From positions 1,490,743-1,554,742 of the forward strand of contig NC_051119.1 in the NCBI RefSeq assembly GCF_014839805.1: 64,000 nucleotides of DNA. The letters run 5' to 3'. The position numbers and the translations under genes were made by a program. The stretch comes from Manduca sexta. Lineage: Eukaryota > Arthropoda > Insecta > Lepidoptera > Sphingidae. Positions 1-64,000 of the stretch are shown piece after piece. The notes below the pieces were generated by a model. The model did no database searches. It was not told the DNA's origin and saw nothing but the letters and a program-made list of their open reading frames with translations. Numbering within the stretch: position 1 is the stretch's first letter; each line of letters opens with the position of its first letter.

Positions 1-1078
1 CACCGGCATTGTCCGATATCAAATTAGATTAAAAATGGCGGTCACCTTCTCAAGGAAGCCTGCATATTTGTAAACAATAGCAAGCTATCGTTCGGTTACC
101 TTATAAATTATTGAATATGTGACTCATCCGCGGATTCCTCCGCCATTTTGCCGGATTACTCACCATCTGCTGTCTCTTTCTGATGCTCTTTCTCGCTCTA
201 AATGTTAAGCAACTGCTTAGCGACTTCAGTTATCTCATTATCGGTTATCTACAATTATAAGGAATTATTTATCTCTATAATTACTTTATCAATCTAATTA
301 TTTATTATCAATATGCGACTAGCTTCTTCTCATGGCTTTGTTGATTAGCCCGTTCCTCGGGAAAAACAGAAACCCTATAGAACTCACGGAACAGGTAGCT
401 TCATATTAGCGAAATCATTTTAAAAGGACTAGTGATTTTAAAGATTATCCTTTCCATTAAAACTGACAAATTTCACTCCTATATTAGTATATGATATTAT
501 CTGTAAATGTAGGAAAATACGTATCGTTCAATAAAGGCGATAATAATTTAATTATTTTTTATCAAAACATTTGACAAGATAGTGTTGAAGATATAAGTCT
601 TAAAATTATTGTGCAATGAGTACGCAAAATTGATATGCTTACTTACTGTTTTTTTTTTTATTAGCAGTGTTTTTGTATTATAAATCGGCAAACGAACGAA
701 TAGGTTACTTACTTAATTTTGAGTTATCAGTAACTTATAAACGATTACAATACCAGAAGAATGTTGAATGCGCTACACAACATAAATAAATAAAAGTCAC
801 TGAATTGGAGGTCATTTGAAATTTTGAATATATTAATGGAGTAGTCAATCCGCAACTATTTTTCATGGTCGTTAAATACACGTCTACCTCCACTTTGCCA
901 CGAAGAGAACTTTAAATGTAAGTTACAGGGTAGTAGTATATACTTATTGTAGGGTTTAGTGCGACGTCTTAACAATGAAGGGAGCAATGCCAGTCTATTT
1001 ATTAAAAAATCACTACCACCCACCGCTATGCAATGTATGAGATATACCAGGTTGTTACGAAATTATCATTTTTTTAAC
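1..1078. other. AT-rich non-coding DNA, no gene seen
   Basis: No exon-like frame, RNA gene or clear repeat could be supported. It is probably an upstream intron or 5' flank of the methyltransferase gene whose later exons start at 4640. I looked for an upstream exon with the family's WPGGQ-type motif and found none in the first 4.6 kb. Confidence 0.4.
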
Positions 1079-1442
1079 ACTAGCTGACCCGGCGAACTTC
1101 GGACCGCTTAGCAGTCGACATATTGACATTAATATTTATACGACACTAACGTCACTCAATTGTTTTGCCTTGCCGGAACCCTTCCACTAACACTAAACTT
1201 TATGGTATGGTATTAAAGTTCAAATTGACTTTTAAGTATTATTACGAATCTTTTGTATGTGAATATAGAAAAGTTTTGTTTTTAGACTTTTTCAAGCAAT
1301 TTTTTAAATTTTTCTCTAAATAAGAACCATCCTCGTACTTCAACGAATATTATTAAAAAAGAATTAGCGAAATCGGTTCAGCTGCTCTAGAGATTTGCGC
1401 TTAGCAACACATTCAACGATTCATTTTTATATTATAGATAAC
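1079..1442 (+). repeat. Interspersed repeat, LINE-derived 3' remnant (RTE-like)
   Basis: The stretch opens with TAGCTGACCCGGCGAACTTC and closes with a GAAATCGGTTCAGCTGCTCT-type phrase followed by an ATTTTTATATTATAGAT tail. These opening and closing phrases are familiar from high-copy repeats in lepidopteran genomes. No coding capacity remains. The family name is from general recognition, not from a search. Confidence 0.5.
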
Positions 1443-1863
1443 CATCATACTATCTAGCGTAGGTTTAATAGTCTAGCAAAGGCTGGCTTTTACAAACACA
1501 CCTGTCTTGGGCGGAATATACGTAAGCCGTAAGAGTAGCGAGCAAGAAAGTGACTAATGAATATACGGGAATCGAACTTGCGTGAAGTTCACTATGTGTA
1601 TCGTAAAGTGTAAATTCCGAGGTCGACGCGACCTCCATTATCGCGTGACCTCGCCCCGGCCAGCGCTCTCTATTACTGAGACTGATCGAGTGTTAGATCT
1701 ACAAACGCATGTAAGTTTCTTGAAACAAATTAACTTAAGATATTATAATATCTTACTGTCGTATGTTCAGAAATATCACTGGATGTTTTATTCTTAGACA
1801 CATTGTAAAGCTAAATGTACTTGCTTCCCTAACGAAATATGTGTTTATATAAGTAACTTAATA
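1443..1863. other. Non-coding, no gene seen
   Basis: A 71-codon open frame at 1582-1797 has no recognisable domain or codon signature and is taken as chance. Nothing else was supported here. Confidence 0.4.
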
Positions 1864-2120
1864 CTAGCTTTTGCTCGCGGCTTCGCCCGCGTGAAGGAGT
1901 TTAGCGGGATAATTTTTTTTCCGACTTAAGTACTTGATGTGTATCGTTATATTATGACCAAAATACACAAAATCGTTATAAATTGTAGCCTATGTGTTAT
2001 TCTGATGTATAAACAATATTACTGTAAAGTTTCATCCAAATCCGTTCAGTAGTTTTTCGTGAAATAAGAACAAACATACATACATCTTCACAAACTTTCG
2101 CATTTATAATATTTGTAGGA
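1864..2120 (+). repeat. Interspersed repeat, RTE-type LINE 3' remnant
   Basis: It begins with a palindromic GCTCGCGGCTTCGCCCGCGTG and ends with AAATCCGTTCAGTAGTTTTT, then ACATACATACATC, CTTTCGCATTTATAATATT and TGTAGGA. This arrangement is a very common lepidopteran 3' LINE or SINE tail. It carries no ORF. Confidence 0.55.
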
Positions 2121-3570
2121 TAAGCCAACTGATAAGAGACGAAAGCATGTCCTACATAATACATTACTAGTTCACTTGATAAACCAAGATGATTCATAGT
2201 TGGTACTTGCAAGCTATCGGGCACTTGTTTTATCCCGGATATTTGCCGGGACTTCTCGACCGGAAAATCCCCGACGCTCTTAACCGGAACACCCACCGGA
2301 CGCGGTCAATAAAACGCAATATTATGCTTTATAAACTTTATAAGAAAATGTTTCATAAATTTGACTTTGTTTCGTGGCGAGGACAAATTGACATATTTAT
2401 TTGTTTTGTATATTAAATTAAATAGTTAGCATAATATGTACGAATTTTGTGGTACTCATATAATATTCTAAGTAATTTTTACAAGTGCGTGTTTCGAGCA
2501 AAATCATAAAAAAATTCGGTTCGTACTGAAAATTTATGGAGTTCCTTTACACGCAAGATTACTTTTCCAAGTACTGACGTGGCAGCGGCTTAGTCAGAAT
2601 TCCGAGAACCGCCCCCGCAGCCACCCCACACCCTCAGGGTGAGTTCTCAGAACACAGATCCGAGCCAGCATAATAGAATTGCGGGGAATTCTTGGAAATA
2701 TCTGTTTGTACGCAGATCTCGGGAGAGTTTGGCGAAATGTACCAATTTATTGGACATTTTAATTTTGTGTGTTCTGTGAAATGTTTTCATTGAAGCAGTA
2801 AATGTTTTGAAAACAAACATATATTTGTTAAATAAGCGACTTACTATGTAGAATGTCTAGTATGCTAGAGTGATTGTGTCTGGTCATCGCGATGTCTAGA
2901 TATTGTTACTAAGCGGCGTTTAAATAGCATTGCTCAGCAGTATAAGACTGATAACTAAGGATAATAAACAAGAATGACATGCAGCGGTTTATTTAATACC
3001 TAGGTGTTTTTAATCCAAAGTTATGTATTATCATAATGATTTCTTGTGTTTGCGCGAATGTTAGACTTTGAAATAAAACTAAGCGGACTTTATAGCCGTT
3101 TTTCTGTATTCTCGTCTGCTTAGTATTTTTAGTTTCATTAGCAGGTGTAATGCGAGTGCAGTTTGTATTTTTTTTTTGTTTATATTGAATAGTTTTAAAT
3201 ATTTTACGATTATTAAGAATAGGGAAATAAAGTTGGTGATATTATTCCAATTATATATGATAGATATTCAATTGAATATGCATTTTCGAAAAGGGCACAT
3301 GTCTGAAAATGTAAAAAGTTTAGGAAATGGAAAAGTAGTGTAAAAAATGTATTTTTGGGTTACCATTTGAGCTCAATTAGCAATTAAAATTAAAGAAGTT
3401 TTGTTGTTAATTGTTATTATATATACATTTATAGATATGCTATATTTATGAGATTTGCCCTTTTCGAAATTGCATAACGCAGTACCTATGATAAAAAGTA
3501 CCTAAATTATAATTTTAAACCCTATACGAAGATATAAAAACTATTGGAAACGTGGAAATATATTTATATT
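2121..3570. other. Non-coding, AT-rich; one GC-richer patch near 2580-2700
   Basis: No gene is supported. A GC-richer patch around 2580-2700 stands out from the AT-rich surroundings and may be an old repeat fragment. A short segment at 3047-3110 resembles the repeat family with the TTCGAAACGTCGGGAG core that recurs later in the window. Confidence 0.35.
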
Positions 3571-3623
3571 CTTTGTTTCAGGAATTATAACATTTCGATT
3601 ATGTTATAATTCCTGAAACAAGG
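3571..3623. repeat. Near-perfect inverted repeat (hairpin)
   Basis: The arms at 3571-3593 and 3601-3623 are 23 bp each and pair at 22 of 23 positions, around a 7-base TTCGATT loop. The left arm contains TTTGTTTCAGG, which also looks like a splice acceptor, but no exon could be built from it. Confidence 0.75.
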
Positions 3624-4639
3624 ATTTCGATTGTTTCAAAATTCATGTGAATTCTACAGCCGCGAAGTCGAGGAACAGCAGAAGTTAGTTATGCTGATAA
3701 GTGGCAAAATTAGCAGTATTTCCTTGAATTGTGTTAGTTTGATTGAGCGTAAAGTTGTTAACTTTAAACTTAATTAGTGCAGATAGCTTTGTTGTTACCT
3801 TCGTTCGTATAAATGTATAATTTTCCTATACGTTGACGTAAAAGGATATCCATAATTCATGTTAAATATTATACAAGGAAACATACATGTATTTATAGTA
3901 TACATATTTATTGTTCCTATTGCAGTTAGACATAATAGATAGATAACTATTTATTGAACACCACATAAATAACAGAAAAAACACTTCAACATACTCTTAT
4001 TGCTATGGGATATATAATTGTACATATAATATATATTGATATAAAATTTAATACCACCAAAAAATATTTGCATAAAATAATATGGTTTAAATTTATTTAT
4101 GTCATTAAGATTTTAGTTTTTGTTGTTTGAACATTTTTGTTTTACTCTTATAGGATCACAGTGAAAATAATGTCTGCTAGCGACATCTATTGCAACGACT
4201 ATGTAATCTAATACTTAGTACATAGTACTCACGATATAAAATAGATGGCCATATAGTACTGTATTAATCTTGCCATAATTTAGACTCACACATACATTTT
4301 AAACAGAATTTAAAACTAGAAGACTAGTTGTATGGTTATTTGTGATAACATTTCAATTGCTATACAATATTATAGTGGTTTAGACTAAATTACTGAATGT
4401 CACTTTAGCGACATCTATTTAAATAAACGTTTAAACTCTATCATTGTACTTAGTTAAGCATTTAATACCCATATAAAATAATAGATGGCGCTTATTTACA
4501 ATACCATTTACAAACATTAAAATTAAATGTACAACAGATGTCGCTACGTAAAATTTCAGCCAATCGGTATTACAATAAAATCGGGATACCAAGTTATATT
4601 TATTCCTGCATATCTTAATATACTTATGCTTATTTTCAG
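3624..4639. other. Non-coding, probably intron upstream of the first visible ETFBKMT exon
   Basis: AT-rich DNA without a coding frame. Two phrases of the type GCGACATCTATT recur (near 4169, 4407), with related AATAGATGGC forms near 4241 and 4481, suggesting a small decayed local repeat. Confidence 0.35.
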
Positions 4640-4770
4640 GTACATTTTGGACAATGGAGATCTCATAAAAGATCGCAAAGTTCTAGACGTTGGCTGCGGT
4701 TGCGGCGCGGGGTCTATCGCGGCAATAAGAATGAAAGCAAAATATGTACTGGCGAATGACATTGATCCTT
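4640..4770 (+). CDS. ETFBKMT: ETF-beta lysine methyltransferase-like, internal exon with SAM-binding motif
   Basis: This 131-bp exon encodes the start of a class I methyltransferase domain: a YILDN segment, then motif I VLDVGCGCGAGSIAAI, then ANDIDP. The acidic residue pair after the second strand and the glycine loop bind S-adenosylmethionine. The family (METTL20) methylates lysines of the electron transfer flavoprotein beta subunit in mitochondria. The acceptor TATTTTCAG ends at 4639 and the donor GTAAGT starts at 4771. The exon starts with the third base of a codon and ends one base into a codon, which the exon at 4919 completes as Tyr. The N-terminal exons are not in the window. Assignment rests on the combined three-exon order of motifs. 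Confidence 0.85.
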
Positions 4771-4802
4771 GTAAGTATAAAGTGATACAAAAAATATAAA
4801 AC

Positions 4803-4806
4803 AAAA
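4803..4806 (-). terminator. Pol III T4 terminator of the tRNA-Ala gene
   Basis: Reading the minus strand, four Ts follow the tRNA discriminator base after a short A run. This is the minimal RNA polymerase III stop signal. Confidence 0.6.
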
Positions 4807-4809
4807 TTT

Positions 4810-4881
4810 TGGAGATGCCGGGGATCGAACCCGGGGCCTTTCACATGCAAAGCGAACGCTCTACCACTGAGCTACATCCCC
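4810..4881 (-). tRNA. tRNA-Ala (anticodon TGC)
   Basis: The reverse complement folds as a 72-nt tRNA without CCA. The acceptor stem is GGGGATG with CATCTCC, including the G3:U70 wobble pair that marks alanine tRNAs, and the discriminator base is A73. The D arm contains TAGCTCAGTGG-type A-box sequence, the anticodon loop holds TGC after TT, and GGTTCGATCC is the B box. It lies antisense inside the intron between two ETFBKMT exons, with its own T4 terminator. All key identity elements are intact, so it is probably functional. Confidence 0.95.
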
Positions 4882-4918
4882 TCTTGAACGATTAGTCAAA
4901 ATTATGTATTAATTTCAG

Positions 4919-5106
4919 ATGCCATCGCAGCTACTAATATAAATGGAAAAATAAATGAAGTTAATATTGAAACGAATATGGACAATTTAATAGGCACTAA
5001 ATGTACTGAATTTGATACAATATTAATAGGCGATATGTTTTATAATGAAGAATTCGCTGGCATTTTGTTCCATTGGCTTGAACAGCTTAGGGCAAGCGGT
5101 AAAACT
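4919..5106 (+). CDS. ETFBKMT: ETF-beta lysine methyltransferase-like, internal exon
   Basis: The acceptor TTTCAG ends at 4918 and the donor GTAAGT starts at 5107. The first two bases complete a Tyr codon from the previous exon, giving NDIDPYAIAATNIN across the junction, where family members have a similar asparagine-rich motif. Further on, DTILIGDMFYNEEFAG is the conserved LGDMFYDE-type block of the METTL20/METTL21 group, and the exon ends near LEQLRASGKT. It ends in phase 0 and joins directly to VLIGDPGR in the next exon. The intron before it holds the antisense tRNA-Ala; the 1.85-kb intron after it holds a SINE and a LINE fragment. Confidence 0.85.
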
Positions 5107-5287
5107 GTAAGTATATATTCTATTTATTTCCCATTTTTTTTGTTTTCTATGTTTACAGTACTTTACCGTGTAATTTTAATTATTAGACCGATGGGCTATT
5201 TACTAATGATATTAAATTCAACTATTTGCAAGTAGATCCATTGGAATAATTAACAGTCGATAACTATGCAAAATAATGCCTATGTCG

Positions 5288-5545
5288 ATTACCAGTGTGC
5301 TTAGTTAGAAATTGACCGGTTTGTGAAGCCTAAGGTCGCAGGTTCAAATTCCAAGGCACACAACACTGACTTAAAGTTACATGTGTATTTTTTACGAGTT
5401 ATTGTATGCTTTAATACTGAAGGAAAACACCGTGAGGTAATCCACATACCTGAGAATTCTCCATAAGAACATATGTGAAGTCAACCCACACTAGGCCATC
5501 GTAGTGGACTCCGGCCTAAACCTCATAAGTAGAGGATCTTTTACA
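5288..5545 (+). repeat. tRNA-derived SINE copy (diverged)
   Basis: The 5' part contains a B-box-like GGTTCAAATTCC, followed by a body with GAAGGAAAACACCGTGAGG and GTGGACTCCGGCCTAAACC. The same order occurs in better preserved copies at 55893-56215 (+) and 52780-53095 (-). It lies in the last ETFBKMT intron. Confidence 0.65.
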
Positions 5546-6159
5546 AAATAAAAATAATTAACAATATACATATTATAAGTTCTTTATGAGGTTGACAAGC
5601 GAGACAGTGAGTTGTTTGCTGATAAGCGATCACCACGACCCATAAAGAACCACAATTATCGATACAAATTAGCCGGATTTATTAAAACGATTTTGAATAT
5701 ACTTGATGAGACAATGTGACACGTATTCCAATTTGCTAATACCTAAACTGTTTAGTATTAGTGTATCTATTCCCAAAGGCTAGTACAACCCAGTGATGAA
5801 CGGTGAAACTTTCCCAAAGGGTACCCGCTACAGTATAGTATTAATAATATGCATAAATGTGGTGTGAAATGTTTTAATGATAATTAGATTTTACATGTTA
5901 CGAATGGGAAGCTTAGCACCCGTTCACGAGTATGACGCATGTGCCAGCCATCGACCTCCTCAGCCATATTGTAGGGAAGTGGCCGACCCGTCACACGACG
6001 CCGCCGCAGGTACAGACAGTTAGAGAGTATTTCATACCCAAGCCGCCTACAGTTACATTACGAAAAATATAATATATCTATCAAGTGACATGATTCCAAA
6101 GAAAATCACACAAAAATGCTTAGTCCCAGGCATTTATATCCTCCAGGTATTCTGAGATC

Positions 6160-6930
6160 TATTATCTTGTTGTTCTTGATTCTGAGAAATAAGCTTTATT
6201 ACACAACTTGCGCTTAATAATGGCTTGGAATTTCGCAATATTTAAGGATTTGATCTCAGTGGGACCTTTGTTATAAAAATGTATACTTTGCTGATCTTTT
6301 GGACCCTTGTTTAGAGATTAAGTAAATTATTTTTGTTTCTAGTATTTAAACTATGGATATCGCTAACTTCTGGAAATTTTTCTATATTTTTATGGACATA
6401 CACTAAGTTAGTGAAAATGAATTGTGATGCTACTGTAAATTACATTTGCTTCTTTAAATATTTCTCGTAGCGAACATCTAGGGCTTAGCAAATATATAGA
6501 TCTTATCGCTCTTTTTTGTAGAACAAATATAGTATTAATGTCAGCAGCACCACCCCATAGTAAAATTCCATAACTCATCAAACTATGAAAGTAAGCAAAA
6601 TAGACCAATCTAGCTGTCTCAATATCAGTTAGTTGGCGTATCCTGCCCACTGCAAAAACTGCGGCGCTCAGCTTTTTAGCTAGGACAGATATATGAGGGC
6701 CCCACTGAAGTTTACAGTCCAGTGTGATACCCAAAAATTTGGTTGTATCCACAAGGCTCACCTCGTCACTATTTATAAATGTTAGCGTTAACTTTTTTAC
6801 GTGTGCGTGCGTGCGTGTGACGAATTTTATGCATTTAGTTTTTTCGCTATTTAATAATAAATTGTTAACGCTAAACCAATGCACTAATTTTGAGAGAGTG
6901 TTGTTTACATCGTCAAGAATTAATTCATGT
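6160..6930 (-). mobile_element. Dead LINE fragment (Jockey/CR1-type reverse transcriptase C-terminus)
   Basis: The minus strand encodes the thumb and C-terminal part of a non-LTR reverse transcriptase: HWFSVNNLLLNSEKTK, then KFLGITLDCKLQW, then a SYGILLWGG block, CSLREIFKEANV and, after a frameshift near 6410, SDIHSLNTRNKNN and KRKLCNKAYFSES. This order is typical of Jockey/CR1-like LINEs. The endonuclease and catalytic palm are missing, so it is a truncated fragment. It sits inverted in the last intron of the methyltransferase gene. Confidence 0.85.
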
Positions 6931-6957
6931 CAGTATACCTGTGAATTTCTTTCGCAG

Positions 6958-7104
6958 GTTTTGATCGGCGACCCAGGCCGGCACGGTTTGACGCATGCGC
7001 GTCGCGACAGACTGCAACTATTGGCCAAATACGACTTACCCAAGGAAAGCTGTGATGAGAACAACGGCTTTACAGATACTACGCTATGGATGCTTAATAA
7101 ATGA
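6958..7104 (+). CDS. ETFBKMT: ETF-beta lysine methyltransferase-like, terminal exon
   Basis: The acceptor TTTCTTTCGCAG ends at 6957. The exon opens with VLIGDPGRHGL, the conserved C-terminal motif of METTL20 proteins, and ends with a TDTTLWMLNK-type tail before TGA at 7102-7104, matching the short hydrophobic tail of the family. Together the three exons give about 155 codons, roughly the C-terminal 60 percent of the usual protein. AATAAA overlaps the last codons and further AATAAA copies occur near 7255-7275, so polyadenylation probably lies within about 200 bp of the stop. The catalytic half visible here is intact. Confidence 0.87.
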   Translation, partial: VLIGDPGRHGLTHARRDRLQLLAKYDLPKESCDENNGFTDTTLWMLNK

Positions 7105-7315
7105 TATCTATTATATTTGTCGTTTTTATTTATTTTATGTGAGAAATTAATTATATTTCCTTATGGCTTATGCTTAAAAGCAGAAGGTTGATCCCGTAGG
7201 GCTGTGGATAACCCTAGATTAGTGTGCAGTCGACCCCTACAAAATTTGGAAACCAAATAAATAATGAAATAAATTATAAGGACATGAAAGCCTTTTTTTT
7301 GCTCATATTGTCGTA

Positions 7316-7627
7316 TTAATTAAGAAAAGTGCCTGGCACTCTGCAGTCAGAATTCGTAAATATGAAATGCGGCGTACCACTGTACGAAGTTATCCTAATT
7401 ATTGTATCACCCTTAGTGGATATATCATATTTGCTATTTAGTCCAACCTGAACGGTTTTTACGTGGTTGTTCCTAAAAACCAAAAGACCATGCCTTATAA
7501 GTTTACCAACAAACCAATTCGGTCCTCCCACTAATTGTGCCGTCGATCTAAACACCATATGCATGCTCGTGCATGGGGTGCATTTTTCGTGGACTGAGGC
7601 AAAAGTTAAGTAACTGTACCCTCTTGG
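7316..7627 (-). other. Unrecognised open frame, possible exon
   Basis: The minus strand is open from just after a CAATAG acceptor-like site (exon would start at 7627) to a stop at 7316. Its ATG at 7564 would give 82 residues, including LVGGPNWFVGKLIRHG and GDTIIRITSYSGTPHF, and the open frame upstream adds a CTPC motif. Composition looks more protein-like than most chance frames here, but I recognise no family and see no other exons nearby. Confidence 0.2.
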
Positions 7628-7630
7628 CTA

Positions 7631-8056
7631 TTGAAAAAACTGATACCAAAACAGGGAGCCTCTATCTTTTTCCCTAACTTCCGGTGGCGGAGGGCGAAAT
7701 TTTCCGAAATGAACGCCTACACAAAATGTAAGTACTAAAAGTAATTATGATTAGAATTTTGTTCACTATAGTATTCTAATTATTTATTTACTAATAATAT
7801 CATTTATTTTCATAGTTTGCTCATATACCTATATATTACAAAAGGGAAGTGGGTAGGAATCCACTTATATAGACTCTTCGCCACTGCTACTTCCAACATG
7901 CCTTTCGTTCATTGCAGTTATTAAAGCGAGGATTGTGGGTTTGCCGTTAGTAAGGACCTCCGGTGAGATAGAAGTGGTAAATAAAACAAAACTAACTACG
8001 GTGATATGTGCCAAGAGGACATAAAGTAATTCAGATAAGAAGAATAAAAACCCCAC
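7631..8056. other. Non-coding flank of the satellite block
   Basis: No gene supported. A 63-codon minus-strand frame ends here but has no recognisable content. Confidence 0.35.
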
Positions 8057-8663
8057 CTAACCCAACCTTACTCGGCGACAATATGTTCAAACCTAACCTT
8101 ACTCGGAGACATTATGATCAAACCTAACCTTACTCGGAGACATTATGTTCAAACCTAACCTTACTCGGCGACATTGTGTTCAAACCTAACCTTATAGGGC
8201 GATATTATGTTCAAACCTAACCTTACTCAGCGACATTATATTCAAACCTAACCTTACTCGGCGACATTATGTTCAAACCTAACCTTACTCGGCGACATTA
8301 TGTTCAAACCTAACCTTACTCGGCACATTATGTTCAAACCTAACCTTACTCGGCGACATTGTGTTCAAACCTAACCTTACTTGGCGACATTATGTTCATA
8401 CCTAACCTTACTCGGCGACATTATGTTCAAACCTAACCTTACTCGGCGACATTGTGTTCAAACCTAACCTTACTTGGCGACATTATTTTCAAACCTAACC
8501 TTACTCAGCGACATTATATTCAAACCTAACCTTACTCGGCGACATTATGTTCAAACCTAACCTTACTCGGCGTTATTGTGTTCAAACCTAACCTTACTCG
8601 GCGACATTATGTTCATACCTAACCTTATAGGGCGTCATTATGTTCAAACCTAACCTTACTAGG
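8057..8663 (+). repeat. 31-bp satellite, array 1
   Basis: About 19 head-to-tail monomers of 31 bp: CCTAACCTTACTCGG followed by CGACATTATGTTCAAA, with occasional point variants and one-base deletions. Most monomers here read GGCGACATT, whereas array 2 mainly reads GGAGACATT. The monomer contains CCTAACCTTA, which resembles two insect telomeric units (CCTAA). The last monomer has the rare CTAGG variant, duplicated at the far end of the retrotransposon that interrupts the array. Confidence 0.95.
8649..8663 (+). repeat. Target-site duplication, left, of LINE copy 1
   Basis: CCTAACCTTACTAGG here is identical to 24757-24771. Removing everything between and collapsing one copy restores the 31-bp phase of the satellite exactly. 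Confidence 0.8.
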
Positions 8664-8764
8664 AAAGTCTCGCCGCGCACGCCGAGGAGAGCGGCCACTT
8701 TCGGTGCACGCTCCGCCTCGACTGAAAGAACTAACCTGCATGCAGATAAAAGTTTACCTGCACA

Positions 8765-9606
8765 ACTCGCGTTTAGCTGCAATATCTGCCTGCGGAACTC
8801 ACATCTAGCTGCGTTACTCACACCTGCTTGCGCTACTCACGTTAAGCTGCATCACCTGCCTGCCGAACTGACGTCTAGCTGCATTACCTGCCTGCGGAAC
8901 TCACATCTAGCTGCGCTACTCACACCTGCCTGCGCTACTCACGTTAAGCTGCATCACCTGCCTGCCGAACTGACGTCTAGCTGCATTACCTGCCTGCGGA
9001 ACTCACATCTAGCTGCGCTACTCACACCTGCCTGCGCTACTCACGTTAAGCTGCATCACCTGCCTGCCGAACTGACGTCTAGCTGCATTACCTGCCTGCG
9101 GAACTCACATCTAGCTGCTCTACTCACACCTGCCTGCACTACTCACGTTAAGCTGCATCACCTGCCTGCCGAACTGACGTCTAGCTGCATTACCTGCCTG
9201 CGGAACTCACATCTAGCTGCATTACCTGCCTGCGGAACTCACATCTAGCTGCATTACCTGCCTGCGGAACTCGCATCTAGCTGCGCTACTCACACCTGCC
9301 TGCGCTACTAACGTTAAGCTGCATCACCTGCCTGCCGAACTGACGTCTAGCTGCATTACCTGCCTGCGGAACTCACATCTAGCTGCGCTACTCACACCTG
9401 CCTGCGCTACTCACGTTAAGCTGCATCACCTGCCTGCCGAACTCACGTCTAGCTGCATTACCTGCCTGCGGAACTCACATCTAGCTGCGCTACTCACACC
9501 TGCCTGCGCTACTCACGTTAAGCTGCATCACCTGCCTGCCGAACTGACGTCTAGCTGCATTACCTGCCTGCGGAACTCACATCTAGCTGCGCTACTCACA
9601 CCTGCC
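8765..9606 (+). repeat. 102-bp tandem monomers in the LINE 5' leader
   Basis: GTTAAGCTGCATCACC recurs at 8841, 8943, 9045, 9147, 9313, 9415 and 9517, giving a 102-bp period with one longer interval caused by two extra ~32-bp subunits. Each monomer is three related ~34-bp subunits built on CTGCATTACCTGCCTGCGG, ACATCTAGCTGC and CTACTCACACCTGCC. The array lies between the LINE 5' end and the R1 insertion and resumes at 15859, so it belongs to the LINE. By analogy with L1 monomers it may act as a promoter array (inference). Confidence 0.9.
9592..9606 (+). repeat. Target-site duplication of the R1-clade insertion, left
   Basis: CTACTCACACCTGCC, identical to 15859-15873. Collapsing the two copies restores an uninterrupted 102-bp monomer. 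Confidence 0.85.
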
Positions 9607-9987
9607 TTTTAGTGTCGCGGGAAAATCCATTTACGGACCCCCACCTCCGAGGAGGCGGGGAGTGTCGGACTCACCGGCGCCTTCCACCCAGCGATGCTAC
9701 GAGTCGCCCGAGATGTAATGGGCGGTCGCTGGGTGGGTCCCTACCAGACTTAGCGCACCGGAATACCGACTAAAACCCCCGCGTGGGCCATCATCGGCGC
9801 ATTAGGGACGGCTCCGGGAAAACCTGAGCAGAACGCATGGATTGCGCCGGAACCGCCCTGCGCAGTGCCGCTTTCGCGGCCCGACTCGGCGGGGAAAGGT
9901 CCGTTCCCCGCACGCCGAGCGTCGCTGTGGCGACGGCGACAACGTGAGGCCTAGCCCTTCACGCTGTCGCCCACCCCGTGGGCCGCC
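9607..9987 (-). other. 3' untranslated region of the R1-clade element
   Basis: GC-rich DNA downstream of the ORF2 stop, without coding features, ending in a short A run at the target duplication. Confidence 0.6.
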
Positions 9988-12900
9988 TTAATGGATGGTA
10001 GGAGCGGCGGCCCCGGTTGCCCACGAGGCGCAGGGCGACGGGTTAGACACCGTCGCCCCGACGCCTCCTTCTCCTCCTATGGCGGCGGCGGGCGGGATCG
10101 GTCTGCTCCCTATCCGCTCCGCGGCCTCCTTCTGCGACATGGCACGCTCGCAGAAGGAGGCCATAGCTCGCCACGACCTCCGACTGCGGACCATGGCGGC
10201 GACCACGGTCGGCAACGAGAGGTCGCTTCCGATGACGGCCAAGAGAGCGCTGCGCTCTTCCGTCCAGGCTGGGCACTCCTCGAGAGTGTGTTGGGCCGTG
10301 TCCTCGCGGCAGTTGCCACAGTGGTGGCACGCGGCGGACTCCTCCTTCCCGGCTATGCGACACAGGTATGCACCGAAGCACCCGTGCCCGGTGAGCACCT
10401 GCGTCAGCCGGAATGTCGGCGCACCGTGGCGCCTGTCCAACCACTGTCGAAGGACGGGTCGCACTGCCGCGACGGTCCTCAAGCCCGCACTCGGGCTCTC
10501 CAGCCTGAGCTGCCATTCCTCCACAGCGGCGTTGCGGAGGGAGACCAGAGTGGTCTCGACCTCTTGGGGGCTAGCCTCTGTCCTCGGCGCAAGCTCTCTT
10601 CCCGCCACCAGAAGACAGAAGAGAGAGCCCGCGCGTCGAGATCCCAGGGCAGAGTGCCCGCCAATACGCAAGCCGCTTCGTGTGAGATCGTGCGGTAGCC
10701 CCTGACGATACGCTGCGCCACCATGCGCTGCGGTCTTCGCAGCAGCCTGACGCAGCGGTCGTTCAGGGAATTGGCCCATACGGGAGAACCGTATAGGGCC
10801 ATAGACCGCACGACTCCAGCGTACAGATTCCGGCAGGGATTGCCAGGACCTTCGACGTTTGGTAGCAGACGGCCGAGAGCACCGGCCGTCCGTACCAACT
10901 TCGGCGAGAGCCTCAAAGTGCGCGCGGAAGTCCCATCGGCTGTCCAGATGAAGACCGAGATACTTCATCTTTGAGCCGACGGGTATCCGCACGCCCTCCA
11001 CAGAGATGTAGGCCTCGATGGGCGGCCTACTCCGAGGCCCATGGAAGGCAAGGGCCTCGGTCTTGTGGAGAGCCACCGCGAGACCCAGTCGCCGAATCCT
11101 GCGCACCACCAATTCGGTACCGAATGAGGCGAGCAGGGACGCCCTCTGAAAGGTCCTGGCCGTCGCCGTCACGAGCGTGTCGTCCGCATAGCAGACGACG
11201 GCGACGCCTCGAAGGTTGGTACCACGGAGCACCTAGTCGTAGCCGATGTTCCACAGGAGCGGCCCGAGGACCGAGCCCTGCGGGACACCGCACGACATCG
11301 CTCTACGGTGCCACCCGTCAGCGCCCGGATACACCACGTACCTGTCTGACAAGTACGAGCGCACCAGACGCCGGAGATAAGGTGGCACCTCGTGATACCG
11401 CAGTGCCTCGTTGATGCAGGCCCAGGGCATGGTGTTAAACGCGTTGGCGATGTCTAAGGACACCGCCAGCACGACCCTGCCCCGAGCGACTGCATCCTCC
11501 GCCAGTGCTTTCACCCGCAGAATCGCGTGAATCGTGGATCGGCCGCGCCTAAACCCGTACTGGCAAGCGGCCAGATCCGGGCCGATCCGTTCGAGATGCC
11601 CGACGAGGCGAGCGTGTACCACACGCTCGAACAGTTTGCACACCTCGTCGAGCAACACGATCGGTCGGTAGGCCGATGGCGACTCTGCGGGTCTCCCTTC
11701 TTTCTTGAGCAGGACAAGCTTCCCCGTCTTCCACCGCGACGGGAAAGTGCCCTGCTCAAAGCACGCGGAGAAAAGGCTACGGAGCCTCGTACCCAGTGAC
11801 TCGACAGCGAGGACCCAGACACGTCCGGGTACACCGTCGAGCCCCGGAGCCGAGTTTTGCTCCGCAACCGAGACACTGCCACCTGGAGCTCTCCAGGCGA
11901 AACCTCCGGGATATCCTCTGCCGGAATCGACAACGATGGCGCCGATGGACGTGGCGCCATCGGTGGAGGAATGGCCTCCTGGGTGGCCGGAAATAACGCC
12001 GCGACAACGTCCGTCACCAGATCGGCTCGGAGACTCTGCGTCAGCGGGGCGCCCACGGGCGGAGCTTGCTCAACGCCATGCGGTACGGGCGTCCCCACGG
12101 GTCGCTGTCGAGAGTTCTCCGAGACTCCTCACGTGCCGCGGCCTTTGCTTGCGCAATGGCCACCCGCAGCGCTCTCTTGGCCGTCTTGTGTAGGCCGTGA
12201 AGCAGCCGCTCCTGTTCATCATCGCCGGGCGGACGGGAATGACGGCGGCGGTGTCTGGCGAGTCGACGGCGCGCAGCCATGCAGGACGCGCGTAACTGGG
12301 TGAGCTCCGCCGACCACCAGTACACCTGTCGCTTCGGAGGGAGGCATCGGGCCCGGGGCATGGCCGCGTCGCAGATTTGCGACATTGCCCCCGAACCACT
12401 CCGCCTCCTCTTCGACCCGCACCGGCCCTGCCGGTACAGGGAACCACGCCTGAACAAGAGCGGCTTCCTTCACGGCCTCCCGGTTGAGCCGCGTAACGGC
12501 CCAACGCTGGCCGCCCCATCGTCGGGAGGTCAAACTTCCACTGTTGCTGGGCTGGTTGGTCCGGGGAGTGGAGACACTGAACCGTATGTACCGGTGATCG
12601 GACAGCGTCTCCTCCTCCACCAGGACTCTCCAGCCCTGGACACGGCGGGCTAGGTCCGGGGTGGCGAACGTGATGTCCACCACCGAACCCCCGTTGTGCC
12701 GCACGCACGTGTCCTCCGACCCCGATTTAGGACGACCAGTCCTGAGGAGATCGCCCATTCCTCCAGGGCCCTACCCCGCGCGTCCGTCACCGACGAACCC
12801 CAGGCCAAGGATTTGGCATTGAAGTCGCCGGCGACAAGCACAGGGCGGGGCTGGCTGCTTTGCACCACCAGGGTTCCCAGCCGAATGAGAAAACTCTCAA

Positions 12901-13196
12901 ATTCGGCTAGGGATCTGTTGGGGAGAAGTAGGCTCCCACTACCCACACCCCCAACAGAACCGCCACACATCCGGTACCCTTCGCTACTTTTTCGAAGGGC
13001 GGGGAGCCGGCGGCACCCGGGTGATGACAGCCACCGAGCCGTCGGAGTCCCCTGCCCAGTCATCCCGGGGGGGAACGAAATACGGCTCGCTGACTACAGC
13101 CACGTGGATTGACCACTGCGCCAGGCTCTGAACAAGCAAGTCCTGCGCTCTGGCGCAGTGATTGATGTTCGCCTGGAGGAAATGTTTTTGTGCCAT
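9988..13196 (-). pseudogene. R1-clade ORF2: endonuclease-reverse transcriptase, frameshifted
   Basis: Domains follow in order on the minus strand across several frames. The APE-like endonuclease (about 13196-12560) has VVSEPY, the catalytic GDFNAKSLAWGS block and a final SDH. A linker leads to the reverse transcriptase with YGFRRGRSTIHAI (about 11570), LDIANAF with a catalytic Asp, GVPQGSVLGPLLWN and the YADD active site near 11190. The C-terminus has a CCHC motif (CHHC...HTLEEC) near 10100. At least five frame changes and an in-frame TAG at 11230-11232, between GYD and VLRG, abolish the protein. The start ATG (13194-13196) lies just after the TAA that closes one ORF1 frame. Catalytic residues themselves are kept, so decay seems to be mainly by indels. 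Confidence 0.85.
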
Positions 13197-13199
13197 GAT

Positions 13200-15158
13200 T
13201 TAATGGGCGATCTCCATCTCCACTGGGTGGGACGGTTGCGGACGCGTCACAACTTCAGCACCTCCTCCGCGACGGTTGCGGGAGGGTCGAAGAGGCGACG
13301 CAATCCTTGCCGCCCACCCTGTGCCCCGCGGGTTTGCCGGCAGCTGCGCACACTGCGCAATGCGGCTCCGCGGAGCAACCCTTGGCCTTGTGGCCCTCAA
13401 GACCGCAACGGTAGCAGATCCCGCTGCGGTCCACCCCTGCGGTGCATTTAGCACCTACGTGCCCCGGCAAAGGCACCTGTAACACCTTTGGGGCCTCGGC
13501 TCAAGGAGCCGGACCCCGGCGGACACGAAGCCTACCAGGACGCGTCCTGCCCTGGCGACCTTATCCGCCACCTTTGCCGGGCACTGGGCCCACGCGGCGC
13601 CCAGACCCGAGTGCTCGATCTTGACCTGGCCCACCTTCAGGTCCTCGATCGAACACTCTCCGATTTTGGCGATAGCCGTTGCGACATCGTCAGGGGTGAC
13701 GGACTCGTCAAGCCCTGAGATGCGCAGCTCTGCCGTCATGACGGGCCGGGAGACGCGAACGTCTTCCAACCCACAGAGCGCCTCCCTCATTTTGATGACG
13801 AGGGAGTCGGCTTTCGCCTCGGACTCAGGTCCGGGCACCTCGAAAGGTAGGCACCGGTGGCCACCCGTCGCGCCTTCATGCCGACCCCGATGCCAAGGCT
13901 GGCCAGGTCGACTTTGCCCCTGACCGCCTGCAGGGCCTGGGCGTAGGTCGTGCCCCGTTCTACCGCCTCCGGTGCTACCGTCAGGGTGACGGCAGCCTTC
14001 TTCGGAAGACGAAGCTGGGGCACAACCTTGCGCACCACCTTCTGCCTCTGGCCGGCATTTGGGGCGTTCGGCTTCGGCCCGGTCCTCCTCTTGTTCCTCT
14101 TCCCCTGCCGCCCCGGTTACCCACCACTGTCCACCCTTCTTCCACTGTTGTGGGGCCGGAGCGGATTGAGGCAGAGGCGTCGCCGCTCTCCTCCTGGACC
14201 CCGCATACGCCGACGCGGCGGGCGTTGGGCAGGCTCCTCGGCCACAGGTGTGGCTGCAGGAGCGGGGGCCGAGGCGGGAGCTGGAACGTCAGCAGATCTG
14301 GGCGGAGCCGCGAGTGTTGCTGCTGCCCGACTCCTCCTCTCCCCGACGGCTGGCCAGGACGGGCCAGACACCACCGACGCCACTGACGAGCGTGGGAAGG
14401 GCGCTGGGGCGAGTTTGGCCGAGATCGCCTCGAGCGTTTTCTCCATGAGAGCTTCCATCCGTCTCTCATGCCGCTCGAGGCGATCCTCCTCCTTTTCTTA
14501 GAGGCCGCCTTCGGCTCCCTGGAGCGGTCGCCGGCCACAAAATCCTCGAGGATTTTGTTCTGGGTGGCCAAGGCAGCCTCCAGTGCCGTCACCTTCCGCT
14601 CGAGGGAGGCTATTATGGCCTCCAGTCTCGCGGTTTCCGCGGAGGAGGGCTCTTCCGCGCGCTCCTGCAGCTTGGCGGCATCCTCCCTGAGAGCCTTCAC
14701 AAACGTCCCTTTGAGGTTCCGGGACGCTTTTGAGACGTGACGGATGTTCTCCGCCACCTCAAGGAGGAGGTTCTTTGTGGGAACCTTTGCCGACTTTGGC
14801 GCCGCAATTTTCGGGCAGGGCGCCACGATCCTCACTTCCTGGAGCGCTGTCTCCTCCTCCACTGCGCGGGCGGCTTCGGCCACACGTTCCTCCCTCAGGG
14901 CCGACTGGTAAGCCTCCCTAATCCCGGCCACGGAGTCATCCTCCTCCGTATCCGAGGCTGAGGCCCCACACAATTTTTTGGCAGCGGCGCGCAATACTGG
15001 GTCCGTTGCGCTGCCACTGCCACTCGTGCGGACTCCCCGCGGCCTTTTGAGGCCGGCTTACGGGGTTGCCGCGCCATTCGCCTAGGTAGCCGCGAAGAGT
15101 CACTGCTCGGCTCGGACTCGCTCAGGATCCGGGCCGGCGCGCGCCTCCTAGCGGCCAC
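13200..15158 (-). pseudogene. R1-clade ORF1: gag-like nucleic-acid-binding protein, frameshifted
   Basis: The best frame covers 13981-14994, with an acidic and alanine-rich, probably coiled-coil N-terminal half. A frame at 14895-15158 supplies a likely N-terminus (RILSESEPSSDSS). Around 13455-13838 there is a VSRPVMTAELRISGLDESVT segment typical of gag proteins in this group. CCHC knuckles follow near 13350-13450 (CYRCGLEGHKAKGC and CAVCAAAGK). ORF1 proteins of this group bind RNA and form particles with the transcript. At least three frameshifts break it. Confidence 0.75.
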
Positions 15159-15858
15159 CGCCTTCCTGGCTTAGAGCCACTACCACCGCGCATCTCGGCA
15201 GTCGAGGTGGAGGCAGTGTTACGCCCAGTCGCCAACGGAATGTCGCGGTCGGAGAGCAACTCTACCTCGACAGTGCACACCGTTTTGTTAATATTTTTTG
15301 GGTTTCCATCTTATTCCCACGAGTATGGGGGAAATAACGGTCCGCCCAGGCAGTGCCCCCTGTACCTGGGTAAGCCTAGCGTAACCCGCGCAGAGTGTCG
15401 GCCGGTACTCTGGCGGGGGTCGCACTCGGGACCGAACTACCCATCGGCCATGCATCCCCTCGCGGTGCGCCGCCGCTTGGGATTCGGGGTGATTTTTTAT
15501 AGAGGTTTTCTTCCTCGCGGTCCGGGCGGTTAAGCCAAGACCCTCGGTCCAGTGGGAGCGCGAGACATATCCACAGACCTCCACACCAGATTACGATCTG
15601 CGACGGCGACAATGGGAGGGAGTCCCCCCACTGCCTGCTCGGGGCGGGATGAGCGCACACCGAGCCCGTCGACACCCCGGACAGAACCGGGAGCCGCCCG
15701 AGATGGGCCCACCTCGTCCGAATCGGACGACGGCCGCCGCAAGGGGCGACGACCGCCATCCAACTCCATTGTCAGGATATTGGCCGTCGCGCCGACCAGC
15801 TCGATCGACGCGCCGTTGCCCAGGGTGCACCACGAGGAGGTTTCCTGACCTAGCACCC
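15159..15858 (-). other. 5' leader of the R1-clade element
   Basis: GC-rich sequence between the presumed ORF1 start and the element's 5' boundary at the target duplication. Short frames here have no recognisable content. Confidence 0.55.
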
Positions 15859-15873
15859 CTACTCACACCTGCC
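15859..15873 (+). repeat. Target-site duplication of the R1-clade insertion, right
   Basis: CTACTCACACCTGCC, matching 9592-9606. The interrupted 102-bp monomer continues directly from here. Confidence 0.85.
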
Positions 15874-16863
15874 TGCGCTACTCACGTTAAGCTGCATCAC
15901 CTGCCTGCCGAACTGACGTCTAGCTGCATCACGTCTACCTGCATTGCATCTACACTTCTTCAGTCTTCACAAGGAAACCGACGCGAGCGGACGCACGCTC
16001 GACGGGCCCTCGCGGCCCTTCGCGGCCCACCGGCCGGGCGGGCCAACCACCCTACCCCACACTGAGGGGGGTGTTAACAACGTAACCGTCACGTAAATTA
16101 CGGGATAAGTGAACGTTATAGTGCTAAGTGAATAGTTAAATTAAATAAATTAAATAAATAGTGACAGTGAATAATGACTTAAATAATCTAACAAGTGTTA
16201 ATTGGTGTATTAACATTAATATTTGCAATAGACACAGTTATAATATCTATAACCCAACTGATATTAAATTAAGACACTTAGTGTTAACCTATAAATAATT
16301 AATAGTGTGTACTCATAACATCTAGTGAACACTGTATAACCACGTAATAAGTGTAGTGAACTATCATTAACAAGAACCAGTTAATAAATAAATAAATAAA
16401 GCCATAATAACCAGTGAATAATGAATAAATAAATAAACAATAGCTAAACATATACAGTGGTGGTAAATAAATAAATAAATAATAAAGAAATAAATATAAT
16501 AAAATAAATAAATAAAAAAAATATTATATTAATATAAAATTAAAATAAAATAAAATAAATTAATATAAAATAAATAAATAAAAATAAAAAAAAAATAAAA
16601 TGGAATAAAATAAAATAAAATAAAAAATAAATAACTGACTTTAATCAGCTAACAGTTCAACTCTGTGATTGACTCGTGAACTGTGACAGTGAAAGTGATT
16701 ACTGTGGGTGCACCTGGCAGTGCACAACAAGCATACATACACACGCACCAGCTAGATACGCTGGGCGTGTGCACCCTGGTGGCCGTTACCACTACTGCCG
16801 CTACCACTACGGCACACACATATTGGGCACATACAACTGTTATGCACCACACTCTCTGACACA
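15874..16863 (+). other. LINE copy 1 5' leader: last monomer, GC-rich patch, AT-rich tract
   Basis: The remaining monomer ends near 15935. A GC-rich patch (15970-16075) resembles the GC-rich start of the element. It is followed by about 500 bp of almost pure AAATAAAT-type simple sequence (16130-16640) and a mixed stretch leading to ORF1. No coding capacity. The AT tract is dense in TAA triplets, so no long frame can cross it. Confidence 0.6.
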
Positions 16864-18045
16864 ATGGCCGCAACACAACATGATGCCCTAACGAGTTCGC
16901 TGATGCGCACAGTGACGTGCCACCTGTCGTCGTCGTCAACAACAACCTCCCCGCGGCACGCACAACTGTGTCTGAATGCCTACTGGCCATCCATAAACTC
17001 ACTAAAAAGATCATAACTACAATCAACACTGGCAAAAGTGTCACTTCGGAGAACAAGAAGGCGACCATTGCATTCGCCAGTGAAATCAGCACAATCACTA
17101 AAGAAATCAGCAACTTGTGTCAGACGAAACTCACTCTCAATCAAATCAAAGAAGACATTAAAGCTACCATCCGAGAAGAAGTTGCAAAACACACGGCGAC
17201 AGTTGCGGGCGCTGCAGTGCCTGCCCCCATCGCCACCAACACCAGTGCAAGGACATACGCGGCGGTAGTGGCATCTAATAACAACACACCTACACCTACA
17301 CCTTCACCGAAACCTGTCAGCAAGCCAGCGCTCATAGTCTCCTCCACTGACAACATCACTGACGCCAAAGAAGTCATCACCTGCGTCAAGAGGGAGGTGA
17401 CGTCCCGCGGCACGGGATCCGCACCGACTAAAATCCAGCCAATCTCCAAGAATAGAGCGGTCGTCGGTCTTACAGCCGTTCCTGTCAGAAAACGTAGGCC
17501 CATGCTCATGCTTAAAGGCATAGCGAAGGAAATCAAAGCCAAAGAACTAATCAGCGTCATTTTGGGACAAAACCCCCACAATCACAGAGGCCTGCGAAAA
17601 TCAAAACAACGACATCGCCATCAGATTTATCAGAGACAACCGGAAGGACTGGTTATACAACGCCGCACTGGTCACGACACCCAGAGTGTGGCGAGCGTTC
17701 ATTGCACTCGAGCGAATCAACATTGAATATCAGCGTGTACACGTTGAAAATTACACTCCGTTCCTTCACAGCTTTGCTTGTCTGCAATTTGGGCACACAA
17801 AGAATCGGTGCACGTCTACCAATACACGCTGCCGCTTCTGCGCTTCTAACGAACATAAGGACTCCGATTGCCCCGATCGTACTAATAGCGAAGCCTTCAA
17901 GTGTCATAACTGCGTCACCATCAACAATAAACGAGGACTAGATACGGACGTAAATCACGTGGCCACCTTGAATCGGTGCCTACTTGTTCGGAAAATACGT
18001 GCAAATATCTTCGCCCAAGTCGACTATGGCCAACAAGAAGAATAG
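16864..18045 (+). pseudogene. LINE copy 1 ORF1: gag-like protein with zinc knuckles, frameshifted
   Basis: A likely start ATG at 16864 is out of phase with the main frame by an indel near 16880; the main frame then runs to about 17575, and another shift leads to the frame ending at 18045. The N-terminal half is helical and charged, the middle is Thr/Pro-rich, and VKREVTSRGTGSAP starts the conserved gag fold. The C-terminus has zinc knuckles: an incomplete CLQFGHTKNRC, an intact CRFCASNEHKDSDC, and a third CHNC...H...C. Such proteins bind the element's RNA. Its last 20 nt overlap the start of ORF2 in another frame, the usual compact arrangement. Confidence 0.8.
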
Positions 18046-21000
18046 TAAGAACAACCAAAATAACTGTCCAACGAACAATAATATTAATATTATTCAATGC
18101 AATCTAGATCGAAGCTATAACAGCTACCAAGAATTGTTACAATACCTTGAGGACAATAGCTGCGACATAGCCCTGATTTCTGAACCATATGTTGGCAAAG
18201 CCCTTATAATAAAAACGCCACCCGGATACGATGTGCATCAGTTTCCCGCCGACGACGAGCACCCGATGAAAGCAGCAATAATCATTAACAAAACGCTTGG
18301 CTACACCCTGGGAATCAGCCAGTTTTCATCCACCAATTTGGCCACCATGCTGATAAAGATCGGCAACCGCAACATCTACATATCCAGCGTATACGTGGAA
18401 CCTAACGAAGACAAAAACAACACTATATTGAAGTTAGAACGTTTCATCGATTGCACCAAAGACTCGCACCGCATAATCGGTGGCAACTTCAATGGCTGGC
18501 ACCAGGTGTGGGGATCACCCAAGGCGAACAAGCGAGGAATAGATGTCATGAACCTCATAATCAATAAAGAACTCACCGTCTGCAACATTGGAGAAGCACC
18601 AACCTTTGAAAACATCACTCACGGGAAATTAAGACAGTCTATTATCGACCGCACCATTGCAACACCAAACCTTAGCAACCAAATTCATCAATGGAAGGTC
18701 TCTGGCGATGTTTGCACGACATCTCAACACAATGCAATATCATACATCCTGGCCCTGGACCATAAACCCAGTAGAAACAAAAGTCAAACCACATACAAAT
18801 ATAATACTAATGACGTCTACTGGGATATCTTCACAACACAACTAACCAAAGGCTTGGAAGCGGCCATGCTCACCAACACAGACGACATCGCAGCATTCGG
18901 CCAAACAGCATTGGACGAATACATCGACAAGATAACAAAAACAATACAAACCACCTGTAAACGGCTCTTTCCTACAAAAAGAAAATTCCCCACCCGCGCT
19001 CCCTTCTGGAACGACAAACTGGAACAATTGAAATCGCAGCTTTTCAAAATCCATCATAATATCAGTACTAACAAAAGCAGAGGTATGCCATATGAAGAAC
19101 TACAGAAGGAACAAGGTGAGAAAGCCAAAGAATATTCTGCGGCCATCCGACAAGAATCCACTGCTCACTTCCGCAATTTCTGTAGCTTTCAAGGTAAAGA
19201 GAATGTATTTTCACTCACAAACCGCCTCCTCAAATGCGCCCCTCCGCGCAAACCACCGGCCACTCTATATATCGATGGCAAATATACCAATAATGCCCAA
19301 GATACGGCTGCTGCGATTATACAGAAATTCTTTCCGGACAATGACAGAAGTGAAGACAACCCCACACAAGAAAAAAATCAGACAAGACTCATGCAACATC
19401 CCCGATACTCCAAACGACCCACCCTTTTCGGCGGATGAGGTTCTCGAATGCCTGCAATCTGTGAACCCCCAAAGAGCCCCCGGCATGGACCATCTGACGT
19501 CGGATATATGCCTGCAATTCGCAAAGGCTTCCCCCTCAATTGTTACGGGAATAATGAATCGATGCCTGAAACTCGAATACTTCCCTAGAGCTTGGAAGCA
19601 GGCTTTTGTCAAAATTCTTCCTAAACCCGGCAAAACTGACTACACAAGCATGTCTTTATATCGACCAATCGGGCTCATTTGCATGCTGGGGAAAGCGCTG
19701 AAGAAATTAATCGCAAAAAGGATAACATATCACCTCGGCACATCTAACAATATGCACCCTCAGCAATATGGTTTTCGAGAACAAAAGTCAACCACGCAAG
19801 CCCTCAACATTGCCATTGAAATATTCAAGCGCGCCAAACAAGCAAAACGACACGTCATAGGTGTGTCGCTGGACATCCAAGCGGCCTTTGATAATGCCTG
19901 ATGGCCCGCGCTCTTCAACAGACTACAGGCCGCAAAATGTCCCAGGAACATCTATTAGATCATGAAGAACTATACACTCAATAGACAAACACACATAAAC
20001 TTTGCTGACACAACCACACACAAAGACATGACCCGAGGGTGCATCCAGGGATCTGTGTTGGGACCGCTCATATGAAATTTGATTCTCGATGAACTATTAG
20101 AGATAGAATTGCCTGACGGCTGTCACATTCAAGCATATGCAGACGACGTTCTACTTATCGTGCAAAACAATGATCTTACCAGCCTACAAGATAACACCAA
20201 CAAAGCTCTTGAACTGATCACTAAATGGGGCGAAAAGGTGAAGCTTAAGTTCGGCCCGAACAAAATTCAAATGGTCGCGTTCATACGCAAAGCACACACA
20301 ACGAATATACGAATGCAGGGTCAAGCTATCCAACTTCAGGATGAACTTAAATTGCTAGGAGTCAGAATCTATAAGAATCTGCGTTTCATCAAACACATAC
20401 ATCATATTATTAGCAAAGCATATAAAATATACAACTGCCTATGCAGATATATTAGACCCACATGGGGAATCCACTCCGATAATGTAAGAATCATATATTT
20501 ACATGTCATACAGCTGATCATTACGGATGCAGCTGGCATATGGCACTCTGCCATCAAATATAAGCACGTCAAACAAAAGCTCAAATCCTTCCAACGCGGA
20601 TTCACAATAAAGGCTATACGAGGTTTCCGCACTGTGTCCGGTACCGCTTCCATTGCATTGTCTGATTTGACTCCACTGCACGCCAAAATCATGAAAGTGG
20701 CCATGACTGAACAGACCAAACTCACATCGACCACGGTGCATTTACCTGACGACATAATCCTTGAGACGCCAGCACCACTGCATTCACTGCTGCACCCCTC
20801 AGCGAGAATAAACATGAAGATCCTTACAGCTCCCACACAAGAAATTACCTCTGCACTCGGCGATCATTACACCACCACGAAAATTTACACTGACGGTAGC
20901 AAAATCGACGGACATGTGTGTGCAGCCTTCGTCGCCCACCACTCCAATGGAGACACCAGAACCGTACGCATTTACAAACTACATAGCAGCTGTTCGGTCT

Positions 21001-21659
21001 TCCAGGCCGAACTTCTCGCAATAAGAAAAGCCTGTGACTGGACCATGGGGAAAAAGCTACAAGACACCATCATCTACACAGACTCAATGAGTGCCGCTAG
21101 AGAAATTGAAAACCCGAGTAGTACCAACCCACAGGTAGTCCAAATACATAAGATCATCAACCAAATAAATGAATCCAGTCATAATATCAACATCGCCTGG
21201 GTAAAAGCACACGTCAGCATTGTGGGCAACGTAGAGGCGGACACTGCCGCTAAAGCCGCTGCTCACTCACACCGAGCGCAGGAGTAAAATTACTTTCCTA
21301 TCAGTTTCGTCAAACACATAACAAGAAATCAAAGCATACTTGACAGTAATACCGCATATACAACCGAACGTCAGGGGCAACACACGCGGAATGTCCTGCC
21401 CAATAAAGACGTTATCCAGAAACTTCAAGAAGCCATAGAGATCGACTTTGCCTGGACGCAGGTACTCACCGGGCATGGGTACTGCTTGCAGTACCTACAT
21501 CGCTTCAAGATTTCTGCGACCGACAAGTGCCCCTGTAATCCTGACACCGTGCAAACATTCAAACACCTGCTCGAGGAATGCCCCCGCTTCACCCAAGCCA
21601 GACAGCCACATGAAGAAATCTGCCACCACTGTGATCTCGAACCGTATAACATAGCTTAA
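18026..21659 (+). pseudogene. LINE copy 1 ORF2: endonuclease, reverse transcriptase, RNase H; inactive
   Basis: The ATG at 18026 starts an APE-type endonuclease (NIIQCNLDRSYNS, LISEPYVGK). Its GDFN motif reads GNFN and the closing SDH motif reads SQH, so two catalytic Asp residues are lost. A frameshift near 19350-19430 leads into the reverse transcriptase (YGFREQKSTTQA, VSLDIQAAFDNA, GCIQGSVLGPL, AYADDVLL). In-frame stops lie at about 19898 (TGA), 19953 (TAG) and 20070 (TGA). An RNase H domain follows (YTDGS, ELLAI, YTDS, WVKAH, EADTAAK; all catalytic residues present), then TGHGYCLQYLHRF and a CPC...H...EEC motif. Copy 2 reads some codons further at the C-terminus, because copy 1 has a 4-bp deletion near 21655. 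Confidence 0.88.
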
Positions 21660-22141
21660 TTGATAATAAGAAATGTATCGAATCACTTGACCAACTGCTG
21701 CACGCCATAGTGTCGCAACTGAAAGAATATAATAACATATAATACACATATATAATAACTAGCAACGACACTGTGGCGTGTAGCAGACATCGTATACATA
21801 TGTAAACATGCTGGCTTAGTTACTTAACGCACATAGGTGAATAGTTATGACTTATGACACTGATTCATATAACGCGCAACACTTAACATTTGCGGCAATA
21901 CACTACGCTCATACCATCACTCCAAACGGTTGCTACATATCTACATAATACACTCATGTACACACTTTACTATTTTGCATGCTTGCCTTACATACATATA
22001 CAAAAACCACTTAGTCAACGTTTGTACTTACTCATTTCTGCTACCTCAACATCGCTCTAACAACACAACACGTGTGACACACCATAACAATCGCTCATCA
22101 TAACCCCACATTGTGACCACTACAAGCACCCCCCTCCCCCC
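21660..22141 (+). other. Spacer between ORF2 and ORF3 of LINE copy 1
   Basis: About 500 bp without a supported frame, conserved in copy 2 (roughly 27965-28435). Its end carries the promoter-like elements annotated next. Confidence 0.6.
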
Positions 22142-22178
22142 TATATACGCACATACCCCGCTTTAGACTCTCATTAAC
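22142..22178 (+). promoter_or_regulatory. Possible internal core promoter for ORF3 (TATA plus initiator)
   Basis: TATATA begins at 22142 and an initiator-like TCATTA begins at 22171, so the presumed start A lies about 31 bp downstream, the usual spacing for RNA polymerase II. The ORF3 ATG follows at 22226 after a leader of about 50 nt. Both elements and their spacing (one base shorter) are kept in copy 2 at 27931-27964. The role is inferred from sequence only. Confidence 0.4.
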
Positions 22179-22225
22179 ATCACTAAACTTTCTTAAACTT
22201 TCTTAAACCTATACATCTACCCAAC

Positions 22226-23050
22226 ATGGACACGCAAAATTCTACGTCTTGCACCAGCTGCGGGGAAGTGAAATCAAAAATACAAGAGCTGGAACTCCGG
22301 CTGGCACATCTCGAAAACGTTATTTCTCAGCAACAACACACCATAAACAGCCTCACCAAAACACCTCATTCTCACATACATCTTAAGTCGGATGAAAATT
22401 ACACTAATTATACTTCTGCCCCCCCCCCCCACATCCAGCCATACAACACTTGCCGAACTGCTGGCCGATCCGTTCGGTGAACGGTTCGACCAGCACAACA
22501 CATCTCCCCTCCCGTCACACACTGATGGGACGGTGACTCCATGGCAGCACGGTAGACACATCAATGCTGAAATCGCCACGTGCAGTACATCGACACACTC
22601 CGCTTTGTCGCACTCTGCTGCGGCAGGGAGTGACATCGGTGGTGACACCACTGGCACTGGGGGGAACAACTGCACCCAGAACAATAATAACCATATAAAC
22701 ATCAACCCTTGTCCCACCCCAACCAACCAACAACCACCAACCGATCAAGTAACAACACCGCTTCAACCAAACGCAGAAACACCTACATCGGGTTCATCTA
22801 TCACACAGTGCGTTCTGTGTGGCCGGACATTAAAACACTTTAATGTAGCTGAACACTATCGCACCTGGCACAAAAGCGTACCATATAAGCGCACGCGCGG
22901 CCCAATCGCCCCAGGACAGAAACAATACAGCTTCACCTCCCCCAGATTTCAAAACTTCAAAATACATGCCCCCGGGAGTTACGCTGGCCCCTGGACATTT
23001 TTCTTGTCACCGAGGGTGCAAACAGAACATTTTACGAATACGATCAATGA
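22226..23050 (+). pseudogene. LINE copy 1 ORF3: zinc-finger/coiled-coil accessory protein, frameshifted
   Basis: The ATG at 22226 starts a protein with CTSCGEVK, then a leucine-rich coiled coil (QELELRLAHLENVISQQQ, about residues 20-40). A Thr/Pro/Asn-rich middle follows, then a C2H2-like finger CVLCGRTLKHFNVAEHYRTW with its final His, and a basic KRTRGPIAPGQ stretch. A frameshift occurs at a run of C residues (22418-22431). A second shift, from about 8 extra bases near 22950-22966, separates the finger from the conserved C-terminus that ends at TGA 23048-23050. Over those last 28 codons copy 1 and copy 2 differ in 14 codons, 11 of them synonymous, so the frame was under selection. I know no standard LINE protein with this make-up; its function is unknown. 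Finger plus coiled coil suggests nucleic-acid binding and self-association (inference). Confidence 0.75.
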
Positions 23051-23413
23051 TCACACACATACCATCACTCGCGTGCGGTCCAGCCAGCATGTAATCTCTC
23101 TCCCAATGAACTTAATATCATCTTTGATGTTTTATACTATTGTAAATAATTAAAATACCTTGACATTGAAAAATACCTACTGCCAATGATTACACAAAAA
23201 AAAAGGAAAAAAATAACAATTTCTTAATAATATCAATCATAATAACAATAAATGAACTCCTTTAATAATCTTCTAGATGAACAACGAATGCCATCGTTTC
23301 GTTACGCCATATATGACTTTTTCTAGTTAATTTTGTTACTTTACTTTAATTGTCTGCATAATATACTATTGGGGAAAAAATGTATAAAAATGTTATCGTG
23401 TAGTGCATAATAG

Positions 23414-23456
23414 GGTGGAACGTGCCCGCGACTATACATCGCGTGCACGTTCCACC
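23414..23456. repeat. Hairpin A (first copy)
   Basis: GGTGGAACGTGC (23414-23425) pairs perfectly with GCACGTTCCACC (23445-23456). Confidence 0.8.
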
Positions 23457-23655
23457 TCGAACTAAGATTTGGAGTTAATTTTGTAAGTGTAATCTATGAC
23501 TTTATACTATTTTAATTTCCTAACTCAAAAGCGTTAAAACCAATTATAATTCCATTAATACGAATGCTGGCATATTGCTTTGTCACATAACTGTACACAG
23601 ATGCCACATCTGTATAAAGAAATTATTGTATTTTACTAGTTGATTCTAAGTGAAA

Positions 23656-23697
23656 ACGAAGCGTGCTCTCGAAAATTCCGACGCGACCATGCTTCAT
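23656..23697. repeat. Hairpin B (first copy)
   Basis: ACGAAGCGTG and CATGCTTCAT pair at 8 of 10 positions. A related copy is at 24240-24284. Confidence 0.55.
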
Positions 23698-23923
23698 CTT
23701 AATCAAGTAATCAGTATGACTTTATACTATTTTAATTTTCTAACTCAAAAGCGGTAAAACCAATTATTATTCCATTAATACGAGACACAACACGAACAAC
23801 GAATGCTGGCACATTATTTTGTCACATAATTTTAATTTTTGAATTGATTCTAGTTAATTTAGCTTCTTTCTTTACTTTATAATATACTATAGGGGGGAAA
23901 TGTTATTGTGTAATGCACAATAA

Positions 23924-23966
23924 GGTGGAGCGTGCTCGTGACTATACTTCGCGTGCACGTTCCCCC
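23924..23966. repeat. Hairpin A (second copy)
   Basis: GGTGGAGCGTGC pairs with GCACGTTCCCCC at 10 of 12 positions, 510 bp after the first copy. Confidence 0.65.
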
Positions 23967-24239
23967 TTAAACTCAAATGTATGCAGAACACTATCTGTAA
24001 TGGCTCCCTAACCAGTATATTTAATTTGTATTTTGTAGTTTTTTTTTTGAGCTAATTTTATATAAGCGTAATCTATGACTTTATACTATTTTAATTTCCT
24101 AACTCAAAGCGGCAAAACCAATTAATATTCCATTAATACGAATGCTGGCATATTACTTTGTCACATAACTGTACATAGGTGCTATATCTCTATAAAGAAA
24201 TTATTGCATTTTGTAGATTTCTAGCTGATTGAAGGAAAA

Positions 24240-24284
24240 ACGAAGCGTGCTCTCGAAAAGAATCCCGACGCGACCATGCTTCGT
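24240..24284. repeat. Hairpin B (second copy)
   Basis: ACGAAGCGTG and CATGCTTCGT pair at 9 of 10 positions, 584 bp after the first copy. Confidence 0.6.
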
Positions 24285-24523
24285 CTTAATCGTCTGATCT
24301 ATGTTAATTTAACTCGTTATAACCCTGTAATATCCACAAATATCTTTTCTATTATCTTTAGCTAATAATCATTACCTAGTGGAAAAAAAAAATTGTGCAT
24401 AAACTCATTCATTGATTGATTGATTGATTAATTACTCCAAACCAAACAAAACAAAAACCAAACTGAATTACTATATAATTAAAAGCAGAATAAAATTCAT
24501 CAATCAATCACTTTATTCACTGA

Positions 24524-24583
24524 CACATCGGCGATCACTCTGAGCGATAACACACTAACTCGCTCTGAGTGGTCGCCGATGTG
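24524..24583. repeat. Hairpin C, 23-bp arms
   Basis: Arms at 24524-24546 and 24561-24583 pair at 21 of 23 positions around a 14-base loop. The arm starts CACATCGGCGATCACTC. Confidence 0.85.
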
Positions 24584-24667
24584 CAGTCCTTATCCTTATC
24601 CTTTCTTTCCCAATTCCTCCTTCCTTACCCTCCCTTCCCATTCCCCTCCTAAACTCCCTTGGCCCCT

Positions 24668-24728
24668 GCAGTCGTTAAGCCGGGAGGAACCAGTATACCG
24701 TTCGCAGGTTCCTCCCGGTGTTGACTGC
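24668..24728. repeat. Hairpin D, close to the element 3' end
   Basis: The inner stem CCGGGAGGAACC (24680-24691) pairs perfectly with GGTTCCTCCCGG (24707-24718). The outer stem GCAGTC pairs with GACTGC (24723-24728). It lies 28 bp before the A-rich tail ends; a 3' structure can be a recognition site for the element's reverse transcriptase (inference). Confidence 0.8.
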
Positions 24729-24756
24729 GGGATCAGCCGCTTAAAAAAACAAAAAA

Positions 24757-24771
24757 CCTAACCTTACTAGG
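24757..24771 (+). repeat. Target-site duplication, right, of LINE copy 1
   Basis: CCTAACCTTACTAGG, matching 8649-8663, with the rare CTAGG variant. It directly follows the A-rich tail. Confidence 0.8.
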
Positions 24772-27138
24772 AGACATTATGTTCGAACCTAACCTTACTC
24801 GGAGACATTATGTTCGAACCTAACATTACTCGGAGACATTATGTTTAAACCTAACCTTACTCAGAGACATTATGTTCAAACCTAACCTTACTCGGAGACA
24901 TGTTTAAACCTAACATTACTCGGAGACATTATGTTTCAACCTAACCTTACTCGGAGACATTATGTTTAAACCTAACCTTACTCAGAGACATTATGTTCAA
25001 ACCTAACCTTACTCGGAGACATGTTTAAACCTAACATTACTCGGAGACATTATGTTTCAACCTAACCTTACTCGGAGACATTATGTTCAAACCTAACCTT
25101 ACTCGGAGACATTATGTTCGAACCTAACCTTACTCGGAGACATTATGTTCGAACCTAACATTACTCGGAGACATTATGTTCAAACCTAACCTTACTCGGC
25201 GACATTATGTTCAAACCTAACCTTACTCGGAGACATGTTTAAACCTAACATTACTCGGAGACATTATGTTTCAACCTAACCTTACTCGGAGACATTATGT
25301 TCAAACCTAACCTTACTCGGAGACATTATGTTCAAACCTAACTTTACTCGGAGACATTATGTTCAAACCTAACCTTACTCGGCACATTATGTTCAAACCT
25401 AACCTTACTCGGAGACATGTTTAAACCTAACCTTACTCGAAGACATTATGTTCAAACCTAACCTTACTCGACGACATTGTATTTAAACCTAAATTTACTC
25501 GGCGACATTCCTGGACTTACTCGGAGACATTATGTTCGAACCTAACCTTACTCAGAGACATTATGTTCAAATCTAACCTTACTCGGCACATTATGTTCAA
25601 ACCTAACCTTACTCGGCGACATTATGTTCAAACCTAACCTTACTCGGAGACATTATGTTCAAACCTAACCTTACTCGACGACATTATGTTTAAACCTAAA
25701 CTTACTCCGCGACATTCCTAACCTTACTCGGAGACATTATGTTCAAACCTAACCTTACTCGGAGACATTATGTTCAAACCTAACCTTACACGACGACATT
25801 ATGTTTAAACCTAAACTTACTCCGCGACATTCCTAACCTTACTCGGAGACATTATGTTCAAACCTAACCTTACTCGGAGACATTATGTTCAAACCTAACC
25901 TTACTCGGAGACATTATGTTTCAACCTAACCTTACTCGGAGACATTATGTTCAAACCTAACCTTACTCGGAGACATTATGTTCAAACCTAACCTTACTCG
26001 ACGACATTATGTTTAAACCTAAACTTACTCCGCGACATTCCTAACCTTACTCGGAGACATTATGTTCGAACCTAACCTTACTCGGAGACATTATGTTCGA
26101 ACCTAACATTACTCGGAGACATTATGTTCGAACCTAACCTTACTCGGAGACATTATGTTCAAACCTAACCTTACTAGGAGACATTATGTTCGAACCTAAC
26201 CTTACTCGGAGACATTATGTTCAAACCTAACCTTACACGACGACATTATGTTTAAACCTAAACTTACTCCGCGAAATTCCTAACCTTACTCGGAGACATT
26301 ATGTTCAAACCTAACCTTACTCGGAGACATTATGTTTAAACCTAACCTTACTCGGAGACATTATGTTTCAACCTAACCTTACTCGGAGACATTATGTTCA
26401 AACCTAACCTTACTCGGCACATTATGTTCAAACCTAACCTTACTCGGAGACATGTTTAAACCTAACCTTACTCGAAGACATTATGTTCAAACCTAACCTT
26501 ACTCGACGACATTGTATTTAAACCTAAATTTACTCGGCGACATTCCTGGACTTACTCGGAGACATTATGTTCTAACCTAACCTTACTAGGAAACATTATG
26601 TTCGAACCTAACCTTACTCAGAGACATTATGTTCAAATCTAACCTTACTCGGCACATTATGTTCAAACCTAAACTTACTCGGCGACATTATGTTCAAACC
26701 TAACCTTACTCGGAGACATTATGTTCAAACCTAACCTTACTCGACGACATTATGTTTAAACCTAAACTTACTCCGCGACATTCCTAACCTTACTCGGAGA
26801 CATTATGTTCAAACCTAACCTTACTCAGAGACATTATGTTCAAACCTAACCTTACTCAGAGATATTATGTTCAAACCTAACCTTACTCGGAGACATTATG
26901 TTCAAACCTAAACTTACTCGGCGACATTATATTCAAACCTAACCTTACTCGGCGACATTATGTTCGAACCTAACCTTACTCGGAGACATTATGTTCAAAC
27001 CTAACCTTACTCGGAGACATATGTTCAAACCTAACCTTACTCGGCACATTATGTTCAAACCTAACCTTACTCGGAGACATTATGTTCAAACCTAACCTTA
27101 CACGGAGACATTTTGTTCGAACCTAACCTTACTCGGCG
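24757..27138 (+). repeat. 31-bp satellite, array 2 (main array)
   Basis: About 77 monomers in the same orientation as array 1. The array has higher-order structure: a shortened monomer containing ACTCCGCGACATTCC recurs at about 25706, 25821, 26029, 26268 and 26772, and a block with GGAGACATGTTTAAACC followed by a TTTCAACC monomer recurs near 24895, 25018 and 25230. Confidence 0.95.
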
Positions 27139-27164
27139 TTGTATTTACAGTAGTATAAAACATC

Positions 27165-27498
27165 TAATAATAAAAATAAAAATAAATAAAATACTTTATT
27201 TATCACGTAGGCGAACAAAGTTGCACTTATGATACGTCAAAACAAAGAATAAGAAGAATTATTATTTCTAAACAACTATTAAAATCACTTATATAACTAT
27301 GGAGATTTTAAATTAGGGATAAAGTTTATACAAAAGACTAGGTACAAACCGAAGTAACCAGCTCGGGCTGGCAAGTAGGGGGAAATAGAAGGGTAACGCG
27401 TCGCGATCCTCACCGGTGAGGACATGAGCCCTAGCCTAGCTAACCTACCAGCCTTTCACTAGCTACCTAAGTGATGACTACACGAAGATCGATTGGGA
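27165..27498. mobile_element. 334-bp insertion inside LINE copy 2 (SINE-like)
   Basis: It splits the copy-2 sequence equal to 23112-23123 of copy 1. One end is an AATAATAAAAATAAAAATAA-type A-rich tail (plus strand, left), next to CTTTATTTATCACGTAGGCG. The other end is more GC-rich. It has no ORF. No clear target duplication was found. Confidence 0.5.
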
Positions 27499-27567
27499 TT
27501 CAGTTCATTAGGAGAGAGATTACATGCCGGCTGGCTGGTCCGCACGCGAGTGATAGTGTGTGTGCGA

Positions 27568-27870
27568 TCATTGATCGCATTCATAAAATGCTCTGTTCGC
27601 GCCCTCTGTGACGAGGAAGATATCCTGGGGCCAACGCAGCTCCCGAGGGCATGTTTTTTGGAACCTGGGGAAGGTGAAGCAGTATTGTGTCTGTCCTGGC
27701 GCTATCGGACCACGTGTGCGCTTATATGGCACACTTTTGTGCCAGGTGCGATAGTGCCTCTCAGGATGTATGTGTGAGTGAGGTGTGCTGGTGAGGTTGT
27801 TTATGGTGTGTTGTTGTTGAGAAATAACATTTTTGAGATGTGCCAGTCGAAGTTCTAACTCGTAGTAACT
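27568..27870 (-). pseudogene. LINE copy 2 ORF3 remnant
   Basis: Encodes ELELRLAHLKNVISQQQHT, then jumps by an internal deletion to HYRTWHKSVPYKRTRG and runs in one frame to the same TGA as copy 1, through a TCPRELRWPQDIFLVTEG-type C-terminus. The deletion removes the CxxC half of the finger and the whole middle. The N-terminal CxxC is also gone. Confidence 0.8.
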
Positions 27871-27930
27871 CGTTCTAACATGTTGGGTAGATGTATAGGT
27901 TTGAGAAAGTTTAAGAAAGTTTAGTGATGT

Positions 27931-27964
27931 TAATGAGAGTCTAAAGCGGGTATGTGCGTATATA
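27931..27964 (-). promoter_or_regulatory. Possible ORF3 core promoter, copy 2
   Basis: On the minus strand TATATA (27964-27959) is followed by TCATTA (27936-27931), about 28 bp from element start to element start. This mirrors the copy 1 arrangement at 22142-22176. Confidence 0.4.
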
Positions 27965-28435
27965 GGGGGGAAGGGGGTGCTTGTAGTGGTCACAATGTGG
28001 GGTTATGATGAGCGATTGTTATGGTGTGTGACACGCGTTGTGTTGTTAGAGTGATGTTGAGGTTGCAGAAATGAGTAAGTACGAACGTTGACTAAGTGGT
28101 TTTGTATGTGACTAGGAGTGCGTATGCGTGTATGTGAAGCAAGCATGCAAAATAGTAAAGTGTGTACATGAGTATATTATGTAGATATGTAGCAACCGTT
28201 TTGAGTGATGGTATAAGCGTAGTATATTGCCACAAATATGGAGTGTTGCGCGTTATATGAATCAGTGTCATTACCATTCACCTATGTGCGTTACATAAGT
28301 AAGCCAGCATGTTTACATATGTATACGATGTCTGCTACACGCCACAGCGTCGTTGCTAGTTATTATATATGTGTATTATATGTTGTTATATTCTTTCAGT
28401 TGCGACACTATGGCGTGCAGCAGTTGGTCAAGTGA

Positions 28436-29771
28436 TTAGATACATTTCTTATTATCAATTAAACTAACTATGTTATACGGTTCGAAATCACAGTGGTGGC
28501 AGATTTCTTCATGTGGCTGTCTGGCTTGGGTGAAGCGGAGGCATTCCTCGAGCAGGTGTTTGAATGTTTGCACGGTGTCAGGACTGCAGGGGCACTTGTC
28601 GGTCGCAGATATCTTGAAGCGATGTAGGTACTGCAAGCAGTACCCATGCCCGGTGAGTACCTGCGTCCAGGCAAAGTCGATCTCTATGGCTTCTTGAAGT
28701 TTCTGGATAACGTCTTTATTGGGCAGGACGTTCCGCGTGTGTTGCCCCTGATGTTCAGTTGTATATGCCGTATTACTTTCAAGTATGCTTTGATTTCTTG
28801 TTATGTGTTTGACGAAACTGATAGGAAAGTAATTGTACTCCTGCACTCGGTGTGAGTGAGCAGCGGCTTTAGCGGCAGTGTCCGCCTCTTCGTTGCCCAC
28901 AATGCCGACGTGTGCTTTACCCAGGCGATGTTGATATTATGACCGGATTCATTTATTTGGTTGATGATCTTATGTATTTGGATTACCTGTGGGTTGGTAC
29001 TACTCGGGTTTTCAATTTCTCTAGCGGCACTCATTGAGTCTGTGTAGATGATGGTGTTTTGTAGCTTTTCCCCATGGTCCAGTCACAGGCTTTTCTTATT
29101 GCGAGAAGTTCGGCCTGGAAGACCGAACAGCTGCTGTGTAGTTTGTAAATGCGTACGGTTCTGGTGTCTCCATTGGAGTGGTGGGCGACAAAGGCTGCAC
29201 CTACATGTCCGTCGATTTTGCTACCGTCAGTGTAAATTTTCGTGGTGGTGTAATGATCGCCGAGTGCAGAGGTAATTTCTTGTGTGGGAGCTGTAAGGAT
29301 CTTCATGTTTATTCTCGCTGAGGGGTGCAGCAGTGAATGCGGTGGTGCTGGCTTCTCAAGGATTATGTCATCAGGTAAATGCACCGTGGTCGATGTGAGT
29401 TTGGTCTGTTCAGTCATGGCCACTTCCATGATTTTGGCGTGCAGTGGAGTGAAGTCAGTCAATGCAATGGAAGCGGTACCGGACACAGTGCGGAAACCTC
29501 GTATAGCCTTAATTGCGAATCCGCGTTGGAAGGATTTGAGCTTTTGTTTGACGTGCTTATATTTGATGGCTGACTGCCACATGCCAGCAGCGTACGTAAT
29601 GATCGGCTGTATTACATGTAAATATATGATTCTTACATTATCGGAGTGGATTCCCCATGTGGGTCTGATATTTTTGCATAGGCAGTTGTATATTTTGTAT
29701 GCTTTGCTGATAATATGATGTATGTGTTTGATGAAACTCAGATTCTTATCGAATATGCATCCTAGCAATTT
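28436..29771 (-). pseudogene. LINE copy 2 ORF2 remnant: RT thumb, RNase H, C-terminus
   Basis: The frame from about 29771 to 29031 covers NLSFIKHIHHIISKAYKIYN through YTDGSKIDGH and ACDWTMGK; a frameshift leads to MSAAREIENPSS, and another to GNEEADTAAKAAAHSHR and the C-terminal LTGHGYCLQYLHRF and CPCSPDTVQTFKH...EEC motifs. The stop follows DNKKCI, about 10 residues beyond the stop in copy 1. Palm and endonuclease are missing through 5' truncation. Confidence 0.85.
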
Positions 29772-29838
29772 ACTCGGCGATATTATGTTCAAACTTAACC
29801 TTACTCGGAGACATTATGTTCAAACCTAACCTAACTTG
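29772..29838 (+). repeat. 31-bp satellite, array 3 (two monomers)
   Basis: Two satellite monomers, one with TATTATG and AAACTTAACC variants, directly follow LINE copy 2 and then give way to unrelated DNA. They are the right flank of the array interrupted by copy 2. Confidence 0.9.
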
Positions 29839-31893
29839 GTGGGATGAGTAGTTTTGATCTATAGTCGTTACAAGGATCAGAAGTTTTATGGATGTTTGAA
29901 AATTAGACCACTGTGGTACATAACGGCTACGACAACGAATTACTGAAAAGGAGTCCCAATGTTGGAAGGCTAGGTGGGAGTGTATCATCTGTAGTATTTT
30001 TTCCGCTGGTTTACTTATGACAAAATAAATCTTAACAAGTTCGAGTAATATTTTGAAAGAGATCAGTTATTTTTATGTTTGGCTCTTCTCTAAACACTTA
30101 TAATAAAATATTTTCTTCTATAATGAATATTATTGTCAATTTTAAGCTAATTACAAAATTATGACTCCAAACACACACACATCATGTAAGCCACAATTCT
30201 TTTGTGTGTCGATAAAGAGACCCCTTATACAACATTTGAAACACTAGTAAAAAGAGCATTACACTGAAATAGGATGTAAAACAAAACACACATAAAAAAT
30301 TAATTAACTTTAATAAATTCACATTAAATTAACATTGCTTTCTACAAGGCACGCTCGGGACGGCACACATTACACTGAACTATACTAATATATACATTAT
30401 AACAACTTTGTCGGTCTAAAGCTGGTCTGAAGTCATCACAACCGCTCTCCATTTGTCTTCGCGAGAAATAACACAAATTACTATATGAAACGTCACACTT
30501 CTTATACCACAATTACTTTTGTCTGATTTATTGTAATTATAGGCGTGTGGTGCCTTCAGACCTGAGAAATATTACGGATTATCTTACAAGATTGTGTACA
30601 GCGCCACTAGTGGACGAATATGGTACTACTACAAGGTTCTTTTACGATGAAAAGCATAGAAAACACGTGCTGTTTATTATTTATTGAAAGCATATCTCAT
30701 GCCCATATTGGTCTGTCGAAAAAATTATTAATAAAAATAGAATAATACATTTTTAATTATAGCTCCACTATTGGGCAAAGCTCTTTAAGATCTTGTTCAG
30801 TATGCTGGCCGCTTTTGGAAAGAGTTCACATACCTTCCGATTTTAAACTCATGTATGCAGGTTTCTTTATATTTTCCTTATTTGTACTTTTATCATTTTA
30901 AAATTTATTACAACCGAAACCATGCTCTGATCATTATGTGAAATAAGCACACTTTTGTGCTATTTACTAGCATGTGTATTCTAGGCTTGTACTAGCGTTT
31001 GCATCTAACGAAGTTTATATTTTTGTTATGTCGCGTAATAATTAGCCGATATGCAACTATTTACTGTTGTTTTAAGCGTAGGTACAGAAGAAATACATTG
31101 AATAATAATAACTACTCGAACAAAGACTTAATAGAAACTATAGTTTTTACTACACAAGGGAAAAATGGAAATTAAATATATTGAAAAGGCTTTTCTTATT
31201 TATAAAATCAGCAAAAGCTAGGATTATTCAAAGGCACTATAATACATTCTTTGATACAAATTATAATGTTTAATTTTATTGTCTTAAAATATTTATAATT
31301 ACTATAAAACTTCTCACATAGTTGGTTAAAAATCACCATCGATTCGAATAATTCGGTTCCATTTTCTATAGACTATAATCTATTCACGATCGGATTGCAG
31401 AATATTTATGGCGTAGAATAGAAGCCATAGTGTCATATCAAACCATAGATTAAAAAATCTTAGTAATTCAATTCGATATTTATTTGGGTAAAAAAGTATA
31501 CTCAAGTAAAAAATAGCTACAAATATTATATAAGATTCTTGGGAAGGAGAACACTAATGTGAATTATAAAAAATATCATCACATTTTTTTATGTTGGTCA
31601 TACAGTATGTAATCATTTTAATTTTAAATGATACACTATAGTAGATAGTTTCATGAGAATAGAAATCACAGGTTATCCATAAACATTTGGAATTGTACAA
31701 TACCTTAGGAAGACAAGAATAGTTGATAATACGCGTCGGTCAAAATAGTCTAAGCAGATTTTTGCCGTGTAGAAATTTAATTGTTTTTCATTTACATTAA
31801 TGAACATGGACGCACATATACAGATGCTTTATCAACTTTCATAACATTGAATTTCTCCGCAAAAAATTCTCAACATTCCGCGATACCTTACCT
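29839..31893. other. Non-coding, AT-rich; SINE remnant inside
   Basis: No gene is supported. A decayed minus-strand SINE lies at 30757-30880. The right end is downstream of the LHFPL stop codon on the minus strand and may include its 3' untranslated region. Confidence 0.4.
30757..30880 (-). repeat. tRNA-derived SINE remnant
   Basis: Contains CCACTATTGGGCAAAGCTC, AAAGAGTTCACATACCTTCC and ATGTATGCAGGTTTC, in the same order as the minus-strand SINE at 52780-53095. The tRNA-like head is missing. Confidence 0.5.
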
Positions 31894-32042
31894 TCATTTT
31901 CAATAAACGATCTCAACCCCTTTTTTGATCTATCTAAATATGAACCAATCAGAGCACTGTATTTTGACACTTACAAATGACTTACTTTGATTGGTTCAAT
32001 ATCAGAATCAGATTAAAGATTGAGATAGTTTATTGAAAATGA
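31894..32042. mobile_element. MITE-like element with ~58-bp terminal inverted repeats
   Basis: TCATTTTCAATAAAC...GAACCAATCA at 31894-31951 is repeated inverted as TGATTGGTTC...TTTATTGAAAATGA at 31988-32041, with several mismatches and small gaps. Only about 36 bp separate the arms and there is no coding capacity, as in a miniature inverted-repeat element or a foldback. Confidence 0.65.
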
Positions 32043-32161
32043 CGGTTAGTGATCTGGTTTCGAGAAGGTGTCGTTGGTTTATTCTGGGAATCATATTGAA
32101 GATTGAGACTCCTTCATTGAAAATGTCGGTTAGTGGTCTCATTTGGTGGAGAAGTCGCTGG
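32017..32161. repeat. 83-bp tandem duplication downstream of LHFPL
   Basis: AGATTGAGATAGTTTATTGA at 32017 and AGATTGAGACTCCTTCATTG at 32100 start two diverged copies that both continue with AAAATG(A/T)CGGTTAGTG. The first copy overlaps the right arm of the inverted-repeat element. Minus-strand AATAAA occurs near 32028 and 32078. Confidence 0.7.
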
Positions 32162-32164
32162 TGC

Positions 32165-32352
32165 CTAGAGCTGGTAGTTGTGCATGGTGTTGGCGTAGAG
32201 GCCGTGCTTGGCGCGGGCGCGGCCGGAGTAGTGGCTGTAGGCGTCGGGCTCCAGCGCGTGCGGCCGCACCAGCAGCACGGGCTGCAGCGACAGCGACTTG
32301 CGCGACCCGCTCACCGACGTCGCGTCCGTCACGTACCCGTTGTTGATCTCGC
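32165..32352 (-). CDS. LHFPL: LHFPL-family tetraspan protein, exon 4 (terminal)
   Basis: The acceptor TTGCAG (minus strand) ends at 32353 and the stop TAG is at 32165-32167. The exon starts two bases into a Gly codon begun by exon 3 and encodes the cytoplasmic tail: GEINNGYVTDATSVSGS, a basic serine-rich stretch, LQPVLLVRPHALEPDAYSHY, and a C-terminal ANTMHNYQL. The tail is hydrophilic, with several tyrosines. The exon is much more GC-rich than its surroundings. Likely polyadenylation signals follow near 32078 and 32028. Confidence 0.88.
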
Positions 32353-34649
32353 CTGCAACACAACTCTTTATTTAACATTCATCTACTTTTGGAACTTCGC
32401 TGTTGTACATTCCTATAAATTTATTTACCATTCATCAATGTCTTAGGAAGTCAAGTGCTGTACCTACGCTTCTTATAAAAAAATATTGACAAACTTTATA
32501 AGAAGACTTGTAAAAAGGATTATTATTATAAAACTATACTTTTTTTTCTAACCTACTTATTCATAGACGTTTTTTATCTAAGGACGGAGTAAAGCTGTGC
32601 TAACAAGTCTGTTTCTCAGTGCTGACGGCATGACAGCCTTCGTAGTGAGTAGACATAGGGCTGTTGTGATTGGCTAATATTAAGATACAACAATTAGATA
32701 TAAGTTTTACTTAGCTATTGGATTGAAAATAGATTACAAGTTAATCCATGACGTAATGTATCTATCTGTATCTTTTACTTCTCAAATAACCAAATTACAG
32801 ACATCTTGGCAAACTTTCGTATTCATGACCGCTTTCAAGTAACGATCGTAATCTTTATCATCGATCTGATCCTAAGAACAAGCCAATCAGATTAAGCCTT
32901 TTGCAAACATGTCAAAATAAACTGCCATGATTGGTCCATTTTTGAAGTAGATCGGAAAACAAGATAGGATCTTTAATTTAAAACGACGGTTAAAATATAA
33001 AACATTTATAAGTAGATAATACGTATAGCAACTGCTAAATCAAACTTATTTCACTTTTAAATTCAAATAAAATATTTCTGAGAAAATATTACAACAGGAG
33101 GTATTTTTTATAATCAAAGTGATTCGTCCGTCGCCCGTATTTGTTTTTATTTTTATAGACAACATAAAAATATAAGAAAAGCGTATCTAGGTTGAGGTAA
33201 TAAACAAAACCGGTATATTCTCATTTCAAACTGGATTACATACACAATGTTTGTAAATGCGGTCATAAAATATATCATAAATATAAATAGCAACATTAAG
33301 AAGATATTTCTTGTTTAATTCTACACATTTAAATGACGAGACGAGTTACTTGTTGCTTAAAGCAAAAGTAACTTGCCCGTAAACTACTGTTTCTTACCAA
33401 TTAGCAACACTAACAAGATCTTTGAAGTTTGAATTACAAAGTGCTCCACGAAAGGCAGTTGATGCTCTTACAACCACATAGAAATAATACAGAAATAAAT
33501 CTTCACATCGATTGCAAAAATAACCCCTACATAAGATTGGTTTTTTCCATTACAATATAGTATTGTGACATTTCATAAATACTTCAGATATGTTTATTTT
33601 CAGGCTCAATGTATACATAGATAGATCTCCAGATAGTGATCAGGATCGTTTACACATACAAACGCATTCACACTTTTATCTTTGTAGGCGGAAACGCCAC
33701 ATTCTGCCGCGTGTATTCCGTCCCGTGATATGATGAGGCGAGCCTATTGCCATATAGGGCAGAAATTCAAGATTCCGGTCTAATACTAATTTAAAAAACA
33801 TATCACTTTGCCCCAACCGGCGATCAAATCCAAGACCTCCACCGAAGCAGGCAGAATTGTTTATTGTTATTCAACTTGTATATTGGACATTAGTCCATTA
33901 GTCAACCATAGTATCAACTAGTATCATAGTAGCGAGACTCTATCCTTTGCCGGCCACACATACTTGAACACCACACTCTACAGCAACTCTTATCACTGAT
34001 CTATCTATATATATAAAAATGAATCCCTATTTCCCTTGGTCACGGTCACACGTGAACGGCTGGACCGATATCACTATTTATTTTTGTTGTGTTTGTTATT
34101 GTCAGGAGAAGGCTCTTATGAAAGAAAAAAATCAACAAATTGCGCGGAATATTTGAAAATTTAAGAAAACTTAACGAAAATATTAATTTTATATACTTAA
34201 CTGTCAATTGTTTGAAATAACTGTCAGCGGTGGACAGAATGCGCGCTGCAAATTCATAGTTAAGACGGGACAACGTCTGTCGGATCAACTAGTATTACAA
34301 TAAAACATAGGAAAAAAAAATCTACCATAACATCCATTATCTAAAACATCTCAAACCGGAACACATACATACAGTGTATGTATGTCGCGTGACACTTTCC
34401 CTCACGACCGGCAGATGTCACTACACGTTAATATGCTAAGATGTACCGGAGACCGCATTCCGGTTCTTGAAGACTTGGATACGCGGCCACGATGTGGGGT
34501 CACACGTAATAGGACATTAATGTCATGTGATTAGAATGTCGCGTGTTGCTGAGGTTGCATGGCTTATGGATGATAGACAAATATGAATATATGAAGAGTG
34601 GAAATTCGATTTTTATAAAGCAGACGATATTTTATATTCGCATATTATG

Positions 34650-34795
34650 TTTTTTTTATTCCTTTGAATGACCAGGCGAGCTTGCCGTTCGTCTGATGGC
34701 AAGCGATGTGACCGCCCATAAACAGTAGAAACACCATCCAACTTGAATTACAAATTATTGTTTGGTATTCCACTGCGCTAGCCATTCTAAGACAT
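34650..34795 (-). repeat. SINE-like repeat, family B
   Basis: A T run is followed by CGAGCTTGCCGTTCGTCTGA, TGGCAAGCGATGTGACC and GCCCATAAACAGTAGAAACA. Reverse-orientation copies share the core CTTACCATCAGGC and an A-rich tail. Confidence 0.6.
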
Positions 34796-35692
34796 GAGAT
34801 GTCAAGGCTTATTATGTCTAGTAATTACACTAGCTACAATGTCCTTATGTCTATTGTTAGGTTAGGTCGCCCATTATAACGGCATGGGACTTAATGGAAG
34901 GGAAGTGTGTGCGTGTAATTGTTAGGTAAATATGAAATTCATTAATATTAATATGGGTGTTGTGCGATTTTAGGCGACATTCTGAAGTTGGGGTAGTGGG
35001 AGAAGACAAAACTAAAATTTAATCCGCACATAGACGTAGGCTGATAGGGTTAGGATTCAACTATCTTTTATTAAGTAAATTTTTTTTAAGTACTTGTGTT
35101 GTCTCATTGAGATTACCTATAAGCTATATGAAATGTCATTTTTGACGCCCTCCCCCCTAGATTTATAGATCAAAATTTGCGATATTCCGACAGCTGAATA
35201 CGATAAGCGGTAATTAGTTACAACAAACTGTATAGCTCTTTACCGTGCGTGGTTTCAACAAAAATCGTTATCGAAGGCGGTGCTAAAATTACTGTAAGTT
35301 TTCTACTTTAAAAATGACCGACATTTTCTGCCATTGGATTTTTTGTGTTAGGGCTCGCTACATCACATCGTTTATGAATTGATATAAAGATTATTTTAAA
35401 CCCACTTAAGAGTAGTAGGACCTTCAAGGTGTGACGGCAGATGACACCCAAGGAGTGAAACTAAATCCACACAAACAGACCGGAACAGTATTGTGTAATA
35501 ACAATATACTGCGTGTCGAGTAGGAGTGGCCTGGGAACACTGACCGCAAGAATATAGACTTCTTTGGTAGGCTAGATAGTCACGCGTCTGTCTTCACGGA
35601 ATCCTTTTTTCAGAGTTAAAATCCTAACTTAGTCAGTCCGCTACATGTCAGTAAAAAGTATAGCTTATATCTCATACATACATACACTCATA

Positions 35693-35825
35693 CACTCAGT
35701 CCGCCTTGTAACCATGAAGGCAGTAAAGTTTTCGAAACGTCGGGAGAATGTGAAAAACCAAGATAAAATCAGAAAGCTATATTTCGAAGTCTTACATTCG
35801 CGTAAACATAAGAAATCATTATACA
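35693..35825 (+). repeat. Repeat family D (TTCGAAACGTCGGGAG core)
   Basis: Starts CTCAGTCCGCC, has ACCATGAAGGCAGTAAAG and TTCGAAACGTCGGGAG, and ends with TTACATTCGCGTAAACATAA. Related copies are at 37725, 49720, 55555, 58868 and 59402. Confidence 0.6.
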
Positions 35826-36005
35826 CTCATGCTTTTATCAATGAAAGCGTAGGCAGGGGTGAAGTGCACTCACTTTTCACTGCGTGTATTCGAACCCGCG
35901 AACGTCCTAACGCCATATCGGTATGATGCTGAAACTACTATAAAGTCTTTTCGATGCTATCGCCATAGGATATTTAAACTAATATATACATTACATAAGG
36001 TGTAA

Positions 36006-36153
36006 ATCCCGCCCTAGTTGCCCTGTGAGATCAGCCTGTGTATATCCAGTTAAAACAAGCTGGTATTATTGTGTGTACTGGCAAGAGGTAATCATCTCTA
36101 TCAGTCGACACTCCATCCTCATTCCGTTTACCATCAGGTGCAGTGGGGTCAGG
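36006..36153 (+). repeat. GTCGAC-hairpin repeat (family A), partial
   Basis: Contains GATCAGCCTGTGTATATCC, GGTAATCATCTCTATCAGTC and TTACCATCAGGTGCAGTGGG, the right part of the family described at 41846-42066. Confidence 0.6.
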
Positions 36154-36482
36154 GACGGCTGTGGACGAAGGCTTAGATACTTCCGTCAGAGGAAGCCCAC
36201 AGTCGTCCCTAATGCGCCGAAGAAGGCCACCGCGGAGTTTTAGCTAGTAGGCCGTGCATTGGTAAGTTGTACACAGGGTTAGGGACTCGGCCCGGCGGTC
36301 GCCCGAAAGTCGTCATCAAATCCGGGCGGCTCAACGCCGGGCCGTAAGGCACGGTTACCCCAGCATAACCGCTCAGTCGCCCCCCACGAAGGCTGGGCGG
36401 TAGTAATAAGGTACTTTCTCCGCGACACAAAAAAAGGTGCAGTTGAGTCATATTCCCGTGCCCGTATTCAAACAGTAGTTAC

Positions 36483-36629
36483 CTTTGTAGAGCGAGGGCG
36501 GCGGGTAGCCGGTGTCGGGCTGCAGGCGCACGTGGCGGGTGGCGAGGATGAAGGCCAGCGCCGCCAGCACGATGCCGTCCAGGCAGCCGATCACCGCCAG
36601 CAGGTACGCCCAGCGGATGTGGCAGCGAC
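36483..36629 (-). CDS. LHFPL: LHFPL-family tetraspan protein, exon 3
   Basis: On the minus strand the acceptor GTTGCAG precedes 36629 and the donor GTAACT follows 36483. The 147-bp exon continues the Gly codon from exon 2 and encodes RCHIRWAYLLAVIGCLDG, then a hydrophobic IVLAALAFILATRH (the fourth membrane segment), then LQPDTGYPPPSLYK. The CHIRWAY start corresponds to the family's C-x-x-GW(A/T)Y block at the entrance of the last membrane helix. Confidence 0.9.
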
Positions 36630-37479
36630 CTGCAACGGGCAGGCGACGGATGATAAATAAATTCAAGTAGATGGGATTTTTTTTGTTTTTTTTTTTTTAT
36701 TATTATACACAAAACAGATTAAAAATATACATAAAATTATACAGTTTTAATCTAGATTGTATTCTAAAAATACGTGTACACAGAAAACTAAAATGATTTA
36801 GACGCTAAATTTATACAAAATAAAGTGAGCAAAATTAAATTACAATTGACCGTATACAAAGTACAGACTACAAAAGATTTTTTTATGTTGTATTGATTTG
36901 CTTCTATTTTCCATTTAATTCAGTGGATGCTATTTAGTGGTGATTTTTGTTTCTATATCTTTTATATTATCTGCCAGCTTTTGCTAGCATCGGTGAAAAA
37001 TGCATTCAATTTCATGCAATAGTTTTTGTGTTCTCGTTGGTGTGATTCCTGTTGCTCTAATAAAGACCCTCTCGTAAATATTTTTTTTTAATACATATGT
37101 ATAATTTATATAATATGTAAAGATAAGCAATTTGTTGTACTCAATTTATAAATATTACTTATACAGCTTAATTTTGTTATTGTTACCGCACCTAAATATA
37201 AGAATGATAAAATATTTCAAATGGCATCAATCCATGTTGATATCGTATCGAGAAAATCGTATTTGGAACCACAATTGTCGCCCAACCTGGGATTCGAACC
37301 CAGAACCGTCCTCAATCCATCATTCAGTAGTCATTCTTGCGTCTTTAGTAGCAATGTTCTGATCTTTAGATATTAAAAGGTATGTAATATGTTAATTTAA
37401 GAGAAGTCATGTGAATGTCAATATCTTAATCATCCTCTCCATGAAATATTGTATACGTATTATAGTAAATGTGTCGCAC

Positions 37480-37578
37480 CTATGTTGTACTGGTCCGCAG
37501 TGGGCCCGCAAGTCTCCTGCACGGCCGTCTCGTTCCAGCCTGCAGGGTACACCGCCACGCCGGCCACCATACATGCCG
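37480..37578 (-). CDS. LHFPL: LHFPL-family tetraspan protein, exon 2
   Basis: The acceptor TTTCCAG precedes 37578 and the donor GTGCGA follows 37480 on the minus strand. The 99-bp exon completes an Ala codon from exon 1 and encodes ACMVAGVAVYPAGWNETAVQ and ETCGPTADQYNI. The P-x-GW and CG motifs in the second extracellular loop are characteristic of LHFPL proteins. Phases match exons 1 and 3 exactly. Confidence 0.9.
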   Translation of the reverse strand, partial: RHVWWPAWRCTLQAGTRRPCRRLAGPLRTSTT

Positions 37579-37724
37579 CTGGAAACAACAACAAATATTC
37601 TCAAAACTTTTGTGGAAGTAAAGTTTGTAGTAGGTATAATGATTTCTTTGTTTACGCGAATGTATAATTGTTGTATAATTGTAAAATGTAGGTAGATATT
37701 GAAACTGACTTTTCGGATGACCAA

Positions 37725-37850
37725 CACCTCAGTCCGCCCCGTGATAACGAAGGCTGCAGTCTTTTAAAACGTAGGGGAAAATTATGACATAAAAGATTGG
37801 GATAAAATCCGTAAAAATAGTTTTATTATAACGTTTTTTGTAGGCATTTA
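37725..37850 (+). repeat. Repeat family D copy
   Basis: CTCAGTCCGCCCCGTGATAA, GAAGGCTGCAGTCTTTTAAAAC, then GGGATAAAATCCGTAAAAAT. It is a diverged copy of the family seen at 35693. Confidence 0.55.
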
Positions 37851-38639
37851 GTGCCTTGACGTCTAAAATTAATTTGAAGTAATTAAGACTCAAAAGTATT
37901 AAACAATGTACGATAGATTTTAAATGTAATAAAAGTAACGTAATACGAAAGATACTGATTACCCGATCGTAGATGCATTGTGCCCAAAATATCTTATGTG
38001 TAGGTTGTCGTTAATAAGTTTTTTTAATCGAAATACAAACACATTTCAATGCTAAGATAAAATGGACTTATAAAAACAATTCGAAATGAAAGTACCTTAT
38101 TGGCTGTGCGAGTTAACGTTCCTTTGCCTTCTGCGCGGGAAAATTAATCGACCATAAGAGATATTAAACTATAATTATAGATACAATAGCGTTAAAATTA
38201 ATGTAAAATTGAATTAAGACTATTTTACATAATCTATAGTTATGCTTGAACCATAAACAAAGAGAAATCGCAATTAAGTTTGCTTTCATTGCAGGCGACG
38301 GAGCGTGGCTCAACGACCGCCACTTTCATTGCTTTTGCATACGATATCTTACTTTCTTAGAAAATATTAAGTTTCTTAGATATATGAGGAAATTAGATCT
38401 AGTTTTCCCGCCTGAGATTGTGTGCAATGGAAAAACTGAAGGATCATTGTCGTATTGTAAATGTGCATGTCGAATAGAAATATTATGAATATAGAATACA
38501 TTAATGGAATATTAAGGGTATTATTATTATTAATGTTGCATGATATTGATAACATGGTGCAATGTAAATAGAAACGATGTGCTCAACATAAATAAAAATG
38601 TTTTATGTTTTTTATTATTAATGGCTGATGACATTCATT

Positions 38640-38745
38640 ATAATAAAATCAGCTCTATACTGGGCACGGACCTCTTCTACTAATAGGCTTTTAGGTCTTG
38701 TTTGGGCAAACTTCACATACCTTCAAAATCTCCATATCGATTAGT
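38640..38745 (-). repeat. tRNA-derived SINE remnant
   Basis: Shares TACTGGGCACGGACCTCTTC, TACTAATAGGC and AACTTCACATACCTTC with the 3' part of the SINE at 52780-53095. Confidence 0.5.
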
Positions 38746-39696
38746 TCATAAATATTTAATCCACTGATATAGCATAAAGATTACTACAAGATGTTCCTTT
38801 TACTTTTTAGGCGTTTAAAGTAATCGACGGATTAATAAATTTGTTACTCTAATTAACAAAAGATCTTGTTACTATCATTTTAAAACTTTGGTTACAATCG
38901 AACATTACTTCATTAACAGTACGCGTAGTTGTTCCTCTCGTATCCTTGGGCCAGTCACTCGACAAAGGCTTCTCACGTAAGCGCTGTCGTAAGTCGGAAC
39001 GTGTTAAATATTATAGCTATTTTAAACTCTTGATGCAAGTTTGAAGATAAAAATTTAGACAGAACGGTTTCAAAATTTATGTTTCAGAAATGTAGATGTA
39101 CCGCCAATTTAAGTAATTTGACTAGAAATAAACACAGAAACCGCTACAGTTTTAAATGATATTTGGCTCACAAACAATATCCTAGATTACAATTTGTTGT
39201 GATTGGCCAAATATTCTGGATTAAGATATTGGATACTTTAAATCCCTGATACGACAATGTCAATATTAAATTACTAAATAAAGGTTAGTTAGTTAACAGT
39301 TGGTTTAACAAAATTGATTAGTTGTCAATTTATTTCAAACTTTCAACTGGTAACCATATTAGGAATCTCTTTAAACTAAGAGAAGTTGAGAACATGAAAA
39401 TAAAACTAATAAAGTCAGTTCATAACTCTAATGTAACAGTTTGGCTGGGTTCATGCTAAGCGTGTAATTTTGAGCAGTTGCGCGTTGCGTAAACCCGGCT
39501 CGCTTTCTTCAGACCAATGTAATTGCAGTCTTTTACTCATAAGTTGCTTTTAATGTAAGACGTAAAATGCTCTTAAAAATAAACGACAAATAGACGAATC
39601 ACTGACGTTAAGCACCATGACGGTAAGCAATAGTAGAATAACTTTCGTTTTTTTTTGTATAGCCACGGCGAAGTTACTCCACTAAAGCTGATGGTT

Positions 39697-39895
39697 TGTA
39701 GAGTGGAGTACAATAGAATGTCGACTGACGAGAGATGATTACCCCTTAGCAGTCGACACAATTATGTCTGTTGGAGCCGGATATACACAAGCTGATCCTG
39801 GAACGCGACACTTACGTGGGCCACTATGGCGGGTTTTAACATCTTGTATACGATGGTCACTATCCGGATATAAAATATATCCTACCGGCAATAGA
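39697..39895 (-). repeat. GTCGAC-hairpin repeat (family A)
   Basis: The minus-strand copy has GTGGAGTACAATAGAATGTC, GTCGACTG...CAGTCGAC arms, GCCACTATGGCGGGTTTTAA and TATAAAATATATCCTACCGG. Confidence 0.75.
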
Positions 39896-40282
39896 AATAA
39901 CTTCATGCACTGTGATCACAGAGACTTACACAAGGATAAACATGCATGTAAGGACAGCTAGTCGCCCGAATATATTACTATAGTAAATCTCTTTTTCATG
40001 ACATTTCGCAACCCGCATTTTAATCACGCACATTCTAATTGAGACGCACTATAAAAGAAGATAGTGTTATCTTGTTCATCTTGATATGTGATGAAACAGT
40101 TGCCGACAGCGTCCAGCTTATCTCGAGATTACGTGATTCCGCGGGACAACGTGATTATGACAGATTTTACACTTCATTATTGTATCACGCGAACAGAACT
40201 AAGTCGTAACATAAGTTTATGCACGGAAGTAAGTCTATGTTTTATATGAATTATGCATTAATCTATCATTTATACAAATTAT

Positions 40283-40345
40283 GAGCTTGCCGTTCGTCTG
40301 ATGGTAAGCAATACGATAGGCCATAAACAGTAGCAACACAATACA
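40283..40345 (-). repeat. SINE-like repeat, family B fragment
   Basis: GAGCTTGCCGTTCGTCTGAT and GCCATAAACAGTAGCAACAC match the family core. Confidence 0.5.
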
Positions 40346-41845
40346 AAACTTTGAATTGAAATTGAAACATCGATTTTACTGCGTGCGTCACCACGAAAAA
40401 TAAGATGCTAATTCGCAATAATTGGCTTTGATATTACCCTTTAAGCACCGCTAACAATTAAAATTCCACTCAAACTGAGTCGCGAATACAACTAGTGTTC
40501 AATTCAATGTATTTCGACATATCAAACTGGGGCACGCACGCCGAAACTAGCGCTAAAACAATAATACAACTAGATTTTTTTGCGGACTATGTTACATTGT
40601 TTTAGTAAGGAAATCGGGTAACCGGATCACCTAAGTACTGGGCTACGTAAGTACCATATCGATCCATAAAGGATAAACATAAAAGGATCATAATATCCTG
40701 AGACATCCCTACATATACGGTACACTTTTTACACAGGTATATTTTTACAGATTTCTGCCCGTCCCACCGGTCCAAACCGTCGTACTGACTAAAACCTCAC
40801 CATTTTATATTCCTCATATTGAAGGGCGAGGATGCGCATGTGCATACAACCGCAAGCCTAGTTGGAATCAACTCTTGCGCAATCATTATGTCTTTATGTA
40901 TAGAGTAAATTTTATATTTAATTGCTCAATTTATCACATGTTTAAAACCAAATGATGTATCTTCTGCCCCAATACCCTAAATACCGATGAATGACACTTC
41001 ACATGCAAAATATTTTCCTCGACAGCATTGTGTAAGAAAAATGAAGCAACAGCAAATGTCAGCTTACGTAAAATATACAAGCCAAGCTATATAATATAAG
41101 TATAATTATGTACGTGGCGCATTTAAATTACTTATTTAACCTGTCACGGGTCATCTGACACCTAATAGTCCCTGAAGCCCCCGAAGTAATTCTAGTGCGC
41201 TCGGGCTGCACATCGAATGCATGCTCCTGCACCACATTTGCTGCGGCCCTAGGCACACAGATAAGTGTGTATACCTCATGGTTGTAATTACACATTGAGG
41301 CTTATGAGGGCTCGCGAACATTACCTGGTCTTCTACCTTCCGCCCATCCTAAGAGGGATCCTTTTCGTACCCCACACTTCCCTTCCCCAAATATCCCCTC
41401 CAAACTTTTCTTCAGACTCTTGCCAATTTCACCAATATATTCCTAGAGGTTTAACTTAAAATATATACTCCATGTTATTCCGACAAAATAAAAAGCGGGA
41501 CTTTTAAACTAAAAAAACATTCACGTGGTCGAAGCTGCGAGCAAAACTCTAGTAGTATATGGTGTATGAGTGAAACATGAGTCTTCCAAATTATAAGCTG
41601 TAGAAAGCGGCGACTAATCACTTAGTTTCGCACTCTCATGTAATGCTGTAATGGAGCCCGTTAACCGGAAAAACTAATTTCTATGCCACGGCACTTACGT
41701 AAATAAGAAATTCTTAATATCCATTACGTGTTTAAAAATTCGTACATATTTATGACATAAGTTCACGCTTGTATCTTCACAAGGCACGCTGTGAAAGAAA
41801 TGTGGCCACCGAACTTATTTTCGTCTAATAAAATTCCTCTTGCTT

Positions 41846-42066
41846 CTGCTGGTGGTAGGATATATTTTATATCCGCCAAGTTAGCGACCACCGCACACAA
41901 GATATTAAAGCCCGCTTTAGTGGCCTACATAAGTATGTCACGTTACGGGATCAGCCTGTGTATATCCGGTTCCAAAAGACATAATTGTGTCGACTGCCGA
42001 GGGGTAATCATCTCTAGTCAGTCGACATTCTATTGGACTCCACTCCACTTACCATCAGGTGCAGTG
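41846..42066 (+). repeat. GTCGAC-hairpin repeat (family A), well-preserved copy
   Basis: Starts GCTGGTGGTAGGATATATTT, passes CACACAAGATATTAAAGCCC and GATCAGCCTGTGTATATCCG, then GTCGACTGCCGAGGGGTAAT, CAGTCGACATTC, and ends CTTACCATCAGGTGCAGTG. The 8-bp GTCGACTG/CAGTCGAC arms can form a stem. Six copies occur in the window in both orientations. Confidence 0.75.
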
Positions 42067-42310
42067 TATAAAATAAAAACTCCGTAGAGTAGAATGTAAA
42101 ACTAATAATAACAGACTACATTTTCTTTTAATAATGCAGTAATGCAAAGAGGCATATCTAATAAAAGATAATTATCTATTCAAAACCCATTTATTTCTGA
42201 TATTGAACAATGAATCGCATCAATTTCATACCATTCGTGCGGTACCACTATAAACACCAACTTCAAATTAACAAAACAATAATTGAACGACGAGAATTTA
42301 ATGTATTTAT

Positions 42311-43838
42311 TTATCCAGCCGCAAACTCCTCAGGAGAAGGCATGTGCGCTCTTACCCTCGCGCACCGATCCTCGTCTATATTCAGGCTCTTCCTTTTGCA
42401 AGCGATCTGCTTCTCCAAATCTCCTCTGTACTTCATCAGCTCTGACCTCACGGTTTCTGCCTGTCGCATCTTGTCTGCCAGCGACTCGCTCGTTTCTCGT
42501 ATAAACTTGGACTCCCCCATCAAGCCATACTGAGCTTGGTCCTGCAATTCTCAACGCCCGGTCGTTCATAATTCCTCGTATGAAGCCTGGTCATCACTAA
42601 TTTGTTCCGATCGTCAACTTTCCGCAACGATTCTTTGAGGTAGTCAATCAGGTTCTCAATATCTGCTATCTTTTTGAGATTGTCTTTTAAGGTTTCTTCT
42701 AGTTTTTCGCACAATTCTTCTGTCGCAGCGACGGTTTCTGCTAAAGCGGCGTTCGTTCGATCAGCTTGGGTTTTCATGTCCTGCCCTCCTTTGGTGATAA
42801 TTGCCATCAAGTCTCCGCGCAGCTCAACCGACTTCTTCCTGACGTCCTCGCAGTTCCTAATACTCTCACTGCAAAAATGTTCCCAATATTGCTGATTGAC
42901 GGCGTTCTCAGGCCACCTGGCCACTCCTGGATGCCATAGAACCAAATTGGAAACTGGCGTAAGACTTAAATTTTGTTTGTCTAATTTTAGAGAAACCATT
43001 TTATCGCTCCAATCAAATTCTAAACTCGATTTGGCCGCTTTATTCATTGCCATTTGCTCCTCGACTTTCGCCAAAGTATTCAGAAATACTCGTCTTATCT
43101 CACCAACGATGGCTACTTCTTTGATCAACTCCTGTTCCGCGTCATCTCTTACCAAATCTGGCTCATATCTATTCGTCCGCATTTCTAGACATTCTCTAGA
43201 TATTGCTTCAGGCAGCATGAGGATTCTGCAGGCGCCTTTTAGTCTAGCTCTGTCCTCATCCAGGGTATTGATCTCCTCCGCGATAGCTTTAAGAGTCTTT
43301 TCGACTTCCTTCTTCCAATGCGCCAAATCTTTTACTCTTTGATCCATCTTTTCGTTGGTATCAACTTGCTTCTCATCCATAGCTTTGAAGGCATTCTCGA
43401 TATCACGTTTGGTGTTGATCTCTAAAGCCTTAGCTTTGTCAGTGGCTCGCGGAGTCAGAACGTATTCATTGAATTTTCTCCATTCACCAGTGGAGTATCT
43501 TGTGATTGAATACTTATCGACTACAGGTCTCACGCCAGTCATGCCAGCCTGAGGGTCCAATCCAAATGGCCTGCTGCCCAGGGACCTATAGGACCCATTC
43601 CTAGGATGTCACCACTAGTGCTATCTGTAGGTTGTGGAAGATACCTTGGTGGAGCTCCCGGAGGATAGACCTTCTTCTCTGGAGGCTGTATAAGTCCTGG
43701 GACGTAGGGCGATGCATAGGGATTCTCGGGACCTCGTGACATACCCGCTTGTAAATAACTCTTTTCTTCCTGATCTGCTTCTTTTATTCCCGGACATATG
43801 TTAGGACACGTCTCCATATTTGAACCTCCTGTAGCCAT
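42311..43838 (-). pseudogene. Tektin paralog with two single-base frameshifts
   Basis: Intronless, about 509 codons if read through. The ATG at 43838 gives METCPNICPGIKEAD, and the stop TAA is at 42311-42313. The coiled-coil tektin body includes RPVVDKYSITRYSTGEWRKF, ARLKGACRILMLPEAISREC, AEQELIKEV, EEQMAMNKAAK and QADRTNAALAETVA, and the signature nonapeptide region reads RPGVENCR. Frame is lost near 43550 (just after HLDWT) and near 42538 (directly after the nonapeptide Cys-Arg). Each fits a one-base loss. Tektins form filaments inside the doublet microtubules of cilia and sperm tails. No other damage is visible, so assembly error is as likely as a true pseudogene. Confidence 0.88.
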
Positions 43839-44835
43839 TTTGACGAGAATTTGTTAAATAATATGGTATTAAATAACAATATAAAATAGTATGGTGATAA
43901 AATATAGACAAGTAAAAATAAAATGTCAATTTGATATTTAAAATAATCATAAAATAGGTTCTAATTCAGTAATTAGATCTACTTGGTATTTAATTTGTAT
44001 GCTCCGTACCCAGTGACGACGCTGTGTTTACCCATGCTTTTTTAAAATTACTTTTTTAATATTACTGCGGATTTAAAGCACGGTGATTTTTTTTAGACCT
44101 TCGTTGAGCCTCACTTCAGTTTTATCGAAATGCCATTGTTTTACTGGTTTATAGGAATCGCTCAAGTATAATATAATGGCAACGCCAACGGCCATATACT
44201 TTTACGACTACCTCAACCTCCATAATTATTTAGCAAATAAAAACCAGATCAGATCTGATGGGAAGCTCATTGAAACAGAGGTCATCGCATTCTGGTTCTC
44301 ACGCGCGTGGGATACATTGTTTAGTATCAGATCTTTTTGCAACATGATTGGCACCTTCCTGTTGGGTTCCTGTTATATCCGCTCGCTTCTTGAGAATTAG
44401 CTGTGTTAAGTAACAAAGTCGTAAAAAGTGTGGTATCACGACTATCATGCACCATATCCTGGTGTATTGATGGATTAGGGTTCCTTACTTTTTAAATCAT
44501 TATTCCGTAGCTAATTAATTATAAAACCACTTAATTATCTTCAGGCGTGGCAAGGACTATTTTTTAAAATTTAGAGGTAACAAGTTAACATTTGTTGATG
44601 ACTTGAGAACCCCTTTTAGTAACAATTTTTTCTTTTCTATAAAGACTTAATGGAGCGAGCGTATTTCCGACCTATTCTCTTAATATTCGACGTTTCCTTT
44701 GTCATTGATGTTATGAACGGCCAGAACTTATCTCCAGATCACCTATTTGCCATTTGCTAGTTAAAAACGCATATCCAGTACACCAGGATTGTTGTTTTAA
44801 AAAACAAAGACCAAACATGTCCCTTTACCTTATAA

Positions 44836-44935
44836 TTGATTGACGAGATGAGTTAGCCGCTTGCCTGATGGAAGTCACGACTATCCAAAAACTGTAGCAA
44901 TACTCAATCCGGGTTGTAAATTATAAAATTTTGCG
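44836..44935 (-). repeat. SINE-like repeat, family B, diverged
   Basis: GACGAGATGAGTTAGCCGCT, TGCCTGATGG, AACTGTAGCAATAC and an ACTCAATCC-type end, in the order of the copy at 34650. Confidence 0.4.
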
Positions 44936-45054
44936 TGGTACTGATCTAATCACTCTGTGATATAAGATGTTGAGTCTCATAATGCCCAGTACTTATATTA
45001 GCCATAATGACTTTCAAATCGAAAACAGTATTTTTTTTCTTTTTAAACGGGCAT

Positions 45055-45262
45055 GGCATAGTGGAGTGGGGTCCAATAGAATGTCGACTGACGAGAGATG
45101 ATTACCCCTGGGCAGTCGACACAATTATGCCGGCCTGTTTGAACCGGATGTACACAGTCCGATCCCGGAATGCGACACTAACGTAGGCCACTATGGCGGG
45201 TTTTAACTCCTCGTGTATGGTCGCTATCCGAGCAGATATAAAATATACCCTATCACCAGAAA
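45055..45262 (-). repeat. GTCGAC-hairpin repeat (family A)
   Basis: GTGGAGTGGGGTCCAATAGA, GTCGACTG and CAGTCGACACAATTATGCCG, GGCCACTATGGCGGGTTTTA and AAATATACCCTATCACCAG. Confidence 0.75.
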
Positions 45263-46377
45263 TTAAAACTGCATAACAGAAATAGAAATGCGCGTATTTT
45301 TAACATACGATAGATTTAGCATTACTCAATTAATAGATATCAACAAACCAGCTACTGTTAAGAATGTAATTTTATATCAATTTTAGAATAACGAGGGGAG
45401 AGACAATACCTCTTGCTAATGAACATACCATTCGGACAAAGAACAGTGAACACAGCCATACGAGTATTGTGCAACGAAGACGAATCTGACGAGTGAAAGG
45501 TTTGCGGTAAAACACTTCGTTGTGAATTAATTCCGTTGCGTCAGCTAAAAGCATTACTCTACGTGCCGATCTAGGTGGAGGTGGAGTAAAACTAAATGTT
45601 AGCACTCCACTAATGTATATTTATTATAAGATAACTAGTATCCGTATTGTAAGATTACGAATTTATAAAACGGTTCCTGCAAACCTTGCAAAGAGCTATT
45701 AGAAATCTAAAACAAGACAAGTGCCGCAAGATAGCCTTATTTCTAAAATTTTTCCATAACATTCACTTCATAATTGGTTCAGGCTATGAATTCCTAATAC
45801 ATATTCTGATATATGACTCTAAAGCAGTATTGCCCATAGTATTTAAAACGAGATACGAGAGCATATTAACAGGAAACATAAAACCAAAGCAATGCGTGCA
45901 CAGCATTGATTACTTCACGCAAATGAAAAATAATTAAATACGAACATTTTATTGCCAGTCGAAAGTGATAAACGTGTAATTTATACGAGATTAGATCCGA
46001 TATTTATAGACTAGTGGCAGCGTATTTGAATTGAGATGCGTGGGGTTCGATTCCCGGTCGGGCAACTAAACTTAGTGGCTTTCGATTCAAATCTACATGA
46101 AGGTTGTTTTATGCTTGGGAATACAATGTGTTCCTTAGTAAGGCTCAAGTATAAGCTGCCGCCTTTGTCTCTAAATGGTTGAGCAGAATTCGGTCTCAGA
46201 TTTTATCAAGGTTATGTTCATAGTTTTTATTGAGAAAGATTCTATTGCCATATTTAGGATATGCGTCTATCCTAGACCTTTACCTTCTTTTTCGCTTGAG
46301 AATCACACTAGCAGTGAGTAACAGAATTTTAAATCAGTTATAATTATTTTTAACAACATATAGCAATTTTTCTAGAT

Positions 46378-47892
46378 TTAGTACCCAGCTAATTCGGATG
46401 CCGAGGGATAATGAGACCTAACCATACCACATCTCTCTCTGTCTATATTCAAAGTTTTTCTCTTCGATGCTATATCTCTCTCCAATTCTATTCTTTTCTT
46501 CATCAGATCTTCTCTTACTCTCTCCGCGTTCCGTAACTGCCCTAGCAGTGACGTCACTGTCTCGTGAATCTTTTTTACTTCGTCTATCAGTCCAAGGTGC
46601 GGCTGATCTCTGACGCTTTCACCGTGCGGTCTCCAGTTGTTCCTGTTATCAAGTCTTGTTTGCGCTAACTTCATAGCAGCGTCCATCTTCCTTACCGAAT
46701 CCTTTAAATCGTCAATCAAAGCTTCCATGTCTGCAATTCGTTGTAAAGTGTTCCGTAACGTCTCTTCCAGTTTAGTGCACAGCTCTGAAGTGATTGCCAC
46801 AGTCTCTGCAAGTGCCATGTCCGTCCTGTCCGCTTGGTTTCGTAGCTTCCGTCCGCCGTTTACCAGTATCGCGTTGAGACTTCCTCGGAGATCAGCGGAC
46901 TTCTGTCTCGCTGCTTCACAGTTCTGGACATTCTCTCTACAGAAATACTCCCAGTACTCCAAAGGCGCGGTGTAATCCCCAAATCTAGTTGAACCAGGCC
47001 TGAATAGAATGGTGTTGGATTTTGTATTCAGACCTAAGTTTATAGCCTCGGTATTGTAAGCCATAGCCTTGTCGCACCAGTCATATTCTATTCTATGCTT
47101 TGCTGCCTTGTTTATCGCCATTTGTTCCTCAATTTTGTCTAAAGTGTTCTTCAGGTTCGCTCTCACTTCACTTACCAAGTTCATCTCTTTGATTAATTCC
47201 TGTTCAGCTAGGTCGGATACTAATTCAGGCTGAAAACGATTTGAGCGAAGATCTAAGCATTCTTTAGATATCGATTCTGGCAACATCAGCACTCTTGATG
47301 CGCCTTTTAGTCTCTGCCTTTCGATTTCAAGCATCTCTACTTCTTCTGTGATCGCTTTACATGCCTTCTCTACCTCGACTTTCCATCTGAAAATGTCTCT
47401 AGCCTTCTGTTTCAATCTTTTAGTATTTTCACCTTGTTGTTTGTCAATATTGCCGAATGCTTGCATGATGGATGTTTTAGCATTATAATCAACTATATTC
47501 GACTCGTTAATGACCTCTGGATCGAGAACTTTCTCATTATGCTTCCTCCATTCGCTAAGGGAGTATCTGCTGATGGAATATTTGTTGACAGCTGGTCTGG
47601 TGCCAGTCATGTTTCCCAGCGGAGTCCAGTCCACCTTGCCGTCTTGTCCAGGTTTTAAATCAGACAAATACTCCTCGCCAGATGGCGGAGGTCTTGTTGA
47701 TTCGGGTTCTTCTACATTTGTAGATGTGTGTTCTTGAGGAGAATTCGGCTCTTGTCCTATATTTTCTTGAGCATTTTTGATTTCTTCGAGCGCTTGTTCG
47801 GGACTTTTGGCTGCCTTTTTGAACGCGCCTATGTCGTTGCACACTTTGGGACATTTGTCTTCTTCAGGAAAAGTTGTTAACGGTGCCGCCAT
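46378..47892 (-). CDS. Tektin family protein, intact paralog
   Basis: Intronless 504-codon frame from ATG at 47892; an in-frame upstream ATG at 47949 would add 19 hydrophobic residues, but the internal start matches the neighbouring paralog (both have a CPxxC motif near the N-terminus) and has a good AAAATGG context. The body is one long coiled-coil with RPAVNKYSISRYSLSEWRKH, RLKGASRVLMLPESISKEC, AEQELIKEM, EEQMAINKAAK and QADRTDMALAETVA. The signature nonapeptide position reads RPHGESVRD instead of the usual RPNVELCRD. Tektins stabilise axonemal doublets, so expression in testis or ciliated sensory cells is expected. It lies 2.5 kb from the damaged paralog and inside an intron of LHFPL, on the same strand. 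Which vertebrate tektin it matches best cannot be settled by eye. Confidence 0.93.
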   Translation of the reverse strand: MAAPLTTFPEEDKCPKVCNDIGAFKKAAKSPEQALEEIKNAQENIGQEPNSPQEHTSTNVEEPESTRPPPSGEEYLSDLKPGQDGKVDWTPLGNMTGTRPAVNKYSISRYSLSEWRKHNEKVLDPEVINESNIVDYNAKTSIMQAFGNIDKQQGENTKRLKQKARDIFRWKVEVEKACKAITEEVEMLEIERQRLKGASRVLMLPESISKECLDLRSNRFQPELVSDLAEQELIKEMNLVSEVRANLKNTLDKIEEQMAINKAAKHRIEYDWCDKAMAYNTEAINLGLNTKSNTILFRPGSTRFGDYTAPLEYWEYFCRENVQNCEAARQKSADLRGSLNAILVNGGRKLRNQADRTDMALAETVAITSELCTKLEETLRNTLQRIADMEALIDDLKDSVRKMDAAMKLAQTRLDNRNNWRPHGESVRDQPHLGLIDEVKKIHETVTSLLGQLRNAERVREDLMKKRIELERDIASKRKTLNIDRERCGMVRSHYPSASELAGY

Positions 47893-48374
47893 AATAAAAA
47901 ATATCAAAAATCGTGTACATGTAAAAATGTGGATATTTGTCAATTCCAAATGACGTGTGGTGTTAAGTTAGAAATGTCAGTTAAAAAACGATAAAGTTTA
48001 TTAGGTAACTGCTTGGAGTTCCGACGCGACCCCGATTTTATTTGGCTCATTATGTAATGAGTTTTTTATTGAATATTTATCGATGGATGCAGATTTGTTG
48101 TGGTTGTGAAAGAATCTTCATATCAATGAAGATACATTAAGTATACAATTTCTGTTCATCTTATATCATTCACCTGTATTAGTGGCATATAAATTCCAAG
48201 TTATGTAATACTGTACTCATCATATCTTATAGTCACAAGGTTGTAAAACTTATTTATATTCTTTGTTTTAAAAACACTTTTCTAGATTATTCGAAGGATA
48301 CTATGATATATTAGGTATCCAATAAGTGTACTACTGATGTTCATTTCTATCTTGACGAGGCCAAATATAGTTTT

Positions 48375-48842
48375 AGGGTTCCGTACGTTGTAATTAACGC
48401 CTGTAAGATCATTTTGTTGTCAGTTCAAGACCCTTTTTCTCAAGAACGCGTAGAGGTATCAAGTTGAAATTTATATAATAATACTTGAGTCTTAAGTCTC
48501 TTTCAGTTGTGAAAAAATGTAATCTATATGATCGGGGATCAAAAATCTGACCGTTTATATCACATACTATGCAATTTTAAAAGGGAAGTAAAATCTATAG
48601 GGTACTTTCCGTTGACCTAAAATCATGAAATTACGCAAGAAACGTCATACAGTGCATATAAAGGAAAAAAAATGAAAACTGTAAATATATACATTGTTTA
48701 ATAACAAAAAATTGCTATAGCGAATTTACTATTGCAAATTTATTATTTGAGGTTGGTTTAAAAACAGTGTCTAGGCGTCGACCTGAAGCTAAGTTCGTCA
48801 AGTTTACCTTACATACTTACCTACAAGTTTGTACAGAACCCT
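48375..48842. repeat. Interspersed repeat with AGGGTTCCGTAC inverted ends
   Basis: AGGGTTCCGTAC at 48375-48386 and GTACAGAACCCT at 48831-48842 pair at 11 of 12 positions. The right end is followed by GCGCAAGTCCAACTCGCACT. These phrases are common in lepidopteran repeats. No ORF. Confidence 0.55.
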
Positions 48843-49089
48843 TGATGCGCAAGTCCAACTCGCACTTGTCCGGATTTCTTGATATCCGTTACTTCGTATC
48901 ACGTAAATACCTCAGTGAGATCAGCAAGTTTTGTACTAACCGCTCGGCTTTCTAATTAATACTATCAACTACATCTTATTTCCTGTGTTCATTACAGATC
49001 TACGACCAGTTACCTATTCCGGAGTTTTTGTACACTGTTCCGTCTCTGTTTACTTTGGAGATAAAGGCTTCAAACATAAACATAGCATT

Positions 49090-49293
49090 GCTGGTGGTAG
49101 GATATATATTATATCCGCCCGGATAGCGACTGTACACAAGGCGTTAAAACCCGCCATAGTAGCCGTAGGTGTGTCGCGTTCCAGGATTCCAACAGGCCGG
49201 CATAATTATGTCGACTGCCTAGGGGTAATCATCTTTCGTCAGTTAACATTTTGATGTACCCTACTCCACTTACCATCAGGTGAAGTGGGGTCA
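49090..49293 (+). repeat. GTCGAC-hairpin repeat (family A)
   Basis: GCTGGTGGTAGGATATATAT, CGTTAAAACCCGCCATAGTA, GTCGACTGCCTAGGGGTAAT and CTTACCATCAGGTGAAGTGG. Confidence 0.75.
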
Positions 49294-49719
49294 CTGTGGT
49301 GTGCTCGTATGAAAATTAAAAATAAAACTTATGCACTTTCGATGCAGCGGTAGACAAACACCCACATTTCGCCTATTATAAGCTGGTATTATTGTCCGAT
49401 TACTTCTATTTTAACCGTCACGCGAACTCAGCAACTCGGCATAAACATTGTGATTGGACGTAAACTACTTAAATCCAATCAGCATCGTGTACCGATTCGA
49501 TACGAGAGCTGCAAAATTATGTCATCAAACGCTTCGGTTAACGGCGCGTGTTTTGATGTTGACGCTTAGGTTGTTTAAAACTGCTAGAAAAATGGCAAGA
49601 ACGAATGACGCGATTTGAGGGTTCCATATATTTTTGGGCTTTATTCTTTGTTGAATTGTGCCACTGCCAGTGACGTGAAAATATTTATAATAATGTGAAG
49701 TATTGTGTGGAAATTTCAA

Positions 49720-49835
49720 CGTTTTGTACAATATAATGATTTCTTATTATACGAATGTTATGACATCGAAATGAATCTAATTTTCGGATTTTATCACGGA
49801 CTTTTATACTTTAATTTTCTCCTGAGATTCGGAAG
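49720..49835 (-). repeat. Repeat family D copy
   Basis: Minus-strand copy with CGAATGTTATGACATCGAAATG, ATTTTCGGATTTTATCACGG and TTCTCCTGAGATTCGG. Confidence 0.5.
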
Positions 49836-50865
49836 GGTGCAACTACATGTTCACGGGGCGGACCAGTCCTGGATTTGTAAATATGCCCTAAAGGCCGCGG
49901 CCTATGTGCGGCAGCCTCTTAGAGGCGGCAAATTTCAGAGGACGCTCACTCGATTTAATTAATCATTCTTTTATTTGACTTTAGTGCCTTCCATTATACA
50001 AACAAATGGAAAATTATTAAGTATTTTAAACCTATATACATACATACGTAAATCTACGTACACGGGAGCTGTGTAAACAAAGTGGTCTACACTCATAAAA
50101 AATATAAATCCAGCACTGTGGCGGACTGAGGTGTTGGTAAAAAAAATCCATGTTAAAATATCTACGTACATTTTACAACTATATAAACGTACCATAGACT
50201 AAAGATCGATATTAAATTGACAGTCATACATCCGTTGCAAAGGTGGTGTCGCAAGAGCCGATATAATTACAAGTAGTATTTATCCGAACGTGCGAAACAG
50301 TTATTAGCTCCTTAGGCGAGGCATTAGCGACGATTTTCTCTAAGTCCACGTTTCCGCAGTGACGACCGGCTAATTTCCTTAAAGAGAAAATGCCAGCGAA
50401 ACTAATAAACGTACTGTAGAAAATTGTTGGTTACCATAACAAGTTCATGTTGGAAAAGATGTTTGACTGTTAGAAACCGCTGAATGGTTTTGGATAGAAT
50501 TTAGTTCTCAAATAGACGATGTACGGCCATTTGCCATCGTAGCCAGTGTAACTACTGGACTTAATAAAACAAAACATCTCATATCTGTCTGTCTTTTTAG
50601 GTAATTCTGTTATCTTTTTTCTAATTTTTCTAATTTAATCACCCTAATGTACAATAGAATGAGAAAACAAAATGAACAATTATATAATTATAATAGTCAG
50701 TCTCCACTCAATGATCTTCGCGATACAGGCCTTGAGCCTAGTGCAAAGATCGCTGGTAATGACTCAATAATGGTACAACTAGTTTTATTTTACTTTAGAT
50801 ATACCACCTAAGTAATTATTGTACTTTGCTGGGAAATAAACTTATTATTATTATTATTATATTGT

Positions 50866-51005
50866 AGAATGGCGAGCGCAGTGGAATACCAAACAATACT
50901 TTGTAATTCAAAGAACTTGGATGGTGTTTTTGTTTATGGGTGGTCGTATCGCTTACCATCAGGCCTACAGCAAACTCGTCTCGTCATTCAAAGCAATAAA
51001 AAAAA
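50866..51005 (+). repeat. SINE-like repeat, family B, with A-rich end
   Basis: GAATGGCGAGCGCAGTGGAA, TGTTTTTGTTTATGGGTGGT, CGTATCGCTTACCATCAGGC and TCAAAGCAATAAAAAAAAC. It is the longest family B copy here. Confidence 0.65.
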
Positions 51006-51439
51006 CATTATTTTGTTATGCATTTTACAACTATCATTTCAGTGTCTTCATCGTGAAAGCGTTACAAGGTAGTTACTTTCGCGTTTATAATTATATGGAT
51101 ATTTGAATTAAATGGTATATTAATTATTTAATCAGCACTTTAATTCAATACGAATTAAGAACACCTTAATGCTGTAATCTGGCCATTAATACGAAATGAA
51201 TTAAGTAACATTTAACTAACAGAAGTGGAACCTTTCGAAGTTACCTAATTATTATGTCGATCATATATCTTACTAATGTAATATTTAAATACTGGGGCAT
51301 TTAGTTCCTATATTGATAAATGAGAAAGTTTGTATAACTCTCAGTTGGGAGTCACACAGAAATCGGTAAACGTATGTCTTTGTTTAGTATGTAGATCAAT
51401 GTATGGGACAAAATAATTGTGACTGGGTTTCTCCATCTT

Positions 51440-51690
51440 GAAAATTACTCAGTCGCAGCTCGGAGTCAGGATGTTGTTGGTGTGATACCTCCGTGCTTAA
51501 GAAAGCACGTAAAGCCGTTGGTCCTGCGCCTGATCTCTCTGGCCATGTCGGATCGTCGTCTCACCGGACTATGAGATTGAAGGAACAGAGAGTGCTTGTG
51601 TATTGTGCACACACTTGTGCACTATAATATCTCCTGCGTGGCTGATCTCCGTTGAGATTGACCAACGTGGCCGAAATTCGCTTAGGAAAG
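51440..51690 (+). repeat. Interspersed LINE/SINE 3' remnant
   Basis: Contains TGATACCTCCGTGCTTAAGA, CTGATCTCTCTGGCCATGTC, GGATCGTCGTCTCACCGGAC and GTGGCCGAAATTCGCTTAGG. I recognise this as a widespread lepidopteran repeat; the exact family is not determined. Confidence 0.5.
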
Positions 51691-51917
51691 AATCACTGTA
51701 TATCTAACTACATTTTACAAGCATATAAATGAACTGCTCTAAACAGCAAAGAAAACAAATGTATTTTTTATCTTTTCTGTGTATCACTGCAGTTTATACC
51801 TTAAACTGATTTTGAAAAGAGCAACAGCAGAGTTACTTTCCCGTTCTTCTCTGGTGAGAATTGCTTTCCAAACATGCTACATCTGGGGATGTTAACTGGA
51901 TGCCTTTTTACAATTTC

Positions 51918-52072
51918 GCTGGTGGTAGGATATATTTTATATCCGCCCGGGTACCGACCACCGTACATAGTGTTAAAACCCGTCGTAGTGGCCCACGTAA
52001 GTGTGTTCCAGGTCAGCCTGTGTATACCCGGTTCCAACAGGCTGGCAAAATTGTGACGACTGTCGAGGGGTA
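51918..52072 (+). repeat. GTCGAC-hairpin repeat (family A), diverged right part
   Basis: GCTGGTGGTAGGATATATTT, CCGACCACCGTACATAGTGT and TCAGCCTGTGTATACCCGGT. The GTCGAC arm has mutated to GACGAC. Confidence 0.7.
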
Positions 52073-52779
52073 ATCAACGATGAGGCAAGTTGAGCACTAG
52101 TCTTTGGGAATCGCCAACATTCCTATAAATAGTATAAACAGAACTTTGTGATACAAAGGAACAAATGTAATTACACTCATATGATGCCTAGTAGTTACAC
52201 TGGTATATCCTTTAAAGTTTAAAGCATATAAACTTTAAGAATGTAAAATGCTTAATTTCTAGCAAAGTATCGTCTTTAATTTGTAATAGTAGTAAACTAA
52301 TTGAGAAGGACCTCCTTTTTCTAGTTATTAAAATATATAAAAACGATATATGGCTCCTCAAAGTATAACAAAATTGAAGGTTTCTTTTTCGCGTATGGTC
52401 TGGCTGAACTAATTTAAATGCAATACTAATTATAAATCAAATAAAACTCGGGTAAAGATATTATAGTGCCTAAAATATTCTAGAAGAACAGCCACACAGC
52501 TACATAATTAATGAAAAACGAAGTCTTATTCATAAATTCAGTAGGCCAATAGACTTTAAGGCATAATTTTCTCATTTATATACTAATTAATTTACACCCC
52601 GGTGTCGCAAGCATGAAGATATGAGAAACAAGTCGTTTGAAAGGCAACCTTGGGTGCCGGCCGGGCGGCTTGATGTGAATTTTATCATACTTGTGACTAC
52701 AGAATTTATTTCTCGTTTTTATACACTTCACTATAAAAGCAAGTCTATTGTCAGGTGGTAAGCAAAATATAAATAATAA

Positions 52780-53095
52780 TAATATCAGCCCTGTATTATA
52801 TACTGTCACACTGTTGGGCCTCCTCTACTACTGAGAGGGATTAGGCCTTAGTCCACCACGCTGGCCTAGTGCGGATTGGTAGACTTCACACACTCTCGAA
52901 AATTCCTATAGAGAATTTCTCAGGTATGCAGGTTTCCTCACGATGTTTTCCTTCACCGTTGGAGCAAGCGATAATTCACAAATAATACACACATAATTTT
53001 TTAGAAAAGTCAGAGGTATGCCCTTGGGATTTGAACCTGCGGACATTCGTCTCGGCAGTCCGTTCCACAACCAACCAGGCTATCGCCGCTTGCAA
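52780..53095 (-). repeat. tRNA-derived SINE, well-preserved copy
   Basis: On the minus strand the head contains GATAGCCTGGTTGG...GGAACGGACTGCCGAGACG and a B box in GGTTCAAATCCC, followed by GAAGGAAAACATCGTGAGG, CTAGGCCAGCGTGG-type and AGGCCTAATCCCTCTCAGTA blocks and an ATTATTATTTATATTTTG tail. Confidence 0.75.
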
Positions 53096-55554
53096 GCAAC
53101 ATATACTGTAGCAATATTGTTTTGCAGTGACGAAAGGTCCATATAATGCGAATCCTGTTGTCTTCCCTTGATGTAGATTTTATGTAGAATCTAATTACCA
53201 TAAGAACGATTTGTAGACCATATTCGTTCATATTAGTACCTATCAGTCTTACTTATAAACTAGTTTTTGCGTTAGGTGGTTAAGAATTGCTTAAATAGTA
53301 GTCAAAAACATCACCGGTTCCTAGTTTGAACCTTATTAAGAGGCAAGATGGCGGGTTTTGACTTACAGCTGATAGAGTAAATTCGTCTTTTAACTAAGCA
53401 TAGTTTTGCGTATTTTTTATGAGTAAGACTGTATACATTGAGTTCTCTTTCGGAAAATTTCAACGTTCGTCATTGCTGTTTTGACTAATTTGCCCTAGAT
53501 TAGATACCAAAGAATTAATATCAGATATGTATAAAGCTGAAGAGTTTGTGATTGTTTGAACGCGCTTATCTCGGGAACTCCAAAACCGAACCTTTTTTTT
53601 TCACTAATAGGAAGCTAAAAGGTAGGAGTACTACCTTTTTCAAGGAATATTTGTTCCAGAAAAACATTACGCAGGCAAAAGCTATGTCACATAAAAGGTA
53701 GTATGTAAACTAAATACTTACCTTTTCAAAGTACAAACTTATTTGATAGTGCGCTGTCTCCATTTTTTAATATGAAGTAAAGCGATCAAAACATTAAAAA
53801 TACTTAACACTAACAAACTTTACAATTACGGCACTGCGCTATAACTTTCTAAATTTCGTTTTTACGCAGTTTCACTACGATCCGTTGCAAACATTGGACA
53901 TGCAACCGAAAATCCGGTACAGACTAACATCTCAACACAAACTGGTTGTGTAAATGTCAATTGTGATTGACGCGAGGTCGCGCTAATACTGATAGCGAAT
54001 GTAGGAAGATATTGCCCTTTACTATGATTAAATACATAATAATTATATAGAATCATGCCTTTTCAAGGGTAGACAGAGGTGTAAGTCATTCACATTTCGC
54101 TAGGTATGTGAATACAGATGCCAAAGAGGCGAACCTATTGCTAAAATCGACCACAATTTCAGACTCAAGGTTAATTAGTAAACAGGAAATCTACCCGTTT
54201 TAGTGACCCGAGGATGGAACCCGAGAACCGCAAGACGGAAGCCGAATAGCAATACATATACGCCACCGAGGTAGTAGAGGCATTATGAAATTGTAATTAA
54301 TAAGTTTCAATATTTTTATAATGGTCTCGATACCAAATATTGACAAAGAAAGTTGTATTATCCGAAGAATGTATCGGAAAACCCGATGAGGTCATGCCAG
54401 CGAGGTCGCATTCGCATGCGGCCGACATTCTTCACTCGCTTGGAAGCTTAATCAACTTGCGTGTGCGCATATTGACTTTTGATAAGAGATACTTAAATCA
54501 GTAAGGCGGTTTGGGACCTTCGCACAAGTAGATACAAACTGAAAGTATTTTTAAAATATCAGTTTGTTTTCAGATATTATGGTTCATCTCTGCTTAAGTG
54601 GTGGCCGAAATCGTGAAACTGCTTTTAAACTTTAATTTAATCCTTCGTTATTTTCCTATCTATTAATCCTCAGTAATTTTTTTTTGTGTCCGTTATCTTT
54701 TTACTTTTTTGTGAAAAGAATTAGGCTAACACTCAAGTAACTTAATTTATTTCCATAAGTGATAACTTGTTACTGGCTTTAGAGACCCAAATTGTTGCTA
54801 TTCTTAATATAAGTAGGTATATAGCTGTAAGTTTTCTTTGCTGTAAATAAATAAAAAGCCAAAGATTTCCGATCATGAATGAGGACATATGTTTTCCCTG
54901 GAGGGCCATGGACTAGAAAAGTAAGACTATAGAATCTATGGCATAGACTGGCTAAAAACAAAAAAAACAAACACACATCACGCCTTAATATCCTTGAATG
55001 GCTAGACAGAGGTGTGATAAGAACACTCACTTTTCGCCATGCGTGTTCCATCCCATGATGTGATAAGAAAGGTGAGCCTATCGCCATATCTGACACAAAT
55101 TCTAGACTGACATATGTTTTTATACATCTATTGTCCGTATATACAGGAACAATTCACGAGTCACTTGACTTAAATTGACCCTTGGTCCCGTGGTAAATTC
55201 AATTAGGCCAAAGCTAAGTGTCAATTGAACTAAAATTTTATATTTTGTTTCGTATTTTTCGATTTCCAGTGCTTATCGCATGCAACCATGATGTCATTTA
55301 AAACATGTTTTGAACGAGGGACATTGCGATGGAAGTCGTATGACTGCAAATGCGTTGGTTCTCGTGATGTATACGAACAATTGTGATACCAGATAAATAC
55401 GTTATATCGTGAATGCTTTGTCTGTCTTCGGGAAATGTATACACTGAGAAGAGACAGAAGGATTTAGTTTAGTCTAGTATCTAATATATTTACAGAATTA
55501 TTTAACCAAGCGTAACGATTAGGTAAAAGTTAATCGTAGCTTTATGGATATAAA

Positions 55555-55665
55555 CATTGGTTTCCTATGTTTATGCGAATGTTAGACATCGAAATGAAAC
55601 TATTTTCCGGTTTTTAGGGCGTTTTTTTATGTTATATTTTTCTCCCGTTTCGATATAAATACTAC
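55555..55665 (-). repeat. Repeat family D copy
   Basis: TTTATGCGAATGTTAGACAT, CGAAATGAAACTATTTTCCG and TTCTCCCGTTTCGAT on the plus strand are the reverse of the family core. Confidence 0.5.
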
Positions 55666-55892
55666 TGTTTAGTGACACCAGCTTGAATTTTGAAATACAA
55701 AGCATTTCATGACTCTGCAAGGATCGACCAGTAAGATTGGATAAGAATACAATTAAAACTTGGACCTTAGGATACAATGGGGCACGGGGAAGTAAACTCA
55801 ATATTGTAAATGTGTCCTGCAGTTTTAAACAAATCACATAGACTTATTGAGTAAAGTTATCACTATTTAATACCGTATGCCATGCCAAACTA

Positions 55893-56215
55893 TGATAGCC
55901 TAGTTGGGAGTGGAACGGACTGCCGAGACGAATGTCCGCAGGTTCAAGATCTAAGGGCATACACCTCTGACTCTTTTAAAATAATGTGTGTATTCCTTGT
56001 GAATTGTCGCTTGCTTTAACGGTGAAGGAAAACATTGTGAGGAAACCTAGATACGTAAGAAGTTCTCTATAGGAATTTTGAGGGTGTGTGAAGTCTACCA
56101 ATCCGCAGTAAGCCAGCGTGGTGGACTAAGGCCTAATCCCTCACAGTAGTAGAGGAGGTCCGTGCTCAACAGTGGGACAGTATATAATACACGGCTGATA
56201 TTATATTTTTATTAT
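55893..56215 (+). repeat. tRNA-derived SINE copy
   Basis: TAGCCTAGTTGGGAGTGGAA, CGGACTGCCGAGACGAATGT, B-box-like GCAGGTTCAAGATC, GGTGAAGGAAAACATTGTGA and a TGATATTATATTTTTATTAT tail. Confidence 0.75.
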
Positions 56216-56506
56216 AATAGCGTAAGTCATTTATAAAAATATAGTGGACTATTTTTTTATTACTTTAGGTTTTTTTTTGCCATTTTGCTCGAACACAATG
56301 AACGTCCTAACAAAATTTCACAGTATTTTGGTAAGGTATGACATCGGGTTGAAGGTCTACGACCCCGCACAAGAAGCGACCCGCTATCTGACCGCAAAAA
56401 ACTGTTGAATCATGCACATGCTAATTTTGAAAGAGATCGCGCCCAGATTTTTATTTTAGAATCAATTCGCACATTAGGGCAATGCAAATCTAGATTTAGT
56501 GAAAGT

Positions 56507-56590
56507 TTTTTTTATTGCTTTGAATGTCGAGACGAGCTTGCCGTTCGCCTGATGGTAAGCGATACGACCGCCCATAAACAGAAGAAACAT
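56507..56590 (-). repeat. SINE-like repeat, family B
   Basis: TTTTTTTATTGCTTTGAATG, CGAGACGAGCTTGCCGTTCG and TAAGCGATACGACCGCCCAT, the reverse of the copy at 50866. Confidence 0.65.
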
Positions 56591-58867
56591 AAGGTAAATA
56601 AACATACCATTACAATAACTGGTGATTATAATTCGTAAGCCCCTGTGAATATGCAAGCATATGCAAGTGTCAAGGCGTTCTTTATTGAATTAAGTTTGAA
56701 GGTGAGACAGCTAGTGTGCCGCTTGCAATAAAACCTAGCGTTATAGTCATTGTGTTCATAAACTGAATATTGGTATGCTATTAAGTTATTAATGCTAAAT
56801 TATTTATGCTAGTCATATCGTTGTCTCTCTCATGCTAGCCTTGTAAATACTGATGACGTCACAGTTCAGGTGTGGTATCTCTTTTTTGTTGACATTTATC
56901 ATCTTCGATTTTTTTTAAAAGTAGAAAATAAAAATATTGGTTTCTTTTTTCACACATTTCAGAAAAAAAATTGTACATAATACGAAACAAAGTTTATACG
57001 GTCCAAAATTCTTTATCCATTTATAATATCTTTTTCAATTTCGTAAAAGGTAAGTAATGTTTTCTACGAAAATACTTATTTAGATTCCTTGCAAGTTCTA
57101 ACTAAGCGGTAATCGGATACAAAAAAAAAACATTCCCAAGCTTGTAAATGCGAGGAATCTGCAGGTGGCGCGCCCTACCGGATGTGTCCGCACCTGTAGT
57201 GCCTAGCCGAGACTCGAACCCGTTCACAAGGTCATGTTTACTTTCACTTTGGGATATAGTTTTTCTATAATGTAATTAATAAAGGACTATATCTTCTTGT
57301 TAAATATTATATACCTTTCGCTTACATTATTTGACCTCGGAGCAGCGCTTGGGAAGTATTGTAATGAAAGTATGACCTTAAGGTCTGTTCCAGTGATGGA
57401 AAATCTTTATTGGTTAACAACCAATAATTTATGAAAAACAATTGTGTGTTTGTGAAATGCCAATAACGGCCAAGTGCCAAGTGCATGCAACCGCAACCTT
57501 CGCAGGATTCAGCTCTTGGGTAGAGCCTCTCACCATCCAAGGAATTAGACCTTGGTAAAATCATACGAGGCATCTAATATAGCAGGCAAGCTTTAAACAT
57601 CATTTATCCGATATCGGGCTACCCGTCCGCCACCTAAAGCGAAACTTAGGGAGGTCGGAGGTCGTCTCTCCGACGTCTGCTGCGAATGCCAATAACAGCT
57701 TTAGCTAATTGTCGCCCTTTTTAATAATTTGTTTCTTCTAAACTCAATTATTTTTTGCGTGCCCGAATTATTTTTTCATATGCTATTAATTTATAACATT
57801 GTAAAATGCGTATAAAAATACTTACTGTTTTAAACGATATTGTTTCGTCTGTGGTAATAGTGAATTGAAGTGGTCTCGGTGGGAGTATGCTTGCAATAGG
57901 GGACCGTCCTGTGTTTGATTTTGTACATTTTTCTATATGTAATGGTTAATAATACGAAAAAGAAACCCTCCTGTGAAAATACATTAAAATTGGTTAAAAA
58001 ATGAGCCAGTTATTCATATTTCAAATATTACTATGTGCCAAAGTGGGCGCGAAGTGGGGATATCGCTTCATCCCTTTCTTTCGCACGCGTCGTAATGGCC
58101 GATGACGTCACAAGTGGGTATTGCGCCTCTTTTCTGTTTCTTGTTAGTTACCCCTTCTACCGAAATTGAAAGACTTATAACTTGTTGATTTTTTACCAGA
58201 TTTAAATAATTCTTTCTGTGTTATAATTTATATAACGTAAATATTTGATAATAATAAAGAACAAAAATGAGTCCGGTCCCCTATTCGCTAGTGTGAAAAG
58301 AGCTTTATTTTATTAGACCACAGATAACATAATTCGGCCTAAGACATGGCTTGTAATTTTACTATAACAGTAGCATAATTTGTATTTACATTCAAAAAAA
58401 TATGAATGTCAATTTAACGTTAAATTATCCCATTCGTTTAGTGATCGAAAGTGGTAAGCGATTTTAAAATTGCATTAGACAAAAAACAGGTTTTTGGGTA
58501 GCCTACAAAATATTTATTTTCTAGGTTTCTCGTCTTTTCTAATTTAAGCATAAATTTGCGTGTAAAAGCGCATATTTTAAATATTTATGATATTAAATTT
58601 CATAAAAAGTCTATAGATACTATATCTGTTTGATACAGTTGATTTTTCTTTGGCAGTGTTCGTAGATATTTATTAAAACTGAGTTAAAACCAAAAGAAAA
58701 TACTTTAATATGACCACAGTCGCAAGTAAAAATTACCTGTTGGTATTTATAGAAAAAAAAATCGCATAGATAAGTAATTGACATACATGAATTTAAACAG
58801 AAAATTGAAGTTGAAATAAAATAAATACGAATTTTATCTAGGCTATTTACTTATATTATTATTTTGA

Positions 58868-58995
58868 ATTCCCCCGATACCATGCAGTCTTTGAAACGTC
58901 AGGGGAAAATAATCATATAACATAACCATGATAAAATCCAAAAAATAGTTTTATTTCAATATCTTACATTCGCGTAAACATAAAACATTATACAA
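58868..58995 (+). repeat. Repeat family D copy
   Basis: CATGCAGTCTTTGAAACGTC, GATAAAATCCAAAAAATAGT and CTTACATTCGCGTAAACATA. Confidence 0.55.
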
Positions 58996-59401
58996 AATTG
59001 AAGATTACGATGAGGTAATTAGAGTATTCAAATTACATTAACATTCTTTGTGGGCATTAAAACGCGATGATTACTGACGCTTAGTCATCGAACACAAGCT
59101 TGCTAAAATACCACGACAATAAAAATGCGGGCCTTTTATAACCTTTTCAGAGGTTTTTTTTCCACTGACAAACCGCTTTGATTTTCGGCAAATTTTATCT
59201 GGGAAGATATAATATATGCAGGCCGGCACGATGTGACATTTATCTTGGACTATTGCATTTGGAATCAAGCGTAGGAGGCAGAAGATCACTTTCGCTAATT
59301 TCTTTTCTGGATTTGGTCTATCAGTTAGCCAAATTACATCCAAATTGGTACGTACGTGGTAACAATTTATTCGCTCTAACAAACATCAAAATATTGCTAC
59401 A

Positions 59402-59528
59402 AGTGACCACGAAGGCTGCAAAGTCTTCGAAACGTCGGGAGAAAACTAAAACATTAAAACCGCGATTTATTCCGAAAAATAGTTTAATTTTAATGAGTAA
59501 CATTTGCCTAAACATAAGAAATCTTTAC
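59402..59528 (+). repeat. Repeat family D copy
   Basis: TGACCACGAAGGCTGCAAAG, TCTTCGAAACGTCGGGAGAA and CATTTGCCTAAACATAAGAA. Confidence 0.6.
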
Positions 59529-60097
59529 ACAAATTGTGCATATTAGTAAGATTATCAAGTTTTTATGTCCGGTAGACACATCACTCGTTCAAAGTTCGTG
59601 TGACGTCACAGCGTTTTTACACCTTGACGTAACCGACGTCCATTTAGCGTACGGACTGATTATGATTCCAAACACATATTGCATGCACGCAGTAATTGTG
59701 AATGTAATGTATGGACATGTTTTAACATAATTACAGGTGTGTATGTTAATTCTTTATCGCTTGCAGACGAGCAAATGGGTCATCACTCAATTGTGATGCG
59801 TTCCAGAACTTAAAGGGAAGAAATAACAATTATTTTGGAGTGTTTGGGCCGCCGAAAACCTCACAATGCGAGACGCAATAGCTTTCTTTCACTTCATATT
59901 TGATTGCTGTGGGTAATTCTTGCTGTAGAGAGAGATGTGATATATATATTTCTTTTTTATTTATCCTCGCTTTTTAAAGGAAAAGGCAAAGGCTCTCAGC
60001 AATGCAGCCTAGTCTAACGTATTTTTCCACGTCATTTTTTTTTATTAATATTCAAAGGCTGGGGCCATATCTGTTGTCTACATACTTTATCTATCTA

Positions 60098-60950
60098 TCT
60101 ATACTTATAATAAATCTATAGAGAGGTCAATTCTGTACATTAAATATATTTCCAAAATAACTATCAGGGGGTGATTAGGGATCGATACTGATGCCAAAAA
60201 TGCAATTAGTAAAATTTTTGTGTCTGTCTGTCTGTCTGTCTGTCTGTATAACCGTTATAGAAACAAAAACTACTCGACGGATTTTAACGAAACTTGGTAC
60301 AATTATTTGTCATACTCCTGTGCTGGTTAAAGTATACTTTTCATCACGCTACAATTAATAGGAGCAGAGCAGTGAAGGGAAATGTTGGGAAAACAGGAGA
60401 AGTTACTCCATTTTTTAAGCTTCCGTCGCGTGTGCAACCTTAATGGTTAAAGCTACACAGAAATCATGTATGACGGAAATGTTCTCCTTAAAATTATGTA
60501 AAAATATCCCACGACAGCATATGTCTATCTTTTATGGTTGACTCACAATAACACGTGTAACTCCCGATAGCTTAGCAGTTCGAAGCTTTCTCATTATATT
60601 TGTCTACTCTTACGTTTATAACACTCTCAGTCATCCCTAATTAAAAAGTTAACATTATTAAATATTCCATAAAAAGAATCATAGAAATCGGTATAGAAAC
60701 ACCAAAGTTATACATGAAATACGCTAATAATAAGCCATCATGCGTGAATACTGAATCATGCTATAAGGATTATTTTTGTATATATATAAGGTCGCGAACG
60801 CACAGGCAGGCGGCTTGCTTGGCACCTAGAGGCTAGCGAATCACCGAGCGAGTAGCTTCGTAAAACGAACATTCTCGAACGTTCGCGACCGGCTCCATTT
60901 TAAAAGTCCGAAATCCACGCGGGCGAAGCTGCGAGCGGAAGCTAGTTATG
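60098..60950 (+). repeat. Composite interspersed repeat with CTGT microsatellite and inverted repeat
   Basis: Opens with TATCTATACTTATAATAAAT, includes a tract of (CTGT)n around 60224-60248 and AAACTACTCGACGGATTTTA, and ends CACGCGGGCGAAGCTGCGAG. Inside, GGTCGCGAACG (60790-60800) pairs perfectly with CGTTCGCGACC (60880-60890). Confidence 0.5.
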
Positions 60951-61179
60951 TAATAAGATCTTATCCAAGGAGGATATGACACCTCCGTTGAACCTTTTTA
61001 GACTAACAACCAAACAACTTATTATTATGTTGTGTAAAACTTATATGAAAATTAAAAAATTACCACCTTTAACTATATTATATCGAATCTTATTTACCTT
61101 AGTTCTTTGGCCATATTCCAATGACCTTTGCCAAGAACTACAACTGATATAAGGCAGAAGTTCGTGCATAGCTTGTTAA

Positions 61180-61502
61180 TTAACTACCACTTGTAGGTGT
61201 TTCGCCTTTCTTGAGGTCAGGGAGTAAATTCTCGTGGGTGAATGTGGTGCTGTGTCTACTTCTTTTGCCAGACATATAAGCATAGAAGATGCGATGCTTG
61301 GCATTTTTTGACAGGAAATCATAGAGCCCTCGCTAATACGCCGCCAAAGCGGGGTTTTGGATTGTATGACGGTGTAGGTTGTAATAGTGCTCGGGCAACA
61401 TTCGCTCGATGAGCTCAACACTGGGTAAGACCGGTGACCACAATATATCCATCCATTTGCCCCTGAGCAGTGTGACCATATGTGGCAGGATCCTGCCCTT
61501 TT
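61180..61502 (-). pseudogene. Unidentified coding remnant with one internal stop
   Basis: One minus-strand frame of about 107 codons reads ILPHMVTLLRGKWMDILWSP, VELIERMLPEHYYNLHRHTI, then an in-frame TAG after NPALAAY, then LYDFLSKNAKHRIFYAYMSG, KRSRHSTTFTHENLLPDLKK and stops at 61180-61182. The composition and length are protein-like and quite unlike the other frames nearby. I do not recognise the family. It may be a retrotransposed gene fragment or a transposon-encoded protein. It lies inside LHFPL intron 1, about 0.8 kb from exon 1. Confidence 0.45.
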
Positions 61503-61869
61503 GGCAAGTTTAGGCCTTAATTTACTCCCTGGCATTTGGTTGAAGTTTTAGAAATCTGGCACTATGGCAATTAGTTGCCAGATGTTTTTCAGCCTATAAA
61601 GGACATTTGGTATTTATGCAAAATTTATCGGCAGAATCTAACCCGCGACCGTTCACTTCAAAACAGATAGCTGCACTATGGAGCTCGTCGCAGGTGTACA
61701 AGCGAGAACAATAAAATTACTGATTTCTCCACCTTGCCTGTACTATTCAACTGATCTACCTGAGCTTCCTTTGTAAGGGTGAATAAGCGGACAATGCTTT
61801 TATTTCAAAGAAATAGAGTATGTTTTAGTCGTGAAGAATTTGGTTTCAAATGTAAAATTACTTGTTTAT

Positions 61870-62065
61870 TATTATGAGCCTTGTATACTGTCCCACTGCT
61901 GGGTATGGGCCACTAAGATATGTACGTAATTACGCTGGCCAAATGCAAGTTTAATAAAAAAAATCCCGTAAAATACAATGTGATCATGAGAATTTAGATA
62001 AGTATCCGTACTCTGAAATCGAACCTGCGACTTCCTTCATACCACTCAGATTAGTCACTCGCAAA
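61870..62065 (-). repeat. tRNA-derived SINE remnant, diverged
   Basis: GCCTTGTATACTGTCCCACT, TTACGCTGGCC and a minus-strand AGGTTCGATTTC-like B box. The central part is mostly lost. Confidence 0.45.
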
Positions 62066-62298
62066 GTTATCGGAAGTAACTTATAAATGTTGCAATGAAT
62101 AAATGACTTGAATACCTACTCACTTCGCAAGTTTTATATACCGTGTTACATTCCATTTTGTTTGCAACACTGCAAAATATCTCGGATCACACAAAAAATA
62201 AGGAAAACATGTCGATAAATAACACTAATATTTGCGCATGAATACTTTTACTTAAAAACACCACGTCGACTAAAGGATAAACGATTAAGGACACTTAC

Positions 62299-62695
62299 CG
62301 GATAATAGTTGAAGCCAGCCGCAGATGTGGAACACCGTCGTCGACTGGCAAAAGAACAGTAGCATGGCACAGATTGTAAACAGGGCCAGAGCGACCGCTG
62401 CACCCACTAACACCGTGGCGATTTTGAAAACGAACCCGTTTATCGAAAGGAAATCGTCCAGCCGCCCTTTACAGTCCTCTAACTCATCCGCCCTGCATAT
62501 CTGCCACAAACCAAACTTCCTTGGATATTCCGTCTCCAAATCCCCAATCCATTCTGGAGTCACAAAGGCAACAACGCTTATAATCGCGTAGCATATCGTA
62601 AATATCGCCCAAAGCACGCCTATAGCTTTCGAATTACGAACGTAGTTGGTCGCGTAAAGGTGCGATGAATCGACGTACTCGATTTTGGAACCCAT
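62299..62695 (-). CDS. LHFPL: LHFPL-family tetraspan protein, exon 1
   Basis: The ATG at 62695 opens 132 codons plus one base; the donor GTAAGT follows 62299 on the minus strand. It encodes a short N-terminus, membrane segment 1 (about 24-46, ending VAFVTPEWIGD), an extracellular loop with FGLWQIC and a second Cys (EDCKGRLDDF) typical of LHFPL, segment 2 (87-116) and the start of segment 3 (FHICGWLQLLS), completed in exon 2. Joined to exons 2-4 (phases agree throughout) it gives 276 residues with four membrane segments. LHFPL proteins assemble with membrane partners, for example the mechanotransduction channel complex of hair cells (LHFPL5) or GABA-A receptors (LHFPL4). Which paralog this insect protein matches is not settled. 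Confidence 0.92.
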
Positions 62696-63946
62696 TTTTT
62701 ATCTTTATTATATTTTACACTTCACTATAAACACTTTTGTCAGCACATTGTTCGTCAGATGCAGTTTGAGAGCCCGTTTGGTATCATTTCACAGTTTTCT
62801 TGATTGCAAACAGTTCGAGGACGCGGGAGACACGACGCGGAACGAAGGAAACTAAAACACAACACTCAAGCAGCAGTCAAGACAACCTCTCGCCGCGCGC
62901 CATTCCGACACGACTAGGTGGGGATAAGTAATCAAGTTGCAAGTTTGACCTATTGCCTTTAAATTCTTACTTTATTTTACGTTTACTTTTATAGTCTTGT
63001 GTTTTTGAATTGAAATAACAAAGTGTGTCATGGCGCAATGAAGCAATACAGATAAAATAAATGACTTGGTGTAAAAGTAACAAAAAATGAATGTAAACAA
63101 AAGTACGCCAGAAAGCTTGAAGGACTAAAGGGAATTCGGTGTACATAGCGACATCTGGTGAATCATGAACAAAATTTCTTTCGGGGTACAACGCCATCTT
63201 TGGTTTATTTGAAACCTTCATTTTCATAGTCTACTCCATAACGAGATGTCGGTACTTGCTACAATCCGCGTTTTCCAAAGTATGAACCTTCTTTTTTTAG
63301 ATATTTATGTGAGAAAAAGGGTCCGAGTGTTGCTAAAATAAATTTAGAATCTCCAGTGTCTTCATAAATGCAATATTGACATACTACTATGGAGCTTTTC
63401 CATTCATTGAGCTTTATGAACTCATATATTGTGCTCTTTATTTAATAATAAATCCATAATACATTTCCAGCGAAACACTTTCACTACATTTATATAATTC
63501 GATATTTATGAAATTCGAACAAGTATGTAACCAAATTTTATTAGGAAAATTACGATTTTATTGGTAGCATTGGCAACTGGATGACTGACAATCAATAAAT
63601 GTCAAACATGTGTTTGAAACATGTGTTACAAGTTAATTTTTAATTTTTTAAGCATAGAATAAGATCAGAAAAAGATAACTCATATTTATAACATCTTAGT
63701 GGGAAAGAGATGCAATGCTTGTAATTCCTAACATTTGATATTTTTATGCAGTTGTGTTTAGTGCGTTTACAGTTGGAAGTGGAACAATTATTGATAGTTG
63801 ATGGGTACTTCGGAAGGCTTATTTTATCTAGAAAATAATACATTTTATTAGGTTTTCCGTTTATACGATGACTAATAGTGTTGTGATTTTGTTACATTTC
63901 TTTTGTGATAATAGTGATTGCGAAAAGTTTGTTTATAGTGTTTAAA
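62696..63946. promoter_or_regulatory. Intergenic region between divergent genes; promoters expected here
   Basis: The region separates the LHFPL start (minus) from the next start (plus), so both promoters may lie here. The stretch 62760-62930 is GC-richer than its surroundings and is probably LHFPL 5' UTR or promoter. I saw no convincing TATA box. Confidence 0.4.
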
Positions 63947-64000
63947 ATGGCATCGAAAGACAAATGGGTTCGCCGGTTTTCCGTCGACGAGACCGCAAAA
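63947..64000 (+). CDS. First 18 codons of a plus-strand gene cut by the window edge
   Basis: ATG at 63947 in a good AAAATGG context starts MASKDKWVRRFSVDETAK and stays open to the window end. The WVRRFSVDETAK pattern resembles the N-terminus of some PX-domain proteins (SNX15/RPS6KC1 type, which start with a basic-aromatic stretch and a (Y/F)(T/S)V(x)D motif), but 18 residues cannot prove this. Transcription is divergent from LHFPL. Confidence 0.45.
   Translation, partial: MASKDKWVRRFSVDETAK

Follow-up and report, generated by a model that had tools for sequence, protein, structure and literature searches.

Which gene, if any, lies downstream of ORF2 in a pair of LINE copies from the tobacco hornworm is the question raised by a 64-kb stretch of the Manduca sexta genome (64,000 nucleotides, here called the window). 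It contains two copies of one retrotransposon, W1 on the plus strand and W2 on the minus strand, and the initial annotation proposed that both carry a third open reading frame, ORF3, whereas descriptions of LINEs usually list one or two ORFs. We consider it probable, at roughly 60%, that the W1 segment derives, in decayed form, from a genuine third LINE gene. The gene encodes a protein of 265-266 residues under purifying selection, which is predicted to oligomerize via a coiled coil, likely binds RNA or target DNA via a C2H2-like finger, and is likely an accessory of the retrotransposition particle.

As read from the assembly, the gene order of the element is ORF1 (a zinc-knuckle gag), ORF2 (endonuclease, reverse transcriptase (RT) and RNase H), ORF3 and a long 3' UTR (Table 1). 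The zinc knuckles of W1 ORF1 were recognized by eye, and a Pfam match is absent. The proposal that an endonuclease-RT-RNase H LINE precedes ORF3 was borne out by Pfam. ORF3 is not the last part of the element: W1 continues for about 1.7 kb of repeated hairpin units up to a stem-loop and an A-rich tail near position 24745. This long 3' UTR, like the mosaic genes and the ORF3-lacking element treated below, goes beyond the initial annotation. Nor are positions 22226-23050 a single frame, since W1 ORF3 shifts frame twice. The ATG frame starting at 22226 stops at 22478-22480, the middle and the finger lie in a different frame (ORF 22392-23153), and the last 28 codons are in the first frame again. 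The first break sits at a run of C, and the assembly JHU_Msex_v1.0 started from nanopore reads according to the accessible part of its description (PMC8022704), so that this break is possibly an assembly error. The features ascribed to both copies (CxxC start, coil, low-complexity middle and C2H2-like finger) are found in W1; W2 has lost the middle and both CxxC pairs.

Table 1 Features of the two LINE copies in the window (positions of the window; aa, amino acid)
Feature	Position	Strand	Basis
ORF1 of W1, zinc-knuckle gag-like, frame-broken	16864..18045	+	78% aa identity to open L011 ORF1, 400 codons
ORF2 of W1, frame-broken: endonuclease, RT, RNase H, C-terminal Cys/His stretch	18026..21659	+	Pfam PF14529, PF00078, PF00075
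ORF3 of W1, N-terminal part (CxxC start, coiled coil) to the stop past the frame break	22226..22480	+	72-77% aa identity to L011/L009 ORF3
Coiled-coil stretch, ORF3 residues 11-44	22256..22357	+	AlphaFold2 helix 11-44 in relative P0001
ORF3 of W1, low-complexity middle and finger, shifted frame	22418..22955	+	65-67% aa identity to L011/L009 ORF3
C2H2-like finger, C-x2-C-x11-H-x4-H	22809..22871	+	Alignment; translation; low-confidence beta-beta-alpha model
ORF3 C-terminal 27 conserved codons and stop, first frame again	22967..23050	+	83-86% aa identity to L009/L011
3' UTR, repeated units with hairpins	23051..24745	+	Repeats; folds; L013 match up to 24750
Long hairpin within 3' UTR	24524..24583	+	Inverted repeat; fold z-score -10.2
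Terminal stem-loop directly before A-rich tail	24665..24731	+	Fold z-score -5.7; 7/23 pairs changed on both sides
ORF3 remnant of W2: internal deletion fuses coil to basic patch and C-terminus	27568..27861	-	Sequence comparison
W2: 3' half of ORF2 and ORF2-ORF3 spacer	27862..29772	-	Inverted repeats I1-I6, I10, 93-99% complementary to W1; similarity profile

Two further observations concern nearby sequence. Between the inverted copies, positions 24757-27140 of the window hold a satellite array with a 31-base unit (CCTAACCTTACTCGGAGACATTATGTTCAAA and variants), and about 330 bases of unrelated sequence (27160-27500) interrupt the 3' UTR of W2 just past ORF3.

The ORF3 protein was searched against the M. 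sexta genome, an assembly of 4056 contigs and 470,002,661 bases. We obtained 18 matches at 10 places, which represent 8 distinct loci, namely C21 (L011), C3674 (L009), W1, W2, C28 (L013), C22 (L036), C27 (L037) and C1 (L038), and two haplotig-like copies (C1712, 98.5% to C21; C394, 98.2% to C3674). A repeat search with the most distant member as query recovered 9 of the 10 places, C1 being the one missing. The frame is open at two of the eight loci, with 265 codons in L011 and 266 codons in L009; these two individual copies speak against the absence of an intact ORF3, which the initial annotation had named as a refuting outcome. The L009 ORF3 is letter-for-letter identical to the annotated M. 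sexta protein O3G_MSEX009069 (P0001). ORF2 lies upstream of ORF3 at five of the eight loci, including L009, which shows the last 31 ORF2 codons at the contig edge. The initial annotation had named occurrence without ORF2 as a sign of an independent repeat, and L036, L037 and L038 indeed lack an upstream ORF2 within the stretch read; L036 keeps the LINE terminal hairpin after ORF3, as expected of a 5'-truncated LINE copy. Outside M. sexta, protein searches of 5.8 billion sequences (E<=0.01 and E<=1) returned only the M. sexta protein, and no relatives were found in viral contigs at the thresholds used; the species search covered protein databases and viral contigs and, among eukaryote genomes, the host alone.

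The third ORF is supported as a selected gene by several sequence comparisons. The dN/dS ratio (Nei-Gojobori) was 0.276 between the L011 and L009 ORF3s (bootstrap 0.17-0.47, 261 codons) and 0.181 between L011 and W1 (bootstrap 0.11-0.26, 257 codons). Both intervals exclude 1, in agreement with the earlier claim of selection on the protein. The low-complexity middle is the least constrained part (0.29-0.44), with lower values (0.07-0.26) towards the ends. Substitutions were most frequent at the third codon position, both between L011 and L009 (20/13/31 for the three positions) and in the three pieces of W1 ORF3 pooled (57/34/101). An exact recount of 22967-23050 against 27651-27568 reproduced the numbers reported for the two window copies, with 14 of 28 codons differing, 11 of them synonymously, and a common stop. 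Even in L037, a relative of about 47% identity, the C-terminal ORF3 pattern and the stop position are still recognizable. Moreover, none of 2000 dinucleotide shuffles of L011 ORF3 reached an open frame of 265 codons, the longest having 258. A chance open frame is thus rejected by dN/dS, by the synonymous codon pattern and by the shuffles.

With ORF2 on one side and a conserved 3' end on the other, ORF3 sits inside the element. The 3' ends of L011, L009, L013 and the copy on C7 consist of a homologous stem-loop and poly(A); poly(A) also follows the stem-loop in L052-L055, and the tail is less pure in W1. Among seven hand-chosen sequences, 95.7% of the pair cells of the terminal stem-loop are kept, and 7 of 23 pairs are altered on both sides, which none of 500 shuffles reached. 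The pair types are not above the shuffles (495 of 500 were as high), and the double changes may represent few events, because the same changes separate L011 and L009 from the other five sequences. The stem-loop is far commoner than ORF3, with at least 43 matches from 40 scored of 589 candidates. Four further 3' ends were read and none had a detectable ORF3. These copies are variously strongly 5' truncated, starting just past the ORF3 position, internally deleted or insert-bearing; the insert between ORF2 and the 3' end of one of them is presumably a DNA transposon. Since the stem-loop is also present in copies that yielded no ORF3, ORF3 is not needed for recognition of this structure in general.

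Additional arrangements were noticed at such 3' ends. In L042 (C21:15149187-15152897) and L054 (C4:3883190-3886000), ORF2 breaks off and the 3' UTR repeats follow at once; its remaining part and ORF3 are absent. On C260, C1171 and C2469, relatives of ORF1 (32-41% identical) are followed after only about 1 kb by a match to the terminal stem-loop, as judged by coordinates alone; these could be gag-only elements without ORF2.

The element shows the features of a LINE, namely an endonuclease-RT ORF2 (with Pfam endonuclease, RT and RNase H domains), poly(A) tails and 5'-truncated copies (L053, L036), and no LTR-like pair was present among the direct repeats found in window positions 15000-40000. 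The two-ORF description does not fit it, as a selected ORF3 is present at eight loci. For the endonuclease domain, TRAS1 ORF2p was the only PDB match at E<=0.001 (E 1.7e-20). At E 1e-60, ORF2 has 292 relatives, some of which are named R1DM-like by their sources; among the 120 matches listed, many are unnamed, and the named organisms are moths, butterflies and Halotydeus destructor, which we take to be a mite. Judged by these similarities, we call the element R1-like, short of a proven R1 member.

With the TRAS/SART elements of Lepidoptera, which belong to the R1 clade, the M. sexta LINE shares the TRAS1 endonuclease match as well as a poly(A) end, and their 3' UTR is important for retrotransposition according to the available parts of PMC4700185 and PMC7265360. 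The same sources describe them as two-ORF elements, in contrast to the M. sexta LINE with its RNase H domain and ORF3. TRAS/SART elements target telomeres, and two of five M. sexta ends have a CCTAA-type flank: the A-rich tail is followed by CCTAACC in W1 and by (CCTAAA)n in L011, and the flanks after poly(A) in L009, L013 and C7 are not CCTAA repeats. Telomere targeting as an explanation is unsupported, as the flanks differ between copies. The TRAS LINEs with an SF1 helicase, as outlined in the accessible portion of PMC5563155, are likewise lepidopteran R1-related LINEs with an added accessory function, but their viral-type domain is fused to ORF2, while ORF3 is a separate downstream ORF for which no relative was found. 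Type II coiled-coil ORF1 proteins such as L1 ORF1p (PMC4120745, seen in excerpt) resemble ORF3 in combining a coiled coil with a presumed nucleic-acid-binding part. The L1 ORF1p type has an RRM-CTD, whereas ORF3 carries a C2H2-like finger, lies behind ORF2 in an element that also has a zinc-knuckle ORF1, and lacks a Pfam match above the cut-off. A LINE with such an ORF3 was found neither in the literature searched (titles and beginnings of abstracts, with few subscription journals and with Repbase outside the scope) nor in the accessible parts of PMC7998251, PMC4700185, PMC4120745, PMC5563155 and PMC7265360.

What kind of protein ORF3 encodes is indicated by its anatomy, which runs from an N-terminal CxxC through a helix (residues 11-44), the low-complexity middle, a C-x2-C-x11-H-x4-H motif and a basic patch to the conserved C-terminus. 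AlphaFold2 modelled the helix of P0001 with mean pLDDT values of 83, 95 and 92 for residues 11-20, 21-30 and 31-40, and oligomerization through this N-terminal coiled coil is predicted. The full-length model, based on a four-sequence alignment, has a mean pLDDT of 42.1 with 217 of 266 residues below 50 and is unreliable outside the helix. Classical C2H2 zinc fingers follow C-x2-C-x12-H-x3-5-H, with a hydrophobic core, and bind zinc. The finger peptide alone gave a beta-beta-alpha model at low confidence (pLDDT 62); in Foldseek it gave 49 weak matches, many of them C2H2 fingers, among them the best one, with an E-value of 1.9. Pfam returned nothing above the cut-off for ORF3, zinc-finger families included, NCBIfam gave no match and a PDB sequence search none of significance.

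Comparison of the copies further revealed that neighbouring genes of the element differ in relatedness. At the amino acid level, identity between L011 and W1 is 78% for ORF1 and 75% for ORF3, but the endonuclease and RT-RNase H reach no more than 39% and 51%. The ORF1 of the C7 copy is close to its L011 counterpart (dS 0.16), and the match stops at the ORF1 stop; the ORF2 of this copy is nearer to W1 (84% aa, dS ~0.9-1.0) than to L011 (41-51% aa, saturated). Between C26 and C2109, which may be separate insertions, ORF1 (dS 0.06) and about 1.1 kb upstream (86%) are common, while the adjoining endonucleases are 48% identical with saturated dS. Along ORF1 and roughly 73 codons of ORF2, L040 follows L011 with a 95% match; beyond that point the two diverge. 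W1 and W2 agree at about 90-100% in 100-base windows up to ORF3 and at 77-89% within or entering ORF3; this pair is no basis for mosaicism, because gene conversion between nearby inverted copies could explain the drop. As a separate observation, a long simple-repeat run splits ORF2 in L044+L050 (C26:999-9900), near the scaffold end, and is open in several frames.

Taken together, genes have apparently been exchanged between related elements, giving neighbouring genes unlike histories. Such mosaics may have arisen through template jumps between RNAs with a common 3' terminal stem-loop. DNA recombination is an alternative, as is insertion of a truncated copy between ORFs, which the available text of PMC4120745 proposes. 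Chimeric assembly seems less likely, because the pairs C7-L011, C26-C2109 and W1-L011 all switch at the ORF1/ORF2 border. A 31-row ORF2 tree, built from L011, W1 and L013 together with 28 of the 120 matches listed among 292, placed L011 next to a group of P0002, W1 and L013 with support 100/99, and none of the 27 other rows fell between the M. sexta ORF2 lineages, which argues against a recent ORF2 capture from another LINE clade and for an earlier split within the group. The reticulate LINEs with exchanged ORF1 described in the accessible part of PMC4120745 are similar in that ORF1 and ORF2 histories differ. Exchange there took place between the CR1 and L2 lineages; in M. sexta it concerns related elements of a single genome, includes ORF3 and has its junctions close to the borders of genes.

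The C7 copy also bears on the need for ORF3. In this copy, the ORF2-ORF3 spacer, at a point corresponding to 31 bases before the L009 ORF3 start, is joined directly to the first base beyond the ORF3 stop. The copy has an open ORF1, which measures 433 codons from stop to stop, and an ORF2 split over two frames (352 and 928 codons) that overlap. The L011-type spacer occurs at four places, three with ORF3 (one of them haplotig-like) and one, C7, without. The loss may have happened before or after insertion. As one element lacks exactly ORF3, the gene is probably helpful but not strictly required in cis. Just upstream of ORF1, the 5' region of this copy (L041) holds an open frame of 335 codons, which looks to us like a Tc1/mariner transposase. 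In the L011 spacer (5990-6130), TATA-like and acceptor-like sequences were noted, which might serve a separate ORF3 transcript.

Most likely, ORF3p is a putative oligomeric, nucleic-acid-binding helper of the LINE particle that acts on the element's own RNA. We favour this reading because of the anatomy of the protein, because its gene precedes a structured 3' UTR and because ORF3 has persisted next to dissimilar ORF2s. ORF3p would oligomerize, would bind zinc and nucleic acid, and would either package the element RNA or present its hairpin-rich 3' end to ORF2p.

The finger might instead bind genomic DNA, for example CCTAA-type repeats, and as a target-site tether steer the particle to preferred sites. 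We consider this unlikely. The presence of one C2H2-like finger next to a basic patch, the CCTAA-type sequences behind the W1 and L011 tails and the match of the endonuclease to the telomere-specific TRAS1 are in line with it, but the other three flanks differ, no common site was seen at the 3' ends of the four additional copies that yielded no ORF3, and one finger alone usually confers weak DNA specificity.

Rather improbable in our estimate is a counter-defence protein directed against piRNA or siRNA silencing. There is a precedent in TRAS LINEs of Lepidoptera, whose virus-like helicase has been proposed to suppress silencing in the available part of PMC5563155, and both the accessory nature of ORF3, which is not bound to one ORF2 lineage, and the higher dN/dS of its middle would suit such a role. 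However, ORF3 showed no similarity to a known silencing suppressor in the libraries searched, and it is the coil and the finger that are best conserved, rather than a rapidly evolving interface.

We give poor prospects to the view that ORF3 is a dispensable passenger, now eroding, on which selection acted in the past alone. The small number of open loci, the precise loss in C7 and the persistence of related 3' ends without a detectable ORF3 would agree with this. Yet a dN/dS of 0.28 at a dS of 0.2 between L011 and L009 indicates that constraint lasted until the open copies arose, and erosion is not peculiar to ORF3, as ORF1 or ORF2 is also broken in W1, L011 (one in-frame ORF2 stop), C7 and C26. 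An independent repeat or a host gene adjoining LINEs by chance, the reading that the three loci without ORF2 in the stretch read might suggest, is rejected as the main explanation and has next to no standing beside the five loci with ORF2 upstream, the terminal hairpin after L036 ORF3, and the spacer and post-ORF3 sequence common to the ORF3-lacking C7 copy.

The particle helper and the mosaic genes might be parts of one picture, which we put forward tentatively and with the odds against it. Here, ORF2 proteins would copy one another's RNAs by way of a common 3' stem-loop, cassettes of ORF1, ORF2 and ORF3 would be swapped among reassorting LINEs through template jumps at gene borders, and ORF3p would represent a new class of coiled-coil, single-finger LINE proteins involved in packaging or presenting the hairpin-rich 3' UTR. 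Overall, a separate, selected third protein provides a testable handle on the functions that a LINE particle needs. In addition, the reshuffling of LINE genes becomes directly testable where one genome contains almost identical ORF1s next to dissimilar ORF2s.
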